NCBI RefSeq assembly: GCF_025947065.1
Contig: NZ_CP109994.1
Span: forward strand, 4,216,001-4,280,000
Length of the DNA: 64,000 nucleotides
Reading direction: 5' to 3'
Source: Flavobacterium sp. N1736
Lineage (GTDB): Bacteria; Bacteroidota; Bacteroidia; Flavobacteriales; Flavobacteriaceae
In this document: in pieces, positions 1 through 64,000 of the stretch
Layout: each line of letters begins with the position of its first letter
Numbering within the stretch: the stretch's first letter is position 1
Position numbers and translations under genes: made by a program
Notes under the pieces: generated by a model
What the model was told of the DNA's origin: nothing
Seen by the model: the letters and a program-made list of their open reading frames with translations, nothing else
Databases searched by the model: none

Positions 1-295
1 TCAAATTGGTAGTTGTCCATCCTGTTTTTGCAATTATCTTTAATGAAAAGCTTGTTTGCGGATAAATTGCTCTTAAACTCGAACTAAGCTGTTCCGGAAA
101 ACGACAGGTTTCGCAAACGCTTTGACCAATGGTGTAACTATCGCCCAATGCTAAATATTTGATTTTAGGCGCAATAGTTATTGATGTTGGAGGTTGAGAA
201 GGCGCAGAATTATCTGATGTTGTTTCATCAGAACTGCAGCTTAAAAGAAAAATTGAAATTATAACGGTAACTATTTGCTTGAATTGTGGCTTCAT
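1..295 (-). CDS. SGNH/GDSL-family hydrolase lipoprotein, 3' part cut by window edge
   Basis: N-terminal 98 residues of a secreted lipoprotein. A hydrophobic signal ends in the lipobox L-L-S-C (Cys20, the predicted lipid anchor). It is followed by a Ser/Thr/Pro-rich linker and the block-I motif L-G-D-S-Y of SGNH esterases, with Ser53 the expected nucleophile. A later K-T-G-W segment fits block II. The family hydrolyses ester bonds in lipids or acylated sugars, and the substrate cannot be told from this fragment. The catalytic Asp-His pair would lie beyond base 1. The start is the only ATG that gives a full signal peptide. Confidence 0.8.
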   Translation of the reverse strand, partial: MKPQFKQIVTVIISIFLLSCSSDETTSDNSAPSQPPTSITIAPKIKYLALGDSYTIGQSVCETCRFPEQLSSSLRAIYPQTSFSLKIIAKTGWTTTNL

Positions 296-358
296 AATTT
301 GTATAAATTAGAGGATTCATTCTAAACAAATAGTTACGTTAAATATGTTGTTTTGGTT

Positions 359-1141
359 TTATGCCATTTCTGTTTTCAACAGAATCTGTTCTTCAATAGC
401 ATTCCAAAGGCCTATTCGTTTTTCGAGAGCAAGAATCGAAACTTCTTCAACTTCTTTCCATTTTTGAGCGTCTTCTTCACATAAGTCAGAAATCATTCGC
501 ATCGCCATTGGTCCGTGTTCATCAGCATCAAGTTCAATATGTCTTTCAAAATAGTAAAGCAATTTGCTTAAATCAGTTTCAGGAAGATTTTTTTGAAAGT
601 TTTTCAGGATTTCGGTAAACATACTCGGAATTAAATCTTCTCTTCCAAAGGTAAAAGCAGCAGCAATTTCATGCGGTTTTCCTTGTTCGATAACTCTAAA
701 AGTAAAATCCAGAAAAGCCTTTACATCAGCATGCAATGGACTTTGTTTAATGGCAACAAAAATATTATGCAGCGAATGTACTTCAGATAAAAAATTATTG
801 ATTCCGTTTGTATCAGCACCGCAATCTACCATTGCTTCAAGATACATTTCGTAATGACTTTGTCTTCTTCCGTCGATTGATAAATCAGTTTCTTCGGCAA
901 GAACAATTTCGTTAATTAAATATCTGGTTTCAGGGTTTTTTGTAGCAAACCAAGGCGTTGTTGTACAGGTAAGTTTGGTTTGCAGGGCTTTCAATAGTGA
1001 CATAAAATCCCAAACGGCAAAAACGTGAGTTTCAAGAAAACTATGCAAATCGTCAATGCTTTGAATCTTATTGTATAAAGAATGTTGTAATAATTGATCT
1101 TTTTGAGGTTGAATGCTATTGTGTATAGTTTCAATATTCAT
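359..1141 (-). CDS. DUF3050 (haem-oxygenase-like fold) family protein
   Basis: About 260 residues of soluble, helical protein without signal peptide or membrane segment. The N-terminal pattern (HSLYNKIQ, then HVFAVWDFMSLLKALQ) and the later WF and HIELDADEHGP blocks are those I associate with DUF3050, whose members resemble haem-oxygenase/TenA helical bundles with conserved His and Glu/Asp residues. The reaction is unknown. An in-frame TTG lies 18 bases upstream, but it is part of a TATCTTTG -7 promoter element, so the ATG used here is preferred. It runs alone, separated from the upstream acyl-CoA dehydrogenase gene by that gene's terminator. Confidence 0.75.
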   Translation of the reverse strand: MNIETIHNSIQPQKDQLLQHSLYNKIQSIDDLHSFLETHVFAVWDFMSLLKALQTKLTCTTTPWFATKNPETRYLINEIVLAEETDLSIDGRRQSHYEMYLEAMVDCGADTNGINNFLSEVHSLHNIFVAIKQSPLHADVKAFLDFTFRVIEQGKPHEIAAAFTFGREDLIPSMFTEILKNFQKNLPETDLSKLLYYFERHIELDADEHGPMAMRMISDLCEEDAQKWKEVEEVSILALEKRIGLWNAIEEQILLKTEMA

Positions 1142-1156
1142 TTGTGGAATTTTTTG

Positions 1157-1164
1157 CAAAGATA
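1157..1164 (-). promoter_or_regulatory. -7 promoter element (TATCTTTG) for the DUF3050 gene
   Basis: Exact match to the Bacteroidota TAnnTTTG box, about 16 bases before the ATG and directly after the hairpin that ends the preceding gene. It overlaps the TTG that would give a longer reading frame. Confidence 0.65.
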
Positions 1165-1192
1165 AAAAGCTTCTTCGTAAGAAGAAGCTTTT
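1165..1192 (-). terminator. Rho-independent terminator after the acyl-CoA dehydrogenase gene
   Basis: A perfect 12-bp inverted repeat (AAAAGCTTCTTC and its complement) with a 4-base loop. On the minus strand the second arm runs directly into TTTTTATC. Confidence 0.75.
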
Positions 1193-1227
1193 CGCATTGT
1201 TTTTGTATATATTTTAATAATTTTATA

Positions 1228-2406
1228 CTATTTAAATGCCGAAATTCCAGTTACATCCATTCCTGTAATCAATAAATGAATGTCGTGAGTTCCTTCATAA
1301 GTAATCACACTTTCCAGGTTCATCATATGGCGCATGATCGAATATTCGCCTGTAATCCCCATTCCGCCCAACATTTGTCTGGCTTCACGTGCAATATGAA
1401 TTGCCATATCGACATTATTACGTTTTGCCATTGAGATTTGAGAAGTGGTTGCTTTTCCTTCGTTTCTTAAAACGCCTAAACGCCAGGTTAATAATTGCGC
1501 TTTTGTGATTTCGGTAATCATTTCTGCAAGTTTTTTCTGTTGTAGCTGCGTTCCTCCAATTGGTTTTCCAAACTGAATTCTTTCTTTAGCATAACGTAAA
1601 GCTGTATCGTAACAATCCATTGCTGCTCCAATTGCTCCCCAGGCAATTCCGTATCTGGCAGAATCTAAGCAGCCAAGCGGTGCTCCCAATCCTGATTTAT
1701 TTGGTAAAAGATTTTCTTTTGGAACTTTTACGTTATCAAAAATTAATTCGCCGGTTGATGATGCACGAAGCGACCATTTATTATGAGTTTCAGGAGTTGT
1801 AAAACCTTCCATTCCGCGTTCTACAATTAAACCGTGAATTCTTCCTTCTTCATTTTTTGCCCAAACTACAGCAATATCTGCAAATGGCGCATTCGAAATC
1901 CACATTTTGGCACCATTTAAAAGGTAATGATCTCCCATATCTTTAAAATTGGTAATCATACTTCCTGGATCTGAGCCATGATCCGGTTCTGTTAAACCAA
2001 AGCAGCCCATAAATTCACCGGTTGCCAGTTTTGGTAAATATTTCATTCGCTGTTCTTCGTTTCCATATTTCCAAATTGGATACATAACTAAAGAAGATTG
2101 TACAGATGAAGTCGATCTTACGCCAGAATCCCCGCGTTCAATTTCCTGCATAATTAAACCGTATGAAATTTGATCTAAACCGGCACCGCCATATTCTACT
2201 GGAATATAAGGGCCGAAACCGCCAATTTCGCCAAGTCCTTTTATAATTTGTTTAGGAAATTCTGCTTTTTGAGCATATTCTTCAATAATAGGAGAAACTT
2301 CTCGTTTAACCCACGCACGAGCAGATTCGCGAACTAATTTATGTTCGTCTGTCAATAAATCGTCAAGGTTGTAATAATCTGGAGCTTGAAATAAGTCTGG
2401 TTTCAT
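1228..2406 (-). CDS. gcdH: Acyl-CoA dehydrogenase, glutaryl-CoA dehydrogenase type
   Basis: 392 residues, full length for the acyl-CoA dehydrogenase family: helical N-terminal domain, beta domain with the FAD-binding FGLTEPDHGSDPG and KMWISNAPFAD stretches, and a C-terminal helical domain ending in a catalytic-base motif Y-E-G-T-H-D-I-H near residue 370. The EGTHD context, R-F-G-K-P-like IQFGKPIGGTQLQQKKLA and overall length best fit glutaryl-CoA dehydrogenase, which oxidises and decarboxylates glutaryl-CoA to crotonyl-CoA in lysine/tryptophan breakdown. It has no partner genes of that pathway nearby, so the exact substrate is inferred. Monocistronic: own promoter upstream and terminator downstream. 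Confidence 0.9.
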   Translation of the reverse strand: MKPDLFQAPDYYNLDDLLTDEHKLVRESARAWVKREVSPIIEEYAQKAEFPKQIIKGLGEIGGFGPYIPVEYGGAGLDQISYGLIMQEIERGDSGVRSTSSVQSSLVMYPIWKYGNEEQRMKYLPKLATGEFMGCFGLTEPDHGSDPGSMITNFKDMGDHYLLNGAKMWISNAPFADIAVVWAKNEEGRIHGLIVERGMEGFTTPETHNKWSLRASSTGELIFDNVKVPKENLLPNKSGLGAPLGCLDSARYGIAWGAIGAAMDCYDTALRYAKERIQFGKPIGGTQLQQKKLAEMITEITKAQLLTWRLGVLRNEGKATTSQISMAKRNNVDMAIHIAREARQMLGGMGITGEYSIMRHMMNLESVITYEGTHDIHLLITGMDVTGISAFK

Positions 2407-2427
2407 TTTTTGGTAATTTTACAAAAA

Positions 2428-2454
2428 CAAATTTACGCAATAAAAATATAACAA
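2428..2454 (-). promoter_or_regulatory. Promoter for gcdH (TTG-N16-TAAATTTG)
   Basis: A -7 box TAAATTTG with a -33 TTG 16 bases further upstream. The -33 region lies in the 11-bp inverted repeat at 2446-2475. Confidence 0.6.
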
Positions 2455-2475
2455 AATGCATTTGTTTTGTTATAT
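2446..2475. repeat. Perfect 11-bp inverted repeat in the gcdH promoter region
   Basis: ATATAACAAAA, an 8-base loop, then the exact complement. It covers the -33 region of the gcdH promoter, so it could be an operator. It is not followed by a clear T-tract that would make it a good terminator. Confidence 0.5.
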
Positions 2476-2545
2476 TTTTTTACAGCTAAAATAAAATTAA
2501 TAGGAATTTGGCAAATTAAATGTAGTTATTTGAAAATTTAAGCAC

Positions 2546-2553
2546 TATTTTTG
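2546..2553 (+). promoter_or_regulatory. -7 promoter element (TATTTTTG) for the TPR/AraC regulator
   Basis: Exact TAnnTTTG match about 20 bases before the start codon. Confidence 0.55.
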
Positions 2554-2572
2554 AATTCCAAAAACATAATAA

Positions 2573-4324
2573 ATGAGGCTGATCATCTCTTTTTTACTTT
2601 TTCTTGTTCTCAATATTACTTTTGCTCAGCAAAAGAAAGAATTAACAGAACAGGAATACTTAGTCTTGCAGGATAAAATTCGGCTATATACAAACAAAAA
2701 TGTAGACAGCTCTTTTATGTATGCACATATAATGGAGAAGTCAAATAATAATAAACATATGGCTTTTGCCAATGTTGCACTTTCATATTTATATCAATTA
2801 AAAGATAACGTCTCAAAATCTAAAGAAAAATATCTTTTGGCATTTAATTATCTGGACAAAATGCCTGAATCAACAGATAAAATACGTCTTAAATCATATC
2901 TATATAATTACGGAGGTTTAATAGAATATAAAAGAGGTAATTACAGTAAAGCACTTGAAAATTATCAGCAGGGAATGAAGCTTTCTTTGCAAATAGATGA
3001 TATTATTCAGATTGTAAAATTTAAGGGAAACATTGCATTTGTTAACGAAGCAGTGGGCAATTATCAATTGGCAATTAAAAATTTACGACAACTTGATGCC
3101 GTAGTAGATCAAAACGAAAACCTTTATACCAAGGAACAGTTTAATACAATAAAAAGTAATAATAACATTACTTTAGGCAGTTCATATGAGAGCAGTTATA
3201 TGAAAAATCAAGACAAAAAATATTTGCTGGATTCTGCAGCCTATTTTTATAAAAAAACACTTTCATACTCACAAAATATTCCGGTCAATAAAATAGGTGC
3301 TAAAACCAGTTTGGGTAATGTTTATTACTTGAAAAAGGACATTAAAAATGCTGAAAAAACGTATTATGATATTATATTTATTGCTAAACAAAATAATATC
3401 AAAAAGGCATTTATGGTTGCCAATTATAATTTAGGTAATTTATATTACGAAACAAAAAAATATGATAAGGCACTTGTTTTTTTAAAAAGAGTAGATTCCA
3501 TTTCTCAAGTCGATAAAAGTAAAGATGAAAGTTTTTTAAAGTCAAATTACTATTTGGCCAAAATTTACAATATAAAGAAAGACCCGGAATTAGCTTATAA
3601 ATACTCTAAAATTTATTTGGATAATTATGAAAAATCAGAAGCTAAATTAAGCAACGAGGCATTAGAGGTTAATTATAAGCTTGGAACAGGAGATTTAAGT
3701 GATGAAATGATTACCATTCAGAAAAAGTTTGAAAACGAAGTATTATTAAACAAGGCATTAAAAGTATTTTATGTTTTATTGGTAATTGGAATCATATTTT
3801 TACTGATAAAAAATATAAGAGACAAAAATAAAGCGCATAAAAAAATGAATGCTTTAATTGAGGAGTTTAAAGCAAATTTAGAAAAGAAAAATGAGCCTCA
3901 GCCTGAAATTCTTGTACTTGAACTTGAACCGGAAGAAGAAATTCAGCTTAAAAAAGAAAATGTCAATTTAAGTATTGATGAAGCTAAAGAGAATAAAATT
4001 GTTGAAAAATTACTGGCTTTAGAAAATAAGTTGGAATACTTAAATGCTGATTTTACATTGCAATATGTTGCCAAAAAAATAAAAACCAATACAACTTATT
4101 TATCTTATGTTGTAAATAAACGATTTGGAAAATCGTTTGGAGAATATTCAAACGAGCTTAAAATTAATTATGTTATCAATGAAATGATTACCAATCACAT
4201 GTATCGTAAATATTCTACTCAGGCTATTGCAGAAAGTGTAGGGTTTAAAAACGCGGTATCTTTTGCTAAATCATTTCGCAAAAGAACTGGAGTATCTCCA
4301 GCTCAGTTTGCGAGTAATATTTGA
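2573..4324 (+). CDS. Membrane-anchored TPR/AraC-type transcriptional regulator
   Basis: 583 residues in three parts: a signal-like hydrophobic N terminus ending in F-A-Q, a periplasmic TPR array (about 30-385, with pairs such as Y-K-R-G-N-Y-S-K-A and Y-Y-E-T-K-K-Y-D-K-A-L), one membrane segment near 397-413, then a coiled-coil linker and a C-terminal AraC helix-turn-helix domain (about 480-583, ending S-F-R-K-R-T-G-V-S-P-A-Q-F). Such Bacteroidota proteins sense something outside the inner membrane and bind DNA through the cytoplasmic HTH. It lies next to the double-glycine peptide cluster and is a reasonable candidate regulator for it, but only adjacency supports that. Confidence 0.85.
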   Translation: MRLIISFLLFLVLNITFAQQKKELTEQEYLVLQDKIRLYTNKNVDSSFMYAHIMEKSNNNKHMAFANVALSYLYQLKDNVSKSKEKYLLAFNYLDKMPESTDKIRLKSYLYNYGGLIEYKRGNYSKALENYQQGMKLSLQIDDIIQIVKFKGNIAFVNEAVGNYQLAIKNLRQLDAVVDQNENLYTKEQFNTIKSNNNITLGSSYESSYMKNQDKKYLLDSAAYFYKKTLSYSQNIPVNKIGAKTSLGNVYYLKKDIKNAEKTYYDIIFIAKQNNIKKAFMVANYNLGNLYYETKKYDKALVFLKRVDSISQVDKSKDESFLKSNYYLAKIYNIKKDPELAYKYSKIYLDNYEKSEAKLSNEALEVNYKLGTGDLSDEMITIQKKFENEVLLNKALKVFYVLLVIGIIFLLIKNIRDKNKAHKKMNALIEEFKANLEKKNEPQPEILVLELEPEEEIQLKKENVNLSIDEAKENKIVEKLLALENKLEYLNADFTLQYVAKKIKTNTTYLSYVVNKRFGKSFGEYSNELKINYVINEMITNHMYRKYSTQAIAESVGFKNAVSFAKSFRKRTGVSPAQFASNI

Positions 4325-4339
4325 TCTTAGTTTAAAGAT

Positions 4340-4522
4340 TTAAGTATTTCCACGAATATCTTTTACTTGATTTGGATCTACGGTTGTCACTTCTCCATTA
4401 TCTCCTACTTGATTTGGATCTATGGTTGTCACTTCTCCATCGCCTCCTTTGATTGCTTTTTTCTGACCATTAGATATTTTTTCCAGCTCAAAATCTTCGA
4501 ATTTTAATTTTTTGTTTGCCAT
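4340..4522 (-). CDS. Double-glycine leader peptide with an internal duplicated core
   Basis: 60 residues. Residues 1-27 are a leader of the kind cut by C39 peptidases: hydrophobic/acidic heptads (LKFEDFELEKIS) then A-I-K-G-G. The 33-residue core has no cysteine and consists mainly of two copies of GEVTT(I/V)DPNQV, repeated with a 42-base period. It is probably co-transcribed with the other minus-strand precursor, 61 bases upstream. The core has no bacteriocin feature I recognise, so it may be a signal, a structural peptide or a toxin. I infer export through the C39 ABC transporter encoded 3.4 kb away. Confidence 0.7.
   Translation of the reverse strand: MANKKLKFEDFELEKISNGQKKAIKGGDGEVTTIDPNQVGDNGEVTTVDPNQVKDIRGNT
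4364..4440. repeat. Two 35-base tandem copies, period 42, inside a peptide gene
   Basis: Units at 4364-4398 and 4406-4440 differ at one base (4381 versus 4423). Each encodes GEVTT(I/V)DPNQV. The near identity at DNA level points to recent duplication. Confidence 0.9.
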
Positions 4523-4583
4523 TATTTTATGTTTTGTATATTTTATATTTATTTAATCATTTAGATTTATTTCTTGTAATTTT

Positions 4584-4724
4584 TCATGGAGTTCCACCAG
4601 TTACAACTCCTTTAATTGGATCACCAGGACCTTGTGGTTCATCTCCTCCACGAACTGTTTTTTGTTGTTTTTTTGTCAATTTTTCTCCTGCAAAATCTTC
4701 TAATTTTAATGTCGTACTTGTCAT
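4584..4724 (-). CDS. Short double-glycine leader peptide precursor
   Basis: 46 residues: leader LKLEDFAGEKLTKKQQKTV-R-G-G (cut expected after Gly27) and a 19-residue Gly/Pro-rich core starting DEPQGPGDP with no cysteine. The leader closely matches that of the neighbouring minus-strand precursor (L-K-x-E-D-F at the same position). An in-frame ATG 42 bases upstream would add 14 residues, but it overlaps the likely -7 box (TAGTTTTG), so the internal ATG is used. First gene of a two-gene minus-strand unit. Confidence 0.7.
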   Translation of the reverse strand: MTSTTLKLEDFAGEKLTKKQQKTVRGGDEPQGPGDPIKGVVTGGTP

Positions 4725-4753
4725 GTTTTTACGTGTTATGGTTATTGATATTT

Positions 4754-4761
4754 CAAAACTA
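4754..4761 (-). promoter_or_regulatory. -7 promoter element (TAGTTTTG) for the minus-strand peptide pair
   Basis: Exact TAnnTTTG match 30 bases before the ATG at 4724. No convincing -33 TTG was found. Confidence 0.5.
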
Positions 4762-4984
4762 GACAAAAAGCAAAACGCTTAATCGAAAATGAGCTTTTGG
4801 AGAATTTTAGCAACATAAATTTAGCATAATTATTTGATATACAAGGCATTGAACGATTTATTCAGACTGATATAATTTATAAATTGTATGTAGTATAATT
4901 AATAAAATGTGTGCCTTTGATGATTTTTTTCCAATAAAAACATCAATATTTGCATTGTCATTACGATTTAAAAGGCAAAAAAAC

Positions 4985-6538
4985 ATGTTAAAATTAGTAC
5001 AGAAATTTCTTCAAATTAATAAATACTCGGAGGTAAAAAATGAGTTTAAGGATCTGTTTCTTTCTCATCCAAATTATCCAAGTTTATTTGCAATAACAGA
5101 CTCATTAGATTTGTTGTCTGTGGAGAATGCCGCTGTAAGAGTTTCGAAAGAACAAATTGAAAATTTACCATCTAATTTCCTTGCTTATTTTAAAGATGAA
5201 CTTACTTTGGTAGAAAGAGCAAAAGATTTTGTTCGAATAGATACTATTAAAAAAGGAATTCAAAAAATATCGTATGATAATTTTCTTTTAGACTGGAATG
5301 GGGTAATTGTTGCAATTGAACCAAATAATGTAGTTGGAAGAGAAAATTTTAAAAATGAGTATAAAGACGTAAAATATTATTTGCCCTTATTTGTTTTAGC
5401 CGGATTTTCATTTTTCTATAATAGTTATAATGCATTTAGTCTTGTGTTTTTGATTACATCAATATTAGGATTAATTATTAGTGTATTTATTGTTCAGGAA
5501 AAATTAGGTTTTAAAACCAATATTATTTCGAAGTTTTGCAATTTAACTGCAAATACTTCTTGTAGTTCGGTTGTTAATTTTGATAGCAATACTAAAAGAT
5601 GGATTAATTTTTCAGATTTGCCTTTGGTTTTCTTTGGATCATCTTTCCTTGCTATTTTGTTGAGACCTTTAGATTCCGCAATTTTTATAGGATTTTTAAG
5701 TTTATTGGCTATTCCTATTATAGTGACATCAATTTGGATACAAAAATTTGAAATTCAAAAATGGTGTGTAATGTGTCTGGCAGTTTCATTTCTGATTTTT
5801 ACACAAAGTATTGTTTGGTTTGCATCAGATTTGTTTACACTAAGTTTTAGCTTACCAACGATATTGCCATTTTTATTTTCATTGGTTCTTTTAACTTCTA
5901 CTTGGTTGGTAATAAAACCGGTTGTAAAAAATATATTGAATAGTGATACTAATGTAAAGGAACTTAAAAAATTTAAAAGAAATTATTCACTTTTGAATTT
6001 CTTATCAAAAAAAATCCCTCATAATGAAGGACTTGAAGATTTAAGAGGTTTACATTTTGGAAATAGAAATGCTGCAATTAAGTTATCGATAGTTTTGAGT
6101 CCGAGTTGTGGACATTGTCATAAAACATTTCAGGAAGCATTTGACTTGGTTTTGAGATTTCCGGACAAAATTTTTCTGAACATATTATTTAATGTTAATC
6201 CGGAAAATGTTGAGAATCCATATAAAATTGTTGTCGAAAGACTTTTAAGCATAAACAGAGCTACACCGGGAAAAATTGTAGAAGCGATTTCAGACTGGCA
6301 TATTAAAAAAATAGGTCTTAAAAAATGGTTGAAAAAATGGCATACTGAACCAGTTAGCATGATGATCAATCAGGAAATACAAAAACAATACGAGTGGTGT
6401 TCTAAAAACAATTTTAATTATACACCGGTTAAAATTGTAAATGAAAAATTATTTCCAAACGAATATGAGCTGCATGAATTAAGATACTTCTTGAATGATT
6501 TTGTTGAAGAAGTAGAAGTTTTAGAAAAGATAGCTTAA
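4985..6538 (+). CDS. C39-like / vitamin K epoxide reductase / thioredoxin fusion membrane protein
   Basis: 517 residues. Domain order: a degenerate C39-peptidase-like domain (about 1-120, no catalytic Cys; HPNYPSLFAITDSL and WNGVIVAIEP are visible); a VKOR-type membrane domain (about 130-310) with loop cysteines Cys185 and Cys193 and the redox pair W-C-V-M-C (Cys261, Cys264); a C-terminal thioredoxin-like domain with C-G-H-C (Cys375, Cys378). The VKOR family oxidises thioredoxin-fold partners using quinone, making disulfides outside the cytoplasm. The C39-like domain may hold double-glycine leaders. It is followed 39 bases later by Cys-rich leader peptides, the likely substrates. A longer start at 4907 is possible; this ATG begins the recognisable domain. 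Confidence 0.8.
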   Translation: MLKLVQKFLQINKYSEVKNEFKDLFLSHPNYPSLFAITDSLDLLSVENAAVRVSKEQIENLPSNFLAYFKDELTLVERAKDFVRIDTIKKGIQKISYDNFLLDWNGVIVAIEPNNVVGRENFKNEYKDVKYYLPLFVLAGFSFFYNSYNAFSLVFLITSILGLIISVFIVQEKLGFKTNIISKFCNLTANTSCSSVVNFDSNTKRWINFSDLPLVFFGSSFLAILLRPLDSAIFIGFLSLLAIPIIVTSIWIQKFEIQKWCVMCLAVSFLIFTQSIVWFASDLFTLSFSLPTILPFLFSLVLLTSTWLVIKPVVKNILNSDTNVKELKKFKRNYSLLNFLSKKIPHNEGLEDLRGLHFGNRNAAIKLSIVLSPSCGHCHKTFQEAFDLVLRFPDKIFLNILFNVNPENVENPYKIVVERLLSINRATPGKIVEAISDWHIKKIGLKKWLKKWHTEPVSMMINQEIQKQYEWCSKNNFNYTPVKIVNEKLFPNEYELHELRYFLNDFVEEVEVLEKIA

Positions 6539-6577
6539 AATTGAAAACAAAAAACAAGTAACTATAAAACCATTATT

Positions 6578-6823
6578 ATGTTAAAAAATATTATAAATCT
6601 GGAAGGAGTTCTAAAGTTAAGTAAAAACGAACAAAAGAACATTTTTGGAGGATTACCAGTTCAGCCGGCTAATTGTTCATGTTTTTGCATGAACGGAACC
6701 AGAAAAGTCGATGCATATTGTTATGCATTATGTCCAGGCGGGTCGCTTCCTGGAATATCAGAAGGCAGCACTGGAAATTGCAACTATCCTTTTCCCTTTC
6801 CTCCAGGACCTGGAATAGAATAA
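6578..6823 (+). CDS. Cys-rich double-glycine leader peptide (six core cysteines)
   Basis: 81 residues: 25-residue leader (NLEGVLKLSKNEQKNIF-G-G) and a 56-residue core with six cysteines (N-C-S-C-F-C, Y-C-Y-A-L-C and N-C), Gly-rich in the middle and Pro/Phe-rich at the C terminus (PFPFPPGPG). The even Cys count fits up to three disulfides. It directly follows the VKOR/thioredoxin gene, with no promoter seen between them, so co-transcription is likely. I do not recognise the mature peptide; a bacteriocin or a signalling peptide are both possible. Confidence 0.8.
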   Translation: MLKNIINLEGVLKLSKNEQKNIFGGLPVQPANCSCFCMNGTRKVDAYCYALCPGGSLPGISEGSTGNCNYPFPFPPGPGIE

Positions 6824-6839
6824 TATAAAAAAATAAAAT

Positions 6840-7031
6840 ATGTTAAAGAAAATTTTAAACCTAGAAAGCGCTCAAAAAATAACCAAAATGGAGCAAAAAA
6901 CAATGCAGGGAGGAATTCCAGAATGTTGGGTTTATGCAATCGAAGCGGGATGTGTATTAATATCAATTGGTGAAACGTGTCCTTTCGATACGAAATTTGG
7001 TTTTTGCGATACAAACCGGGTTTGCTGCTAA
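6840..7031 (+). CDS. Cys-rich double-glycine leader peptide (six core cysteines, C-terminal CC)
   Basis: 63 residues: leader NLESAQKITKMEQKTMQ-G-G cut after Gly25, and a 38-residue core with six cysteines ending R-V-C-C. The leader resembles the preceding peptide's (MLKxILNLE), while the core is unrelated, as in families that diversify cores behind a common leader. It starts 16 bases after the previous stop, so it belongs to the same unit. The core has a hydrophobic stretch (WVYAIEAGCVLISIG) that might reach a membrane. Function unknown. Confidence 0.8.
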   Translation: MLKKILNLESAQKITKMEQKTMQGGIPECWVYAIEAGCVLISIGETCPFDTKFGFCDTNRVCC

Positions 7032-7098
7032 TTTTCTTAAACTTAAAAATAAACAAGTAATAACAATACAGCCTTATTAGAATTTAGTCATGTTTTTT

Positions 7099-7106
7099 TT
7101 AATTTG
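7099..7106 (+). promoter_or_regulatory. Near-consensus -7 box (TTAATTTG) before the structured RNA
   Basis: Seven of eight match to TAnnTTTG. It would start transcription near 7110-7114, at the foot of the first hairpin of the RNA candidate. No clear -33 element is visible. Confidence 0.35.
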
Positions 7107-7108
7107 TA

Positions 7109-7302
7109 GGCGCTCGATCGTGGAACATTGAGCAAATATCCCCACATTGATGATTGGTGTCGGGATTCTCAGGAAAGGTGGTCACTGAGTTGGTTTTAAT
7201 TGGTTAGGGCTAACCAGTGCCATATCCTAGAGAAATTGTATTACTAAATTTTACACTTTTTTAGATATTAAACAGAGAGAAATTATTCTCTCTGTTTTTT
7301 TT
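7109..7302 (+). ncRNA. Candidate structured RNA with its own terminator
   Basis: A stretch with no convincing reading frame, richer in G and C than its surroundings, that folds into successive helices. Helix 1: 7112-7118 with 7127-7133 (7 bp, one G-U). Helix 2: 7140-7146 with 7158-7164 (one mismatch). Helix 3: 7166-7174 with 7225-7234 (9 bp, one bulged A). Nested helix 4: 7179-7187 with 7215-7222 (8 bp, one bulge). Internal hairpin: 7202-7206 with 7211-7215. It ends in a perfect terminator. It could be an independent small RNA or the 3' end of the peptide transcript. I do not recognise a named family; the Rfam Flavo-1 motif is one to compare. Confidence 0.5.
7271..7302 (+). terminator. Strong Rho-independent terminator
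   Basis: A perfect 11-bp stem (AACAGAGAGAA and complement), a 4-base loop and six or more T residues. It ends the structured RNA or the upstream peptide operon. Confidence 0.85.
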
Positions 7303-7409
7303 AGAACAATATTGACAGTTGTCTGAATTATATTAATAAAAAAGAGGCAGAAACTTCAACTGTCTTAAAATGATTGAAGTGCTAATCAAAAACCATAAAA
7401 CAATTAAAA

Positions 7410-7589
7410 ATGAAAGACCTGAAAAATTTAAAAGGAATTGATGTTTTAAGTAAAAATGAGCAAAAAAGTATAATAGGAGGAGGTGGTCCCATAGCCTGTT
7501 ATTGTCCTGATGGAACTTTTGCCGGTATAGCTACTGACGGTGAAGGATGTGGTGGTATTATTGATCACAATTGCCCGTTGGACTCATAA
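7410..7589 (+). CDS. Double-glycine leader peptide with four core cysteines
   Basis: 59 residues, easily missed by length cut-offs. The leader (NLKGIDVLSKNEQKSII, then four glycines) shares L-S-K-N-E-Q-K with the six-cysteine peptide 0.8 kb upstream. The core after Gly24 or Gly26 is 33-35 residues with four cysteines (A-C-Y-C, G-C-G-G, N-C-P) and is Gly/Asp-rich. It sits between two terminator hairpins, so it seems to be expressed as its own short unit. No clear TAnnTTTG box lies just upstream. Function of the mature peptide unknown. Confidence 0.75.
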   Translation: MKDLKNLKGIDVLSKNEQKSIIGGGGPIACYCPDGTFAGIATDGEGCGGIIDHNCPLDS

Positions 7590-7626
7590 AAGATTTAGGA
7601 TTTTCTGATTTCTTAGAAAAGTTAAA

Positions 7627-7664
7627 AATGAAAGCTTTGTTATTTATTTAGCAAAGCTTTCATT
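7627..7664 (+). terminator. Hairpin terminator after the four-cysteine peptide gene
   Basis: A 13-bp stem (AATGAAAGCTTTG and complement) with a 12-base AT loop. The tail CATTATTTGAG is only moderately T-rich, so termination strength is uncertain. Confidence 0.6.
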
Positions 7665-7703
7665 CATTATTTGAGTATTGTAAATACAGTTAAAGATTTT
7701 TCT

Positions 7704-7711
7704 TAGGTTTG
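7704..7711 (+). promoter_or_regulatory. Possible -7 box (TAGGTTTG) for the exporter operon
   Basis: Exact TAnnTTTG match, but about 165 bases upstream of the exporter start, implying a long AT-rich leader. The rest of 7665-7877 holds no gene I can see. Confidence 0.35.
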
Positions 7712-7877
7712 ATTTTTAAAATATATTTAAAAATTTTCTTAAATTTATGATTTACAACGTATTATGTTTAAATATTGGCTTTTATTTAATCAAAATAAGA
7801 TTTTACATATTTAAACAACTCTTTTCTTTTTTAAGAATTTTTGTATAATATTGCTATTAAATAAACCCAATTAAGAA

Positions 7878-10070
7878 TTGAAAAAATTCACCAATTACAA
7901 ACAGGCAGATTATAAAGATTGCGGCCCTACGTGTTTAAAAATAATTGCTAAACATTATGGCAAGACAATCCATATTCAAGAGTTGCGGGATAACAGCGAA
8001 ACAACTCGTGAAGGAAGTAATTTGCTTTTTTTGAGCGATGCCGCAGAGAAAATTGGTTTTAGAACTTTAGGCGTAAAATTAAACGTAAAAAGGTTAGAAG
8101 AAGCTCCATTGCCTTGTATTCTGCACTGGAATAAAAATCATTATGTTGTTCTTTATAAAATCAAAAAAGGGAAATATTACATTTCTGATCCGGGTTTTGG
8201 TTTGATTGAATATAATGAAGAGGATTTTCTTAAATTCTGGATAGGAAATAATGCCGATGAACTGACTCAGGAAGGAATCGCATTACTGGTTGAAGCAACG
8301 CCTAAATTTTTTCAGTCAGAATTTGACAGAGAAGAAAACAAAGGCCTTGGATTTGGATTATTATCACAATACGTTTTGCGATATAAATCATTCCTAATGC
8401 AGTTAAGCATCGGTTTATTAGCAAGTAGTTTATTGCAGCTGATTTTTCCGTTTTTAACCCAAAGTATTGTCGATATTGGAATACAAAATCAAAATATCCA
8501 TTTTATATATTTGATTCTTTTTGCACAATTATTTCTTTTTGCCGGAAGAACAGGTTTAGAATTAATCAGAAGCTGGATATTATTGCATCTTTCAACCCGA
8601 ATAAATATCTCTTTAATATCAGACTTCTTCATTAAATTGATGAATCTACCAATTTCGTTTTTTGATGTTCGAATGACAGGCGATATCATGCAGCGTATTA
8701 ATGATCATAGACGAATTGAACGAATTTTAACCACATCATCATTAAATGTATTGTTCTCTGTAATAAATATGTTTGTTATGGGTGGCGTTTTGGCTTATTT
8801 TAATCTTCAGATTTTCTTTGTGTTTTTTGCCGGAAGTATTCTTTATTTTGGGTGGATTACTTTATTCTTAAAAAGAAGGGAAATTTTAGATTACAAACGT
8901 TTTGCCGAAGTTTCTCAGGAACAAAGTAAAGTGATGGAACTTATAAATGGTATGCAGGAAATCAAACTGCATAATGCCGAAAAACAAAAGCGCTGGGGAT
9001 GGGAATATGTACAGGCAAGACTTTTCAGGGTTTCAATAAAGGGATTGATTTTAGAACAAACTCAAACCATCGGATCTTCGGTAATTAATGAATTGAAGAA
9101 TATTTTTATCATATTTTTTTCTGCAAAATTAGTTATAGATGGTTCAATTACCCTTGGTATGATGCTGGCGATAAGTTCTATAGTTGGAAGTTTAAACGGA
9201 CCAATTACACAACTTATCGAATTTGTGAGAGAACTTCAGGATGCTAAAATTTCATTGGCAAGGTTATCTGAAATTCACGAAAAAGAAGATGAAACCCAAC
9301 AAGAAGCACACCAAACCAACGAAGTTCCATTTAACGGAGATATCGATATAAAAAGTATTTCGTATCGTTATTTAGGATCAGATATTCCCGTTCTCGAAAA
9401 TCTGAGTTTAATTATTCCGGCGAATAAAGTGACCGCAATAGTCGGCGTTAGCGGAAGCGGAAAAACAACACTCATGAAATTATTGCTTAAATTTTATGAA
9501 CCCAATACTGGAGAAATTAATATTGGAAATACACAATTGAAAAATATTTCCCAAAAAGCCTGGCGTTCTTACATTGGAGCCGTTATGCAGGAAGGTTTTA
9601 TTTTTAGTGATACAATTGCCAATAATATTGCTATTGGAGTTGATAAAGTCGATAAAGACCGTTTGGTTTATGCAGCCGATGTTGCAAATATAAAAGAATA
9701 CGTAAGCAGTTTGCCGCTTGGCTATAATACAAAAATTGGTTCAGAAGGATTAGGAATGAGCACAGGGCAAAAACAACGATTATTGATTGCCAGAGCAGTT
9801 TATAAAAATCCTGAAATCTTGTTTTTTGATGAAGCTACTTCAGCCTTAGATGCAAATAATGAAAGAGAAATCATGAGAAAACTCGATATTTTCTTCAAAG
9901 AAAAAACCGTCGTTGTTATCGCACACCGTTTAAGTACGGTAATGAACGCAGATCAGATTGTGGTTTTGGATAAAGGGAAAATTATCGAAATTGGATCTCA
10001 TTCGGCTTTAGTAGAACAAAAAGGAAATTATTTTGAGTTAGTTCGAAATCAATTACAATTAGGAAATTAA
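7878..10070 (+). CDS. C39-peptidase ABC transporter for double-glycine peptides
   Basis: 730 residues, full length for a peptidase-containing ABC exporter. The N-terminal C39 domain has the motif Q-x4-D-C-G-P-T-C with catalytic Cys15, His88 (N-H-Y-V-V-L) and Asp104 (S-D-P). A six-helix transmembrane domain follows, then an ATPase domain with Walker A G-V-S-G-S-G-K-T-T, a signature region G-M-S-T-G-Q-K-Q-R and Walker B ILFFDEATSALD. It cleaves leaders after Gly-Gly and exports the cores. The start is TTG: an in-frame stop lies 6 bases upstream and no ATG precedes the catalytic Cys. The adaptor gene begins two bases after its stop. The five leader peptides upstream are the obvious cargo. Confidence 0.92.
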   Translation: MKKFTNYKQADYKDCGPTCLKIIAKHYGKTIHIQELRDNSETTREGSNLLFLSDAAEKIGFRTLGVKLNVKRLEEAPLPCILHWNKNHYVVLYKIKKGKYYISDPGFGLIEYNEEDFLKFWIGNNADELTQEGIALLVEATPKFFQSEFDREENKGLGFGLLSQYVLRYKSFLMQLSIGLLASSLLQLIFPFLTQSIVDIGIQNQNIHFIYLILFAQLFLFAGRTGLELIRSWILLHLSTRINISLISDFFIKLMNLPISFFDVRMTGDIMQRINDHRRIERILTTSSLNVLFSVINMFVMGGVLAYFNLQIFFVFFAGSILYFGWITLFLKRREILDYKRFAEVSQEQSKVMELINGMQEIKLHNAEKQKRWGWEYVQARLFRVSIKGLILEQTQTIGSSVINELKNIFIIFFSAKLVIDGSITLGMMLAISSIVGSLNGPITQLIEFVRELQDAKISLARLSEIHEKEDETQQEAHQTNEVPFNGDIDIKSISYRYLGSDIPVLENLSLIIPANKVTAIVGVSGSGKTTLMKLLLKFYEPNTGEINIGNTQLKNISQKAWRSYIGAVMQEGFIFSDTIANNIAIGVDKVDKDRLVYAADVANIKEYVSSLPLGYNTKIGSEGLGMSTGQKQRLLIARAVYKNPEILFFDEATSALDANNEREIMRKLDIFFKEKTVVVIAHRLSTVMNADQIVVLDKGKIIEIGSHSALVEQKGNYFELVRNQLQLGN

Positions 10071-10072
10071 TC

Positions 10073-11362
10073 ATGGCAGAAGATACATTTGAATTAAGAA
10101 GTGAAGAAGTTCAGGACATTCTCACCAAAGTACCACATTGGATGATACGCTGGGGAACCGTTTTGATATTCGTTATACTTTTCATGCTGTTTTTTGTATC
10201 CTGGTTTATTAAATATCCCGATGTTGTAAATACTGAAATTGTAATTACAACCAATATTCCGCCAGAAAAAATAGTATCTAAGACATCAGGACGTATTGAA
10301 GCGATTTTGGTTAAGGATAAATCAATAATACAGAAAAATACAACGCTCGCTATTATTGAAAACACAGCTAATTACAAAGATGTTTTTTTATTAAAAAAAA
10401 TAATTGACGGTTATAACGTAAATGATTCAAAGAAAGATTTCCCGTTTCATTTACTAAAAAACACGCAGCTAGGAGAAATCGAAAGTGCTTATGCCGTTTT
10501 TCAAAAAGATTATCAGGCACAGGAATTAAATGAAAATCTGCATCCGTATGAAGTCGAAAACCGAGCGCAGATTTCAGAAAAGATTCAGATAAGAGAAAGA
10601 TTAGATATACTGCAACAGCAAAAAGTAATAAACGAAAGCGAATTACAGCTTCAAAAAAATGAGATTGCCCGTTTTGAAACCTTATTTAATAAAGGGATTA
10701 TTTCGGCTCAGGAAATGGAAGCTAAAAAACTAGGATATCTTCAGGCTCAGAAGAGTTATAAAAGCCTTTTGTCGTCTATTTCTCAATTGAGGTCATCTTT
10801 AATAGATAATACAAAATCAAGTCAGAATTCTCACATAAACAGCACGAAAGAAGAAGTTAATCTGGAGCGAGGTATGGCGCAATCTTTTTACCAGCTTAAA
10901 AAAGTGATAAAAGACTGGGAACTTAATTATACCTTGAAATCATCTGTTAGCGGTGTTGTAACTTTTTTACAGGTTTGGACAGAAAATCAAACCATAACTG
11001 CCGGAGATAATGTGTTTTCGATAATTCCTGATACAAAAAATGGTTTTGTTGGCAAAGTAAAAGCGCCTGCATTAAATTCAGGAAAAATAAAAGTAGGTCA
11101 AAAGGTAAATATAAGGCTGTCAAATTTTCCGGATAGAGAATTTGGTGTATTATATGGCAGAATTCAGAATATTTCTTTAGTTCCGGATAAGGATGGAAAT
11201 ATATTATTGGATGTTGCTCTTCCAAACGGATTACAAACATCGTATAAAAAACAGATCTTGTTTCAACAGGAAATGAAAGGAAATGCAGAAATTGTAACCG
11301 AAGATTTACGTTTATTAGAAAGAATTCTGTATCAGTTTAAGAGTATTTTTGAGCAGGTTTAA
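10073..11362 (+). CDS. HlyD-family membrane fusion protein, partner of the C39 exporter
   Basis: 429 residues: short cytoplasmic N terminus, one membrane segment (about 25-45, WGTVLIFVILFMLFFVSWF), a split lipoyl/barrel-sandwich domain around a long coiled-coil hairpin (about 125-265), and a beta-barrel region (SSVSGVVTFLQVW onward). It should link the ABC exporter to an outer-membrane channel across the periplasm. It lies two bases after the exporter gene, so the two are translated from one message. No TolC-like gene is in the cluster, so the outer-membrane channel must be encoded elsewhere. Confidence 0.9.
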   Translation: MAEDTFELRSEEVQDILTKVPHWMIRWGTVLIFVILFMLFFVSWFIKYPDVVNTEIVITTNIPPEKIVSKTSGRIEAILVKDKSIIQKNTTLAIIENTANYKDVFLLKKIIDGYNVNDSKKDFPFHLLKNTQLGEIESAYAVFQKDYQAQELNENLHPYEVENRAQISEKIQIRERLDILQQQKVINESELQLQKNEIARFETLFNKGIISAQEMEAKKLGYLQAQKSYKSLLSSISQLRSSLIDNTKSSQNSHINSTKEEVNLERGMAQSFYQLKKVIKDWELNYTLKSSVSGVVTFLQVWTENQTITAGDNVFSIIPDTKNGFVGKVKAPALNSGKIKVGQKVNIRLSNFPDREFGVLYGRIQNISLVPDKDGNILLDVALPNGLQTSYKKQILFQQEMKGNAEIVTEDLRLLERILYQFKSIFEQV

Positions 11363-11383
11363 GACTCTAATATAATAGATACT

Positions 11384-12091
11384 TTACATCTTCAAATAAA
11401 AATCCTTTGTAAGTTCAATATATTCAGGAGTATAAACATGTCTTTCGATTTCGATAATTAACTCATCGATTTCAATTTCAGGACTTTCATTTCGGCTAAA
11501 AGCCAATAAACTGCGCTTGATTTCAGATGTTGGAGTTCCTTTTACACGCGTAATTTTAGTTGGATATAATTCCCATTCTTTTGCTAGAGATATAAATTTC
11601 TGTTCTTCTTTATAAGGAAGAATAATGGAAAATATTCCATTTTCCGAAAGCAATAAATCAGCAGCTTCAACTAATTCTTCAAAAGGCATTGCATCCTGAA
11701 AGCGTGCTAAATCACGTTGTTCGTTTTCAGTTTTATAATCCTCTGCATAGAACGGTGGATTCGAAACAATCAGGTCATATTCGTCTTCCGGTTCTTCAAT
11801 AAATTCATCTAAGCCGGCATGAAAACAAAATAATCGATCACCCCAAGGAGAATTCTCGAAATTGTCAACCGCTTGTTCGTACGCATCTTCGTCAATTTCA
11901 AGAGCATCAATTTGTTCAGCATGAGTTCGCTGAGCAAGCATCAAAGCAATAATTCCGGTTCCCGCACCAATATCTAAAACACTAAACGGATTATGATGAA
12001 TTGGAGCCCAAGAACCCAATAAAACACCATCAGTTCCTACTTTCATAGCGGTTTTATCTTGTTGAACAGAAAATTGTTTAAATTGAAACAT
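11384..12091 (-). CDS. trmN6: tRNA1(Val) adenine-37 N6-methyltransferase
   Basis: 235 residues. Rossmann-fold SAM methyltransferase with SAM motif VLDIGAGTGIIALMLAQ and the N6-adenine catalytic motif N-P-P-F, preceded by the family-typical F-K-Q-F-S-V and K-V-G-T-D-G-V-L-L-G-S-W. The family (YfiC/TrmN6) methylates A37 of tRNA1(Val). It lies downstream of rimM and rpsP on the same strand, 103 bases from rimM, a common flavobacterial arrangement. Confidence 0.9.
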   Translation of the reverse strand: MFQFKQFSVQQDKTAMKVGTDGVLLGSWAPIHHNPFSVLDIGAGTGIIALMLAQRTHAEQIDALEIDEDAYEQAVDNFENSPWGDRLFCFHAGLDEFIEEPEDEYDLIVSNPPFYAEDYKTENEQRDLARFQDAMPFEELVEAADLLLSENGIFSIILPYKEEQKFISLAKEWELYPTKITRVKGTPTSEIKRSLLAFSRNESPEIEIDELIIEIERHVYTPEYIELTKDFYLKM

Positions 12092-12194
12092 CAGATTTAA
12101 ATTATAAGATTAACGAATGCTGATTTTTCTTTGATAACGAAGTGTGAAATTTTTATTTTCGGTTAAACAAATGACCGATTAAACAAATCAACTT

Positions 12195-12719
12195 TTAAAG
12201 ATACATTTCAACAAGCCCTTCAGGCAAATTCATGATAACTTTCTTATTCTCACGATCAATTTTTACAAGGAAATGATCGATCATCGGAATTAGCATTTCG
12301 ACTTCGCCATTTATAACTTCAAAAAGAGGCTGAGCGGTAGTATCGTTAACGGCAACAATTTTTCCAAAAACACCTAAACGCTGGTCTTCAATTTCGAAAC
12401 CGATAACTTCGTGGAAGTAAAATTTGTTACCGGAAAGTTTTGGCAACATATTTAAAGGAAGATAAATTGCATTACCCATAATGGCGTCTGCTTCTTCTTC
12501 TGTGTTCATGTCTTCAAAACGAATTCTAAGAAAATCATTTTTATGCAATGAACTTTTTTCAATAAAAAAAGGAACCAGGTGTTTGTTGCATTCAACAAAC
12601 ACTGATTCCAGGTTTTCGTATAACTCAGGTTCGTCCGTGTCTAAATAAGCCAGAACTTCACCTTTGAAACTAAATTTTTTAGCGATTTTACCTAAATAAA
12701 AACATTCTTCTTTACGCAT
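12195..12719 (-). CDS. rimM: 16S rRNA processing/maturation protein RimM
   Basis: 174 residues, normal length. N-terminal RimM beta-barrel (YLGKIAKKFSFKGEVLAYLDTD) and C-terminal PRC-barrel domain (FYFHEVIGFEIEDQRLGVFGKI, then MLIPMIDHFLVKIDRENKKV). It binds S19 and helps mature the 30S head. It follows rpsP by 15 bases, so the two form an operon. Confidence 0.95.
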   Translation of the reverse strand: MRKEECFYLGKIAKKFSFKGEVLAYLDTDEPELYENLESVFVECNKHLVPFFIEKSSLHKNDFLRIRFEDMNTEEEADAIMGNAIYLPLNMLPKLSGNKFYFHEVIGFEIEDQRLGVFGKIVAVNDTTAQPLFEVINGEVEMLIPMIDHFLVKIDRENKKVIMNLPEGLVEMYL

Positions 12720-12734
12720 TCTCGCTAGCTAAAA

Positions 12735-13307
12735 TTATGCTTCAGTTGTTTCGTTATTTTCTTCAGCAGCAGGAGCTTCTTCAGTAGCAGCTTCCGCTTC
12801 AACTTCAGCAACTTCTTCTTCAACTGCAGGAGTTGCAGCAGCGATAGCATCAGCTTCAGCCTGAGCTGCAGCAGCTAAACGTTTAGCATTAACTTCTTGT
12901 TCTGCTTTAAAAGCTTTAGCTTTAGCATCAGCTTGCGCTTTTGTTAAACCGTCTTTTTTAGCATCAACTTTTCCAGCTTTAGCATCTAACCAATCAGCTA
13001 ATTTTGCATCAGCTTGTTCTTGAGTTAAAGCACCTTTACGAATACCTCCATCAAGGTGGTGTTTCAATAAAGCACCTTTGTAAGAAAGAATTGCTCTTGC
13101 AGTATCAGTTGGTTGTGCACCATTGTGTAACCATTTAACTGCACTATCAAGGTTTAAGTCGATAGTTGCCGGGTTAGTGTTTGGATTGTAAGTACCGATT
13201 TTTTCTAAGTATTTACCATCTCTTTTTGAGCGTGCATCTGCAGCTACAACCCAGTAAAAAGGTTTTCCTTTTTTACCGTGTCTTTGTAATCTAATTTTTA
13301 CTGACAT
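12735..13307 (-). CDS. rpsP: 30S ribosomal protein S16 with long C-terminal extension
   Basis: 190 residues. The first 80 or so (VKIRLQRHGKKGKPFYWVVAAD, SRSKRDGKYLEKIGTYNP-like) are canonical S16. The remainder is a Lys/Ala/Glu-rich tail, ending in an Ala/Glu-rich acidic run, that roughly doubles the usual length of about 80-90. Such tails are common in Bacteroidota S16. First gene of rpsP-rimM(-trmN6), with its own promoter and a small hairpin in the untranslated leader. Confidence 0.95.
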   Translation of the reverse strand: MSVKIRLQRHGKKGKPFYWVVAADARSKRDGKYLEKIGTYNPNTNPATIDLNLDSAVKWLHNGAQPTDTARAILSYKGALLKHHLDGGIRKGALTQEQADAKLADWLDAKAGKVDAKKDGLTKAQADAKAKAFKAEQEVNAKRLAAAAQAEADAIAAATPAVEEEVAEVEAEAATEEAPAAEENNETTEA

Positions 13308-13326
13308 AATCGTATGATTAAATTTT

Positions 13327-13341
13327 GAGGTACTCGACCTC
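13327..13341 (-). other. Small hairpin in the rpsP 5' leader
   Basis: GAGGT, a 5-base loop and ACCTC, between the promoter and the rpsP start. It could be a regulatory or stability element; nothing else supports a role. Confidence 0.35.
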
Positions 13342-13356
13342 TGTTAATTAAGGGCG

Positions 13357-13364
13357 CAAAGATA
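13357..13364 (-). promoter_or_regulatory. -7 promoter element (TATCTTTG) for rpsP-rimM
   Basis: Exact TAnnTTTG match about 50 bases before the rpsP ATG. Confidence 0.7.
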
Positions 13365-13479
13365 TAATTTTTTTCTGAATTGTTTATTTAAATGCTTATT
13401 AAATAGTTTGTGTGTCATTTTTTGTTCCTGCAAGTAGTCTTTTTTTTATTTAAAATTCATTTATTTCTTCGAAATGCAA

Positions 13480-13487
13480 TATTTTTG
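13480..13487 (+). promoter_or_regulatory. -7 promoter element (TATTTTTG) for the DUF6252-like lipoprotein
   Basis: Exact TAnnTTTG match about 30 bases before the ATG. Confidence 0.6.
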
Positions 13488-13516
13488 CCTGGAATTCTAG
13501 TTCTAAAATACACAAT

Positions 13517-14008
13517 ATGAAAAAATGGTTCTCTCTGATAATGATTGTTTTTTTACTTTCGTCTTGCGCCGAAGATATAAAATTCAATAATCCGGCATTT
13601 CAAACGTTAAAAGACAATGTTTTTTGGAGAGCTCAAAGTTACAAAGCGAATATTACGACTACAGGCAATTTGGTTATCGAAGGCTCTTTAGGATTCGAAA
13701 AAATAGTTTTGCAAACCGCTTATCCATCAAAACAAACCTTTACTCTTGGTCAAAATAATATTTCAAAAGCAACTTATTCTAATTCCTTACCAGCAGAAAC
13801 AGAAGAATTTACCACCGGCACAAACATTGGTAACGGACAAATTGTGATCACAGATTATAATACTGATACGCATACCGTATCAGGAACATTTAAATTTACA
13901 GCAATAAATAGCGACGAAGAAAATACAGAAAAAACACAAATGAAATTTTCTGAAGGAGTATTTTATAAAGTCCCGGTTTCTCCTGCTTCAAATTTTATTA
14001 CGAATTAA
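13517..14008 (+). CDS. Lipoprotein, DUF6252-like
   Basis: 163 residues with a signal peptide ending in lipobox L-S-S-C (Cys17). The mature part is predicted beta-rich (FWRAQSYKANITTTGNLVIEG, VSGTFKFTAIN) with no catalytic motif. The pattern of C-A-E-D-I-K-F-N-N-P-A-F-Q followed by a short beta sandwich is what I recall for DUF6252 flavobacterial lipoproteins, function unknown. Single gene with its own promoter. Confidence 0.7.
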   Translation: MKKWFSLIMIVFLLSSCAEDIKFNNPAFQTLKDNVFWRAQSYKANITTTGNLVIEGSLGFEKIVLQTAYPSKQTFTLGQNNISKATYSNSLPAETEEFTTGTNIGNGQIVITDYNTDTHTVSGTFKFTAINSDEENTEKTQMKFSEGVFYKVPVSPASNFITN

Positions 14009-14108
14009 CATTTGCCAATAATTGATTCATTTTCCTGAATTCTGCTTTTTTAAATCAAAATAAAAACATAAATAAACTAATATATAGTAGATTAGAGAAA
14101 AATAAGAG

Positions 14109-14116
14109 TACATTTG
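14109..14116 (+). promoter_or_regulatory. -7 promoter element (TACATTTG) for the RRM protein
   Basis: Exact TAnnTTTG match 24 bases before the ATG. Confidence 0.65.
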
Positions 14117-14140
14117 CTACATTATTATAAATAAGTACAT

Positions 14141-14500
14141 ATGAACATTTTTGTTGGAAGCCTTCCATTCAGTATTGAGGAAGCAGATTTAAGAGAGTCT
14201 TTCGAGGCTTACGGAGCAGTAGATTCAGTTAAAATTATTACAGATAAATTTACTGGAAGAAGCAAAGGTTTTGGTTTCGTAGAGATGCCAAACGATGCGG
14301 AAGCTCAAAAAGCAATTGATGAATTGAACGGAGCTACTGTTCAAGGTCGTGCAATTGTAGTTAATAAATCTGAACCGAAACCTGAAGGTGAAAGAAGAAG
14401 CTTCAACAATAACAGCCGTGGTGGAGATTCACGCGGAGGTTATGGTGGAGGAAACAGCCGTGGTGGAAATGACCGTGGTGGTAACAGAGGAGGATATTAA
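14141..14500 (+). CDS. RNA-binding protein with one RRM domain and Gly-rich tail
   Basis: 119 residues: one RNA recognition motif (1-80) with RNP2 I-F-V-G-S-L and RNP1 K-G-F-G-F-V-E-M, then an Arg/Gly-rich tail (RGG-type repeats, about 90-119). It resembles the small Gly-rich RNA-binding proteins of Bacteroidota and cyanobacteria, thought to act as RNA chaperones, often under cold conditions. Monocistronic, with its own promoter and a strong terminator. Confidence 0.93.
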   Translation: MNIFVGSLPFSIEEADLRESFEAYGAVDSVKIITDKFTGRSKGFGFVEMPNDAEAQKAIDELNGATVQGRAIVVNKSEPKPEGERRSFNNNSRGGDSRGGYGGGNSRGGNDRGGNRGGY

Positions 14501-14520
14501 TATTTTTTTCTAAATATATA

Positions 14521-14553
14521 AAAGGGATCAACGAAAGTTGATCCCTTTTTTTA
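14521..14553 (+). terminator. Rho-independent terminator after the RRM gene
   Basis: A 12-bp stem (AAAGGGATCAAC and complement) with a GAAA tetraloop and a run of T residues. Confidence 0.9.
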
Positions 14554-14588
14554 TGCAGTAAAATTTGTTTAAAATTTGTTTAAAATTG

Positions 14589-14648
14589 TTTCAGGTTTCA
14601 AGTTTCAGGTTGCGTAACTTGAAACTTGAAACAAATAAAACTTGAAAC
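14589..14648. repeat. Imperfect palindrome of TTTCAAGTTTCAGG-type repeats
   Basis: GTTTCAAGTTTCAGGTT followed by AACTTGAAACTTGAAAC around a short centre, plus one more ACTTGAAAC. It lies between convergent genes, at the 3' end of leuB, and may end the leu transcript. Confidence 0.7.
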
Positions 14649-14652
14649 AATA

Positions 14653-15714
14653 TTATAAGTTTTCTACAAGCCAATCTCCAACTTCGCTGGTTTTGTATGC
14701 TTTAGTTCCTTTTGCGGCTAAATCTTCTGTAACAATTCCTTGTTCTAGTGATTTGTTTACAACTGCTCTAATCGCTTCGGCTTCGTCTTTAAGTCCAAAA
14801 GCATCTTCGAACATCATGGCTGCAGATAAAATAGTCGCTAACGGATTTGCAATATTTAATCCTGTTGCTTGCGGGTAAGATCCATGAATTGGTTCGTATA
14901 ATGAAGTATGCTCTCCAACAGAAGCTGATGGCATTAATCCCATAGAACCTGAAATTACAGAAGCTTCATCTGTTAAGATATCTCCAAATAAATTTTCAGT
15001 GATTAATACATCGTAAGAGTTTGGCCATTGAACCAAACGCATAGCCACAGCATCAACAAATTCGTATGAAACAGTAACTTCAGGATAATCTTTTTCCATT
15101 GCTTGAACTGTTTCTCTCCATAAACGTGAAGTTTCCAAAACGTTTGCTTTATCAACACAACATAATTTTTTGCTTCGTGTCATGGCTAATTCGAAACCTT
15201 TTTTAGCCAAACGCTGCACTTCAGCTCTGGTGTAAACACAATTATCAAAAGCAGTTTCTCCGCCGTCTCTTCTTCCTTTTTCTCCAAAGTAGATTCCGCC
15301 TGTTAGCTCTCTTAGGAAAACCAAATCAGTTCCTTCGATTCTTTCTCTTTTTAAAGGAGAATTATCAATTAAAGATGGGAAAGTAAAAGTAGGACGAACA
15401 TTCGCAAATAAACCTAATTTTTTACGCATCAATAATAAACCTTGTTCAGGGCGAACTGGTGCGCTTGGATCGTTATCATATTTTGGGTGACCAATTGCTC
15501 CAAATAAAACGGCATCTGCTTTCATACAAACTTCGTGTGTTTCATCAGGATAAGGAACTCCCACAGCATCAATTGCCGCAGCTCCGGTTAAAGCCGGTGT
15601 CCATGTTATTTCGTGATTGAATTTTTTTGCAATAGCATCAGATACTTTTACAGCTTCATTAATTACCTCAGGACCAATTCCGTCTCCTGCTAAAAGGGCT
15701 ATGTTTAATTTCAT
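14653..15714 (-). CDS. leuB: 3-isopropylmalate dehydrogenase
   Basis: 353 residues, normal length. It begins NIALLAGDGIGPEVI (NAD-binding region), contains FLRELTGGIYFG, the metal/substrate region LFGDILTDEASVISGSMGLMPSAS and EPIHGSYPQATG. It oxidises and decarboxylates 3-isopropylmalate, and homologues also take citramalate-derived substrates in isoleucine synthesis. Last gene of the leuC-leuD-cimA/leuA-like-leuB group. Confidence 0.95.
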   Translation of the reverse strand: MKLNIALLAGDGIGPEVINEAVKVSDAIAKKFNHEITWTPALTGAAAIDAVGVPYPDETHEVCMKADAVLFGAIGHPKYDNDPSAPVRPEQGLLLMRKKLGLFANVRPTFTFPSLIDNSPLKRERIEGTDLVFLRELTGGIYFGEKGRRDGGETAFDNCVYTRAEVQRLAKKGFELAMTRSKKLCCVDKANVLETSRLWRETVQAMEKDYPEVTVSYEFVDAVAMRLVQWPNSYDVLITENLFGDILTDEASVISGSMGLMPSASVGEHTSLYEPIHGSYPQATGLNIANPLATILSAAMMFEDAFGLKDEAEAIRAVVNKSLEQGIVTEDLAAKGTKAYKTSEVGDWLVENL

Positions 15715-15822
15715 TTTTTAAAGTTTCTAAGATTCTGAGTTTCTAAGATTCTAAGTTTTTTTCTTAGCTGGTCAGAATTTTAATTTATAATTGTTTTTAG
15801 GTTTTTGTGTTCTAAGGTTTTG

Positions 15823-15876
15823 AAGTTGCTTAGATTCTAAGTTTTTTATCTCAGAACCTTAGAATCTCAGCAACTT
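15823..15876. repeat. 19-bp inverted repeat in the cimA-leuB gap
   Basis: AAGTTGCTTAGATTCTAAG at 15823-15841 and its complement (one mismatch) at 15858-15876, directly after the stop codon of the upstream gene. The rest of the gap (15715-15822) holds more TTCTAAGATTCT-type copies. It could attenuate transcription into leuB or stabilise the upstream message. Confidence 0.75.
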
Positions 15877-15882
15877 AGAGTC

Positions 15883-17406
15883 TTACGTAATTACATTAAG
15901 CATTTTTTGAGTTGCGATAATCGCGGCAACTGTTTGATCAGAGTCCAATCCTCTTGTTTTAAATTCTTTTCCGCTATCATTTACCCAAGTGATAATAGTT
16001 TCGCATAAAGCATCTGAACTACTTCCTGGCGGAATTCGAACAGCGTAATCTGTCAACTTTGGCAAAGTCATTTTTTTGCTTTTGTAGATCTTGGTAAGTG
16101 CATTCATGAAAGCGTCAAATTGTCCATCGCCTTGAGCATGTTCTTCAATGATTTCTCCGTCAAGGTTTAAACTTAATGTTGTTGATGGACGTGTTCCTTT
16201 GGAATGAATTAATATATAGGATTCAATTGTAATTTTATCCTGATAAGTATGACTGTCCAAAACATCGGAAATAATGTATGGAAGATCTTCTTTAGTAACA
16301 GTTTCTTTTTTGTCGCCAAGTTCAATAATTCTTTGAGTAACCAATTTCAAATCTTCCTGATTCAATTTTAAACCTAATTCCTGAAGATTTTTTTCGATAT
16401 TGGCTTTTCCCGACGTTTTTCCTAAAGCATATTTTCGTTTTCTCCCAAAGCGCTCCGGAAGCAAATCATTAAAATATAAATTGTTTTTGTTGTCACCGTC
16501 GGCGTGGATTCCGGCAGTTTGAGTAAAAACATTATCGCCAACAATAGGTTTGTTTGCGGGAATTCTGTATCCGGTAAAAGTTTCTACTAATTTACTTACC
16601 GTGTATAAAGAAGTTTCTTTTATGTTGATGCTAACTTCCGGCAAATAATCATTTATCACCGCTACAGTGCTTTCAAGGGGAGCATTTCCTGCGCGTTCTC
16701 CCATTCCGTTTACGGTAACGTGAAGTCCGTTTATGCCTGCTTTTATAGCTTCCATAACATTGGCAACACTTAAATCGTAATCGTTATGTGCATGAAAATC
16801 AAAATGAATTTGAGGATATTTTGCTCTGATTTTTGAAAGAAATTCGAAAGTCAATGATGGAATTAAAACCCCTAAAGTATCCGGTAATAAAATTCTTTTA
16901 ACTGGTTGCATTGAAAGGAAATCTAAAAACTGAAAAACATATTCAGGAGAATTTCGCATTCCGTTGCTCCAATCTTCTAAGTAAACATTGGTTTCAATAT
17001 TATTTTCTTTCGCTAAAGCGATGATTTGTGCGATTTCAGAAAAGTGTTGTTCAGGAGTTTTTTTTAATTGATGTGTTAAGTGATTCATTGAGCCTTTGGT
17101 CAACAAATTCTGCACTTTTGCTCCGGCTTTTTTCATCCATTCGATGGAAACGCCACCGTCTACAAACGAAAGAACCTCGATTCTGTTAATATATCCTCGC
17201 TCTTCTGCCCAGGATGTAATGCCTTTTACGGCTTGAAATTCGCCTTCACTCACACGAGCCGAAGCGATTTCAATTCTATCAATATTTAATTCCTCCAACA
17301 ATAATTGCGCAATGGTTAGTTTTTCTGCAGCAGAAAATGATACTCCCGAGGTTTGTTCACCATCACGGAGCGTCGTGTCCATTATTTCAATTTTTCTTTT
17401 TTCCAT
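15883..17406 (-). CDS. cimA: LeuA/CimA-family synthase, probably (R)-citramalate synthase
   Basis: 507 residues: HMGL-like TIM barrel (1-280) starting D-T-T-L-R-D-G-E-Q, metal-binding H-A-H-N-D-Y, then a LeuA-type C-terminal regulatory domain. The text aligns closely with my recollection of Leptospira CimA (RIEIASARVS, YLEDWSNG, DYDLSVAN, ERFGRKR), and the residues that line its pyruvate pocket (Leu81, Leu104, Tyr144 there) fall on L79, L102 and Y142 here. That favours acetyl-CoA plus pyruvate to citramalate, for threonine-independent isoleucine synthesis, using the same LeuCD and LeuB. 2-isopropylmalate synthase is the alternative and the likely automatic annotation. Confidence 0.75.
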   Translation of the reverse strand: MEKRKIEIMDTTLRDGEQTSGVSFSAAEKLTIAQLLLEELNIDRIEIASARVSEGEFQAVKGITSWAEERGYINRIEVLSFVDGGVSIEWMKKAGAKVQNLLTKGSMNHLTHQLKKTPEQHFSEIAQIIALAKENNIETNVYLEDWSNGMRNSPEYVFQFLDFLSMQPVKRILLPDTLGVLIPSLTFEFLSKIRAKYPQIHFDFHAHNDYDLSVANVMEAIKAGINGLHVTVNGMGERAGNAPLESTVAVINDYLPEVSINIKETSLYTVSKLVETFTGYRIPANKPIVGDNVFTQTAGIHADGDNKNNLYFNDLLPERFGRKRKYALGKTSGKANIEKNLQELGLKLNQEDLKLVTQRIIELGDKKETVTKEDLPYIISDVLDSHTYQDKITIESYILIHSKGTRPSTTLSLNLDGEIIEEHAQGDGQFDAFMNALTKIYKSKKMTLPKLTDYAVRIPPGSSSDALCETIITWVNDSGKEFKTRGLDSDQTVAAIIATQKMLNVIT

Positions 17407-17461
17407 ATTGATATTCTAATTTCTAATGGGTTGGATATTATTGATCCATATTTTAATTTTG

Positions 17462-17510
17462 ACGCTGATTTTACGGATTCGCTTTGCGAAGACGCTGATA
17501 AAAACGGATT
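17462..17510. repeat. Dispersed ~49-bp repeat, copy 1
   Basis: Starts ACGCTGATTTTACGGATTC, with an internal short palindrome (TTCGCTTTGCGAA), and ends AAAAACGGATT. A second, diverged copy lies at 59338-59386. It lies in the 261-base gap between leuD and the synthase gene. Confidence 0.7.
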
Positions 17511-17614
17511 CTTTTTAGTATTCAGTAAAATGAAAATCCGCGTTAATCCGTGTTTTTGCGATAGCAAATCTGTTTTATCCCCGTTCTATGTCTGCCTTGA
17601 TTAAATTTAGAAAA

Positions 17615-17643
17615 ACCCGACACGTTTCAAAAACCTGTCGGGT
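17615..17643. repeat. CCCGACAGG-type palindrome, copy in leuD-cimA gap
   Basis: ACCCGACA.GTTT and AAACCTGTCGGGT arms. Same family as 28541-28569 and 41047-41090. Confidence 0.8.
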
Positions 17644-17667
17644 CTAATAGATTGAACAAGATTTTTC

Positions 17668-18264
17668 TTAGTAAGGAAGTTTATCGGCAAAAGTCACAAT
17701 ATCTTCTTTAATATTTTGTAGATAATCAATGTCATCAAAGCCATTAATCATATTGTTCTTTTTGTATCCGTTAATAGCAAAAGATTCCTGTTGACCAGTT
17801 GCCAACAAAGTAATCGTTTGGTTTGGCAAGTTAATTTCTAATTGCGTATTAGGATCAGCTTCAATTGCTTTAAAAATAATATCAGCAAATTCAGGGCTTA
17901 CCTGAACTGGTAAAACACCAATATTTAAACAGTTTCCTTTAAAGATATCTGCAAAGAAACTAGAAACTACAGCTCTAAAGCCATAATCGTAAACTGCCCA
18001 CGCAGCGTGCTCTCTTGAAGATCCTGAACCAAAGTTTTTTCCTCCAACAAGAATTTTTCCGCTATAAGTTGAATCGTTCAAAACGAAATCAGCTTTTGGA
18101 GAATCATCTCCGTTATATCTCCAGTCTCTAAAAAGATTGTCTCCAAAACCTTCACGTTTTGTAGCTTTCAGGAAACGAGCCGGAATAATTTGATCTGTAT
18201 CTACGTTCTCAATTGGCAGCGGCACTGCACTGCTGGTAAGTATATTAAATTTATCGTATGCCAT
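17668..18264 (-). CDS. leuD: 3-isopropylmalate dehydratase small subunit
   Basis: 198 residues, typical LeuD. Swivel domain with VDTDQIIPARFLK near the start, GSGSSREHAAWAVYDYGF (substrate-binding loop) and NCLNIGVLPV. It pairs with LeuC to isomerise 2-isopropylmalate, and probably citramalate, to the 3-isomer. 167 bases downstream of leuC, with TTTTAGATTT repeats in the gap. Confidence 0.95.
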   Translation of the reverse strand: MAYDKFNILTSSAVPLPIENVDTDQIIPARFLKATKREGFGDNLFRDWRYNGDDSPKADFVLNDSTYSGKILVGGKNFGSGSSREHAAWAVYDYGFRAVVSSFFADIFKGNCLNIGVLPVQVSPEFADIIFKAIEADPNTQLEINLPNQTITLLATGQQESFAINGYKKNNMINGFDDIDYLQNIKEDIVTFADKLPY

Positions 18265-18431
18265 TTTAATTTTAGATTTTTGGATTTTAGATTTTAGATT
18301 TTTCTCGCTGAGATGAATTTCTAAACGCTAAAATTTTGTATTAATAATGTAAAAGAATTTTATGAAGGTTTGTATTTTAAAGTGTCATAAGCTATTCGCA
18401 AAGTGAAAATCTAAAATATAAACTCTTCAAT
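18265..18431. repeat. TTTTAGATTT repeat cluster between leuC and leuD
   Basis: Several direct copies of TTTTAGATTTT near the leuD start and inverted AAAATCTAAAAT copies near the leuC end. No gene visible. Confidence 0.6.
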
Positions 18432-19826
18432 CTAAAATAACTCCCTCGGATCTGTTAGTTTTCCTGTTACAGCAGCAGCAGCAGCCATAATTGGGCTTGC
18501 TAATAATGTTCTTGAACCAGGACCTTGGCGACCTTCAAAGTTTCGGTTTGAAGTACTTACCGCATATTTTCCGGCAGGAACTTTATCATCATTCATTGCT
18601 AAACATGCTGAACAACCCGGCTGACGTAATACAAAACCAGCTTCTGTTAGAATATCTAAAATACCTTCTTCTTTAATCTGAGCTTCAACAACGTGAGAAC
18701 CCGGAACTAACCAAGCGGTAACATTATCTGCTTTTTTTCTTCCTTTTACAATTTCGGCGAAAGCCCTAAAATCTTCAATACGTCCGTTTGTACAACTTCC
18801 CAAGAAAACATAATCAATTGGTTTTCCAATCATGACATCATCTTCGTGGAAGCCCATGTAAGCAAGCGATTTTTTATACGTTTCCTCACCACCTTCAACT
18901 TGGTTGGCATTCGGAATATGTTTTGTGATACCAATTCCCATTCCCGGGTTTGTACCATAAGTAATCATTGGTTCAATATCTGAAGCTTTGATGTTTAATT
19001 CAGCATCAAAAACAGCATCAGCATCAGTTTTTAAAGTTTTCCAGTATTCAACTGCTTTTGTCCATGCTTCTCCTTTTGGAGCAAATAATCTTCCTTCAAG
19101 GAAATCAAAAGTAGTCTGGTCAGGAGCGATCATTCCGCCACGAGCACCCATTTCGATACTTAGGTTACAAACAGTCATACGACCTTCCATAGTCATATTT
19201 TCGAAAACATCTCCGGCGTATTCAACAAAATAACCTGTTCCTCCAGAAGTAGTCAATTGAGCAATAATATAAAGAGCAACGTCTTTTGGACCAACACCTT
19301 TGCTTAATTGACCGTTTACGTTAATACGCATTTTCTTTGGTTTTGGCTGCATAATACATTGTGTAGAAAGCACCATTTCAACCTCAGAAGTTCCGATACC
19401 AAAAGCAATAGCTCCAAAAGCACCGTGAGTAGACGTGTGAGAATCTCCACAAACAATAGTGGCACCTGGCAAAGTAATTCCGTTTTCAGGACCAACTACG
19501 TGTACAATTCCATTTTTAATGTGACCTAATCCCCAGTGCGAAATTCCGTATTCGGCAGCGTTATCTTCAAGCGCTTTAAGCTGATTGGCAGATAAAGCAT
19601 CTTCAACTGGTAAATGTTGGTTTATGGTTGGTGTATTGTGATCTGCAGTTGCAAAAGTACGTTCCGGGTATAAAACGGTAACGTTTCTTGCTTTTAATCC
19701 TAGAAAAGCAACAGGACTCGTAACTTCATGAATGAAATGGCGGTCAATAAAAAACACATCTGGTCCATCTTCAATTTTACGCACTACATGTGAATCCCAT
19801 ACTTTGTCAAATAATGTCTTACTCAT
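18432..19826 (-). CDS. leuC: 3-isopropylmalate dehydratase large subunit
   Basis: 464 residues, full length. Aconitase-family protein with [19 protein letters not shown] and [10 protein letters not shown]; the cysteines in the last two motifs should hold the [4Fe-4S] cluster. Partner of LeuD. First gene of the leu group, reading leftwards from a recognisable promoter. Confidence 0.96.
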
Positions 19827-19884
19827 TTTTTATTTTTTTTAATTGTAATTTCTATAATCACAGCAATTACTGATAATAGCAAAA

Positions 19885-19914
19885 CAAAAGTAAAAAAAGA
19901 TACAAAGTGGTCAA
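19885..19914 (-). promoter_or_regulatory. Promoter for the leu operon (TTG-N19-TACTTTTG)
   Basis: A -7 box TACTTTTG 58 bases before the leuC ATG, with a -33 TTG 19 bases further upstream. The rest of 19915-20335 is AT-rich with no gene I can support. Confidence 0.65.
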
Positions 19915-20335
19915 TTTCAATATTTCATTATATACGATACCCAAACTAAAATACAAATTGCGATTGGCATTTATACATTCAAATTTTATCCAAAAATGAG
20001 AAGAAAATTGATTTTATCTTTATTTTTTTGCTTCAATTATTTTTTGTTAATTTTTATTTTAATAGTTTGCAAAACTATCTCAAAATCACTATAAAATATA
20101 GTATTTTGATTAGAAAAATGTAACAAATTAAATAAAAATAGTAATAATTGTCAGTTTTGATTTGGTTTTTGAATCTCTGCTTTTACGAATTTTGATAGCT
20201 TTAAAAGCCAATTTAGAAGGATTTTTTAAATTTTAAAATTCACTGAAATACTACGACATCCAAGAAGTATATTTTTATGAAATTTTATGATTTTTAATGT
20301 AAAAACAGATTAGCTGATGAGGTTAATTTCAAAGA

Positions 20336-21256
20336 CTAATTGAGTGAATTTTTAAACTCTAAAGGAGTTAAATTGGTTTTCTTTTTGAATAGTTTGCTAA
20401 ACGACTGAGGATATTCAAAACCCAATTGATACGCTATTTCTGCTACCGAAAGATTGGTGCTAATAAGAAAATCTTTTGATTTTTCGATTAGTTTAGAGTG
20501 AATATGCTGTTGAGCATTTTGTCCGGTTAAATTTCTGAGCATGTCGCTCAGGTAATGAGTTGAAACGTTAATTTGCGAAGCAAGAAAATCTACTGTTGGT
20601 AATCCTCTTTTTAGCGTTTCGGCATTGTTTAGATAATTGTCAAGTGTTTCTTCGACCTTGAGTAATAAATCGTGGCTGATTGTTTTTCTTGTAATGAATT
20701 GGCGTTTGTAAAAACGATTACTGTAATTAAGCAAAACATCGATATAAGAAACAATTACATCCTGGCTCATTTCGTCTATTGCGGTATGAAGCTCATTATC
20801 AATACTTGTTAATAATCCTGTAATAGTTGTTTTTTCGCGATCAGAAAGATGCAGAGCTTCATTGGTATCGTAAGAGAAGAAACCGTATTTTTTGATGGTT
20901 TTCCCTAACGGATAATTTCTAATAAAGTCAGGATGAAAAAGCAGCGTATAGCCAAAATATTCAACTCCTTCCTGATTATCGGTAAAAATCAATTGATTGG
21001 GAGAAGTAAACATTAATCCGCCTTCATTAAAATCATAATAACCCTGACCGTAGCCCATTTTTCCGTTAGTAGAATATTTATAAGATATCTTGTAGAAATC
21101 GAGCAGGAAATGGTTATTAGTTAAATCAGCATTGATAACCAATTTGGTATTATCAACCAAAGTTATCATAGGATGAAGCGGTTTTGGCAGCTCAAATAAA
21201 CTATGAAATTGAGAAATAGAGGAAATTCTTGTCGGATTATTGTTTTTCTTTTCCAT
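20336..21256 (-). CDS. AraC-family transcriptional regulator
   Basis: 306 residues: N-terminal cupin-like sensing domain (about 25-190) and C-terminal AraC/XylS domain (about 210-305) with two HTH units (VDFLASQINVSTHYLSDMLRN and SVAEIAYQLGFEYPQSFSKLFKKK). An upstream in-frame ATG would add eight hydrophobic residues (MKFLYIYI), which is unusual for this family, so the second ATG is used. The next gene upstream on this strand is an SDR oxidoreductase, a common pairing. A strong terminator separates them. Confidence 0.88.
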   Translation of the reverse strand: MEKKNNNPTRISSISQFHSLFELPKPLHPMITLVDNTKLVINADLTNNHFLLDFYKISYKYSTNGKMGYGQGYYDFNEGGLMFTSPNQLIFTDNQEGVEYFGYTLLFHPDFIRNYPLGKTIKKYGFFSYDTNEALHLSDREKTTITGLLTSIDNELHTAIDEMSQDVIVSYIDVLLNYSNRFYKRQFITRKTISHDLLLKVEETLDNYLNNAETLKRGLPTVDFLASQINVSTHYLSDMLRNLTGQNAQQHIHSKLIEKSKDFLISTNLSVAEIAYQLGFEYPQSFSKLFKKKTNLTPLEFKNSLN

Positions 21257-21286
21257 AATATAAATGTATAAAAATTTCAAAAACGA

Positions 21287-21318
21287 ATACCGTTCAGATT
21301 ATCAAATCTGAACGGTAT
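21287..21318 (-). terminator. Rho-independent terminator after the SDR gene
   Basis: A 14-bp perfect stem (ATACCGTTCAGATT and complement), 4-base loop, then TCGTTTTTG on the minus strand. Confidence 0.85.
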
Positions 21319-21327
21319 CAGTATTAA

Positions 21328-22131
21328 TTATGCTCCCAAAAATTGTTTGCCAAATGCAACGCGAAAAACTTCGTCTCCTTGTTCCAGTCTTTGTTTGTAA
21401 AGTGCTTTTGCATCTTCTCCGGCAACATATCTAAGTTTGGTTTTCCCGTCTGTTGCAGCTTCATAAACTACATCTGCAATTTGTTCAGGAGTTGAGGCCA
21501 TTTCAAACATAGCATCAGCACTTGCAAACAAGCTTTTTGTCATTGCTTCATATTCAGGTTTAGTTCCTGAATCAAGTGAGCCGTGCATGAATTCTGTTTT
21601 GATACCGCCCGGAGAAACCGTTTTAATATTGATTCCAAACGTATTTAACTCATACGCCATGCTTTCACTCCAACCTTCCAAACCCCATTTTGTTGCGTGA
21701 TACACAGATCCTAACGGAAAAGCAATCAAGCCGCCAATAGAAGTAGTTGAAATGAACAATCCACTTTTTCTTTCTCTGAAATACGGAATAAAAGCATTCG
21801 TAACACGAATTACTCCCAATAAATTAGTGTTAAGCTGTTTCGTGATTTGATCATCATTAAAGCTTTCCAAAGGGCCAATCAAACCATAACCGGCATTGTT
21901 AAAAACGACATCAATATCGCTTAATTCAAGTGCTTTTTGAACCGTGCTTTGTATTTGGTCATAATTTGTAACGTCTAATGGTAATAGGGTTACATTGTTT
22001 AAGTTAGAAAGTTCAGTTTCCTTTTCAGGATTTCTCATTGTTGCGATAACATTCCATCCTTTTTGTTGAAATAATTTTGCTGTAGCTTTTCCCAATCCTG
22101 AAGAAGCACCTGTAATAAAAATAGTTTTCAT
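21328..22131 (-). CDS. Short-chain dehydrogenase/reductase
   Basis: 267 residues. Classical SDR: NAD(P)-binding T-G-A-S-S-G-L-G near residue 7, N-N-A-G near 85, and the catalytic S-x12-Y-x3-K set (SIGG..., Y-H-A-T-K). A later P-G-G-I-K-T-E-F segment is typical. Substrate unknown. An ATG 27 bases upstream is possible, but the start used here places the Rossmann beta-1 strand at the N terminus as usual. Confidence 0.92.
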   Translation of the reverse strand: MKTIFITGASSGLGKATAKLFQQKGWNVIATMRNPEKETELSNLNNVTLLPLDVTNYDQIQSTVQKALELSDIDVVFNNAGYGLIGPLESFNDDQITKQLNTNLLGVIRVTNAFIPYFRERKSGLFISTTSIGGLIAFPLGSVYHATKWGLEGWSESMAYELNTFGINIKTVSPGGIKTEFMHGSLDSGTKPEYEAMTKSLFASADAMFEMASTPEQIADVVYEAATDGKTKLRYVAGEDAKALYKQRLEQGDEVFRVAFGKQFLGA

Positions 22132-22267
22132 AATAGTTGTTTTAAATTGATAAGGCAAAGTTCAGGATAGAGTCAAGTTTAAAAGTGCTCATTTTGGTGC
22201 AATGAGTATCCAAAATGAATAATCGAAGTTTTAGGATCAAAATATGTTGGTTGGAATTATTTTCAAC

Positions 22268-22404
22268 ACATAGAAACATAGATTTATTACTTAAAAAAAG
22301 GCGTTTCACTTATTTAAAACATCCCTAAGCTTCGGGACTAGGTGTGAAAATCTTGATTTTTTTAAGCCTCTCTTTTTATCAAACTAAAATCTATGTTTCT
22401 ATGT
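22268..22404. repeat. 18-bp inverted repeat in the SDR-dnaE gap
   Basis: ACATAGAAACATAGATTT at 22268-22285 and its exact complement at 22387-22404, with a 101-base centre containing CTTCGGGAC. It is the main content of the 473-base gap apart from the dnaE promoter. Confidence 0.8.
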
Positions 22405-22584
22405 GGTTATTTTTTTTGCGATCTGCATTCATAGAGTTTTAATTAATGCTTTTGTTAACAACTTTCGCTTCGTTATTTCTCTAAAAAAAGCGTAAATTTG
22501 AACTTCTTCCAATATATATATTGAGATTTTTTATACCCCATACAATCAAGTATTTATGAGGTGTAACACTTGGAATTTGGAATT

Positions 22585-22592
22585 TAATTTTG
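22585..22592 (+). promoter_or_regulatory. -7 promoter element (TAATTTTG) for dnaE
   Basis: Exact TAnnTTTG match 12 bases before the preferred ATG. It overlaps the TTG of a longer reading frame, which argues against that start. Confidence 0.6.
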
Positions 22593-22604
22593 CTATTTAA
22601 CTCT

Positions 22605-25600
22605 ATGTATTTAATATTCGATACCGAAACAACCGGATTACCAAAACGCTGGGATGCTCCAATTACCGATTCTGATAACTGGCCTCGCTGTATTCAGATC
22701 GCCTGGCAGCTTCATGACGAAATGGGGCAACTGATCGAACATCAGGATTATTTGGTTAAACCTGACGGATTTAATATTCCGTATGATGCAGAACGTATTC
22801 ACGGAATTTCGACTGAATTGGCTGAAGCCGATGGAATCACGCTGGCTGAAGTTTTGGAGAAATTCAATATTGCTTTAAGTAAAACCAAATTTATTGTAGG
22901 TCAGAATTTAGGTTTCGACGTTAATATTATGGGTGCCGAATTCCATAGAATGGGCGTTGATTCTCCAATGAGTTCAATGCCGGTTTTGGATACTTGTACA
23001 GAAGTTACTGCTTCATTATTACAACTTCCCGGAGGTCGTGGAGGAAAATTCAAACTTCCAACATTAACAGAATTACACAGTTATCTTTTTGATAAACCTT
23101 TTGCAGAAGCCCACAACGCAACTGCCGACGTTGAGGCAACGACGCGTTGTTTTTTAGAGTTAATCAGGAGAGAAATTTTTACCAAAGAAGAACTCGACGT
23201 TCCTAAGGATTACTTTAAAGAATTTCAGGAAAGAAATCCACAGGAATTTCCATTAATTGGTCTAAAACACATCAATTTAAAAGCCGCTTCTGATAAAATT
23301 AGAGAGCAGCTAAAAGCTTTAGAATCGGTTGGTCAGGAAAATACAGTTTCACATTCTGACAGAGCAGATTTTAAAGCCGCAAAATATGCACATTTACACA
23401 ATCATACACAATTTTCAGTTCTTCAATCGACTATAGGTATTGCAAATATTGTTGCGGCTACAGCCAAAAACGGAATGCCGGCCGTAGCAATGACAGATAC
23501 CGGAAACATGATGGGCGCTTTTCACTTTGTGAGCGCCGTTATGAACCACAATAAAGCAGCATCTGCAAAAAATAAAGCTTTGGTTGAAGCTGGTGAAGAA
23601 CCAACAGAAACCGAAATGAAGCCAATTGTGGGCTGCGAATTTAATGTTTGTGACAATCACCTGGATAAAACTAAAAAAGACAACGGAAATCAGGTTGTGT
23701 TATTAGCCAAAAACAAGAATGGGTATCACAATCTGGCAAAAATGTCGTCGATTGCTTTTACAGATGGATTTTATTATGTGCCGAGAATTGACCGTGCAAT
23801 TGTTGAAAAATACAAAGAAGATATCATGGTTTTGTCCGGAAATTTATACGGAGAAATCCAGAGTAAAATTCTGAACGTTGGTGAAAACCAAGCCGAAGAA
23901 GCTTTGATTTGGTGGAAAGAACAATTTGGCGATGACTTTTATTTGGAAGTCATGCGCCACAATCAGGAAGATGAAAATCGCGTAAACAAAACCCTGATTG
24001 AGTTTTCTCAAAAACACAATGTTAAATTAATTGCGACCAATAATACCTATTATTTAAATAAAGAAGATGCCAATGCGCACGATATTTTATTGTGTGTAAA
24101 AGATGGTGAAAAACAAGCAACGCCAATAGGTCGTGGCCGAGGATATCGTTACGGATTACCCAATCAGGAATACTATTATAAATCATCGGAAGAGATGAAA
24201 AAACTCTTCGCCGATTTGCCGGATGCGATTATCAATATTCAGGAAATTGTCGATAAAGTTGAGATTTACTCACTTTATCGTGATGTATTGCTTCCTAAAT
24301 TTGATATTCCGGAGGAATTTATAGTTCCGGAAGACGAAGCTGATGGCGGAGTTCGGGGTGAAAATAAATATTTACGTCACCTGACAATGGTAGGTGCAAA
24401 AAAGAGATATGGCGAAATTACAGAGTCTATTCAGGAACGTTTGGATTTTGAGTTATTGACAATTTCCAATTCAGGATATCCGGGTTACTTTTTGATCGTT
24501 CAGGATTTCATCGCCGAAGCCAGAAATATGGACGTTTCGGTTGGTCCGGGTCGTGGATCTGCTGCCGGATCTGCCGTTGCATATTGTTTAGGAATTACCA
24601 ATATTGACCCGATTAAGTACGATTTGCTTTTTGAGCGTTTCCTGAATCCGGATCGTGTATCCATGCCCGATATTGATATTGATTTTGATGATGAAGGTCG
24701 TGGTCGTGTTATGGATTATGTAATTAATAAATACGGAAAAAATCAGGTTGCGCAAATTATTACATATGGTAAAATGGCAACCAAATCCGCGATTCGTGAT
24801 ACAGCGCGTGTATTGGATTTACCGTTGTTTGAAGCCGATAGAATTGCAAAACTGATTCCGGCAATGATGCCGTCAAAATGGAATTTAGCGCGTTTTATTT
24901 CTGAAAACGAAGATGAGGTTAAAAAAGCACTTCGTTCTGATGAATTTGATAATGTAAAAGAATTAATCGCCATTGCCAATGAAGATGATTTGGCGGGAGA
25001 AACCATTCAACAGGCAAAAATCCTTGAAGGATCGATGCGAAATACCGGAATTCACGCCTGCGGTGTAATTATTACGCCATCGGATATTACGAATTTCGTT
25101 CCTGTTACCACAGCAAAAGATTCTGATTTATATGTAACCCAGTTTGATAACTCGGTTGCAGAAAGTGCAGGATTGCTAAAAATGGACTTCTTGGGTCTAA
25201 AGACCCTTACGCTGATAAAAGATACTGTAAAACTGGTAAAATACAGAACAAATATTGACTTAGATCCTGATACTTTCCCGATTGATGATATTGAAACGTA
25301 TGCACTTTTCCAAAGAGGAGAAACGGTTGGAATCTTCCAATACGAGTCACCGGGAATGCAGAAATACATGAAAGATCTGAAACCAACGGTTTTTGGAGAT
25401 TTAATTGCCATGAACGCCCTTTATCGTCCGGGACCTTTAGAATATATCCCTTCTTTTGTTCGAAGAAAAAACGGCGAAGAAGAAATCAAATACGATTTAG
25501 ATGCCTGTGAAGAATATTTAGGAGAGACTTACGGAATTACAGTTTATCAGGAGCAGGTGATGCTTTTGTCGCAATCGCTGGCTGACTTTACAAAAGGTGA

Positions 25601-27149
25601 GGCTGACGTTTTGCGTAAAGCGATGGGTAAAAAACAAAAAGACGTTCTGGATAAAATGAAACCTAAATTTGTGGAACAAGCCGCAAAAAAAGGTCATGAT
25701 GCCAAAATTCTGGAGAAAATCTGGAAAGACTGGGAAGCATTTGCAAGTTACGCCTTCAACAAATCGCACTCGACTTGTTATGCCTGGATTGCGTACCAAA
25801 CGGCTTATTTAAAAGCACATTATCCTGCAGAATATATGGCAGCGGTTCTTTCGAATAATATGAATGATATTAAACAAGTATCATTTTTCATGGAAGAATG
25901 TAAGCGTATGGGGCTTGAAGTTTTAGGACCGGATGTGAATGAGTCGTACTATAAATTTACGGTAAACGATAATTATGCTGTTCGTTTTGGAATGGGCGCT
26001 ATTAAAGGTGTAGGTTCCGGAGCTGTAAATACAATTGTAGAATGCAGAAAAGACGGAAGATATAAATCAATTTTTGATTTGGCGAAACGTATTGATTTGC
26101 GTGCAGCTAATAAAAAAGCAATCGAAAACCTGGCGCTGGCGGGAGGGTTTGATTCATTTGAAGGAACTACAAGAGCACAATATTTTCATGATGATGGCGA
26201 CGGAATTACGTTTTATGAAAAAGCAATGCGTTACGGATCGAAGTTTCAGGAAAATGAAAATTCATCGCAGGTAAGTTTGTTTGGAGAAACCAGCGAAGTG
26301 CAAATTGCTGAGCCGATTGTGCCTCCGTGCGAAGACTGGAGTACAATGGAAAAGCTTGCCAAAGAGAAGGAAGTAGTTGGAATTTATCTTTCCGGACATC
26401 CGCTTGACGATTTTAGGTTTGAGATGAAATACTTCTGCAATGCACGATTGGAAGCGCTAAAAAGCATGAATGAATATGTGGGTAAAAACCTGACTTTTGC
26501 CGGAATTATTAATAATGTACAGCATCGTGTTGCCAAAAACGGAAAAGGCTGGGCAGTATTTAATTTAGAAGGATATGATGAAAGTTTCGAATTTAAAATT
26601 TTTGGAGAAGAATACTTAAAGTTCCGCCATTTCCTGATTCAGAACAATTTTGCCTTCCTTAAAATCCTTATAAAAGACGGTTGGGTAAATCATGATACAG
26701 GTAAAAAATCAGATCCAAGAATGCAGTTTGTTGAGGTAAAACAATTGCAGGACGTTTTAGAAACCTTTGCAAAAAAGTTAATCGTTTTATTAAACATTAA
26801 AGATCTCCAAGCAGAGTTTATTCATAAATTAAGTCATTTATTTAATGATAATAGAGGAGATAATTCTGTGACTTTTGAAATCATGGAATTAGAAAAAATA
26901 AAACGTTTGGTTGAGGTTGAAACGACCAATGAGTTTGAAGAAACTGAAGATGCTGTTTTTGTTGATGAAGAGGAAAATGACGATAACGAAGCTGCTCTTG
27001 GTGAAACTAAAATGCAGGAAGTCAAAGAGATTGAAGAAATAAAGGTGGTAACCAAATTAACGATGCCAAGCAGAAGGTTAAAAGTCAAAATTTCAACTGA
27101 GTTATTACAGGAATTAGAAAAAATGCAGGTTAATTTTAAGCTGAACTAA
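22605..27149 (+). CDS. dnaE: DNA polymerase III alpha subunit with fused N-terminal 3'-5' exonuclease
   Basis: About 1514 residues. N-terminal DEDDh exonuclease (1-200: F-D-T-E-T-T-G, GQNLGFDVNIM, H-N-A-T-A-D-V-E-A-T) normally found as the separate epsilon subunit; then PHP domain (YAHLHNHTQFSVLQS), palm/fingers with GPGRGSAAGSAVAYCLG and the catalytic P-D-I-D-I-D-F-D, HhH and OB domains (LTFAGIINNVQHRV), and an acidic C-terminal tail. It is the replicative polymerase, with proofreading in the same chain, an arrangement known in Bacteroidota. The ATG here starts directly at the exonuclease strand. Confidence 0.96.
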   Translation: MYLIFDTETTGLPKRWDAPITDSDNWPRCIQIAWQLHDEMGQLIEHQDYLVKPDGFNIPYDAERIHGISTELAEADGITLAEVLEKFNIALSKTKFIVGQNLGFDVNIMGAEFHRMGVDSPMSSMPVLDTCTEVTASLLQLPGGRGGKFKLPTLTELHSYLFDKPFAEAHNATADVEATTRCFLELIRREIFTKEELDVPKDYFKEFQERNPQEFPLIGLKHINLKAASDKIREQLKALESVGQENTVSHSDRADFKAAKYAHLHNHTQFSVLQSTIGIANIVAATAKNGMPAVAMTDTGNMMGAFHFVSAVMNHNKAASAKNKALVEAGEEPTETEMKPIVGCEFNVCDNHLDKTKKDNGNQVVLLAKNKNGYHNLAKMSSIAFTDGFYYVPRIDRAIVEKYKEDIMVLSGNLYGEIQSKILNVGENQAEEALIWWKEQFGDDFYLEVMRHNQEDENRVNKTLIEFSQKHNVKLIATNNTYYLNKEDANAHDILLCVKDGEKQATPIGRGRGYRYGLPNQEYYYKSSEEMKKLFADLPDAIINIQEIVDKVEIYSLYRDVLLPKFDIPEEFIVPEDEADGGVRGENKYLRHLTMVGAKKRYGEITESIQERLDFELLTISNSGYPGYFLIVQDFIAEARNMDVSVGPGRGSAAGSAVAYCLGITNIDPIKYDLLFERFLNPDRVSMPDIDIDFDDEGRGRVMDYVINKYGKNQVAQIITYGKMATKSAIRDTARVLDLPLFEADRIAKLIPAMMPSKWNLARFISENEDEVKKALRSDEFDNVKELIAIANEDDLAGETIQQAKILEGSMRNTGIHACGVIITPSDITNFVPVTTAKDSDLYVTQFDNSVAESAGLLKMDFLGLKTLTLIKDTVKLVKYRTNIDLDPDTFPIDDIETYALFQRGETVGIFQYESPGMQKYMKDLKPTVFGDLIAMNALYRPGPLEYIPSFVRRKNGEEEIKYDLDACEEYLGETYGITVYQEQVMLLSQSLADFTKGEADVLRKAMGKKQKDVLDKMKPKFVEQAAKKGHDAKILEKIWKDWEAFASYAFNKSHSTCYAWIAYQTAYLKAHYPAEYMAAVLSNNMNDIKQVSFFMEECKRMGLEVLGPDVNESYYKFTVNDNYAVRFGMGAIKGVGSGAVNTIVECRKDGRYKSIFDLAKRIDLRAANKKAIENLALAGGFDSFEGTTRAQYFHDDGDGITFYEKAMRYGSKFQENENSSQVSLFGETSEVQIAEPIVPPCEDWSTMEKLAKEKEVVGIYLSGHPLDDFRFEMKYFCNARLEALKSMNEYVGKNLTFAGIINNVQHRVAKNGKGWAVFNLEGYDESFEFKIFGEEYLKFRHFLIQNNFAFLKILIKDGWVNHDTGKKSDPRMQFVEVKQLQDVLETFAKKLIVLLNIKDLQAEFIHKLSHLFNDNRGDNSVTFEIMELEKIKRLVEVETTNEFEETEDAVFVDEEENDDNEAALGETKMQEVKEIEEIKVVTKLTMPSRRLKVKISTELLQELEKMQVNFKLN

Positions 27150-27295
27150 ATTTTAACAGTTAAAATTTAAAAGAATGCATTTTTTTTAAGTTAAAAATAT
27201 GCATGCATAATACTTTTTTAGTAATATTGCTCAAAATTACAACGTTTTCGTACAATATCTAACAAAGCAAACTAGAACAATATGTTAAAATGATC

Positions 27296-27303
27296 TAAGT
27301 TTG
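27296..27303 (+). promoter_or_regulatory. -7 promoter element (TAAGTTTG) for the outer membrane barrel gene
   Basis: Exact TAnnTTTG match 25 bases before the ATG. Confidence 0.6.
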
Positions 27304-27328
27304 TATTAAAACAATTAAAATCAGAATT

Positions 27329-28261
27329 ATGAAAAAGAACCTATTTTTATTAGGATTATTAGTTTGCTCTTTGGTTACAATGGCGCAAACTGAAAAAACA
27401 GAAAAACAAGAAAGCTGGTATTTTAAATTAGGGGGGTCATATTTCATCCAAACTGCTGCTGCTGAATTTCCAACTGTATCGGGAGCATTACCAAATACGG
27501 ATGTTTATGCTGCAGATGGAACTACTTTAATTTCTAGAGAAACTAATCACGGTTCTTTTGGACAAGGATTCCGTTCAGGTTTAACTGCTGGATATCGTTT
27601 TACACCACGTTTAGGTGTTGAGTTGGGATTTAATTATTTTAACAGCGCAAATAAAACTATGGTTGAAACAACAAATAGATTAGTAGCAGCCGGACCAACT
27701 TTTGCAACTGGTAAAGCAGTAGGAAAACTTGAAGCTTATGATATCGCTCCTGCAATCGTTTTGTTTTTAGGAGAAACTCACGGTTTTGAGCCTTATACTA
27801 AAGTTGGAATTATCGTTCCGGTTCATGGAACATTAGAAATTGAAACTAATAGAACATATACAAATCCAGCAGGAAAAACAGAGACTTACTCAAAAGACGT
27901 TATTAAACCAAACCCAACAGTTGGATTTACTGCAGCTTTAGGTACATCTTATAAATTAGGAACACATATTTCTCTTTTTGCTGAATTAGAGTATCGTAAT
28001 TTTACTGTACACGGAAAAACAAAAGAAACAGAAGTATATACTGAAAATGGTGTAGATAAATTAAACACACCTACAGCTTTCCGTCCAGATGCATCATATT
28101 CTGCAAGTCATACTAAATACGTAGATCAAATTAATACTACTTCAAATAGTAAAGTAACTAACGCAGCTGGTTTTGATAATACAAGAGCAACTGATGATAT
28201 TAGTTCTTACGTTGGAATTTCTGGTTTAGGATTGACTTTTGGTCTTAAATACAGCCTATAA
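27329..28261 (+). CDS. Outer membrane beta-barrel protein (porin/OmpA-barrel type)
   Basis: 310 residues with a signal peptide (cut after T-M-A-Q). The mature protein alternates short amphipathic strands (AGYRFTPRLGVELGFNYFNS, ISLFAELEYRNFTV) and ends GLTFGLKYSL, with a final strand suited to BAM insertion. Loops are Thr/Asn-rich. No peptidoglycan-binding domain is present. Probably a small structural or adhesive barrel. Own promoter and strong terminator suggest a well-expressed single gene. Confidence 0.85.
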   Translation: MKKNLFLLGLLVCSLVTMAQTEKTEKQESWYFKLGGSYFIQTAAAEFPTVSGALPNTDVYAADGTTLISRETNHGSFGQGFRSGLTAGYRFTPRLGVELGFNYFNSANKTMVETTNRLVAAGPTFATGKAVGKLEAYDIAPAIVLFLGETHGFEPYTKVGIIVPVHGTLEIETNRTYTNPAGKTETYSKDVIKPNPTVGFTAALGTSYKLGTHISLFAELEYRNFTVHGKTKETEVYTENGVDKLNTPTAFRPDASYSASHTKYVDQINTTSNSKVTNAAGFDNTRATDDISSYVGISGLGLTFGLKYSL

Positions 28262-28286
28262 TTCTAAAGAATTTATAGTTTTAAAA

Positions 28287-28321
28287 AAAGAGGATATTCG
28301 TTAGAATATCCTCTTTTTTTT
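28287..28321 (+). terminator. Rho-independent terminator after the outer membrane barrel gene
   Basis: A 13-bp stem (AAAGAGGATATTC and complement), 4-base loop, then a T-tract. Confidence 0.9.
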
Positions 28322-28392
28322 GTTTTGTGATTTCTCCCTTTGGTCAAATGACAAGATTGTGTAATACTCCATTATATTAACATTATTTCAAC

Positions 28393-28488
28393 GGATTAAA
28401 ATCCGTTACTACAAAATAATCCGTTCCTCCGGAACTCTAACTAGAGAGCTATCGGCACGATTTATTTTGTAGGGATGGATTTTAATCC
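28393..28488. repeat. ~96-bp composite palindromic element
   Basis: Outer 27-base arms (GGATTAAAATCC....CTACAAAATAA) match as inverted repeats at 23 of 27 positions. The centre holds two more hairpins (GTTCCTCCGGAAC and CTCTAACTAGAG). It does not code. It resembles miniature transposable or REP-like elements and is unlike the other repeats in the window. Confidence 0.7.
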
Positions 28489-28540
28489 ATCTAAACGATG
28501 CAAATAACAAATAATCATTTGATTTTGTATGATTCGCGAA

Positions 28541-28569
28541 ACCCGACAGGTTTTTAAAACCTGTTGGGT
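28541..28569. repeat. CCCGACAGG-type palindrome
   Basis: ACCCGACAGGTTTT and AAAACCTGTTGGGT arms at the 3' end of the oxidoreductase gene. Confidence 0.8.
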
Positions 28570-28599
28570 TTACTATGCGTAAAGAAATGTGATATTCAA

Positions 28600-29595
28600 T
28601 TATAACTTCGAAGCCCTAAACTCCTTCAAAACTTCGTCAATAACCCAGGTTGTTCTCGCAGCAGAATTTCCTTTTGATGGAGAAAAACCTTCATTGCCTA
28701 AAAGCTCTGCAACAACGGTTTCTATAAATGGCTGCTGAATATGAAGCGAATTTTCGATTGTAATACTTTCTTTTTCACCATTTGTATATTGAATATGTAT
28801 AGGATCATTTCCAAAAGTAGAGAAAGAGATTTTTCCTTTATCGCCTACAATTTCAGTATTATCATAACGTTCAAAGCTGGCGAAATTCCATAAGCCTGTA
28901 CCATGAATTCCATTTTCGAATAAAAACGACATTGAAACTGAATCTTCTGCAGGATAAGCAAGAAGCTGTGAAGTTGCATGCCCTCGAACGGATTTTATTG
29001 GCCCAAATACAAAATCAAGGAAGTCTAAAGTATGACAAGCCAAATCAACAAATATTCCACCACCGGAAATATGCGGTAAAACTGTCCATGGTAAATTAAT
29101 ATCGTCGTCGTAACGTGCTTCAAATGGATGATATAAAACACAATTTACATGTCTTATTTTACCTAATTTATTTTGATCGATTATTTCTTTTATTTTTAAA
29201 AATCTTGGTAAACTTCTTCTATAATACGCAACAAATAATGGTACATTATATTCTTTGCAAGCGCTGATCATTTCGTTGCATTCTTCAAAAGTCAAAGCCA
29301 TTGGTTTTTCTACATAAACCGGTTTTCCTGCTTTGGCACACAAAATAGTATATTCTTTATGAGAGGAAGGAGGCGTAGCAATATAAACCGCATCAACTTC
29401 AGGATCATTAATTAAATCAATAGCATTCGAATACCATTTAGGTACATTATGGCGTTTGGCGTAATCCTCTGCAAGTGCAGCATCTCGTCTCATTACGGCA
29501 ACTAATGCAGAGTTTGGTGCTTTTTGAAAAGCAGGTCCGCTCTTAACCTCAGTTACATTTCCGCAGCCAATAATTCCCCATTTTACAATTTTCAT
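28600..29595 (-). CDS. Gfo/Idh/MocA-family oxidoreductase
   Basis: 331 residues. N-terminal Rossmann NAD(P)-binding domain (WGIIGCGNVTEVKSGPAF) with the family marker V-E-K-P-M near residue 95, and a C-terminal alpha/beta domain with G-G-G-I-F-V-D-L-A-C-H-T-L-D-F, whose His is a usual catalytic residue. These enzymes act on sugars, inositols or related compounds; the substrate is not evident. No sugar-metabolism genes are adjacent. Confidence 0.9.
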   Translation of the reverse strand: MKIVKWGIIGCGNVTEVKSGPAFQKAPNSALVAVMRRDAALAEDYAKRHNVPKWYSNAIDLINDPEVDAVYIATPPSSHKEYTILCAKAGKPVYVEKPMALTFEECNEMISACKEYNVPLFVAYYRRSLPRFLKIKEIIDQNKLGKIRHVNCVLYHPFEARYDDDINLPWTVLPHISGGGIFVDLACHTLDFLDFVFGPIKSVRGHATSQLLAYPAEDSVSMSFLFENGIHGTGLWNFASFERYDNTEIVGDKGKISFSTFGNDPIHIQYTNGEKESITIENSLHIQQPFIETVVAELLGNEGFSPSKGNSAARTTWVIDEVLKEFRASKL

Positions 29596-29686
29596 TTTTC
29601 TGGTTTTTTAGTTATTTCAAATTTAAAAAAGGTTTGCCACGAATTGCACTAATTTTCTCGAATTATTTTGTTGTTAAAAAAATTCG

Positions 29687-29836
29687 CCACGAATTCACGA
29701 ATTTTTTTTTCACGCAGATTTTGCAGATTAAGCAGATTCTGTGTGGAAAAAATCTGCTTAATCTGCAAAATCTGCGTGAAAAAATTAAGTCAGTTAAAAA
29801 AAACAATTCGTGCTAATTCGTGAAATTCGTGGCGAA
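29687..29836. repeat. Large palindromic element (GCCACGAATT / CGCAGATT family)
   Basis: The core is a perfect 34-bp inverted repeat, 29705-29738 and 29751-29784, with a 12-base loop, built of CACGCAGATT and GCAGATTAAGCAGATT. Outer arms GCCACGAATT and AATTCGTGGC extend it. The whole 29596-29952 gap is such repeats. A reading frame inside it is a by-product. Confidence 0.9.
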
Positions 29837-29952
29837 TACACACACAGATTATCAAAAATCATTTTAACTATTAAATCTGTGGCAAAAAAAATAACCACGA
29901 ACTCACAAAAATAATTCGTGAATGCGTGGCTATTAAAAAAACAGACTAAAGT

Positions 29953-32058
29953 TTACTTTTTAGGTAAAGCAGTAAATCCCATATTGTAAAGCGTGAACGC
30001 CTGAATATCTACATTTTCCTGAATCGTTGCAGCAACAGATTTTCCTGCTCCGTGACCCGCTTTTACATCAATACGAATCAAAACCGGATTATTTCCTGTT
30101 TGTTTTTCCTGTAATTCGGCAGCAAATTTAAAACTATGAGCAGGAACCACACGATCATCATGATCTCCCGTAGTTACCATAGTTGCAGGATATTGAACAC
30201 CGCTTTTTACATTTTGAACCGGAGAATATCCTTTTAAATATTCAAACATTTCTTTATTATCCTGTGCAGTTCCGTAATCGTAAGCCCAACCTGCACCGGC
30301 AGTAAAAGTATGGTAACGCAACATATCCATAACGCCAACGGCTGGCAAAGCTACTTTCATTAAATCAGGACGTTGTGTCATTGTAGCGCCCACTAATAAA
30401 CCTCCGTTTGAACCTCCGCGAATTGCCAGAAAATCAGATGAAGTATATTTTTGAGCGATTAAATATTCAGCGGCAGCGATAAAATCATCAAATACATTTT
30501 GTTTATGCAGTTTCGTTCCTGCATCGTGCCATTTTTTACCATATTCACCGCCACCTCTTAAATTGGCAACGGCATAAACACCTCCGTTTTCCATCCAAAT
30601 GGCATTCGAAATACTAAAAGCCGGAGTTAAACTAATATTGAAACCGCCATAGCCATAAAGGATAGTTGGGTTTTTACCGTTTAGTTTTGTTCCTTTTTTA
30701 TAAGTAATTATCATCGGGATTTTTGTTCCGTCTTTTGAAGTGTAGAAAACCTGTTTCGATTCATAATCGTCACTTTTGAAATCTACCTTTGGTTTTTGAT
30801 AAGTTTCAGATTTACCGGATTTTGGCTCAAGAGAAAAAATAGTTCCCGGAGTTGTATAATTTGTAAACGTATAATATAATATTTTATCGTGTTTTTTTCC
30901 TCCAAACCCACCGGCAGTTCCTATTGCCGGAAGTTTGATTTCACGAACCAATTTTCCGTTATAATCATATTGCTGTACAAACGAAACAGCATCTTTAATA
31001 TAGTTGGCAAAGAAATATCCGCCTCCGGTTGAAGGAGATAAAATATCTTTGGCTTCAGCAATAAAATCTTTCCAGTTTTCCGGTTTCGGATTGCTAAAAT
31101 CAACAGAAACAACACGACCGTTAGGCGCATTTAAATCGGTTTCTATAAACAACTTAGTACCTTCGTTTTCAATAATCGTACTGGCATTATTAAAATTGTC
31201 TATGATAGTAATAATAGGGCTGTTTGCAACCGTTAAATCTTTAATATACAATTCATTTCCATAGGTAGAATTAGCTGCGGTAATCACTAAATAATGATTG
31301 TCTTCTGTAACGTAACCTCCAACATATCGGCGTTTTTGATCTGCTCCAAAAATAACTTGATCTTCTTTTTGAGAAGTTCCAAGTTTGTGGAAATATAGTT
31401 TATGCTGATCAGTTTTAGCAGATAATTCGCTTCCTTTTGGTTTGTCATAACTAGAGTAGTAAAAACCTTCATTTCCTAACCAGGAAACGCCGCTAAATTT
31501 TACATCTACCAAAGTATCTTCTACAATTTTTTTTGACAAAGCATCAACAATAATCACTTTTCGCCAGTCACTTCCGCCTTCAGATATAGAATAAGCGGCT
31601 TTGTTTCCGTCTTTAGAAAAATCTAAACCGCCAAGCGATGTAGTTCCGTCTTTAGAAAATGTATTCGGATCAAGAAAAACTTCTTCTTTCCCTTTTTCGT
31701 CTTTTCTATAAATAACCGATTGATTTTGAAGTCCGTTGTTTTTAGAAAAATAAGTAAATTTTCCCTCAATGTACGGAGCACCTATTTTTTCATAATTCCA
31801 TAGTTTTTCCATTCGTTTTTTTAATTCTTCACGAAACGGAATTTTATCTAAATAACCATAAGTAACTTCATTTTCGGCTTTTACCCAAGCGCCGGTTTCA
31901 GCAGATTTGTCGTCTTCAAGCCAACGATACGGATCGCTTACTTTGGTGTCAAAATAAACATCAACAGTTTCCCCTTTTTTAGTTTCGGGATATTTAATAT
32001 TTTGCCCAAACGAAATCCCTGCAGTTGTAATAGCCATTATAAGAATTGTTTTTTTCAT
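29953..32058 (-). CDS. Prolyl oligopeptidase (S9A serine peptidase), exported
   Basis: 701 residues, nearly the same length as the well-known flavobacterial prolyl endopeptidase. A signal peptide ends near S-F-G-Q. The N-terminal beta-propeller (about 75-420) gates a C-terminal alpha/beta hydrolase with nucleophile R-G-G-S-N-G-G-L, Asp in T-G-D-H-D-D-R-V-V-P and His in K-A-G-H-G-A-G-K. It cuts short peptides after proline, here in the periplasm. Own promoter; single gene. Confidence 0.95.
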   Translation of the reverse strand: MKKTILIMAITTAGISFGQNIKYPETKKGETVDVYFDTKVSDPYRWLEDDKSAETGAWVKAENEVTYGYLDKIPFREELKKRMEKLWNYEKIGAPYIEGKFTYFSKNNGLQNQSVIYRKDEKGKEEVFLDPNTFSKDGTTSLGGLDFSKDGNKAAYSISEGGSDWRKVIIVDALSKKIVEDTLVDVKFSGVSWLGNEGFYYSSYDKPKGSELSAKTDQHKLYFHKLGTSQKEDQVIFGADQKRRYVGGYVTEDNHYLVITAANSTYGNELYIKDLTVANSPIITIIDNFNNASTIIENEGTKLFIETDLNAPNGRVVSVDFSNPKPENWKDFIAEAKDILSPSTGGGYFFANYIKDAVSFVQQYDYNGKLVREIKLPAIGTAGGFGGKKHDKILYYTFTNYTTPGTIFSLEPKSGKSETYQKPKVDFKSDDYESKQVFYTSKDGTKIPMIITYKKGTKLNGKNPTILYGYGGFNISLTPAFSISNAIWMENGGVYAVANLRGGGEYGKKWHDAGTKLHKQNVFDDFIAAAEYLIAQKYTSSDFLAIRGGSNGGLLVGATMTQRPDLMKVALPAVGVMDMLRYHTFTAGAGWAYDYGTAQDNKEMFEYLKGYSPVQNVKSGVQYPATMVTTGDHDDRVVPAHSFKFAAELQEKQTGNNPVLIRIDVKAGHGAGKSVAATIQENVDIQAFTLYNMGFTALPKK

Positions 32059-32081
32059 AGTTTTTAGTTTGTCGGTTGTAG

Positions 32082-32089
32082 CAAAAATA
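32082..32089 (-). promoter_or_regulatory. -7 promoter element (TATTTTTG) for the prolyl oligopeptidase
   Basis: Exact TAnnTTTG match 23 bases before the ATG. Confidence 0.6.
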
Positions 32090-32117
32090 GCACTTTTTGT
32101 GTAAAAATGAATTTAAA

Positions 32118-32181
32118 CCATATAAGTTATATAAGTAAATGTGAGCAGATTTACTAAAATGAACTTATATCACTTATATGG
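32118..32181. repeat. 19-bp inverted repeat after the TonB receptor gene
   Basis: CCATATAAGTTATATAAGT at 32118-32136 and its complement (one mismatch) at 32163-32181. One arm (CTTATATCACTTATATGG) recurs at 58063-58080. It may terminate the receptor transcript. Confidence 0.75.
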
Positions 32182-32189
32182 TAAAAAAA

Positions 32190-34397
32190 TTATATGTTGA
32201 AGTTTACTCCCAAAACAATATTTCGTCCAATATTAGGAACACCGTCTGTTTTTAATCTCGAAAGATGCGCGATATACTTTTTATCGAATAAATTGTTTCC
32301 GTTCAGGTTTACATCAAAAGCGGTTTTTCCTAGTTTTACCGTTCCTCCAAAACCTAAATTCACCAAAGTATATCCTTTTGAAGCTGTTTCGAAACCACTT
32401 ACATTGTCCTGATTAAAAGTCGAAGAAACGTTTAAAGAAGCGTATCCTTCTTCGAACCAATTTTTGATTTTAAATTCAGTTCTTAATGTATTGTTCCAAT
32501 TGTTTGCCGGAATTAAAGGCAAATAATCATTGTTGTCTTTTTTACCCGTTACCGTTTCAAAACTTGTTTCAAAATGCAACCAGTCTAAAGGATGCGGATG
32601 AAAATGCAAACCAACTTCACCACCGTATAATTTTGCATTATCCTGAATGTAAGCAAAAACGTCATTATCTTCTAAAGTTTCTCCCGTTGGCGAAGTATAA
32701 ATATAATTGTTTACGTGATTGTAAAATCCGTTGATAAAGAATTCAAAATGAGAGTTTTTATATTCTAAATTCAAATCAGTCTGAACATTTTGCTCTGTTT
32801 TTAAATCAGCATTTCCAATTTCGTAACGGTTTGTTCCTTCGTGAACACCGTTTGAAGTTAACTCAGCTAAATTTGGCGCTCTAAATCCGGTAGCAACATT
32901 CAATCGAAGCGTTAATGGTTCAGCCAACTTTGTTTTATATCCAAGAGAAGCATTAAAACTGTCAAAAGATTTGTCTAAAGGAAGAAAATAACCTTCTTCG
33001 CCCTCAATTCCGTGCGCTTCAGATGTTACGTTTCTATTGTCAAAACGTAATCCGGCTTGTAAAACGCTGTTATTCCATTCGTAATTTGCAGTTCCAAAAA
33101 CTCCAAAATCATTTGTTGTTGCATCCGGAATCAAATATTCTTCACCGGAGTTTTTATTCGTTTGGTGCATTCCCTGAACGCCTAAAATAGTTTCAATTTT
33201 CCCTAATTTAGGAAAATGATATTTGGCATTATAATTAAAAGTATTCAGTTTCATATGAAGAGAAGCTTCATTACTGTCTTCAAATTCGCTTCGGTCGTTT
33301 GAGATATAACCTAAATCAACATCCAGTTTTGAATTTTCAAAAAAGATAACATTGTTTAAACTCAATAAATGATTAAAAATTCCCTGTCTTGGAAACTGCG
33401 TGTCTTTGCTCGAAGATTGTTCTGCAATTCCGTCTTCCGGAATCCCAATATCCAATTTATTGTAATTATATCTCAAAACACTAGAAAAGCTTGAATTGCT
33501 GTATCCAATTCCGGTTTTAAAATCAGTTTCGTTATAACGTGAATTTGTTACACGATCGCCATCGGCAATTTTATAATCAGAATGTGTGTTGTAGCTTCCG
33601 CGAGCCAAAAATTTCCAGTTATCCGTAGAAGTTTTCAAACCAATAGATGAATTGCTTCCTTGTGTATTTGTAAAATATTTTTGACTGAAATTAGCCTTAA
33701 AAGTATTCGCATCGGCAAATTTTTCAGGATTAAAATATAAAACACCGCCCAAAGCATCAGAACCATATAATAAAGATGCCGGACCTTTAATAACTTCGAC
33801 ACTTTCAATTCCGGCATCGTTTAAACCTAAGCCATGTTCGTCTCCAAACTGTTGATTTTCGATACGAACACCTTGAGAATAAACCAAAACTCGATTTCCG
33901 CTTAAACCACGAATAACTGGTTTTCCAATAGAAGTTCCTGTAGAAATTTGAGAAACTCCGGGAATCGTTGCCAAACCTTCAATTAAAGTTGAGGTTCCTT
34001 TTTGCTGTAATGTTTTGATGCTTTCATGCTCCACTTTCATGACGTTTTGCGACTGCAATTTGTTAAATGGAGTTGAAACTACGACTTCATCCATTTCAAA
34101 AACAGATTCAGTTAGTATTACATCTAAAGTGTTATCTTTTAATATTTTATCAATAGTTTTGTTTTGAGTGGTATACCCAACAAAAGCAAAGGCAAGTCGT
34201 AAACTTCCGTTTGGAAGATTTTTAAATTCGTATTTTCCGTTCTCGTCCGTTGTTGTTCCTTTATGTAATTCCGGCGCATAAACAGAAACGCCTGGCATTG
34301 GCTGGTTTTCAAGATTTGTTACGGTTCCTGAAACAGAATTTTGAGCCGAAAGCAGGCTCGAAACCCCTAAAATAAGGGCTAATATGATTTTTTTCAT
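32190..34397 (-). CDS. TonB-dependent outer membrane receptor, possibly for a metal
   Basis: 735 residues: signal peptide (cut after L-L-S-A-Q), carboxypeptidase-like regulatory domain (about 20-105, VSGTVTNLENQPMPGVSVYAPELHKGTTTDENGKYEF-type), plug domain (about 115-225) and a 22-strand barrel ending GRNIVLGVNFNI. A periplasmic or loop segment H-F-H-P-H-P and the C-terminal SRLKTDGVPNIGRN recall ZnuD-like zinc receptors. The gene directly upstream encodes a small Cys/His-rich protein, so metal uptake is a reasonable guess; it is not proven. A SusD partner is absent. Confidence 0.88.
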   Translation of the reverse strand: MKKIILALILGVSSLLSAQNSVSGTVTNLENQPMPGVSVYAPELHKGTTTDENGKYEFKNLPNGSLRLAFAFVGYTTQNKTIDKILKDNTLDVILTESVFEMDEVVVSTPFNKLQSQNVMKVEHESIKTLQQKGTSTLIEGLATIPGVSQISTGTSIGKPVIRGLSGNRVLVYSQGVRIENQQFGDEHGLGLNDAGIESVEVIKGPASLLYGSDALGGVLYFNPEKFADANTFKANFSQKYFTNTQGSNSSIGLKTSTDNWKFLARGSYNTHSDYKIADGDRVTNSRYNETDFKTGIGYSNSSFSSVLRYNYNKLDIGIPEDGIAEQSSSKDTQFPRQGIFNHLLSLNNVIFFENSKLDVDLGYISNDRSEFEDSNEASLHMKLNTFNYNAKYHFPKLGKIETILGVQGMHQTNKNSGEEYLIPDATTNDFGVFGTANYEWNNSVLQAGLRFDNRNVTSEAHGIEGEEGYFLPLDKSFDSFNASLGYKTKLAEPLTLRLNVATGFRAPNLAELTSNGVHEGTNRYEIGNADLKTEQNVQTDLNLEYKNSHFEFFINGFYNHVNNYIYTSPTGETLEDNDVFAYIQDNAKLYGGEVGLHFHPHPLDWLHFETSFETVTGKKDNNDYLPLIPANNWNNTLRTEFKIKNWFEEGYASLNVSSTFNQDNVSGFETASKGYTLVNLGFGGTVKLGKTAFDVNLNGNNLFDKKYIAHLSRLKTDGVPNIGRNIVLGVNFNI

Positions 34398-34557
34398 TTG
34401 AAAATGATGCTATAAGTTAATTGATTTTTTTCTTTTAAAATAAAAACTAAAAAGAATAGAAACATCTGCCGATTCTGAAGTTTCAGAATGGGGAAATCGA
34501 CTAATTTTTTTGAATTAGATTAAAAGATTACTGGTTTTATTTCGAGTATTTCGAAAT

Positions 34558-34911
34558 CTAAGAAACTATAGCAGCAGGAGGTCCGCGCAATAAATAAGCG
34601 CTTCCTGAAAACGAAAAAATATTTTCTGAAAAGGCAAAGAAATAAGGAATCTCTTTGTGAAAAGTGCGAAATTGAAATGAAAAATCTTCGGGAAGAATGT
34701 AGCTTCCAAAAGCAAAGTGACAAACATAACACAAGTCATAATTATGGTGTTGGTGGGTTATTTCGCCACTTGGATCACTGTAATTATGATGACATTGTTT
34801 CTCTGAAAGCTGCTTTACAATATGCTCATAACTGTGTATGGACTGAAACAATATTGAGAACAATACTGTCAGCGCCAGGGAGACACTTAATATGAGCTGC
34901 TTTTTTTTCAT
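34558..34911 (-). CDS. Small Cys/His-rich membrane-anchored protein upstream of the TonB receptor
   Basis: 117 residues. An N-terminal hydrophobic helix (QLILSVSLALTVLFSILF) is followed by a His/Cys cluster (C-H-H-N-Y, H-Q-H-H-N-Y-D-L-C-Y-V-C-H) and the C-terminal L-R-G-P-P-A. The pattern is like DUF2946-type proteins that accompany metal receptors, with C-x2-C-H a likely zinc or copper site. It should precede the receptor in one operon (160-base gap, no promoter seen). The upstream TTG overlaps a -7 box, so the ATG is used; it lies about where transcription should begin, giving a leaderless or nearly leaderless message. Confidence 0.65.
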   Translation of the reverse strand: MKKKQLILSVSLALTVLFSILFQSIHSYEHIVKQLSEKQCHHNYSDPSGEITHQHHNYDLCYVCHFAFGSYILPEDFSFQFRTFHKEIPYFFAFSENIFSFSGSAYLLRGPPAAIVS

Positions 34912-34917
34912 GCAGGA

Positions 34918-34925
34918 CAAAGGTA
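34918..34925 (-). promoter_or_regulatory. -7 promoter element (TACCTTTG) for the metal-receptor pair
   Basis: Exact TAnnTTTG match only 6 bases before the ATG at 34911. Confidence 0.6.
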
Positions 34926-35060
34926 TAAAAGAGCAACGAAAAATCGGTTTATTTTTTTGATTCTATTGTTGTTTTATTGAAAATTGTGCAGAGAAAGAAA
35001 TTATTTGCCGTTAAAAATAGAATAATTACGTTCTTTTTATTTCCTGAACAGGCATTATAT

Positions 35061-35068
35061 TATATTTG
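35061..35068 (+). promoter_or_regulatory. -7 promoter element (TATATTTG) for porT
   Basis: Exact TAnnTTTG match about 60 bases before the porT ATG. Confidence 0.6.
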
Positions 35069-35129
35069 TAAGTGAAATAAATCAACTCTAAAAAACGTTT
35101 ACTTGAAAACCTCAAAACCAAAATACGAT

Positions 35130-35834
35130 ATGCGATTCCTTTTTAGTTGTTTATTTTTAATGTCGTTTTTTAGTGTTTTTTCGCAAGAAGAAGTAAAACC
35201 TAAAATAGAACCCATTGTAAAAATCGATTCGTTGTATCGCGAAGACCAGTTTTATTTTTCGATTACCTATAATCTTCTAACACAGATTCCGCAGGGATTG
35301 AAACAAAATAAATTTTCTGCCGGACTTTCTGCGGGATTTTTGCGCGATATGCCTGTTAATGAAAAAAGAACTCTTGCAATTGCTGCAGGTTTAGGATTGA
35401 GTTATCAAAATTATTTTCAAAATCTGACCATTTCTAAGGGTCCCGACGGAATATTGGCTTATGAAGTAAGTGATTATAATGATATTAAATCAAATCGATA
35501 CAGACAATATCTGGTCGATCTTCCAATAGAATTTCGATGGAGAAACTCAACTTATGAAAGTTACAGGTTCTGGAGGATTTATGCAGGATTTAAAATAAGT
35601 TATGTTTTCTCTAATAAATCTGTTTTAGATAATGGAGAAGAAAGTTATTCGATTACCAATAATCCCAATATAAATAAAATTCAATACGGTGTTTATCTGG
35701 CTGCCGGTTATAATACCTGGAATGTTTATCTCAATTATGGTTTAAATCCTTTGTTTAAAAATGTAATTACGACATCCGGACAAAAAATTGATGTAAGAAC
35801 CCTAAATGCAGGGTTAATATTTTATATTCTATAA
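35130..35834 (+). CDS. porT: PorT-family outer membrane protein of the type IX secretion system
   Basis: 234 residues from the ATG: signal peptide (FLFSCLFLMSFFSVFS-Q), then an eight-strand barrel (FYFSITYNLLTQIPQGLKQNKFSAGLSAGFLRDMP, LPIEFRWRNS, YAGFKISYVFSN, ending LNAGLIFYIL). This matches PorT/SprT, needed for secretion and gliding in Bacteroidota. A TTG 27 bases earlier would add KTSKPKYD before the signal, which is less typical. The 3' end overlaps the convergent PAP2-like gene by six bases. Confidence 0.85.
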   Translation: MRFLFSCLFLMSFFSVFSQEEVKPKIEPIVKIDSLYREDQFYFSITYNLLTQIPQGLKQNKFSAGLSAGFLRDMPVNEKRTLAIAAGLGLSYQNYFQNLTISKGPDGILAYEVSDYNDIKSNRYRQYLVDLPIEFRWRNSTYESYRFWRIYAGFKISYVFSNKSVLDNGEESYSITNNPNINKIQYGVYLAAGYNTWNVYLNYGLNPLFKNVITTSGQKIDVRTLNAGLIFYIL

Positions 35835-36434
35835 CCACAAATACAAGAATAATATTTGCGGAAATACACCAAGCGATAAACCAATAAGGAGTTCTTTGTT
35901 TGTGTGCGCTTCCATGGCTAATCTTGACGATGCTACAATTCCTGTAAGCAAAACAAGCAAAGCGGTCCAATAAGGATTTTGCATTTGCAAATGAATATTT
36001 AACCCAATAACAAAAATTGTAAATCCACTGATTGCCATCATGTGCAAACTTGCCTTTATTTTGAAAAGCGAGGCAACTAATGCCAGAATTGTGCTGAATA
36101 AAGCGCCAAGAAAAAAGAAATGAAGCTCTGGATATCGTGCAATAACAATGCTTCTTTTTACCAATAAAATATAAAGGAAACATTGTAAAATAAGCGGAAT
36201 TTTTCGCTGTGAAGTTTCATGAACCATTACAGATTTTACATGTCCGGTGGAACGCAACAGCAAAAAAAACAATATGGGAACCAAAATCGTAATGATCAGA
36301 ATTTGAAATAAAACATAGTATTTCTCATGATTTGTAAAAACATCACCTTTACAAAACAAATAGAATAAAGTAGCATACATCGATATAAAAATCGGATGCA
36401 GTATATAGGAGAAAACAGGGAGGATTTTTTTCAA
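35829..36434 (-). CDS. PAP2-like integral membrane protein
   Basis: 201 residues from a TTG start, mostly hydrophobic with about six membrane helices. Residual PAP2-type motifs are visible: S-Q-R-K-I-P (motif 1 region), L-H-M-M-A-I-S-G (motif 2 region) and S-S-R-L-A-M-E-A-H-T-N-K-E (S-R-x5-H-x3-acid, motif 3). So it may be a lipid phosphatase or a relative that has lost the activity. An ATG 72 bases upstream is in frame but lies before the -7 box (TATATTTG) and partly in a dispersed repeat, so the TTG after the promoter is preferred. Function unproven. Confidence 0.65.
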   Translation of the reverse strand: MKKILPVFSYILHPIFISMYATLFYLFCKGDVFTNHEKYYVLFQILIITILVPILFFLLLRSTGHVKSVMVHETSQRKIPLILQCFLYILLVKRSIVIARYPELHFFFLGALFSTILALVASLFKIKASLHMMAISGFTIFVIGLNIHLQMQNPYWTALLVLLTGIVASSRLAMEAHTNKELLIGLSLGVFPQILFLYLWL

Positions 36435-36457
36435 AACTTGGTAATTTGTGGTCTTTA

Positions 36458-36465
36458 CAAATATA
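36458..36465 (-). promoter_or_regulatory. -7 promoter element (TATATTTG) for the PAP2-like gene
   Basis: Exact TAnnTTTG match 23 bases before the TTG at 36434, inside the longer reading frame. Confidence 0.55.
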
Positions 36466-36479
36466 AGGAAATAATTTTT

Positions 36480-36860
36480 TTTGCCACGAATCTCACGAAT
36501 TTTCACTAATTAAATTCGTAGTAATTTTTTTTATTTTTTGCCACAGATTTAAAGGATTAAAATGATTTTCTAATCTGTGCGAATCTTTTTAATCTGTGGC
36601 AAATTTTTTAGCCGCAAAGAATTAGTGAGAATTTGTGAAATTCATGGCAAACCTTTTTAATATGATTATCATTTGTTTCACGCAGATTTTGCAGATCTAA
36701 GCCGATTTATTTGATAAGTAAAATTTGTGCGCATCTGCTTAAATCTTTTTTAAATCTGCGTGAAAAAATAATTTTTGGCAAACCTTTTTATTAATCTGTG
36801 GCAAACTTTTAATCGCAAAGAATTAGTGAAAATTTGTGAAATTCGTGGCAAACCTTTTTT
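36480..36860. repeat. Array of GCCACGAATT / CGCAGATT palindromic repeats
   Basis: Includes GCCACGAATCTCACGAATT, a GCCACAGATT..AATCTGTGGC pair (36540-36600), TTTCACGCAGATTTTGCAGAT..ATCTGCGTGAAA (36677-36765) and further GTGGCAAACCTTTTT copies. It fills the gap between the PAP2-like gene and murF-alr. No gene seen. Confidence 0.85.
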
Positions 36861-36868
36861 TAAATTTG
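36861..36868 (+). promoter_or_regulatory. -7 promoter element (TAAATTTG) for murF-alr
   Basis: Exact TAnnTTTG match 18 bases before the ATG. Confidence 0.6.
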
Positions 36869-36886
36869 ACAAAAGAAAATTTCTAA

Positions 36887-39355
36887 ATGAGCATAAATTT
36901 AAAAAACCTAATTCCGGTTCTTGACGCCAAATGGATTGGCTCTGACGCTGATGTTTTTATTGATCATATTTCAATAGACAGCCGCTCGCTGCAAAACGGA
37001 TCGCAAACTTTATTTTTTGCATTATCAGGCGTAAATAATGATGCTCATTTATATATTTCGGAACTTATAGAAAAAGGCGTTCAGAATTTTGCAGTGCAGT
37101 ATATTCCTGAAAATTGCGAAGGAAAAGCCAATTTCCTGCTTGTAAAAAATACCCTGAAATCATTACAGGATTTTGCAGCTTATTATAGAAATCTTTTCCA
37201 TTTTCCTGTCATCGGTCTGACCGGAAGCAACGGAAAAACGATTGTAAAAGAATGGCTTAATTTTTTATTGAGTCCGGATTATAATATTATCAGAAGCCCA
37301 AAAAGTTATAACTCACAAGTTGGCGTTCCGCTTTCGGTTATTGCCATTAATGAGAAACACAATTTGGGCATTTTCGAAGCCGGAATTTCGACGGTTAATG
37401 AAATGGATAAACTCGAAAAAATCATTAAACCCACAATTGGAGTGCTTACTAATATTGGTACGGCACACGATGAAGGCTTTTTGAATTTAGTACAAAAGAT
37501 TGATGAAAAACTGCTTTTGTTTAAAGATTGTCCGGTAATTATTTATCAAAAAAATGAAATTGTCGATTCGTGCTTGTCTCAATTTGCGGCAGAATATATG
37601 CTTCATCCGCGAAAACTTTTTTCATGGAGTTTTACAGATAAATCCGCAGATGTTTTTATTCTGACAAAAGAAAATAAAGGCGATAAAACACGTATTCAAT
37701 ATCAATATAAAAACGAAAAATTTGATTTAGAAATTCCGTTTCAGGATTCTGCATCCATAGAAAATGCTATTTCCTGTTTATTGGTTTTGCTCTATTTTAA
37801 TTATGATTGCGGAACTATTCAAAATCGTATGAAGATGTTGTATCCGGTTGAAATGCGTTTAGAAGTTAAAAACGGAATCAACAATTGCAGTATTATTGAT
37901 GACAGTTACAGTTCTGATTTTCAGTCGCTAAAAATTGCGCTGGATTTTCTGGAAAGCCAAAAAAAGAATGCTTCTAAAACGGTTATTTTATCAGATATTT
38001 TCCAAAGCGGATTTTCAAATGAAGAATTATATTCGAAAGTTGCCCAGCTTATTTCGGATAATAAAATAAATCGTGTTATTGGCATCGGAACAACGATTTC
38101 ATCTTTTGCAGCTAAATTTTCGAATTGTATTACTTTTCAAAATACAGCTGAATTTATTGCCAATTTTGAAAACCTAGAATTTTCAAATGAAACCATTTTG
38201 ATAAAAGGAGCAAGAACGTTTCAGTTTGAAGAAATCGTAACGTTATTGGAGGAGAAAACGCATGAAACCATTCTCGAAATTAACCTTGATTCGATTAGTC
38301 ATAACCTGAATTTTTTTAAATCTAAACTGGCAAATGATGTAAAAATCATGGTCATGGTTAAGGCTTTCGGATATGGAAACGGTGGTTTGGAAATTGCAAA
38401 ATTATTAGAACATCATAAAGTTGATTATTTGGGCGTGGCTTTCGCAGATGAAGGAATCTCGCTTAAAAATGGCGGAATTAAATTGCCAATTATGGTTTTA
38501 AATCCTGAATCTACCAGTTTTCCGTCTATTATTCAATATCAGTTAGAACCTGAAATTTATAGTGTAAAAGGATTAAATGCTTTTTTGAAAATTGCACGCG
38601 AAAAGAATTTAAAAGATTTTCCGATTCATATAAAACTCGATACAGGAATGCATCGTTTGGGTTTTGAAGAAAACACCTTAGACGAATTGATTCAGACTTT
38701 AAAAGGAAATTCGACCGTTAAAGTGCAAAGTGTTTTATCGCATTTGGCAACAAGTGACGATATGAATCATTATGATTTTGTGATTTCGCAAATTAATCTG
38801 TTCGAAAAATTATCATCAAAATTAATTTCCGAATTAAATATTAATCCAATTCGTCATATTTTAAATACTTCAGGAATTAGCAATTTTCCGGCTGCTCAAT
38901 ATAATATGGTACGACTTGGAATTGGACTTTACGGAGTTTCAAATGATCCGTTAGAACAAAAATATCTGGAAAATGTTGGAACTTTAAAATCAATCATTTC
39001 TCAGGTTCGAACCATTCCGGCGGGCGACAGCGTGGGTTACGGACGTCGTTTTATGGCAGAGAAACCAACTAAGATTGCTACGATTCCAATTGGTTATGCA
39101 GACGGAATTTCGCGATTATGGGGAAATGAGGTTGGTTATGTTATGATTAAAAACCAAAAAGCATCAATTGTAGGCAGCATTTGCATGGATATGCTTATGG
39201 TTAATGTAAGTGAAATTGATTGCAAAGAAGGAGATTCGGTTATTATTTTCGGCGAAAGCCCAACAGTAACAGAAATTGCAGATGCACTGAAAACAATTCC
39301 GTATGAAATTTTAACAAGTATTTCGCAACGCGTAAAAAGGGTATTTTTTAGATAG
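36887..39355 (+). CDS. murF-alr: Bifunctional UDP-MurNAc-tripeptide:D-Ala-D-Ala ligase / alanine racemase
   Basis: 822 residues, two enzymes in one chain. Residues 1-455 are MurF (ATP loop G-L-T-G-S-N-G-K-T, then N-S-Q-V-G-V-P-L), which adds D-Ala-D-Ala to the cell-wall precursor. Residues 460-822 are a PLP alanine racemase (V-M-V-K-A-F-G-Y-G-N-G with the PLP lysine; R-L-G-I-G-L-Y-G-V; GSICMDMLMVNVS). Coupling supply of D-Ala to its use is a known Bacteroidota fusion. Both halves look intact. Single gene with its own promoter; mscL follows 67 bases later. Confidence 0.96.
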   Translation: MSINLKNLIPVLDAKWIGSDADVFIDHISIDSRSLQNGSQTLFFALSGVNNDAHLYISELIEKGVQNFAVQYIPENCEGKANFLLVKNTLKSLQDFAAYYRNLFHFPVIGLTGSNGKTIVKEWLNFLLSPDYNIIRSPKSYNSQVGVPLSVIAINEKHNLGIFEAGISTVNEMDKLEKIIKPTIGVLTNIGTAHDEGFLNLVQKIDEKLLLFKDCPVIIYQKNEIVDSCLSQFAAEYMLHPRKLFSWSFTDKSADVFILTKENKGDKTRIQYQYKNEKFDLEIPFQDSASIENAISCLLVLLYFNYDCGTIQNRMKMLYPVEMRLEVKNGINNCSIIDDSYSSDFQSLKIALDFLESQKKNASKTVILSDIFQSGFSNEELYSKVAQLISDNKINRVIGIGTTISSFAAKFSNCITFQNTAEFIANFENLEFSNETILIKGARTFQFEEIVTLLEEKTHETILEINLDSISHNLNFFKSKLANDVKIMVMVKAFGYGNGGLEIAKLLEHHKVDYLGVAFADEGISLKNGGIKLPIMVLNPESTSFPSIIQYQLEPEIYSVKGLNAFLKIAREKNLKDFPIHIKLDTGMHRLGFEENTLDELIQTLKGNSTVKVQSVLSHLATSDDMNHYDFVISQINLFEKLSSKLISELNINPIRHILNTSGISNFPAAQYNMVRLGIGLYGVSNDPLEQKYLENVGTLKSIISQVRTIPAGDSVGYGRRFMAEKPTKIATIPIGYADGISRLWGNEVGYVMIKNQKASIVGSICMDMLMVNVSEIDCKEGDSVIIFGESPTVTEIADALKTIPYEILTSISQRVKRVFFR

Positions 39356-39422
39356 AATTCAGAAATTTTAAAGAAAATTACGTATTTTCGGTCTTTATTA
39401 ATTACATATAAAACGAACAATT

Positions 39423-39800
39423 ATGGGAATATTTTCTGAATTTAAGGAATTTGCAATGAAAGGCAACGTAGTCGATCTGGCTGTCGGTGTTATTATTGGA
39501 GCTGCTTTTGGCAAAATTGTAAGCTCATTAATTGAAAATGTAATTACGCCATTGATATTAAAACCGGCATTAGACGCAGCACATTTATCGACTATCGAAG
39601 AGCTGACGGCTTTTGGAGGAGTAAAGTACGGGTTGTTTATCTCAGCAGTAATCAATTTTGTAATTGTTGCTTTTGTTTTATTTCTGATCATTAAAGGAAT
39701 AAATAATATTAAAAAGAAAGATGTTGCGCCACCGCCACCAGCCGGACCAACACAGGAAGAACTTCTTATTCAAATTAGAGATCTGTTAAAAAATAAATAA
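39423..39800 (+). CDS. mscL: Large-conductance mechanosensitive channel
   Basis: 125 residues, normal length. N-terminal amphipathic helix GIFSEFKEFAMKGNVVDLAVGVIIGAAFGKIVSSL, two membrane helices and a charged C-terminal helix bundle with a Pro-rich linker (APPPPAGPTQEEL). It opens under membrane tension to release solutes during osmotic downshock. Confidence 0.96.
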   Translation: MGIFSEFKEFAMKGNVVDLAVGVIIGAAFGKIVSSLIENVITPLILKPALDAAHLSTIEELTAFGGVKYGLFISAVINFVIVAFVLFLIIKGINNIKKKDVAPPPPAGPTQEELLIQIRDLLKNK

Positions 39801-39825
39801 TATACCGCTACACTAAGTCTAACTT

Positions 39826-39856
39826 AACCGTTCCTTAATTGGGACGGTTTTTTTAT
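39826..39856 (+). terminator. Rho-independent terminator after mscL
   Basis: A 9-bp stem (AACCGTTCC with GGGACGGTT, one T-G pair), 6-base loop, then seven or more T residues. Confidence 0.85.
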
Positions 39857-39921
39857 AATTGTTTGTTTTGTAACATTTTGTTATTTTTTGTGAATCAGCT
39901 TGTTTTGACTTTTATATTGTA

Positions 39922-39929
39922 TACTTTTG
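39922..39929 (+). promoter_or_regulatory. -7 promoter element (TACTTTTG) for asd
   Basis: Exact TAnnTTTG match; it contains the TTG of a longer asd frame, so the ATG 40 bases further on is the start. Confidence 0.65.
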
Positions 39930-39968
39930 CAGTATAATTTAGATTTAATTCATACTAAAAACATAAAA

Positions 39969-40958
39969 ATGAGAATAGCGGTTGTAGGTGCCACTGGTAT
40001 GGTTGGCGAAGTAATGCTTAAAGTGTTGGCAGAAAGAAATTTTCCTGTTACAGAATTGATTCCTGTTGCATCTGAAAAATCAATAGGAAAAGAAATTGAA
40101 TATAAAGGAACTAAATATAAAGTTGTAGGAATGCAAACCGCAGTTGATATGAAAGCTGATATTGCAGTTTTTTCTGCAGGAGGAGATACTTCATTAGAGT
40201 GGGCTCCAAAATTTGCAGCTGCCGGGACAACAGTTATTGATAACTCATCGGCATGGAGAATGGATCCGACTAAAAAATTAATCGTTCCTGAAATCAACGC
40301 TTCAACATTAACAAAAGAAGATAAAATTATTGCAAACCCAAACTGCTCGACTATTCAAATGGTTTTGGCATTAGCGCCTTTGCATAAAAAATACAACATC
40401 AGAAGAATTATTGTTTCTACTTATCAATCGATTACCGGAACCGGCGTAAAAGCGGTAAGACAATTAGAGAATGAGTACGCAGGAATTCAGGGAGAAATGG
40501 CATACAAATATCCAATTCACAGAAACGCGATTCCACATTGCGACAGTTTTGAAGACAACGGATATACTAAAGAAGAAATGAAATTAGTTCGCGAAACTCA
40601 AAAAATTCTTGGAGACAATACAATCAGAGTTACCGCAACCGCAGTTCGTGTACCAGTTGTGGGCGGACATAGCGAGGCTGTAAATGTTGAGTTTACAAAT
40701 GATTTTGATGTAAACGAAGTACGCGAAATTTTACATAATACAGATGGAGTAGTGGTGCAGGATAATCTGGACACATTTACATATCCAATGCCTTTGTATG
40801 CTGAAGGTAAAAATGATGTTTTTGTAGGTAGAATTCGTCGTGACGAAAGCCAGGAAAACACATTAAACATGTGGATTGTTGCTGATAACCTAAGAAAAGG
40901 GGCTGCAACAAACACGATTCAAATCGCTGAATATTTAATTGCGGCAGGTTTGGTATAA
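39969..40958 (+). CDS. asd: Aspartate-semialdehyde dehydrogenase
   Basis: 329 residues, normal length. N-terminal NADP-binding motif R-I-A-V-V-G-A-T-G-M-V-G, catalytic Cys in A-N-P-N-C-S-T-I-Q, and the later R-V-P-V-V-G-G-H-S-E segment with a substrate Arg/His. It makes aspartate semialdehyde for lysine/diaminopimelate, threonine and methionine synthesis. Own promoter and terminator. Confidence 0.96.
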   Translation: MRIAVVGATGMVGEVMLKVLAERNFPVTELIPVASEKSIGKEIEYKGTKYKVVGMQTAVDMKADIAVFSAGGDTSLEWAPKFAAAGTTVIDNSSAWRMDPTKKLIVPEINASTLTKEDKIIANPNCSTIQMVLALAPLHKKYNIRRIIVSTYQSITGTGVKAVRQLENEYAGIQGEMAYKYPIHRNAIPHCDSFEDNGYTKEEMKLVRETQKILGDNTIRVTATAVRVPVVGGHSEAVNVEFTNDFDVNEVREILHNTDGVVVQDNLDTFTYPMPLYAEGKNDVFVGRIRRDESQENTLNMWIVADNLRKGAATNTIQIAEYLIAAGLV

Positions 40959-40988
40959 ACCAGAGATTAAAGAAAATTGTTATAAAGA

Positions 40989-41027
40989 AAAAACCGTAAT
41001 TGCAGTAATGTAATTACGGTTTTTTTG
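40989..41027 (+). terminator. Rho-independent terminator after asd
   Basis: AAAAACCGTAATT and its complement around a 10-base loop, followed by a T-tract. Confidence 0.85.
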
Positions 41028-41046
41028 ATTCTTAATCTCATATAAT

Positions 41047-41090
41047 AAACCCGACAGTCCCGAAGTCTCGGGATAAAACCTGTCGGGTTT
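41047..41090. repeat. CCCGACAGG-type palindrome with a nested hairpin
   Basis: Arms AAACCCGACAG and CTGTCGGGTTT enclose a second hairpin TCCCGA..TCGGGA. Same family as 17615 and 28541. Confidence 0.85.
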
Positions 41091-41093
41091 AAT

Positions 41094-41121
41094 AAAAAAA
41101 GCGAGAACTTTAATTCCCGCT
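41094..41121 (-). terminator. Terminator after the ferredoxin gene
   Basis: On the minus strand AGCGGGAA, 6-base loop and TTCTCGCT (one G-T pair) are followed by a T-tract. Confidence 0.75.
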
Positions 41122-41132
41122 TTTTTTATGAT

Positions 41133-41450
41133 TTAATATTCCGGAGCCAGTTCTAATTCCAGTCCTTCTAATTCTTCAGTAATTGGTATCTGACAACCTA
41201 AACGGCTATTTGATTTAACATAAAACGCTTCCGAAAGCATGGCTTCTTCATCATCTCCCATTTCAGGTAATGCAACATCATTTAGAACGTAACACTGGCA
41301 AGAAGCACACATGGCCATTCCTCCGCAGGTTCCTTCAACAGGAAGTTCGTATGCCTTGCATAACTCCATTATATTCATTGCCATATCGGTCGGAGCCTGT
41401 AACTCGTGTATAACTCCTTCTCGATCTTTAATCTTTATTAATACATCCAT
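41133..41450 (-). CDS. Adrenodoxin-type [2Fe-2S] ferredoxin
   Basis: 105 residues. Cluster ligands C-G-G-M-A-M-C-A-S-C (Cys42, Cys48, Cys51) and Cys86 (L-G-C-Q-I-P-I), the vertebrate/ISC-type fold. It carries electrons for Fe-S cluster assembly or oxygenases. It precedes, on the same strand region, the NifU-like and Mrp Fe-S genes (0.8-2.3 kb away), which fits a role in Fe-S metabolism. Confidence 0.93.
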   Translation of the reverse strand: MDVLIKIKDREGVIHELQAPTDMAMNIMELCKAYELPVEGTCGGMAMCASCQCYVLNDVALPEMGDDEEAMLSEAFYVKSNSRLGCQIPITEELEGLELELAPEY

Positions 41451-41513
41451 TTTTAATGTTGGAATTTTTCTGATTTAGGATTTTATAACGTGAAAAAATC
41501 CTTTGTTGTATTT

Positions 41514-41999
41514 TTAACTAGTTGGTTTTGTACTAAATGCGTACTCTTTTTTGTTTCCTTCTTTCTGACGCATTTTAATGCCAAGGATGTAACCATTTTT
41601 TTCTAATAAGGTAACAATAGCAATAACTGAATAATAATCTTTATCAGCCTGAAAAATTAGAGTTCCTTCATAAGTTGAGTTTACAACACCTTGTTTGTCT
41701 GTAGTAACAGAAACTTTTCTTGGATGCGAAAATTCGGCAGAGCTATACGTTGCTTTATTGGCAAATTTAGCTTTTCCTTCGCAGAAATCATACAAAAAAT
41801 CGTAATTACCAATTCTTAAAGTTCCTTCTTCTTGATTTGAATTTGTAGAGAATACAATTTTACCTGAATAAGTAAAATCCGACCATTCTTCTGCTTCGTT
41901 CAAATAAGCTTTGTCAACGACAAGAGTAGTTATGTTTTGTTGCGCATAACTTGCTGAAACAAAAAACATTAATAAAACCAGAGCGTAAAAATTCTTCAT
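41514..41999 (-). CDS. Exported protein of unknown function
   Basis: 161 residues with a signal peptide (LVLLMFFVSASYA-Q). The mature part is predicted beta-rich (FTYSGKIVFSTNS, GTLRIGNYDFLYDFC, YYSVIAIVTLLEKNGYILGI) and has one cysteine. I recognise no family. A possible hairpin (AGGATTTT..AAAATCCT, 41478-41502) follows its stop, and a -7 box lies upstream, so it is probably a single gene. Confidence 0.7.
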   Translation of the reverse strand: MKNFYALVLLMFFVSASYAQQNITTLVVDKAYLNEAEEWSDFTYSGKIVFSTNSNQEEGTLRIGNYDFLYDFCEGKAKFANKATYSSAEFSHPRKVSVTTDKQGVVNSTYEGTLIFQADKDYYSVIAIVTLLEKNGYILGIKMRQKEGNKKEYAFSTKPTS

Positions 42000-42025
42000 A
42001 AATATCGGATTAAGGGGTTACGTCA

Positions 42026-42033
42026 CAAATTTA
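42026..42033 (-). promoter_or_regulatory. -7 promoter element (TAAATTTG) for the exported unknown protein
   Basis: Exact TAnnTTTG match 26 bases before the ATG. Confidence 0.55.
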
Positions 42034-42214
42034 AGTTAAAAATGTAACAATACCTTAATCAAAACTCTTAAATCTTTAGATAGTTTTTTGTTAAAATCGC
42101 AAAAATGAGCTTTTTTTTGAATGTTTTTTTAATTTTCCCAAATCAAAACCATTAAAGGCAAGTAATTCTTGTTAATTACATATATCATCAAAATGCCAAA
42201 AAAAACGCTTTTTG

Positions 42215-42454
42215 TTACATAATATTTACCACAGTTTCGATTTGGGGAGCATATTTTTTTATAGTGGTTTCAACACCTGCTTTTAGGGTCATTTGGTTTA
42301 CACTGCAGCTAATGCACGCTCCTTCAAGACGAACTTTAACATGTTTGTCATCGTCTATAGAAATTAGTGTAATGTCTCCTCCATCAGAATTTAAAAAAGG
42401 TCTGATTTCATCAAGAGCCAATAATACGTTGCTTGTTAATTCTTCTGTTGTCAT
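42215..42454 (-). CDS. NifU-like (NfuA C-terminal type) Fe-S scaffold protein
   Basis: 79 residues, a lone NifU C-terminal domain: V-L-L-A-L-D-E-I-R-P-F-L-N-S-D-G-G-D and the C-I-S-C cluster motif (Cys47, Cys50). It delivers Fe-S clusters to apo-enzymes. It lies downstream of mrp on the same strand, a widespread pairing. Confidence 0.93.
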   Translation of the reverse strand: MTTEELTSNVLLALDEIRPFLNSDGGDITLISIDDDKHVKVRLEGACISCSVNQMTLKAGVETTIKKYAPQIETVVNIM

Positions 42455-42462
42455 AATATTAA

Positions 42463-42618
42463 TGTGTCAATTAGAGAATTAGAAAATGTGTCAATTAGAG
42501 AATATGTCAATTAGAAAATGTGTCAATTTAGATAATTCTTAAAACTATCCAATTATTCATTATCTCATTATCAAAATTATCTCATTATCTCATTGTCCAA
42601 TTATCTAAATTATCTAAT
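42463..42618. repeat. Short direct and inverted repeats between mrp and the NifU gene
   Basis: Four TGTCAATTAGA copies at about 16-24-base intervals, then ATTATCTCATTATC and CCAATTATCTAAATT copies in the opposite sense. Irregular spacing and length rule out CRISPR. Confidence 0.7.
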
Positions 42619-43749
42619 TTATTTCTTTACTGCTGAACAACCTGCCATTGTTGTAATTTTAATAGCTTCGGTTGCTGGTAAGCTGTCATTTCTGTTTACT
42701 GTTTCCTGTACCACATTTCGCGTGATTTCTTCAAAAACAGCTTCAATTGGCGATGCTGTTTGTAAAGCTGCCGGACGACCGTAATCTCCTGCCTCACGAA
42801 TTGATTGTACAATTGGCACTTCTCCTAAAAAGGGAACATTTAAATCTTCTGCAAGATTTTTTGCTCCTTCCTGACCAAAGATATAATATTTATTGTCAGG
42901 TAATTCTTCCGGTGTAAAGTAAGCCATATTTTCTATGATTCCCAAAACAGGAACATTAATATTATCCTGCATAAACATTGCAACACCTTTTTTAGCATCG
43001 GCAAGAGCCACGGCTTGCGGTGTACTTACAACAACTGCTCCGGTAATTGGCAATGACTGCATGATTGAAAGGTGAATATCACCGGTTCCGGGAGGTAAAT
43101 CGATTAACATAAAATCTAATTCTCCCCAATCTGCATCAAAAATCATTTGGTTTAACGCTTTTGCCGCCATTGGTCCTCTCCAGATTACAGCCTGACTTGG
43201 AGCCGTAAAAAATCCGATAGAAAGTATTTTGATTTCGTAGCTTTCAATAGGTTTCATTTTTGATTTTCCATCAACAGTAATCGAAACCGGTTTTTCGTTT
43301 TCAACATCAAACATAATAGGCATAGAAGGCCCGTAAATATCTGCATCCAGAACACCAACTGCAAATCCCATTTTTGCTAATGTTACGGCTAAATTTGCTG
43401 TAACAGTAGATTTTCCAACGCCGCCTTTACCAGAAGCAACGGCAATTATATTTTTAATTCCAGGAATAGCTTTTCCTTTTATTTCATTAGGATTTTCCTT
43501 GGTTTCAACTTTAATGTTTACTTTAACTTTTGCATCTGCAGATACCAATTCGTGAATTGTTTTTTTGATATCGTCTTCGGCTCTTTTTTTAATGTGCATT
43601 GCGGGAGTGTGCAATACCAGATCAACTACAACTTCATCGCCAAAAGTTAGTACATTGGCAACAGCTCCACTTTCAACCATATTTTTTCCTTCTCCAGCTA
43701 CGGTGATTGTTTCCAGAGCTTTAAGAATTTCTTTTCTGTCTAATTTCAT
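42619..43749 (-). CDS. mrp: Mrp/NBP35-family Fe-S cluster carrier ATPase
   Basis: 376 residues: N-terminal DUF59/MIP18-like domain (1-95) and a deviant Walker-A P-loop ATPase domain (G-K-G-G-V-G-K-S-T near residue 107, FMLIDLPPGTGD). Near the C terminus C-S-A is left of the usual C-x2-C site (A-G-C-S-A-V-K-K), so cluster binding would rest on fewer cysteines here or on a dimer. Carrier of Fe-S clusters to target proteins. Operon with the NifU-like gene. Confidence 0.93.
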   Translation of the reverse strand: MKLDRKEILKALETITVAGEGKNMVESGAVANVLTFGDEVVVDLVLHTPAMHIKKRAEDDIKKTIHELVSADAKVKVNIKVETKENPNEIKGKAIPGIKNIIAVASGKGGVGKSTVTANLAVTLAKMGFAVGVLDADIYGPSMPIMFDVENEKPVSITVDGKSKMKPIESYEIKILSIGFFTAPSQAVIWRGPMAAKALNQMIFDADWGELDFMLIDLPPGTGDIHLSIMQSLPITGAVVVSTPQAVALADAKKGVAMFMQDNINVPVLGIIENMAYFTPEELPDNKYYIFGQEGAKNLAEDLNVPFLGEVPIVQSIREAGDYGRPAALQTASPIEAVFEEITRNVVQETVNRNDSLPATEAIKITTMAGCSAVKK

Positions 43750-43777
43750 TTTATTGTCGTGTTTCTAATGATTGAAA

Positions 43778-44017
43778 TTAATCTAAAAAATTGTTTTTAT
43801 TTAAACTCATTTCAGACTGCAAAGATAACAGATTATGTTCGGATTTTAACTTTTTTGTATTGGATTTGTTGATATTGGGATTAATCAAACTAATGAGGAT
43901 TGTTTTTTGTTTTGCAGGTTTTTGTGTCATAAAAAAAGAAGTCGACAGATATTTTAATTTCAGTTGAATTATAAGCGTTAATAAATCTGAATTTTCGTAT
44001 AATTTTAGGTCTTCCAT
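43778..44017 (-). CDS. Doubtful small reading frame upstream of mrp
   Basis: 79 residues beginning MEDLKLYENSDLL, Lys/Asn/Ser/Leu-rich with no motif. The mrp promoter's -7 box lies inside its 3' end and no promoter is seen in front of it, so it may simply be open AT-rich leader DNA. I keep it as a possible small gene because it begins with a clean ATG and fills most of the 426-base gap. Confidence 0.25.
   Translation of the reverse strand: MEDLKLYENSDLLTLIIQLKLKYLSTSFFMTQKPAKQKTILISLINPNINKSNTKKLKSEHNLLSLQSEMSLNKNNFLD
43820..43827 (-). promoter_or_regulatory. -7 promoter element (TATCTTTG) for mrp
   Basis: Exact TAnnTTTG match about 70 bases before the mrp ATG. Confidence 0.6.
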
Positions 44018-44042
44018 AAAATAATTTTCATTATTAATTTCT

Positions 44043-44050
44043 TATCTTTG
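44043..44050 (+). promoter_or_regulatory. -7 promoter element (TATCTTTG) for the L,D-transpeptidase
   Basis: Exact TAnnTTTG match about 125 bases before the ATG. Confidence 0.55.
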
Positions 44051-44175
44051 AATACCCTGAATTTTTGATTTCTACTATTTTTAAAGATAGACGAAAACTT
44101 GTTTTTATGGTACCTGACAGCGTTTTTGCTATTTTTTTAAATAAGATCTATTTCTAAAATTTAAAAAAGAAAACC

Positions 44176-45801
44176 ATGCGAAATTCTACTTTTTTATTCC
44201 TATTTATTGTGGTAGGTTTTTTAGTGTCTTCTTCTGCTTTTGCCAATACTGAAAAGCTGTTTTTGTCCCATAAATTACCTCTAACGGAGAATATTTTACT
44301 TCCAAACAAATCACTTTCAGGGTTTTCTGTTGATAGTGTTTCTATCAATAATTTTTTTGTAAGCTATTCTAAATTAAAGAAATACCAGAAAGATGTTTTA
44401 GAACTTTACAAAAAAAGAGGCTACAATACAATTTGGTATGATGATAAAAGAGTTAGTGAATTTGGGCATTTGTTATACGATAAAGTTAATTTGCTAAAAG
44501 AGCAGGGAATCGAGAAAAAGATGCCTTATAAAGACGAAATCGACAAGATATTTAATGAAAATGCCACTGATAAACCATCTCAAACAGATACAGAATTATT
44601 GCTTACAAGCATGTATGTGTTTTACGCCAGTAATGTCTATTCTGGAGAAGATGCTGCAACATTAAAGAAAATAGGATGGTATTTACCCACCAAAAATATT
44701 TCTTATTCACGAATATTAGATTCCCTTATTGTCGATCCGCAACGTCTTAATGAAGATGATCATCTTTTGTTTTCTCAATATTATAAACTTCAGGAAGTAT
44801 TAAAAAGATACAGAGGTATCGAAAAAAATAATTTGTGGAATAAAATTGATATTGACAGTGCAACTTACAAAGAATTAAAACCAATGGATAGCGCCGCAGT
44901 TGTTGGACAAATTAGAGAACGTTTGTTTGTTGTGGGAGATTTAAAACAAAATTCGAAAAGAAATGTTTACGATGAAGAAATGATGGCAGGCGTATTAAAC
45001 TATAAAAAAAGATATGGTCTTAAATTAAATTATGCTTTAACAAAAGAACATATCGACCAAATGAATGAGCCAATCGCAAACCGCATCAGAAAAATTATGC
45101 TCAATATGGAGCGCTGCCGCTGGATACCAACAAAATTAGCCAGAGCAGATGAATATATAATGGTTAATATCCCGTCATTTCGATTGTTTTATGTCAAAAA
45201 TGGAAAGTATGAACTTGTATCAGATGTTTTTGTGGGAAACAGAATGACGGAGACGGTTATTTTTAGCGGAATGATGGACAAAATTGTATTTAGTCCTTAT
45301 TGGAATGTTCCGCAAAGTATTATCGATAACGAATTGAAACTCAAAATAGCTGCCGATAAAAACTATCTGGAAGAAAATAATATGGAGTGGAATGGAGGTC
45401 GTGTCAGACAAAAACCAGGACCTAAAAATTCGTTGGGATTAGTAAAATTCATGTTCCCAAATCCTAACGATATTTATTTGCATGATACACCAGCCAAGAG
45501 TTTGTTTGAATTTGAAAAACGAACATTTAGCCACGGCTGTATAAATGTAAAAGAAGCAAAATCATTGGCATTGGCAATTTTAAAAGATAATCCGGACTGG
45601 CCAGTTGAAAAAATAGATAAAGCGATGAGCGGAGAAAAAGAAACGACTTGTGTTCTTAAAAATAAAATTCCAATTTATATTGGATATTTTACGGCTTGGG
45701 TAAATGATGAAACCGGCGAAATAAGCTTTTTTGCGGATGTCTATGACAGAGATAAACAACTGGATAAATTACTTTATGCGGATGATGTTGTAATGAAATA
45801 A
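44176..45801 (+). CDS. L,D-transpeptidase (YcbB/LdtD type, YkuD catalytic domain)
   Basis: 541 residues: signal or anchor (FLFLFIVVGFLVSSSAFA), a scaffold/peptidoglycan-binding-like region (about 55-320) and a YkuD catalytic domain (about 325-490) with the signature F-S-H-G-C-I-N-V, catalytic Cys455 and His453. It forms 3-3 cross-links in peptidoglycan or attaches proteins to it in the periplasm. The long N-terminal scaffold resembles LdtD. Convergent with the ABC permease gene, sharing a bidirectional terminator. Confidence 0.9.
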   Translation: MRNSTFLFLFIVVGFLVSSSAFANTEKLFLSHKLPLTENILLPNKSLSGFSVDSVSINNFFVSYSKLKKYQKDVLELYKKRGYNTIWYDDKRVSEFGHLLYDKVNLLKEQGIEKKMPYKDEIDKIFNENATDKPSQTDTELLLTSMYVFYASNVYSGEDAATLKKIGWYLPTKNISYSRILDSLIVDPQRLNEDDHLLFSQYYKLQEVLKRYRGIEKNNLWNKIDIDSATYKELKPMDSAAVVGQIRERLFVVGDLKQNSKRNVYDEEMMAGVLNYKKRYGLKLNYALTKEHIDQMNEPIANRIRKIMLNMERCRWIPTKLARADEYIMVNIPSFRLFYVKNGKYELVSDVFVGNRMTETVIFSGMMDKIVFSPYWNVPQSIIDNELKLKIAADKNYLEENNMEWNGGRVRQKPGPKNSLGLVKFMFPNPNDIYLHDTPAKSLFEFEKRTFSHGCINVKEAKSLALAILKDNPDWPVEKIDKAMSGEKETTCVLKNKIPIYIGYFTAWVNDETGEISFFADVYDRDKQLDKLLYADDVVMK

Positions 45802-45829
45802 AAAGAAATTTAATTCTGAAAACATTAAA

Positions 45830-45866
45830 AAATACCCGTTAGATTTATAAAATCTAACGGGTATTT
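45830..45866. terminator. Bidirectional terminator between ldt and the ABC permease
   Basis: A 17-bp perfect stem (AAATACCCGTTAGATTT and complement) around ATA. A-rich before and after, so it can work for both convergent genes. Confidence 0.85.
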
Positions 45867-45887
45867 AAAAAAATGGTCTACAAGTTC

Positions 45888-48317
45888 TTATTCGTATTTT
45901 AAGTATTTTAAAATATCTATTTTAGTTACCTGATATGCTTTTGCAGATACAATTAATAGAGTTAAAACCAATAAAGAAATTAACGCAATAGTAAATGGAA
46001 CTACTGAAATCCCGATTCTGAAAGCAAAATCTTCCAGCCATTTTTGCAGTAAAATATAAGCAGGCACAATTCCGATTGCAAAGCCCAGCAAGCAAAAAAC
46101 AACATACTGTTTTGATAATTCTTTAAGCAAAACATCGGTTTCTGCGCCAAGGGTTTTTCTGATGGCGATTTCTTTCAAACGTCTTTCCATCGAAAAAGAA
46201 GCCAAAGCAAAAAGTCCAAAAACAGCAATAATAATTACAACCAGATTCAGGATAAAAAACAAGTTTTTTTGTTTTACCTGTTCCTCATAAGTTTTGGCAA
46301 ATCCTTTATTTACAAATTCATAATCAAACGGATAATCCGGATTTATGTTTTTCTCCCAATACGTTTTTAGTTTGGCTAAAGTTTCGGTTAAATTATTAGG
46401 AGAAACTTTTACATAAACATTCTGAAAGTTATTCCATTTTAAAGTTCTCAAATTGATAAAAACCATTGGCGAAACTTTATTTTGAAGCCCGGTAAGGTGA
46501 AAATCTTTTACAACTCCCACAACTCGAAACTTCATAATTCCATCATCACTTCCCCATCCGGATGTTATTATGGTATTAAGGGGGTGTTTAAGGTTTAATT
46601 TTTTAGCCAGAGTTTCATTTATAAGCCAATTATTAATAGTATCCGAAGAAAATTTTGGAGATAAATTTCGACCTTCAACAATTTTAATTTTCATCATTTC
46701 CAGAAAACCAAAATCCATTTCAACATTTCTTGGCTGCACAAAAACACCGTTGTGTGTAAAACCAGAACTTGAATTAGTACTGTTTCCGAATGTTCCGGCA
46801 AAAGTAGAAACGTCTAACACACCCGGCATTTTACTGATTTCTTGTTTTGTGGTGTAATATGTATTTGCTTTTTTATCTCGATTTGGGTACGTAAACGGAA
46901 TTCTGATAACCTGATTTCCGCTAAAACCAAGATCTTTATTCATCATATAATCAACCTGAGAATTAACAATCAAAGCCCCGATAATGAAAAAAGCAGCAAT
47001 ACCAAACTGAAAAATAAGCATTGAATTTCGAACCCAAATACCACTTTTACTTCTCGAAAAATTACCTTTTAAAACCTTTAAAGTTTCAAAATTTGAAATA
47101 TAAATGGCAGGGAATATACCCGCAAGAATAATTACTAATCCAAATATAAAAATAAGCTGCAGGTAAAATTCACCGCCATTCATAGTAAGGTTTTTTGCCA
47201 AAAAAGTATTGTAATAAGGTAATGAAAGCTCTACGATCGCTAACGCAAAAAGAATAGACAATGTAACAATAACGGCAGTTTCAAATATAAACTGAGCAAT
47301 AATTTGCTTTTTACTTGCGCCTACAATTTTACGAACCCCAACTTCCTTAGCGCGTTTTATGGCAGATGCTGTTGCTAAATTGATGTAGTTTACCAATGAT
47401 AAAACCAAAATCAAAATAGACAAGCCAACCATAATATACAGCAGCTGTAAATTCCCTTTTCCTTCAGGAAAATTTTGCCCGCCGGTAGATTTTGTTCCGT
47501 GTAAACGTGCTGTTGCCAATTGATCCAGAATAACTTTAATTTCACCGTTCTCTTTCACATATTGTTCGATAGTCTGTCCGCTTTCTTTTGCATCTTTCAA
47601 AGTTCGATTCACGAAATTTACATGCTGCATTTTCTTTAAAACTACCGCAGGATCAGCATTTTTTTTAATTTTAATTAATAACCCGTAATTAAAATTTCCC
47701 CAATTATCAAGATCGCTTTCCCTTACAATACCGCCAAAAACATAATTAGGCTCTATAGAACTTGGCTGTACAATATGATATACAGATTTTACAATATAAG
47801 ACTGATCCTGATAAGTAATAGATTTGCCGATAGGATCATCATTTTTAAAAAGTAATTTTGCCTGATCCTCAGAAATTGCAACACTATTTTTTTCTTTCAG
47901 AATATTCTTTTTTGCGCCTTTTACTATCGGAAAAGGAAAAATGTCAAAGAAGTTATTATCTGATACAATTATTTTTTTATCGATTATTTTTTTATCCTGA
48001 TATTTTATAACAACTTGATTATACCAAAGATTAAAAAAACAAACATTTTCAATTTCAGGAATTGTTGCTTTACAAGTTAGTCCAAAAGGCACCGGATTAG
48101 TTGTCCATACATCTCCGGTCATACCTATATCGTTCATAACCTGAAAAGAGTTTTCTTTTTCAGGATTCCATTGATCGTATGCATTTTCATTATTCCAATA
48201 TAAAATCGCAAAAATTACACCCGCAATTCCAATGCTTAATCCTAAAACATTTAAAAACGAAAACAATTTGTTTTGCCTTAAATGATATATAAATATTTTA
48301 AACCAGTTAAAAATCAT
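45888..48317 (-). CDS. MacB-like ABC transporter permease (FtsX/MacB_PCD family)
   Basis: 809 residues. First membrane helix near 20-40 (FLNVLGLSIGIAGVIFAILYW), a large periplasmic MacB-type domain, an FtsX three-helix block in mid-chain (about 285-430), a second periplasmic domain, and a second FtsX block at the C terminus (LASFSMERRLKEIAIRKTLGAE). This duplicated layout is the full-length Bacteroidota type. It should work with the ATPase and the HlyD-type adaptor encoded upstream as a tripartite exporter. Substrate unknown; antimicrobial peptides, lipoproteins or lipids are typical. Confidence 0.93.
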   Translation of the reverse strand: MIFNWFKIFIYHLRQNKLFSFLNVLGLSIGIAGVIFAILYWNNENAYDQWNPEKENSFQVMNDIGMTGDVWTTNPVPFGLTCKATIPEIENVCFFNLWYNQVVIKYQDKKIIDKKIIVSDNNFFDIFPFPIVKGAKKNILKEKNSVAISEDQAKLLFKNDDPIGKSITYQDQSYIVKSVYHIVQPSSIEPNYVFGGIVRESDLDNWGNFNYGLLIKIKKNADPAVVLKKMQHVNFVNRTLKDAKESGQTIEQYVKENGEIKVILDQLATARLHGTKSTGGQNFPEGKGNLQLLYIMVGLSILILVLSLVNYINLATASAIKRAKEVGVRKIVGASKKQIIAQFIFETAVIVTLSILFALAIVELSLPYYNTFLAKNLTMNGGEFYLQLIFIFGLVIILAGIFPAIYISNFETLKVLKGNFSRSKSGIWVRNSMLIFQFGIAAFFIIGALIVNSQVDYMMNKDLGFSGNQVIRIPFTYPNRDKKANTYYTTKQEISKMPGVLDVSTFAGTFGNSTNSSSGFTHNGVFVQPRNVEMDFGFLEMMKIKIVEGRNLSPKFSSDTINNWLINETLAKKLNLKHPLNTIITSGWGSDDGIMKFRVVGVVKDFHLTGLQNKVSPMVFINLRTLKWNNFQNVYVKVSPNNLTETLAKLKTYWEKNINPDYPFDYEFVNKGFAKTYEEQVKQKNLFFILNLVVIIIAVFGLFALASFSMERRLKEIAIRKTLGAETDVLLKELSKQYVVFCLLGFAIGIVPAYILLQKWLEDFAFRIGISVVPFTIALISLLVLTLLIVSAKAYQVTKIDILKYLKYE

Positions 48318-48342
48318 AGTTTATTTTTTAAAAAACGGTTAG

Positions 48343-48414
48343 TTAAATAATAGCTAGTATTTTACAAACAAATCCCACCAGGATCATGATTGCGGTAACA
48401 ATAAATTGAATCAT
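48343..48414 (-). CDS. Possible 23-residue hydrophobic peptide between the ABC genes
   Basis: It starts MIQFIVTAIMILVGF and continues with V-C-K and an Ile/Leu/Ala tail. It is almost entirely a membrane helix. Spacing is tight: it begins 7 bases after the ATPase stop and ends 25 bases before the permease ATG, filling the gap. A small transmembrane regulator of the exporter is plausible, since such peptides accompany several transporters. It might also be chance, because AT-rich DNA often encodes hydrophobic strings. Confidence 0.4.
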   Translation of the reverse strand: MIQFIVTAIMILVGFVCKILAII

Positions 48415-48421
48415 TTTATAT

Positions 48422-49129
48422 TTATTTAGCGTCCATAAAAACATCTACATTTCTCTGATTTAGTTTTTCAGAGAATATCACACCGTCTTTCATATGAATC
48501 GTTTTTTGCGAAAACGAAGCATCATAATCAGAGTGGGTTACCATCAAAATTGTGGCACCTTTAGCGTGTAAATCCGTTAAAAGTTCCATTACTTCATTAC
48601 CATTTTTACTATCCAGATTTCCCGTTGGTTCGTCGGCAAGAATAATTTTTGGATCGTTTACCAAAGCTCTTGCAACCGCAACCCTTTGTTGTTGTCCGCC
48701 TGAAAGCTGCTGCGGAAAATGTTTTAATCTGTGCGAAATATTCAATTTCTCAGCGATAGCTTCAATTTTTTGTTTTCTGTCTGAAGATTTTACATTGTTG
48801 TAAAGCAAAGGCAATTCGATATTATCATAAACAGAAAGTTCATCGATCAAATTAAAATTCTGAAAAATAAACCCGATGTTTTCTTTACGAACATTCGCTC
48901 TTCCTTTTTCCTTTAAACCAACCATTTCCTGATCTAATAATTTATAACTTCCATCGGTAGCGCTGTCTAAAAGCCCGATGATATTTAATAAAGTCGATTT
49001 TCCACAACCCGAAGGCCCCATGATTGTTAAAAAATCTCCTTTTTTAATTTCTAAAGAAATTCCGCTTAAAGCAGATGTTTCTACTTCTTCGGTTCTAAAA
49101 ACTTTGGTTAAATTTTGAATGGTTATCAT
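48422..49129 (-). CDS. ABC transporter ATP-binding protein (MacB/LolD type)
   Basis: 235 residues, one ATPase domain: Walker A G-P-S-G-C-G-K-S-T, signature L-S-G-G-Q-Q-Q-R-V, Walker B IILADEPTGNLDS, H-loop V-T-H-S. It energises the MacB-like permease encoded downstream. Second gene of the HlyD-ATPase-permease operon. The 149-base gap upstream of it holds ACTGCGACTGA-like repeats. Confidence 0.95.
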   Translation of the reverse strand: MITIQNLTKVFRTEEVETSALSGISLEIKKGDFLTIMGPSGCGKSTLLNIIGLLDSATDGSYKLLDQEMVGLKEKGRANVRKENIGFIFQNFNLIDELSVYDNIELPLLYNNVKSSDRKQKIEAIAEKLNISHRLKHFPQQLSGGQQQRVAVARALVNDPKIILADEPTGNLDSKNGNEVMELLTDLHAKGATILMVTHSDYDASFSQKTIHMKDGVIFSEKLNQRNVDVFMDAK

Positions 49130-49278
49130 ATTCTTTTAAGGTTTTTAAATGTTATTATTATTTTTTGATTGATGATTGAAACTTTTCTAATTGTGAATTG
49201 TTAGTTGTGAACTGTGACTTTGACTGCGACTGATTACTGCGACTAATACTGTGACTGAAAACTGCGACTGAAAACTGA
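49130..49278. repeat. GACTGCGACTGA-like short repeats
   Basis: About eight imperfect copies of ACTGCGACT or ACTGTGACT in the gap between the HlyD and ATPase genes. They look like slippage-prone spacer DNA. Confidence 0.65.
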
Positions 49279-50523
49279 CTACTGCGAGCTAATCGACAAC
49301 TCCTCAATATCTTTATAATCAGAATATGATGAAGTAATCACAGATTCGCCTTCTTTTAAACCTTCAAGAACTTCATAATACGAAGGATTTTCTCTGCCTA
49401 ATTTTATATTTCTTCTTTCCGCTTTATTTCCTTTTACGACAAAAATCCATTTGCCGGCAGTTTCCTGATTAAAACTTCCTTTTGATACCACTAAAGTTTT
49501 GTTTTTTTCTGATAAAATCAGTTTTACACCAAAGCTAAGACCGTCTTGTAAAGTGATATTTTCTTTAGAAACAAAAGCCAATTCTACCGTAAAATGTCCG
49601 CTTTTTACTTCCGGAATTACTTTGGTAACCAAAACTTCAAGCGTTTTTCCTTTAAATTCTACCTGACCTTTTAAGCCTTCTCGAATTTTTTCCAGATAAA
49701 ATTCATCCACTTCCGCGATCAGTTTATAACCTTGTTTAGAATCTATTTTTCCGATGCTTTCACCCGCCTGAAACGTTTTTCCCAAAACAGGTTCAAATGA
49801 TGTTAATCGACCGGATTCAGGAGCTGTAATCAGGAAATTCTTTTTGTTATTTCTCAAAATATCAAGACTCATTTCCATAGTTTGAATCGAACGGTTAATT
49901 TGCGAAATCTGAACCTGATTGCTTTGTTTTTCTTTTTGAATACTTTGCTGAATCGTTTTTTTGCGTTCTTCCTGAAAACGTAAACTTTCCTTAAACGTAT
50001 TCCAGTCATTTTTCGAAATCACATCTTTAGCAAACAATTTCGAGTTCATGTCGTACAATCTTTTGGCATCATTATAATCGTGTTCGATCAAAACCAAATC
50101 TTTATTCAAATTCAATTCCTGATTTCTAATGTTCAGTTTTCCCGTATTCAAATTGTTGATTTGCTCAATAATTGCCGTTTCCTGAGTTAGATAATTCAGT
50201 TCCGTATTTGGGTTATACAAACGTGCGAGAGATTGTCCTTTTGTAACCATTGCACCATTTTCGACAAAAATTTCTTTTACAGATCCGCCTTCTGTTACAT
50301 TCACAAGCATTACATTTAACGGTTCTACTTTTGCCTGAAAAACAACAAAATCTTCAAAAAAGGCTTTTTCAACTTTTTGAATTGTCAGTTCTTCGGTTTT
50401 TACATTTAAACTTCTTTTAGTGTTGAAAGAAAAAATAACGACCACAACCAAAGCTAAAAAAATTGCAATTGCTATTGTGAAATACCTAAATTTTCTATTT
50501 TTACGAGGAATTACCTTGTCCAT
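49279..50523 (-). CDS. HlyD/AcrA-type periplasmic adaptor of the MacB-like exporter
   Basis: 414 residues: one N-terminal membrane segment (FRYFTIAIAIFLALVVVVIFSF), lipoyl halves around a coiled coil (about 120-235), beta-barrel and membrane-proximal domains. It begins MDKVIPRKNRKFRYF; an ATG 27 bases upstream is less typical. First gene of the exporter operon, 31 bases downstream of a sigma-54 type promoter and divergent from an NtrC-like regulator, so it is probably induced through that two-component system. Confidence 0.92.
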   Translation of the reverse strand: MDKVIPRKNRKFRYFTIAIAIFLALVVVVIFSFNTKRSLNVKTEELTIQKVEKAFFEDFVVFQAKVEPLNVMLVNVTEGGSVKEIFVENGAMVTKGQSLARLYNPNTELNYLTQETAIIEQINNLNTGKLNIRNQELNLNKDLVLIEHDYNDAKRLYDMNSKLFAKDVISKNDWNTFKESLRFQEERKKTIQQSIQKEKQSNQVQISQINRSIQTMEMSLDILRNNKKNFLITAPESGRLTSFEPVLGKTFQAGESIGKIDSKQGYKLIAEVDEFYLEKIREGLKGQVEFKGKTLEVLVTKVIPEVKSGHFTVELAFVSKENITLQDGLSFGVKLILSEKNKTLVVSKGSFNQETAGKWIFVVKGNKAERRNIKLGRENPSYYEVLEGLKEGESVITSSYSDYKDIEELSISSQ

Positions 50524-50553
50524 GTTTTTGAATAATTTACTGATAATCAATAG

Positions 50554-50568
50554 GTAAATACTGTGCCA
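50554..50568 (-). promoter_or_regulatory. Sigma-54 (-24/-12) promoter for the HlyD-ABC operon
   Basis: TGGCAC-N5-TTAC against consensus TGGCAC-N5-TTGC: one mismatch, correct spacing. It ends 31 bases before the adaptor ATG. A divergent gene encodes the matching activator class. Confidence 0.7.
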
Positions 50569-50632
50569 TAAAATTTATTATTTGTAAAGTATTGATTTTA
50601 AAGAAGCTTTAAAAACCAATCTTAAAAAGGAG

Positions 50633-50670
50633 TGTTCGATAATGAACAGTTGACCGTTCAAAATCGGACA
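50633..50670. promoter_or_regulatory. Two dyad sites, likely enhancer (UAS) for the NtrC-like regulator
   Basis: Site 1 is TGTTC-N6-GAACA (50633-50648); site 2 is TGACCG-N8-CGGACA (50651-50670). They lie 65-105 bases upstream of the sigma-54 promoter and immediately before the regulator's ATG, the usual position for an enhancer that also allows autoregulation. Confidence 0.55.
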
Positions 50671-50682
50671 AAAAATAATACC

Positions 50683-52029
50683 ATGCGAAAAAAACAAGCC
50701 CAAATATTAGTCGTTGACGATCAGGAAGAAATTCTTTTTTCGGCAAAAATGATTCTGAAAAAACATTTTGAAACAATTTTTACAGCGAATAGTCCAAAAA
50801 AAATCATTTCGATTTTAACCGAAAATGATATAAATGTGGTTTTGTTAGACATGAATTACCGAATTGGTTTTGAAGACGGGCGCGAAGGAATTCATTGGCT
50901 AAAAGAAATAAAAACACTTTCGCCGCAAACCGTTGTCATTTTAATGACTGCTTTTGGAAAAATTGATACCGCAGTTGAAGGCATAAAAATTGGCGCTTTT
51001 GATTATGTTTTAAAACCGTGGCATAACGAAAAACTACTTGAAACAATTGATAAGGCTGTCGCCGAAAGCAGAAAAAACACGAAAAAAGTTGTCGTTGAAA
51101 AAGCCGATAAACGTTATTTTGCTGGCACTTCTGCCAAGATAAAACAAGCGTATTCTATGGCAGAGAAAGTTGCCAGAACAGATGCCAATGTTTTAATTTT
51201 AGGTGAAAACGGAACCGGAAAATATGTTTTTGCCGAGTTTATTCATCAAAATTCAGAACGAAAAAATCAGCCTTTTGTACATGTAGATTTAGGTTCTTTG
51301 AGTGATAATTTATTCGAAAGTGAACTTTTTGGTTACACCAAAGGAGCTTTTACCGATGCAAAAATTGATACGGCCGGAAGATTTGAAACGGCACAAAACG
51401 GAACTATTTTTTTGGATGAAATAGGAAATATTCCGTTGCATTTGCAATCAAAATTATTGCATGTTTTACAAACCAAAACCGTAACACGTTTGGGCGAAAG
51501 CAAAGCCAGGCCTTTAAATGTTCGCATAATTGCTGCAACAAACAGCGATATTAAAGCAGAGGTAAAAAACAAAACATTCCGCGAAGATTTGCTGTATCGC
51601 ATCAACACAATGGAAATAAATTTGCCGTCATTAAGAGAGCGAAAAGATGATATTGTTCCGATGGCGCATTTTATTTTAGAACAAATTGCCGAAAAATACA
51701 ATCACGAAAATTGGCGTTTTGAAGATAATGTTGCGCCGTATTTAGAAAAATATCCGTGGAAAGGAAATATCCGTGAAATGGAAAATAAAATCGAGCGCGC
51801 ATTGATTTTGGCAGATAATAATACAATTTCTGTACAAGATCTGGATATTCTTGATTTTGAAGATATTCAAGAAAACGATGATAATCCATTATCAGAAATG
51901 GAAAAAAGTGCTATCGAAAAGGCATTGTTTAAACACAATGGAAATATCAGTAAAACAGCCGAAGAATTGGGTTTGTCGAGAGCTGCATTATATAGAAGAA
52001 TTGAAAAATACGATTTAAAAAATACTTAA
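50683..52029 (+). CDS. NtrC-family sigma-54-dependent response regulator
   Basis: 448 residues: receiver domain (phospho-acceptor Asp in V-V-L-L-D-M-N-Y), AAA+ domain (Walker A G-E-N-G-T-G-K-Y; sigma-54 contact loop reads G-A-F-T-D-A instead of G-A-F-T-G-A), and a Fis-type HTH (NISKTAEELGLSRAALYRRIEK). It should activate the divergent exporter operon from upstream dyads. An in-frame GTG 51 bases earlier would put those dyads inside the gene, so the ATG is preferred. Its kinase lies downstream, after a repeat-filled gap of 181 bases. Confidence 0.93.
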   Translation: MRKKQAQILVVDDQEEILFSAKMILKKHFETIFTANSPKKIISILTENDINVVLLDMNYRIGFEDGREGIHWLKEIKTLSPQTVVILMTAFGKIDTAVEGIKIGAFDYVLKPWHNEKLLETIDKAVAESRKNTKKVVVEKADKRYFAGTSAKIKQAYSMAEKVARTDANVLILGENGTGKYVFAEFIHQNSERKNQPFVHVDLGSLSDNLFESELFGYTKGAFTDAKIDTAGRFETAQNGTIFLDEIGNIPLHLQSKLLHVLQTKTVTRLGESKARPLNVRIIAATNSDIKAEVKNKTFREDLLYRINTMEINLPSLRERKDDIVPMAHFILEQIAEKYNHENWRFEDNVAPYLEKYPWKGNIREMENKIERALILADNNTISVQDLDILDFEDIQENDDNPLSEMEKSAIEKALFKHNGNISKTAEELGLSRAALYRRIEKYDLKNT

Positions 52030-52074
52030 ATAGTTTTATAATAGATTGAAGGATTAAAAAGGGTTTAATTATAC

Positions 52075-52152
52075 TCTCGCAGATTTTGCAGATTAAGCGG
52101 ATTCCATTTTAATCTAATTTTATCTGCTAAATCTGCCGAATCTGCGAGAGAA
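52075..52152. repeat. CTCGCAGATT-family palindrome between regulator and kinase
   Basis: CTCGCAGATTTTGCAGATTAAGC on the left and GCTAAATCTGCCGAATCTGCGAG on the right form long imperfect arms. Same family as 29687, 36480, 53997, 55573 and 57906. Confidence 0.8.
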
Positions 52153-52210
52153 TTATATCAGGTAAAAAATCATTTTTAAGATTTTAAACTACGGCAATAA
52201 AAAATAAAAT

Positions 52211-53536
52211 ATGAAGAATTGGAAATTCTATAATGCCCTATTTGTTAGAGTCATATTTGTTATGATGCTCTTTTTTGTTTGTGTTTTTTTGATCTACAAA
52301 ATGTTTTATTATAACGCACTTTTGGTTGGATTTTTTGGTGTTGTAATGTTGTTTGAAATCTATTTTTATATCAAAAACAAAGTGCTGTTTTATGACAGAA
52401 CATTCCTTTCAATGCTAAAAAATGATTTTTCGACCAATTTTCCGGAAGAGAATAAAAAGGATAGTTTTAAAAATCTATATCTTCTTTATGAAACTTTAAA
52501 AGTTCAGCAGCAAGAACAAACATCGAAAGAAATTGTGTATCAATCGATTTTGAATAATATCGAAACGGGAGTTTTAATTTTAGAAAAAAACAGTGAAGAT
52601 TGGAATATTTTTTTGATGAACGAATGTTTTTCAGATTTGTTTAAAGTTCCGAAAGTAAGCCATTGGAAATACCTCAAAAATTATCTGCCGTCATTTTGCA
52701 ATGAAATTGAGAAAACGGATTTTTCCGAATTAAAATCGGCGATTTCAATAAAAATTGAAGAACAGGATTTACAGACTTTTATTTTGCAAACGTCTCTCAC
52801 AAGAACATATAACAAAGAATATTATATCATTTTACTCGATAGTATTCAGCGTGTAATTGAGAAAAAAGAAAAAGAAGCGTGGATTAATTTGATGAAGATT
52901 ATTTCGCATGAATTAATGAATTCTCTAACACCAATTCGTGCGCTTTCGCAGAATTTACTCCAAATTGTCGATCAGGAAAAACTCGAAGAAGACGATTTTG
53001 ACGACATCAAAAGCAGTATTTCAACCATAATAAACAGAAGCGATCATTTGCAGGTTTTTGTCGAAAATTACAGAAAGCTCGCCATGTTGCCAACGCCAAC
53101 AAAAGTAATGACACCAATAAATGCGCTTTTTGATGATTGCCTTCGAATTATGAACCCGATTTTAAAAACAGAAAATATCGAATTAATAAATGAAATTAAT
53201 AGTTCACGTTCTATTTTAATCGATAAAAACCAAATGGAACAGGTAATTATCAATTTGATTACCAATAGTATTTATGCCTTAAAAGAGAAACCGGAAAAGA
53301 AAATGTTTCTGTCAAGTTATACAGAAAACAACCGATTTTTTATCACGATATCAGACAACGGAAAAGGAATCGATTCTGAGATTAGAGACAAAGTATTTCT
53401 GCCATTTTTTACCACCAGAAAAGACGGCGCAGGAATTGGTTTAACGCTTTCTAAAAACATCATCGAAGCGCACGGCGGTTATTTAAGCTACCAGACAGAT
53501 GAAGATAAAACGAGTTTTGTTATTTGTTTGATTTGA
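52211..53536 (+). CDS. Two-component sensor histidine kinase
   Basis: 441 residues: two membrane helices near the N terminus (12-65), a linker with a PAS-like region (about 105-215), a DHp helix with phospho-acceptor His in I-I-S-H-E-L-M-N-S-L-T-P, and an HATPase with N-box (IINLITNSIYAL), G1 (ISDNGKGID), F-box (FFTTR) and G2 (GAGIGLTL) motifs. It is probably the partner of the NtrC-like regulator upstream and may sense envelope stress or the exporter's substrate. Confidence 0.93.
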   Translation: MKNWKFYNALFVRVIFVMMLFFVCVFLIYKMFYYNALLVGFFGVVMLFEIYFYIKNKVLFYDRTFLSMLKNDFSTNFPEENKKDSFKNLYLLYETLKVQQQEQTSKEIVYQSILNNIETGVLILEKNSEDWNIFLMNECFSDLFKVPKVSHWKYLKNYLPSFCNEIEKTDFSELKSAISIKIEEQDLQTFILQTSLTRTYNKEYYIILLDSIQRVIEKKEKEAWINLMKIISHELMNSLTPIRALSQNLLQIVDQEKLEEDDFDDIKSSISTIINRSDHLQVFVENYRKLAMLPTPTKVMTPINALFDDCLRIMNPILKTENIELINEINSSRSILIDKNQMEQVIINLITNSIYALKEKPEKKMFLSSYTENNRFFITISDNGKGIDSEIRDKVFLPFFTTRKDGAGIGLTLSKNIIEAHGGYLSYQTDEDKTSFVICLI

Positions 53537-53545
53537 TCGACATCT

Positions 53546-53652
53546 CCTGCAAGGTTTTCAAAACCTTGTAGGTATGTGTATATGCGTTTTATTAATATTA
53601 TTTTTCAGAGATTATAATAATTAAACCTACAAGGTTTTGGAAACCTTGCAGG
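53546..53652. repeat. Pair of CCTGCAAGG-type palindromes
   Basis: CCTGCAAGGTTTTCAAAACC.. (53546-53572) and CCTACAAGGTTTTGG.. (53626-53652), mirror images about a 53-base AT centre. They lie between convergent genes and may act as terminators. Confidence 0.85.
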
Positions 53653-53669
53653 ACCCTAAAGTGAAAAAT

Positions 53670-53996
53670 TTAAAATTCAACTTCCGGCTGCCAAAAGTGT
53701 TTTTCAAAATCTACAATCTGATTATTGATTACTTCAATACCTTCACTTTCCAACAGCTGCTGCATTAAATTCGTTCCGTCAAAGTGGAATTTTCCGGTCA
53801 AAAGTCCTTTGCGGTTTACGACTCTGTGAGCAGGAATATCATCCATATTATGACACGCATTCATTGCCCAGCCAACCATTCGGGCAGAACGAGCCGTGCC
53901 TAAAGCTTTTGCAATTGCACCAAAAGAAGTTACTTTTCCGTATGGAATTTGTCTGGCGATTGCATAAACTTTTTCAAAAAAATTATCTTCAGCCAT
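53670..53996 (-). CDS. MGMT-family alkyltransferase-like protein (no catalytic Cys)
   Basis: 108 residues, the C-terminal DNA-binding domain of O6-alkylguanine transferases only. The active-site motif P-C-H-R reads P-A-H-R (Ala56), so it cannot accept alkyl groups. Proteins of this kind (ATL) bind O6-alkylguanine and hand it to nucleotide excision repair. The helix-turn-helix with R-S-A-R-M-V-G-W-A is intact. Last of trmB-lysE-ATL on this strand. Confidence 0.9.
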   Translation of the reverse strand: MAEDNFFEKVYAIARQIPYGKVTSFGAIAKALGTARSARMVGWAMNACHNMDDIPAHRVVNRKGLLTGKFHFDGTNLMQQLLESEGIEVINNQIVDFEKHFWQPEVEF

Positions 53997-54140
53997 AATT
54001 TATTTTTTTGCCACAGATTACAGGATTAAAAAGATTTTCTATAATATAGTTTTCTCGCAGATCGGGCAGATAAAAATGATTTTAAATAACTTGCTAAATC
54101 TGCTTGAAATTAAATCATTTTAATACTGTAATCTGTGGTT
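53997..54140. repeat. GCCACAGATT-family palindrome between lysE and ATL genes
   Basis: TTTGCCACAGATTACAG at the left and CTGTAATCTGTGG at the right, with an inner CGCAGATcgGGCAGAT segment and a diverged partner arm. Confidence 0.75.
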
Positions 54141-54144
54141 TATA

Positions 54145-54783
54145 TTATCCGAAATAATAATTCAAAATATTAAAAAGCGTCACCACAGCAACTAAACCTG
54201 TAATACTTCCAATAATAGTATTCATGTTACGCATTAGATAATCGGTTTTCTTTTCGATTCTTCCAAAGAAAGCAACATAACTGTAAAGCGCTGCAAAAGA
54301 ACCTAAAACAGAACCCAATACAAAAGTAAAAATAATGTTGTTTTCAAACTCAAAAAGATGGTAAGAAGCCAAAGTAACACTTACCACAACATAATATGGA
54401 ATTGGAAAAAAATTCAAACCGGAAAGAAGCATTCCTAAAAAGAAACGGCTTTTTTTACTGCTCTTTTTAATCTTCGATTTTTTTTTGGTTTTTGGTTCTT
54501 TGGCAAGAAACAAAAAGTAGATCGTTAAAATAGAGAAAATAACAAAACCTACTTCGCGTAATAAAGTCACAACATCTGGACGATTGTCAATGACGTGAGC
54601 AAATAAAACCGCCAGATAAACCTGAAAAAAAATAACGACAACCGCACCAACAACAAACCATAAAGCATTCTTTTTTCCTTCTTTCAAGTTTATTTTGGCT
54701 GCCGTCATGTTAAGTAAGCCAGGCGGTATAATTCCGATGAAAGCAGCAATAAAACCTGAAAGTAATGGAGTAAGTAAGGCCAT
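54145..54783 (-). CDS. LysE-family membrane transporter
   Basis: 212 residues, about six membrane helices. It starts G-F-I-A-A-F-I-G-I-I-P-P-G-L-L-N-M-T-A, typical for the LysE/RhtB fold, with a Lys-rich cytoplasmic loop (KEPKTKKKSKIKKSSKK) after helix 3. The family exports amino acids; this substrate is unknown. 40 bases downstream of trmB, so probably co-transcribed. Confidence 0.85.
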   Translation of the reverse strand: MALLTPLLSGFIAAFIGIIPPGLLNMTAAKINLKEGKKNALWFVVGAVVVIFFQVYLAVLFAHVIDNRPDVVTLLREVGFVIFSILTIYFLFLAKEPKTKKKSKIKKSSKKSRFFLGMLLSGLNFFPIPYYVVVSVTLASYHLFEFENNIIFTFVLGSVLGSFAALYSYVAFFGRIEKKTDYLMRNMNTIIGSITGLVAVVTLFNILNYYFG

Positions 54784-54823
54784 TCAGTTGTTTATGGGTT
54801 CGTAAATTCTTTTTAAAATTAAA

Positions 54824-55501
54824 TCAATCTTTAATTTTGAAGCGAATATACGTAATTGCCTTATTAATTTCTAAATATTGTTTCTCATAAAATGTCTGAA
54901 AAGCAGTAACTTCTTCCGGACTTCCTTCGTTTGTATACACATTATGATTTGCGTATAAAACCTCATGTCCTTCTCCGTGAAGTAATCCCAGCGTATAACC
55001 GTGCATAAATTCGCTGTCGGTTTTAAGATTTACAACACCGTCTTTTTTAAGGATTTTTTTATACAATTTCAAAAATTCAGAATTCGTCATTCTGTGTTTT
55101 GTTCTCTTGTATTTAATTTGCGGATCCGGAAAAGTAATCCAGATTTCATCCACTTCATTTTCATTAAAAATATGATCGATTAACTCGATTTGAGTTCGAA
55201 TAAAAGCAACATTATGCAATCCGGTTTCAACGGCAGTTTTTGCACCTCTCCAGAAACGCGCGCCTTTAATGTCAATTCCGATAAAATTTTTGTTTGGATA
55301 TCTTTCTGCTAATCCAACAGAATATTCTCCTTTTCCGCATCCTAATTCTAAAACTAAAGGATTGTCATTTTTAAAGAAATCAGAATTCCATTTTCCTTTT
55401 AAAGGCATTAAATCGCCTACAACTTCTTCTCTTGTTGGTTGAAAAACGTTTTGAAATGTTTCGTTTTCCCTGAATCTTTTTAGTTTATTTTTACTTCCCA
55501 C
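54824..55501 (-). CDS. trmB: tRNA (guanine-46 N7)-methyltransferase
   Basis: 225 residues from a GTG start. SAM-binding LELGCGKGEYSVGLAERYP, and the TrmB signature W-I-T-F-P-D-P-Q-I-K-Y-K-R-T-K-H-R-M-T. Homologues begin M-G-S-K-N-K-L-K-R-F; here that sequence starts with GTG at 55501. A -7 box (TAATTTTG) lies 18 bases before it, so the longer frame (from 55579) would begin upstream of the promoter. Confidence 0.92.
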   Translation of the reverse strand: MGSKNKLKRFRENETFQNVFQPTREEVVGDLMPLKGKWNSDFFKNDNPLVLELGCGKGEYSVGLAERYPNKNFIGIDIKGARFWRGAKTAVETGLHNVAFIRTQIELIDHIFNENEVDEIWITFPDPQIKYKRTKHRMTNSEFLKLYKKILKKDGVVNLKTDSEFMHGYTLGLLHGEGHEVLYANHNVYTNEGSPEEVTAFQTFYEKQYLEINKAITYIRFKIKD

Positions 55502-55519
55502 TTGTACAAAAATTTTCGG

Positions 55520-55527
55520 CAAAATTA
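55520..55527 (-). promoter_or_regulatory. -7 promoter element (TAATTTTG) for trmB
   Basis: Exact TAnnTTTG match. It decides the GTG start of trmB. Confidence 0.6.
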
Positions 55528-55572
55528 AGGAATATAAACGGAATGATTGTTGGGCAATTGTGTTTAAATTTT

Positions 55573-55680
55573 TTACCACGAATTACACTAATTTTCGCGA
55601 ATTTTTTTTGCCACAGATTTCACAGATTAAAATGATTATTTTTTCTAATCTGTGAGAATCTGTGAAATCTGTGGCATACT
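55573..55680. repeat. ACCACGAATT / TGCCACAGATT palindromic repeat
   Basis: Perfect 20-bp arms (TGCCACAGATTTCACAGATT at 55609-55628 and complement at 55657-55676). It is preceded by ACCACGAATTACACTAATTTTCGCGAATT. Confidence 0.9.
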
Positions 55681-55683
55681 TTT

Positions 55684-57066
55684 TTACCCATAATGCGGTT
55701 CAGTAATTGGTTTTAATTTTGGATCAAGCGTTTCATCGTGTTGCGATAAATCAAGACCAATGTGTTCGTTTTCTTCAGAAACACGCAACGGGATTATAAA
55801 ATTGGTTACTTTAAACAAGAAATAAGCGCCGAAGAAAGTAAATATCGAAACCAAAACCAAAGCCATCATATGATGTGCAAATACGTTCCAGCCGCCATGT
55901 AGCAAACTTGCATCTTCGCCATGAGCAAAAATCGCAGTCAGAATCATTCCCATAATTCCGCCAACACCGTGACAGGCAAAAACATCTAAAGTATCATCAA
56001 ATCTTTTTGATAAACGACAATTTACAACTGTATTTGAAACCAAAGCCGTAACGAATCCGAAAAACATACTTTCAGGAACAGATACAAATCCTGCAGCCGG
56101 CGTTATAGCAACTAAACCAACAACAGCGCCAATACAAGCGCCAAGCGCCGAAACTTTTCTGCCATTCATTCGATCAAAGAAAACCCACGTTAACATGGCT
56201 GCGGCCGATGATGTTGTAGTCGTTGCAAAAGCCATTGCGGCAGTTCCGTTTGCAGCAAGTGCCGATCCGGCGTTGAAACCAAACCATCCAAACCATAACA
56301 TTCCAGTTCCTAATAATACAAACGGAATATTGGTTGGTATATGCTGGCTGTTTTTTCTTTTTCCTAAAACGAGAACTCCCGCCAAAGCAGCAAATCCTGA
56401 ACTCATGTGTACAACTGTTCCTCCGGCGAAATCTTTTACGCCAAAATAACTTCCTAAAATTCCTGTTGGATACCAAACCGAATGGCATAAAGGTGCATAA
56501 ATGAAAATCGTAAATAAACTAATAAAAAGTAAATACGAGATAAAACGAACGCGTTCTGCAAACGAACCTGTAATAATCGCCGGTGCAATAATCGCAAATT
56601 TCATTTGAAACAAAGCAAACAGCATAAACGGAATCGTACTTGCTAATTTTTTATGAGGTAAAACGCCCACATAATCCATAAAAGCAAATGTGGTTGGATT
56701 ACCAAAGAAACTATAAAAATGATCTCCTGAGCCAAAACCTACAGGATCTCCAAAAGCCAGACTAAAAGCCACTACAACCCATAAAAGAGTTACAACGCCC
56801 AAACAAATAAAACTTTGCAACATGGTCGAAATCACATTTTTTCGGCCTACCATTCCGCCGTAAAAGAAAGATAATCCCGGCGTCATGATTAAAACCAGAC
56901 AGCAGGAAGTTAACATCCAGGCAACATCAGCAGGAACTATGTGATCTGTTGTACCAAATTCTGACAATATGTAACTATTTTCGGTAACGGTTGGCCAAAA
57001 TGCACCCGTAATACAAACAATACTTATAATAATAAAGGAGATGATCCAGCGTTTTTCTATTTTCAT
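55684..57066 (-). CDS. amtB: Ammonium transporter
   Basis: 460 residues with the 11-12 membrane helices of Amt proteins. Visible markers are D-V-A-W-M-L near the start of helix 1, G-R-K-N-V-I-S-T-M-L-Q-S, FAGGTVVHMSSGFAALAGVL (pore His), and F-A-C-H-G-V-G-G-I-M-G (second pore His). It conducts ammonia/ammonium. No glnK gene follows within the window. C-terminal tail is a little longer than usual. Confidence 0.95.
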   Translation of the reverse strand: MKIEKRWIISFIIISIVCITGAFWPTVTENSYILSEFGTTDHIVPADVAWMLTSCCLVLIMTPGLSFFYGGMVGRKNVISTMLQSFICLGVVTLLWVVVAFSLAFGDPVGFGSGDHFYSFFGNPTTFAFMDYVGVLPHKKLASTIPFMLFALFQMKFAIIAPAIITGSFAERVRFISYLLFISLFTIFIYAPLCHSVWYPTGILGSYFGVKDFAGGTVVHMSSGFAALAGVLVLGKRKNSQHIPTNIPFVLLGTGMLWFGWFGFNAGSALAANGTAAMAFATTTTSSAAAMLTWVFFDRMNGRKVSALGACIGAVVGLVAITPAAGFVSVPESMFFGFVTALVSNTVVNCRLSKRFDDTLDVFACHGVGGIMGMILTAIFAHGEDASLLHGGWNVFAHHMMALVLVSIFTFFGAYFLFKVTNFIIPLRVSEENEHIGLDLSQHDETLDPKLKPITEPHYG

Positions 57067-57104
57067 TTTTCAAATACTTTATTGAACCCTATTTTTTTTG
57101 GGGT

Positions 57105-57112
57105 CAAAGTTA
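57105..57112 (-). promoter_or_regulatory. -7 promoter element (TAACTTTG) for amtB
   Basis: Exact TAnnTTTG match about 40 bases before the ATG. The gap 57113-57328 has no other feature I can see. Confidence 0.55.
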
Positions 57113-57328
57113 AAAAAAAATCAATATTTAGATTTTCAGGGCTGAAAAAATAGAGGCTTGGCTTTTATTTTAGTCGATTTTGTAAAATTCGATTAGTTTT
57201 TTTGAGACAATCTTATTTTAAACTTCTAATTTACGACTAATATTGTCAATTGTATTATAATTAATTTGATATTTGGTTTTGTAAAACGCCAGAAAAGTTA
57301 GGATTATAATAAGAAACACTCAAATTGT

Positions 57329-57820
57329 TTATTTTTTCTTTAGCTTGTCAATTAAAACGTCTTCAACTGGAGATTTTAATTTGGTTACGGCATCAACTTC
57401 ATCGTTCGGAATTGTCATGGATAAAACATAATGTTGAATTTTCCATTCTTTTCCCACTTTCACTAAAACTCCTGATCCTCGACAGATTTTCATTTGAGTA
57501 TTTAGCAATTCATCAAACCAGGCAATTTTCCCCGATTTATCAAAAAAGATATGACGTTCTAAAGCCGTGAAACTCCAAGTTGTTCCTTTGTCGAAAAAAG
57601 GTTTTGCCCAAACTTGAAACTCTTTTTTTGTCCAGTTTTCTGTAGCATCAGTTCCTATATAAATCGCGTCATCGTTTAATGCAGAAAAATAAGCATCGAA
57701 TTTTACATCGGCAGCGGCTTTGTGCCACGCGTCAAGCGTTTGGTTGATTTTGTCTTTTTCGGCATTTTGCGCATTCGCGAAAGCAGAAATGAATAATAGA
57801 AGCAGGATTGATTTTTTCAT
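57329..57820 (-). CDS. Exported NTF2-like / SnoaL-type protein
   Basis: 163 residues from the ATG that starts the signal peptide (KKSILLLLFISAFA-NAQ). The mature domain (INQTLDAWHKAAADVKFDAYFSALNDDAIYIGTDATENWTKKEF) is the cone-shaped NTF2-like fold, close to DUF4440/SnoaL-like proteins, with W-K-I-Q-H-Y-V-L at its end. Function unknown, probably ligand binding or a small hydrolase in the periplasm. The 27 upstream in-frame residues come from repeat-like DNA and are rejected. Confidence 0.8.
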   Translation of the reverse strand: MKKSILLLLFISAFANAQNAEKDKINQTLDAWHKAAADVKFDAYFSALNDDAIYIGTDATENWTKKEFQVWAKPFFDKGTTWSFTALERHIFFDKSGKIAWFDELLNTQMKICRGSGVLVKVGKEWKIQHYVLSMTIPNDEVDAVTKLKSPVEDVLIDKLKKK

Positions 57821-57905
57821 ATAAAGTTTGTTTTGGTTAAAGTTAGCAAATATTGTAGTAATCTTGCAAAGTTGCAAAGTCGCAAAGTTTTTTTGCTGCA
57901 AATCA

Positions 57906-58005
57906 TTTCACGCAGATTTTAAAAGATTTAAGCAGATATATGCGGATGATTTTCTATCAAATTTAATTAAAAAAATCTGCTTAGATCTCTGTAATCTGCG
58001 TGAAA
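57906..58005. repeat. TTTCACGCAGATT-family palindrome
   Basis: TTTCACGCAGATT at 57906-57918 and its complement at 57993-58005, with inner AGCAGAT and ATCTGCTTAGAT segments. Confidence 0.8.
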
Positions 58006-58062
58006 CAAAAACTTTGCAGATTAGCGTTTTTACGAAAGATAATAAGTTAAAACTTATAGTAT

Positions 58063-58080
58063 CTTATATCACTTATATGG
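58063..58080. repeat. Single arm of the 32118-32181 repeat
   Basis: CTTATATCACTTATATGG is identical to an arm of the inverted repeat next to the TonB receptor. It lies just before the promoter of the lipoprotein gene. Confidence 0.7.
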
Positions 58081-58089
58081 TTTAATTAG

Positions 58090-58097
58090 TATATTTG
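58090..58097 (+). promoter_or_regulatory. -7 promoter element (TATATTTG) for the repeat lipoprotein
   Basis: Exact TAnnTTTG match 21 bases before the preferred ATG; it overlaps the TTG of a longer frame. Confidence 0.6.
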
Positions 58098-58118
58098 AGG
58101 GCTTTAAAAATCTACATT

Positions 58119-58787
58119 ATGAATCCAAAAATACTTATCAGTTCGTTAGTTCTTTCTTCAATACTTTTTACTTCTTGCAAAAAAGAATTAGAACCGCAGG
58201 AAAACACTCCAACATCAGAATTGGTAAAATTAGGATTGATGAAAGATACCACAAAAGTGAATTCTGTAGTTCAAAACCCGGTTCAGACAAATCCAAATAC
58301 AGTTTTAAGTTCAAATGCCGGATTAAATCCCGCACACGGACAACCAGGACACAGATGTGATATTGCTGTTGGCGCGCCATTAAATTCAGCTCCAACACAA
58401 GGACAAACTGCAACTGTACAGCAGGCAGCACCACAAGCTGTTCAGGTAAATGCGCCTCAGCAAAATGTGGTTACAACTACAACCGCAGCGCCTGTGAAAG
58501 TAGCAAAAGGAATGAATCCGTCGCACGGACAACCCGGACACAGATGTGATATTCCGGTTGGAGCGCCTTTAAATTCTCCGGTTGCAGCAAAACAAACAAC
58601 GACAAATACAGCACAAAGCGGAAGCACTTCGCAAACTTTTACCGTTACGCCGCCAGCAAATAACAATGCAGTTCCGTCTTTATTAAGTACCGAAACCCCA
58701 ACGGTTGCCGAAGGCATGAATCCCGCGCACGGACAACCCGGACATCGTTGCGATATTGCCGTAGGAGCACCGTTACCGAAATCGTAA
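58119..58787 (+). CDS. Lipoprotein with three HGQPGHRCDI repeats
   Basis: 222 residues. Signal peptide with lipobox F-T-S-C (Cys19), then Thr/Gln/Ala/Pro-rich low-complexity linkers joining three copies of NP(A/S)HGQPGHRCDI(A/P)VGAPL, the last at the C terminus. Each copy has two His and one Cys and is almost invariant, while the linkers are not, so the motif is under selection. Metal, haem or protein binding is possible; I know of no assigned function. Surface or periplasmic location is expected from the lipid anchor. Single gene. Confidence 0.85.
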   Translation: MNPKILISSLVLSSILFTSCKKELEPQENTPTSELVKLGLMKDTTKVNSVVQNPVQTNPNTVLSSNAGLNPAHGQPGHRCDIAVGAPLNSAPTQGQTATVQQAAPQAVQVNAPQQNVVTTTTAAPVKVAKGMNPSHGQPGHRCDIPVGAPLNSPVAAKQTTTNTAQSGSTSQTFTVTPPANNNAVPSLLSTETPTVAEGMNPAHGQPGHRCDIAVGAPLPKS

Positions 58788-58812
58788 AGAGAAGGTACAA
58801 AGGTACAGAGTG

Positions 58813-58860
58813 ACAAAGGGACAAAGATGCAGAGAAAACTTAGCACCTTTGTCCCTTTGT
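58813..58860. terminator. Hairpin between the lipoprotein gene and hpf
   Basis: 18-base arms ACAAAGGGACAAAGATGC and complement (one mismatch) with a 12-base loop between convergent genes. Confidence 0.65.
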
Positions 58861-58877
58861 AACTATGTATCTTAAAT

Positions 58878-59192
58878 TTAATGTTCTTTCATTTTCTCAA
58901 AAGTAGTGGTAAGCGATTTTTTTGCTTTTGCCAAAGCGCCACTAAAAGCTTTTTCAATAGTATCGGCGTGTTCTGTTACGGTTAGAGGCTGTAATTTTGC
59001 AGTACGAACTTCAATTACACATTTTTTATCGTTTAAGCTGAATTTCTCGCCATTTTCATCTCCAAAATGCACTTCAACGCGGGTAATTTTTTCTTCAAAA
59101 CGAGTTAAACCTTTTTCTAATTCTTCAGAAAAATAAGTTGCTAATCTTTCGTGTCCTTCGATGTTTTTGTCTGTATTGATTTGAATTTTCAT
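58878..59192 (-). CDS. hpf: Short-form ribosome hibernation factor (HPF/RaiA)
   Basis: 104 residues, a single HPF/RaiA domain: KIQINTDKNIEGHERLATYFSEELEKGLTRFEEKITRVEVHFGDE, then KKCVIEVRTAKLQPLTVTEHAD and A-L-A-K-A-K-K-S-L. It binds the 30S decoding site in stationary phase and protects idle ribosomes. The long form's dimerisation domain is absent. Own promoter. Confidence 0.92.
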   Translation of the reverse strand: MKIQINTDKNIEGHERLATYFSEELEKGLTRFEEKITRVEVHFGDENGEKFSLNDKKCVIEVRTAKLQPLTVTEHADTIEKAFSGALAKAKKSLTTTFEKMKEH

Positions 59193-59218
59193 ATTGGTTT
59201 ATATTTAATGATTAATCT

Positions 59219-59226
59219 CAAAGCTA
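59219..59226 (-). promoter_or_regulatory. -7 promoter element (TAGCTTTG) for hpf
   Basis: Exact TAnnTTTG match about 27 bases before the ATG. Confidence 0.6.
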
Positions 59227-59337
59227 TTTTATTTAAGATGAAAAGCCAAGTGAGTTAATAAAACATTATGAAAAAATAGTTAAAAATTTCAAGACCATTT
59301 TTGCCAGACTTAGCGATTTTGAAATGTTATTATGGAA

Positions 59338-59386
59338 CGCGGATTTAACGAATTCACTTCGTGAAAACGCGGATAAAAACAGATTT
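59338..59386. repeat. Dispersed ~49-bp repeat, copy 2
   Basis: ACGCGGATTTAACGAATTC, internal TTCACTTCGTGAA palindrome, then ACGCGGATAAAAACAGATT. It aligns with 17462-17510. The 353-base gap between hpf and the next gene otherwise holds a GTCAGGTTGAGCGGAGTCGA repeat and a promoter. Confidence 0.7.
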
Positions 59387-59517
59387 TTTTACTTGTATTT
59401 TTTGTCAGGTTGAGCGGAGTCGATCCCGAAACTTCGGGACCGTAATAATAAACAAACTAAAAATTAAGATATTTTAGATTGATGAATAAATCCTACTAAT
59501 TAGAAATGTTTATTTGG

Positions 59518-59525
59518 TATCTTCG
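59518..59525 (+). promoter_or_regulatory. -7 promoter element (TATCTTCG) for the small gene pair
   Basis: Seven of eight match to TAnnTTTG, 20 bases before the first ATG. Confidence 0.45.
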
Positions 59526-59545
59526 CAGTCCTAAATATCGAGATT

Positions 59546-59716
59546 ATGAACACAACAAAACTTTTTGCCCGTATGGTACGCTGGCGGTATTGGAAACAAC
59601 CACAACGCGTTCTCGAAAGCGTAGGACAGCTAACCCATACGGGTTTTATATTTCCTAAATTCCGAGATTATGAGTACCAAAACCCTTTCAAAAGAAGCCG
59701 AAGCCCGGATTATTGA
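59546..59716 (+). CDS. Small basic protein of unknown function, overlapping the next gene
   Basis: 56 residues, strongly basic and aromatic at the N terminus (F-A-R-M-V-R-W-R-Y-W-K-Q-P-Q-R). It is preceded by a -7 box and by CTAAATATCGAGATTATGA, which closely repeats the sequence in front of the next gene (CTAAATTCCGAGATTATGA). Its 3' 47 bases overlap that gene in another frame, which would allow coupled translation. Richer in G and C than nearby DNA. I recognise no family. It may be real, or the reading frame may be incidental to a transcribed leader. Confidence 0.5.
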   Translation: MNTTKLFARMVRWRYWKQPQRVLESVGQLTHTGFIFPKFRDYEYQNPFKRSRSPDY

Positions 59717-59903
59717 CTTTTTCAACAAATCAGTCGATCCAGAAAGCCTGGCAAAAACAATTAGAAAACTAAATTATGTTCTTGCTTTAAGCACACTGCA
59801 AGAATGCCAAACTCTGCAAATTAACAAAACAAGCGTCGAAGATGGTTTTTATTGGCTCAATCAATTAGCCGAAATTTTAAATCCGTATTTGGATGTTGAA
59901 TGA
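59670..59903 (+). CDS. Small conserved-looking helical protein of unknown function
   Basis: 77 residues, all predicted helices: STKTLSKEAEARIIDFFNKS, then ESLAKTIRKLNYVLALSTLQ and EDGFYWLNQLAEILNPYLDVE. One cysteine, no signal peptide. Its start repeats the leader of the overlapping gene upstream (STKTL against NTTKL after the ATG). A terminator follows. Function unknown. Confidence 0.7.
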   Translation: MSTKTLSKEAEARIIDFFNKSVDPESLAKTIRKLNYVLALSTLQECQTLQINKTSVEDGFYWLNQLAEILNPYLDVE

Positions 59904-59926
59904 TTAAGATTTAGATATTAAATGAA

Positions 59927-59951
59927 AAGCCACTGTGAAGTGGTTTTTTTT
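59927..59951 (+). terminator. Rho-independent terminator after the small gene pair
   Basis: 8-bp stem AAGCCACT with AGTGGTTT (one G-T pair), GTGA loop, then a T-tract. Confidence 0.8.
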
Positions 59952-59976
59952 ATTTTGTTTTCTTTTTTCGCCTGCT

Positions 59977-60008
59977 TTGTCATTCCGAAGAATGAAGGAA
60001 TCGCACGA
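59977..60008. repeat. TTGTCATTCCGAAGAA-type dispersed repeat, left of the RM island
   Basis: TTGTCATTCCGAAGAATGAA followed by GGAATCGCACGA. An inverted, diverged copy lies at 63342-63374 on the other side of the restriction-modification genes. Confidence 0.65.
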
Positions 60009-60026
60009 GAAACTTCGTTGTAATTG

Positions 60027-60443
60027 TTAAACTTGTCTTTCTGCAATTGCTTTTTCAATTTCAAGAATACACGAATCTAAATTCTTTTTGATATCGTTAC
60101 TCCAAAAACGTAAAATTTTCCAGTTTTGAGATTCTAAATATGTATTGACTTCTATATCTCGTTGCATATTTCGTTCGATTTTTTTGATCCAGAATTCAGG
60201 ATTAGTTTGTGGTTTTTTTCGGGTTTCCCAATCTTTCCCGTGAAAGAATTCTGAATCTACGAAAATGGCAATTTTTAATTTTTTGAATGTGAAGTCCGGT
60301 TTGCCGAAAACTGTTTTATTATTTTTTCTGTATCTGTAACCTAGATTCCATAATGTTTTTGCCAAACGAACTTCGGCTTTTGTTGCTGTGCTTTTGATGG
60401 CGCGCATGTTTTTTGAGCGTTGTTCAGGATTATGGACATCCAT
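60027..60443 (-). CDS. vsr: Very short patch repair (Vsr) DNA mismatch endonuclease
   Basis: 138 residues, normal length. S-x-N-M-R-A-I-K-S-x-x-T at the start, and the Vsr core F-G-K-P-D-F, I-A-I-F-V-D-S-E-F-F-H-G and W-x-I-x-K-I-E-R-N, holding the catalytic Asp and His. It nicks next to T in T:G mismatches made when 5-methylcytosine deaminates in the methylase site. Last gene of the RM operon, 30 bases after the endonuclease gene; typical partner of EcoRII/Dcm-type methylases. Confidence 0.95.
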   Translation of the reverse strand: MDVHNPEQRSKNMRAIKSTATKAEVRLAKTLWNLGYRYRKNNKTVFGKPDFTFKKLKIAIFVDSEFFHGKDWETRKKPQTNPEFWIKKIERNMQRDIEVNTYLESQNWKILRFWSNDIKKNLDSCILEIEKAIAERQV

Positions 60444-60473
60444 GATAATTTTAGTTAATTATTTCTAATTATT

Positions 60474-61685
60474 TTATTTTTGTCGTTGGCGAACTACGTT
60501 TATAAAGTCTTGAAGGTTTAATAAATTAACTTGTTGGGAAGCCGTAAAAGTTTCCTTCAAAGATTGTGGAATTACAAGTTGCAGATTTTGTGCAAACATT
60601 TCGTCAGTTTGATTTACGCTTATTGCTGGTTCTAAAGTGATTAAATGTTTCTGAGAAGTAATTCTCTCTGCTTCTGACAAAACTTGTCTCCATCTATCTT
60701 TTGCCGTAGTCTTAACACCAAGCATCGTCAATAATTCAACAGGGAAATCTGGATCATGATAATTTGTTATCGACGGGAAAAGAAAATCAGGTTTGTTATT
60801 CCTTTCTGTTTTTGCTCCCTTAGAAAAACGTATTTCCTGAAATTTAAAAATAGATGCGAGATGGTTTTCAAAAGCAAAACCGGCACGAGATTTTCTTCTA
60901 TTCTGAACACTTAATGAAAATGAAATAAAATCGTCTACGTCGATCTTATTTTCTCCAAATCCTTGTTCAAGTTTTTTTGATACAATATGTTTCTCAAGTG
61001 TTTTGAAAAGTATTTCTTCTCTTTCAAGCCAAGCAATTAAGGTTTTATCAGGTTCTTCAAAGGGGGAGACATTATTAACTGTCGAACGGGCAAAATCTGA
61101 AAAGATCGCTGTCGAAGGAAATTGACCTTTAAATGTTGTAAGTATCAAGTCTAAAAAATCTGGCTCAGTTTCATCGATTTCAAAACCAAGTGAATTAAGA
61201 ATGTACTTTCCTGCAAAATTAAGTTTGATGTCATTTGAGGAAATATCACGGAAAATAAATTTGTTTCCAATATCTCCTATTTCAAAAAGCCAAAGCAATT
61301 GCTGTTCCGCTGTTGTTCCTGTTGGAGCTACTACCACAGCTAATTTATTATCATGTGTTAATCCAATTAATAAAAAATCACCAACATTAGCCTTTTCCAT
61401 AATTTGTGTTGTGGAATAATAGAGGCGAAATTCATTTCTTTTGGGATCATTTTCTCGTGCGTTATACCAAGTTAAGGAACCTACCTCATTTAATATAGTT
61501 TCTTCATTATCAGTTAGGTATATAAAAACACCTTCATATGTAGATCTTCCCGTGCCTAAAATAGATTTAAATTCATTAATACCATTGAATTCGTGTTGGT
61601 TAGAAACTTGGGGATCAACTTCAACTTGACTAAGTTTTTTTGCGACTATGCCTTTAAAGTATTTTGAAAGAAGACCATTTTCCAT
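60474..61685 (-). CDS. EcoRII-type type II restriction endonuclease
   Basis: 403 residues, about the length of EcoRII. N-terminal DNA-binding/effector half and C-terminal PD-(D/E)xK nuclease with G-F-A-F-E-N-H-L (Glu), K-P-D-F-L-F-P (Asp) and V-K-T-T-A-K-D-R-W-R-Q-V (two Lys), in the order and context I recall for EcoRII. EcoRII cuts before CCWGG; that specificity is an inference here. Between the methylase (41 bases upstream) and vsr. Confidence 0.88.
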   Translation of the reverse strand: MENGLLSKYFKGIVAKKLSQVEVDPQVSNQHEFNGINEFKSILGTGRSTYEGVFIYLTDNEETILNEVGSLTWYNARENDPKRNEFRLYYSTTQIMEKANVGDFLLIGLTHDNKLAVVVAPTGTTAEQQLLWLFEIGDIGNKFIFRDISSNDIKLNFAGKYILNSLGFEIDETEPDFLDLILTTFKGQFPSTAIFSDFARSTVNNVSPFEEPDKTLIAWLEREEILFKTLEKHIVSKKLEQGFGENKIDVDDFISFSLSVQNRRKSRAGFAFENHLASIFKFQEIRFSKGAKTERNNKPDFLFPSITNYHDPDFPVELLTMLGVKTTAKDRWRQVLSEAERITSQKHLITLEPAISVNQTDEMFAQNLQLVIPQSLKETFTASQQVNLLNLQDFINVVRQRQK

Positions 61686-61726
61686 TATTAATAAAAATTA
61701 AAATTAATTTATCACGACTTACTCTA

Positions 61727-62962
61727 TTATTGCTCTAGAGAATTTAATTTTTGATTATCCTTTTCTTTTACAATTTCTGCGACTAAATTTTTACCAACTG
61801 CTTGCATTAAAGGAGATACAACTGAATTTCCAAATTGTTTATAAGCTTGATTGTCAGACACAGGTATAACGAAATTATCAGGAAACCCTTGAAGTCGAGC
61901 GCATTCTCTAGGTACTAATCGTCTAGGATTTTTGCCTTCTTGAGGAATTAATATTTCTGCGCCATCTTTGTAATATCGGGCACTCATAGTTCTTGAAATT
62001 CCGTTTAAATCAGCTAAACCAAATCCAAAACCATTTCCTTTGGCTTTATGTTTTTTAGCATATTCTTGTAAATAGTTCCAGAGCTTATCTGATAGAGTGT
62101 ATTTTGGATCAACTTCGGATAAAAGAATGTCTTTTAATGCAAATTTTACGTTACTCATTTCAGGAAATTTAAAATTTTCCTTTCCTTGAAAATATTCGTT
62201 ATCAAATCCAACAATTATAATTCTTTCTCTATGTTGCGGAACAAAATGTTTACCATCTAAAACTTTAAAATAAATGGTATAATTTAATTCTCTTAATGTG
62301 TTTTGTATAACTTTAAACGTGTTGCCTTTGTCGTGAGATACAAGATTCTTGACATTTTCTAACATAAAAGTTTTAGGTCTTTTATGTTTAAGAATTCGAG
62401 CGATATCAAAAAAAAGTGTTCCTTGTGTTTCATCTAAAAAACCATGTTTTCGACCTAATGCATTCTTTTTTGAAACTCCCGCTATTGAAAATGGTTGACA
62501 AGGAAAACCAGCTAATAAAATATCATGATCAGGAATTTCAGTTTCATTTATTTGCGTTATGTCCCCAAAAGGCACTTTTCCGAAATTTGCCTCGTAGGTT
62601 TTTTTTGAATAGGTATCCCATTCGCTAGTAAAAACACATTTACCACCTAAATTTTGATATGCTAGTCTTATTCCACCAATACCTGCAAATAAATCAATAA
62701 ATTTAAACTCAGGATTTTTAGGAGGAGGAAATGGTATATCCCATTTTATTGGCAAGTAATATTGAAAATTAGGTTCTTCAACAATATTTAATTTTTCATG
62801 GATGTCGGATAAGTATTCCGTTGCATCATCTTTGAAATATTGAGAAACCCCGTTAGTATGGTTCTGAAAATAATGAGTAAGTTGAGCAAGTCCATTATCT
62901 GTTTTTTTATCAACTTCGATATGGAGTTTTTCTTTTATAGCTGAATACTTTTTCTGTGTCAT
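61727..62962 (-). CDS. DNA (cytosine-5) methyltransferase of the RM system
   Basis: 411 residues with an N-terminal extension of about 85, as in EcoRII/Dcm-type enzymes. Motif I F-I-D-L-F-A-G-I-G-G-I-R, motif IV G-F-P-C-Q-P-F-S (catalytic Cys), motif VI M-L-E-N-V-K-N-L, motif VIII Q-H-R-E-R-I, a target-recognition region, then motifs IX (R-E-C-A-R-L-Q-G-F-P) and X (Q-F-G-N-S-V). It protects host DNA from the neighbouring endonuclease. Its ATG overlaps the stop codon of the Xre regulator by one base, so translation is coupled. Confidence 0.95.
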   Translation of the reverse strand: MTQKKYSAIKEKLHIEVDKKTDNGLAQLTHYFQNHTNGVSQYFKDDATEYLSDIHEKLNIVEEPNFQYYLPIKWDIPFPPPKNPEFKFIDLFAGIGGIRLAYQNLGGKCVFTSEWDTYSKKTYEANFGKVPFGDITQINETEIPDHDILLAGFPCQPFSIAGVSKKNALGRKHGFLDETQGTLFFDIARILKHKRPKTFMLENVKNLVSHDKGNTFKVIQNTLRELNYTIYFKVLDGKHFVPQHRERIIIVGFDNEYFQGKENFKFPEMSNVKFALKDILLSEVDPKYTLSDKLWNYLQEYAKKHKAKGNGFGFGLADLNGISRTMSARYYKDGAEILIPQEGKNPRRLVPRECARLQGFPDNFVIPVSDNQAYKQFGNSVVSPLMQAVGKNLVAEIVKEKDNQKLNSLEQ

Positions 62963-63183
62963 TATTTCTTAAAATTGTTGTCGTTGAAAAAAGCTCCAAA
63001 ATCAGTTTCAAGAGCAATAATTATTTTTTCTAAAATTTTAACCGTTACATTTTTTTTTCCAGTTTCCACTTTTGTCATATAAGTTCTGTCGACTTCAGCA
63101 AGATTTGCTAATGCTTCTTGAGAAAGACCTTTTACTTTCCTTAATTCGCGAATTCGGTCGCCAATTCTAATATTTATGCTCAT
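62962..63183 (-). CDS. Xre-family regulator (controller-like) of the RM operon
   Basis: 73 residues, little more than one helix-turn-helix: IGDRIRELRKVKGLSQEALANLAEVDRTYMTKVETGKKNVTVKILEKI. Similar in size and place to restriction-modification controller (C) proteins. An upstream in-frame start (63252) lies beyond the -7 box, so the ATG here is used. First gene of the operon; likely binds the inverted repeats at 63212-63267 and times expression of the endonuclease. Confidence 0.88.
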   Translation of the reverse strand: MSINIRIGDRIRELRKVKGLSQEALANLAEVDRTYMTKVETGKKNVTVKILEKIIIALETDFGAFFNDNNFKK

Positions 63184-63206
63184 TGATTTTGTGATATTGA
63201 AGTAAA

Positions 63207-63214
63207 CAAAACTA
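63207..63214 (-). promoter_or_regulatory. -7 promoter element (TAGTTTTG) for the RM operon
   Basis: Exact TAnnTTTG match 24 bases before the regulator ATG; a possible -33 TTG lies 20 bases upstream (63235-63237). Overlaps one arm of the putative operator. Confidence 0.6.
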
Positions 63215-63267
63215 TCCAAATGTTGCTTTTGGTACAACGGCATAAGAGGCACATATGGTTTGGATAG
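63212..63267. promoter_or_regulatory. Inverted repeats around the RM promoter, likely operator
   Basis: CTATCCAAA (63212-63220) and TTTGGATAG (63259-63267) are exact complements; an inner CCAAA-N7-TTTGG pair (63216-63232) shares the first arm. They bracket the -7/-33 region, as expected for autoregulation by the small Xre protein. Confidence 0.5.
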
Positions 63268-63291
63268 AAAATAATTTAAAAGGTTTTCAAT

Positions 63292-63318
63292 AAAAAAAAG
63301 CCAATCATTTCTGATTGG
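63292..63318 (-). terminator. Terminator of the AsmA-like gene, upstream of the RM operon
   Basis: On the minus strand CCAATCA, GAAA tetraloop, TGATTGG, then CTTTTTTTT. Confidence 0.8.
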
Positions 63319-63341
63319 TGTTTATGTTTTTGATAATATTG

Positions 63342-63424
63342 TGCGTGAGATTCTTTCGTTCCTCGGAAAGACAAGATTGGGTTAGTTTAGGGGTGTTTTT
63401 TCGTTTCTCTGAAAGACAAGATTG
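63342..63424. repeat. Dispersed repeat copies right of the RM island
   Basis: A copy of the 59977 repeat in reverse orientation (63342-63374), and a 25-base direct repeat TTCGTT(C/T)CTC(G/T)GAAAGAC.. at 63355-63379 and 63400-63424. Confidence 0.65.
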
Positions 63425-63446
63425 TATGGGAAATGTGATAAGAATT

Positions 63447-64000
63447 TTATTTCTCTTTATCTTTCTTTCCCCATTTAATTTTCATTTTTCCTTCATCATC
63501 CAATGCAATTAAATGCAGGACAATTCCGCGGTCGCGAACGGCGTCGCGTTCGGCTTGGGTGGAAAGTTTGGCGTCGTTTTTAGAGTTTCGGAGTGGGATG
63601 GTGAGGGCGAGATTGGTACCTCTGCCAAAGGAATAAATTCCGTTAATATCTAAGTTTAGAACACTGGAACTTATGATGAGATTGTTAACATCGATTTGCT
63701 CGCCGCGCATGTTGAGGTTTCCGGACAAATCGCTGAAGGTTATATTCTGCACATCGCGAAACGGAAAAGCAAATTTGCCCACTTTTACAATAGGTTCAAA
63801 ATTGAGTAAAGCGCCCTGAGTGACTTTAAAATCGAGTTTTCCGTGCATCGAATTAGTAAGTAATTCGCCTCGGCCATTGATAAAACCCGTAACATTGGCG
63901 TGACTGCTAAGTCTTCCTTTTGTGTTTTTTGGACTAAAAGATGTGATTCCGAAATTGTTGAACGATTTTAAAAAACTCGCAATATCAACACTATTTACCT
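63447..64000 (-). CDS. AsmA-like protein, C-terminal part, cut by window edge
   Basis: The last 183 or so residues. The frame stays open to the window end, so the ATG at 63848 is internal. Segments such as GRLSSHANVTGFINGRGELLTNSMHGK, F-A-F-P-F-R-D-V-Q-N-I-T-F-S-D-L-S-G-N-L and D-V-N-N-L-I-I-S-S-S-V-L-N-L-D-I-N-G-I-Y are typical of the AsmA-family C-terminal repeat, which forms a beta groove for lipids between the membranes. It ends with a charged tail (KIKWGKKDKEK). Confidence 0.85.
   Translation of the reverse strand, partial: VNSVDIASFLKSFNNFGITSFSPKNTKGRLSSHANVTGFINGRGELLTNSMHGKLDFKVTQGALLNFEPIVKVGKFAFPFRDVQNITFSDLSGNLNMRGEQIDVNNLIISSSVLNLDINGIYSFGRGTNLALTIPLRNSKNDAKLSTQAERDAVRDRGIVLHLIALDDEGKMKIKWGKKDKEK

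Follow-up and report, generated by a model that had tools for sequence, protein, structure and literature searches.

Two classes of double-glycine peptide precursor, a linked sensor gene and a conserved structured RNA at a peptide export locus of Flavobacterium

Gene content of the locus

The candidate peptide export locus was examined in the 64 kb stretch of Flavobacterium sp. N1736 DNA analysed here (the window), and the five precursors with a double-glycine (GG) leader, the C39-like/VKOR/thioredoxin protein, the C39 exporter and the adaptor listed in a preliminary description of this DNA were all found to be present (Table 1). The sensor gene, operator-like repeat, structured RNA and terminator are additions to that description. 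In agreement with it, no outer-membrane channel, lanthionine or radical-SAM (rSAM) gene was found among the ORFs of the locus and no immunity gene was seen there; specifically, no ORF for a lanthipeptide or rSAM modification enzyme lies beside the precursors.

Seven ORFs in the whole 64 kb matched the GG leader pattern, five of them inside 3.3 kb of the locus, compared with 0–3 matches per first-order random 64-kb sequence (20 trials). The two located elsewhere we take to resemble a channel and a ferredoxin. The leader region of the precursors is similar to the GG families TIGR04149 and leader_Chryseo (NCBIfam), with all matches of the tested precursors below the curated cut-offs, and comparison with PHROGs gave a single weak match to which no function is attached. 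The precursors fall into two classes, the Cys-rich class B (three genes) and the Cys-free class A (two genes), and the earlier view of five diverse disulfide peptides was therefore not borne out.

Table 1. Positions of genes and other features of the locus in the window
Feature	Coordinates	Strand	Basis or remark
Sensor-regulator: N-terminal signal-like segment (1-19), TPR, one TM helix (395-413), AraC-type HTH	2573..4324	+	
Class A GG precursor 1, Cys-free, core repeat TTxDPNQV	4340..4522	-	ORF list, Cys counts
Class A GG precursor 2, Cys-free, ATG at 4724	4584..4724	-	ORF list, Cys counts
Operator-like direct repeat TATAATTTATAAA, 23 bp apart	4871..4906	+	ends 78 bases before oxidase start
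Oxidase fusion: C39-fold domain without catalytic residues, VKOR, DsbA/ScsC-like thioredoxin domain	4985..6538	+	Pfam, Cys alignment, model
Class B GG precursor, 6 Cys in core	6578..6823	+	ORF list, Cys counts
Class B GG precursor, 6 Cys in core, IPECW... type	6840..7031	+	ORF list, relatives
Conserved structured RNA element, between oxidase and exporter	7071..7234	+	fold score, covariation
Intrinsic terminator 3' of RNA	7270..7297	+	
Class B GG precursor, 4 Cys in core	7410..7589	+	ORF list, Cys counts
C39 peptidase-ABC exporter, PCAT-like, TTG start	7878..10070	+	domain searches, PCAT1 alignment
HlyD-type membrane fusion protein (adaptor)	10073..11362	+	domain searches

Class B peptides, oxidase and exporter

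An even number of Cys residues was found in 83 of 85 class B peptides from 38 loci, as in the three plus-strand precursors of the window (6, 6 and 4), and the linked oxidase carries six Cys that are invariant in 26 of 26 relatives. On these grounds, the identification of class B as disulfide-based exported peptides is well supported. The disulfide-based character previously proposed for all five precursors thus holds for these three but not for the two minus-strand precursors, as class A is Cys-free in 99 of 101 cases and follows the sensor gene rather than the oxidase.

The oxidase start was placed at 4985 rather than 4907 because stops break the upstream stretch in many relatives. Its N-terminal domain has a C39 fold, supported by fold matches of the structure model (pLDDT 83), but is without the peptidase Cys and His: residues 1–118 are Cys-free in 20/26 relatives and include one unconserved Cys in 6/26, and the HWNxxH motif of active C39 domains aligns with the His-less FLAYFKDEL. 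This peptidase-dead domain probably holds the precursor. The VKOR assignment comes from Pfam, and no VKOR chain was among the matches listed in the fold comparison; VKOR and DsbA-like chains are present in the PDB. Across the class, the VKOR profile was found in 8 of 198 genomes at E<=1e-20.

A VKOR-thioredoxin fusion occurs in Synechococcus, and the oxidase shares with such fusions a VKOR core with four invariant Cys and a thioredoxin domain with CxxC. Unlike them, it has the added C39 fold at its N-terminus and an extra TM-like segment preceding the VKOR core. The C39-like domain may therefore be periplasmic, and leader binding there would consequently be harder to explain. A fold known from leader peptidases thus appears to have been recruited into a disulfide oxidase, and no paper on a C39-VKOR fusion was found among the open-access papers searched.

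In the exporter, the Cys, His and Asp motifs of the C39 domain align with those of PCAT1. The exporter family was detected in 30 of 100 relatives (E<=1e-200), and rSAM-like or lanthipeptide-like neighbours, judged by eye, were present at two of five extra exporter sites viewed. Genomes that keep the exporter while lacking the precursors, which the preliminary description had held would count against its grouping, do occur, trivially, as the exporter family also serves other peptide clusters. For the same reason, it is the oxidase and class B peptides, not the exporter, that define the system.

Class B precursors would be cleaved at GG and exported via the C39 exporter and HlyD adaptor, with their paired Cys oxidised by the VKOR-thioredoxin protein. 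As described by Coyne 2019 (PMC6671954), the bacteroidetocins (class IIf bacteriocins) have a GG leader, paired Cys, a dedicated thiol oxidoreductase and a C39 exporter, and a paired-Cys GG precursor, thiol oxidoreductase and C39 exporter are likewise found here at the gene level. By analogy, the most likely role of class B peptides is that of bacteriocins acting on related Bacteroidota. For bacteroidetocins, killing through BamA is described in PMC8546649 for Bacteroidales only. The present locus differs from the bacteroidetocin loci in having several precursors, an oxidase of the C39(dead)-VKOR-thioredoxin type, an HlyD adaptor, a membrane sensor of its own, a second class of peptide that is Cys-free, and a structured RNA.

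Class A peptides, sensor and operator-like repeat

The sensor was recognised by the Pfam TPR and HTH_18 domains, with the TM layout taken from hydropathy, and its sequence matches in the PDB were mostly generic TPR proteins, with RapJ among the matches listed. It was found in 15 of 100 relatives (E<=1e-80), always at this locus. Class A genes were present in 46/46 oxidase units with the sensor versus 0/14 without it, hence class A travels with the sensor gene and not with the oxidase, and an exported peptide gene is linked to a dedicated receptor-like gene as in a pheromone circuit. The class A leader has GG in 42 of the 46 sensor units; those without it are L060a, L062, L245 and L246b, of which L062 and L246b are atypical. 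Class A of these four units and of L244b was identified by visual inspection of the gap. In another family, L070 carries a TPR-AraC gene but no class A gene was found, whereas L069 has one. The class A cores are Gly/Pro/Asp-rich and of low complexity, and the genes occur in arrays of up to 8, which show homogenisation.

The operator-like repeat is also linked to the sensor, being found in 43/46 sensor units (it was not seen in L059, L064 and L243) versus 0/14 sensor-less oxidase units. It is present in 32/32 RNA-bearing loci, and a scan of 199 genomes found a single copy in each of 31 of them, against 0 for the reversed control.

In a comparison of 24 loci, divergence of the class A core tended to follow that of the TPR sensor domain, and neither the sensor DNA-binding domain nor VKOR, with a modest r of 0.32 reached in 0/2000 permutations that ignore the species tree. 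Shared descent may explain part of this correlation, because a correlation with the TPR domain is seen for the class A leader as well (partial 0.28, 0/2000). The linkage also fits class A merely being controlled by the sensor.

The chances appear about even that this is a sensor-controlled, bacteroidetocin-like disulfide peptide export locus with two products, class A being a candidate pheromone. Class A precursors would share the class B exporter and serve as the signal for the membrane sensor, which would take up the peptide on its TPR domain outside the cytoplasm. Binding of the sensor's AraC domain to the direct repeat that separates the class A and oxidase genes would switch on both.

Both classes might instead be antibacterial, forming a two-component bacteriocin in which class A is the Cys-free partner and the sensor answers another cue, e.g. 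envelope damage. The common leader type and exporter agree with this, and arrays of up to 8 genes would suit a bulk product, but the absence of class A from 14/14 oxidase units without the sensor and the apparent covariation of its core with the sensor domain rather than VKOR make it unlikely. Class A could also be exported surface or decoy material under sensor control, the linkage being regulatory only and without ligand binding, as the low-complexity cores and array homogenisation would allow; given that the class A core and TPR domain appear to diverge together, little likelihood is accorded to this.

A plain bacteroidetocin-like bacteriocin locus, with relic, degenerate class A genes and an RNA that does no more than stabilise the transcript end, would account for core genes that are those described for bacteroidetocin loci, down to the lack of an obvious immunity gene (PMC6671954), but is improbable, as the GG leader is intact in most sensor units and invariant stretches of the RNA are kept outside its helices.

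Structured RNA and terminator

The region 7032-7409 has a fold z of -4.6, and strong covariation was found among the aligned copies of the RNA, though the measure of further pair types was not above shuffles (167/500). Invariant stretches and loops lie outside the helices. Among 4227 families, Rfam gave no match at gathering score at the locus and 7032-7409 had matches only far below gathering scores, hence the RNA, a strongly covarying element, belongs to no family catalogued in Rfam 15. No paper on this RNA was found among the open-access papers searched; an sRNA described as conserved in the genus Flavobacterium is Rfp18 (PMC9723704).

In the scans, the RNA was found convincingly only in Flavobacterium-type genomes, among them a record titled F. 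johnsoniae CI04. When 247 genomes of the class were scanned, the 7 weak matches that fell outside Flavobacterium, with E from 0.003 to 0.09 and at most 21.5 bits, were taken as chance. A coding element was rejected: every aligned copy has an ATG, yet three sequence groups give differing short frames (by eye).

The RNA, located at the presumed end of the peptide transcript and followed by the terminator, may set the amount of exporter or class A. Pairing of its invariant stretch AAUUUAGUCAUGUUUUUUUU is more favourable for class A start regions than for other ORFs (average difference -2.3 kcal/mol), a value reached by 1/150 shuffled heads, with class A copies that are not independent and HlyD starts that score too; the class A start region as RNA target is thus a lead only. 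A metabolite riboswitch gating the exporter would explain why the RNA precedes that gene, has invariant loops and is followed by a terminator-like hairpin in 79 of 88 distinct copies. However, the terminator lies ~35 nt beyond the RNA, across a poorly conserved stretch, no overlap able to make an antiterminator was seen by eye, and class B genes lie between the RNA and exporter in the window and some other loci, so this role is rather improbable.

Relationship to peptide signalling systems

In Gram-positive bacteria, blp is a pheromone-controlled GG peptide locus with one C39 exporter and a dedicated regulator. The rtg loci, as described in PMC7018657, similarly export GG peptides via one C39 exporter and have a dedicated regulator. 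Unlike rtg and blp, the present locus belongs to a Gram-negative and has as its sensor a TPR-AraC protein that spans the membrane, with no kinase or Rgg, and signalling is putative. A more far-reaching version of the candidate pheromone reading, which is offered tentatively and is doubtful as a whole, is a complete Bacteroidota peptide quorum-sensing circuit, in which the Cys-free peptides would act on a co-evolving transmembrane TPR-AraC one-component receptor, the output would be a disulfide-folded bacteriocin, and an RNA of a new family would damp or shape the loop by pairing around the class A start codon.

To our knowledge, peptide-based density sensing in the Bacteroidota is largely an open question. 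Should class A prove to act as a signal, the locus would represent peptide quorum sensing in a phylum for which little is known of circuits of this kind, its candidate receptor, ligand, operator and output all lying within a single 9-kb site in many Flavobacterium species. Natural experiments are offered by the tandem arrays of class A genes and by the 14 oxidase units that lack the sensor.

Locus content and conservation

The preliminary description had claimed five double-glycine (GG) precursors, a C39-like/VKOR/thioredoxin fusion (here the oxidase), an exporter and an adaptor, and all were confirmed in the window. A pattern search found seven ORFs with the leader pattern in the whole 64-kb window, five of them within 3.3 kb, and random 64-kb sequences gave 0–3 each (20 trials); the clustering of the five is far above chance. 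The oxidase was taken to start at 4985, as the preceding stretch has stops in many relatives.

Features of the locus and its surroundings (L-numbers, numbered locus regions from other genomes; a and b, separate oxidase units within one)
Feature	Region	Positions	Strand
Sensor gene (TPR-AraC membrane protein)	window	2573–4324	
Class A precursors (Cys-free)	window	4340–4522, 4584–4724	minus
Conserved block with TAGTTTTG	window	4740–4800	minus
Operator-like direct repeat	window	4871–4906	
Oxidase gene	window	4985–6538	
Structured RNA	window	7071–7234	
Terminator-like hairpin	window	7627–7664	
Exporter gene (C39 peptidase-ABC)	window	7878–10070	
Adaptor gene (HlyD-type)	window	10073–11362	
S16-Flavobacteria leader (Rfam)	window	13317–13348	
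c4-2 RNA (Rfam)	window	59567–59646	
Inserted second oxidase unit	L107	11021–15416	
ATP-grasp-like gene set	L240	2353–6947	
Second, distant locus, same genome	L066	G000:C1:2461001–2481000	

The host genome, which its relatives place in Flavobacterium, is a single contig of 5.1 Mb. The usual gene order in the closest relatives is flank gene, sensor, class A, oxidase, class B (Cys-rich precursors), exporter, adaptor and two flank genes, and the locus is fixed in position between the same flanking genes, which we take to be an acyl-CoA dehydrogenase-like gene before the sensor and a methyltransferase gene, then rimM, after the adaptor. In L050–L058, identity to the window was 86–93% for the exporter and, for the best copy, 66–75% for the sensor and 71–78% for the oxidase. 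The locus is real and widespread in Flavobacterium. Its earlier reading as a disulfide-peptide system captured the core, disulfide-rich export, and overlooked half of the design.

In L107, the RNA and the exporter are separated by an inserted second oxidase unit, which brings its own GG peptide and two large ORFs, indicating that the site takes up modules. The third class B gene of the window is followed by a strong terminator-like hairpin, and expression of the exporter may therefore depend on a separate promoter there.

Two precursor classes

Cores were counted in 38 loci (the window, L050–L064 and L107–L128) with a pattern that requires GG and leaves GG-less precursors, such as those in L122, L125 and L127, uncounted. 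An even number of Cys was found in 83 of 85 class B cores (1 Cys in 1 core, 2 in 7, 4 in 35, 5 in 1 and 6 in 41). The 101 class A cores (median 20 residues; 24% Gly, 15% Pro, 12% Asp, 12% Asn) were without Cys in 99 cases and had one Cys in two. Class A copies number 1 to 8, on the strand opposite to the sensor gene. Core similarity was 0.74 within a locus (152 pairs) versus 0.26 between loci (4408 pairs; 32 loci), and where a locus had several copies, the best match of a copy was to another from that locus in 65 of 86 cases.

Linkage of class A to the sensor

A VKOR search of Flavobacterium genomes was positive in 53/199 (E<=1e-100), and 16 further regions were added from it. The linkage count leaves out L252 and L253 (region ends too near the oxidase), the 27% oxidase copy in L245 and the distant oxidases of L065–L076 (<=34% identity). 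An opposite-strand class A ORF lay between sensor and oxidase in all 46 units whose sensor is immediately upstream, 32 of them RNA-bearing loci and 14 not, with GG in 42 and without in four (L060a, L062, L245, L246b); these four, and that of L244b, did not come from the pattern but were spotted by inspecting the gap. Class A was found in none of the 14 oxidase units lacking a neighbouring sensor (L061, L241, L242, L244a, L246a, L247, L248a, L249a, L251, L254, L255, L050b, L107b, L240), whose minus-strand ORFs upstream were tabulated and inspected likewise; L244a has a partial sensor match only, and in L240 an insertion places the sensor 4.6 kb away. Class A goes with the sensor. Among 100 relatives the sensor gene was detected in 15 (E<=1e-80), always at this locus.

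The L240 insertion looks by eye like an ATP-grasp gene set that comes with a small precursor of its own, and no class A was found there. L061 and L241 lack the sensor; in both, a small HTH gene, judged XRE-like by eye, lies upstream of, and opposite to, the oxidase gene. In another family the pattern is mixed: a TPR-AraC gene is accompanied by a Cys-free GG peptide in L069, no such peptide was found with the TPR-AraC gene of L070, and L071 and L073 have neither.

Operator-like repeat

In the near-invariant 36-bp block, TATAATTNATAAA occurs twice at a spacing of 23 bp; the block stops 78 bases short of the oxidase start. It was present in 32/32 RNA-bearing loci at <=5 mismatches to the consensus. 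Genome-wide, it was found once in its own genome and in exactly one copy in each of 31 of 199 Flavobacterium genomes, namely the RNA-bearing genomes minus G218, whose copy has more mismatches; the reversed pattern had no match in the 199. Under a looser criterion (half-sites 22–23 bp apart, <=5 mismatches in total, within 200 bp), the repeat was found in 32/32 RNA-bearing loci, 11/14 other sensor units and 0/14 sensor-less units, with 0–3/200 for each shuffled control. We infer that the AraC domain of the sensor binds this repeat. The well conserved TAGTTTTG block upstream of class A resembles the Bacteroidota promoter element.

Possible co-divergence of class A and sensor

The sensor combines an N-terminal signal-like segment and TPR repeats with a single TM helix and an AraC HTH. 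Compared pairwise in 25-residue steps, 41 sensors had mean identities of 0.46–0.70 to residue 475 and 0.79–0.95 beyond. In 24 single-sensor loci, class A core distance correlated with TPR distance (0.32; partial correlation 0.32 with exporter, adaptor, VKOR and two flanking genes controlled for; 0/2000 permutations) and not with HTH (-0.05) or VKOR (-0.04) distance, which is suggestive of co-divergence. The leader also correlated with TPR (partial correlation 0.28; 0/2000 permutations), thus the core correlation may partly reflect common descent.

Structured RNA

The gap between the second and third class B genes folds strongly (z -4.6, 0/100 shuffles), with both-side changes in 14 of 73 predicted pairs across ten loci. 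A covariance model found the RNA in 32/199 Flavobacterium genomes, and at a convincing score in none of 18 other loci and nowhere outside the genus in a scan of 247 genomes of the class. In an alignment of 33 copies (32 distinct), fitted to that model and hence biased towards it, 98.1% of cells pair and 12 pairs are doubly changed, neither value being reached in 500 shuffles; a sliding pairing partner gave 36–51% paired. Further pair types, one of five measures, were not above shuffles (167/500). Rfam gave no match at gathering score. The RNA is a genuine element.

A pattern scan of named genomes gave 87 RNA-like stretches, and the 80 listed were all titled Flavobacterium or Flavobacteriaceae except one ([Flexibacter]). 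Among 85 copies (80 loci), the oxidase gene lay upstream in 73; 11 of the other 12 were too near the end of the region examined, and L189 has 4.5 kb without an oxidase. The next matched gene downstream was the exporter in 70 and a second oxidase in two (L177, L204), and in 13 the region ended first, after >3.5 kb in L140 and L176. A terminator-like hairpin follows 79 of 88 distinct copies, and the upstream flank is poorly conserved, so that no promoter of the RNA's own is evident. Two tandem copies occur in L141, L152, L161, L170 and L199, the first without the hairpin in 5/5; these first copies are among the nine hairpin-less ones, with L141 entered as L122, from the same genome.

Comparison with known systems

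A bacteriocin role is likely by analogy, and a pheromone role is plausible. A 2004 paper reportedly has GG peptides as signals in Gram-negatives as its subject. Peptide clusters that include TPR genes have been described in Bacteroidales, with peptide sensing suggested (PMC10352776). In outline, then, neither idea is new; what this locus adds is the linked putative receptor and operator, the suggested co-divergence, and the RNA. The nearest known system is the bacteroidetocin locus, with a four-Cys GG peptide, a thiol oxidoreductase, a C39 exporter and a 5-TM protein, and no obvious immunity gene (PMC6671954); the target there is reported to be BamA (PMC8546649).

The second locus in the same genome, L066, encodes an oxidase 29% identical and an exporter 78% identical to those in the window, a four-Cys GG peptide, and a 448-aa ORF; ORFs of this type also adjoin exporters in L065 and L238.
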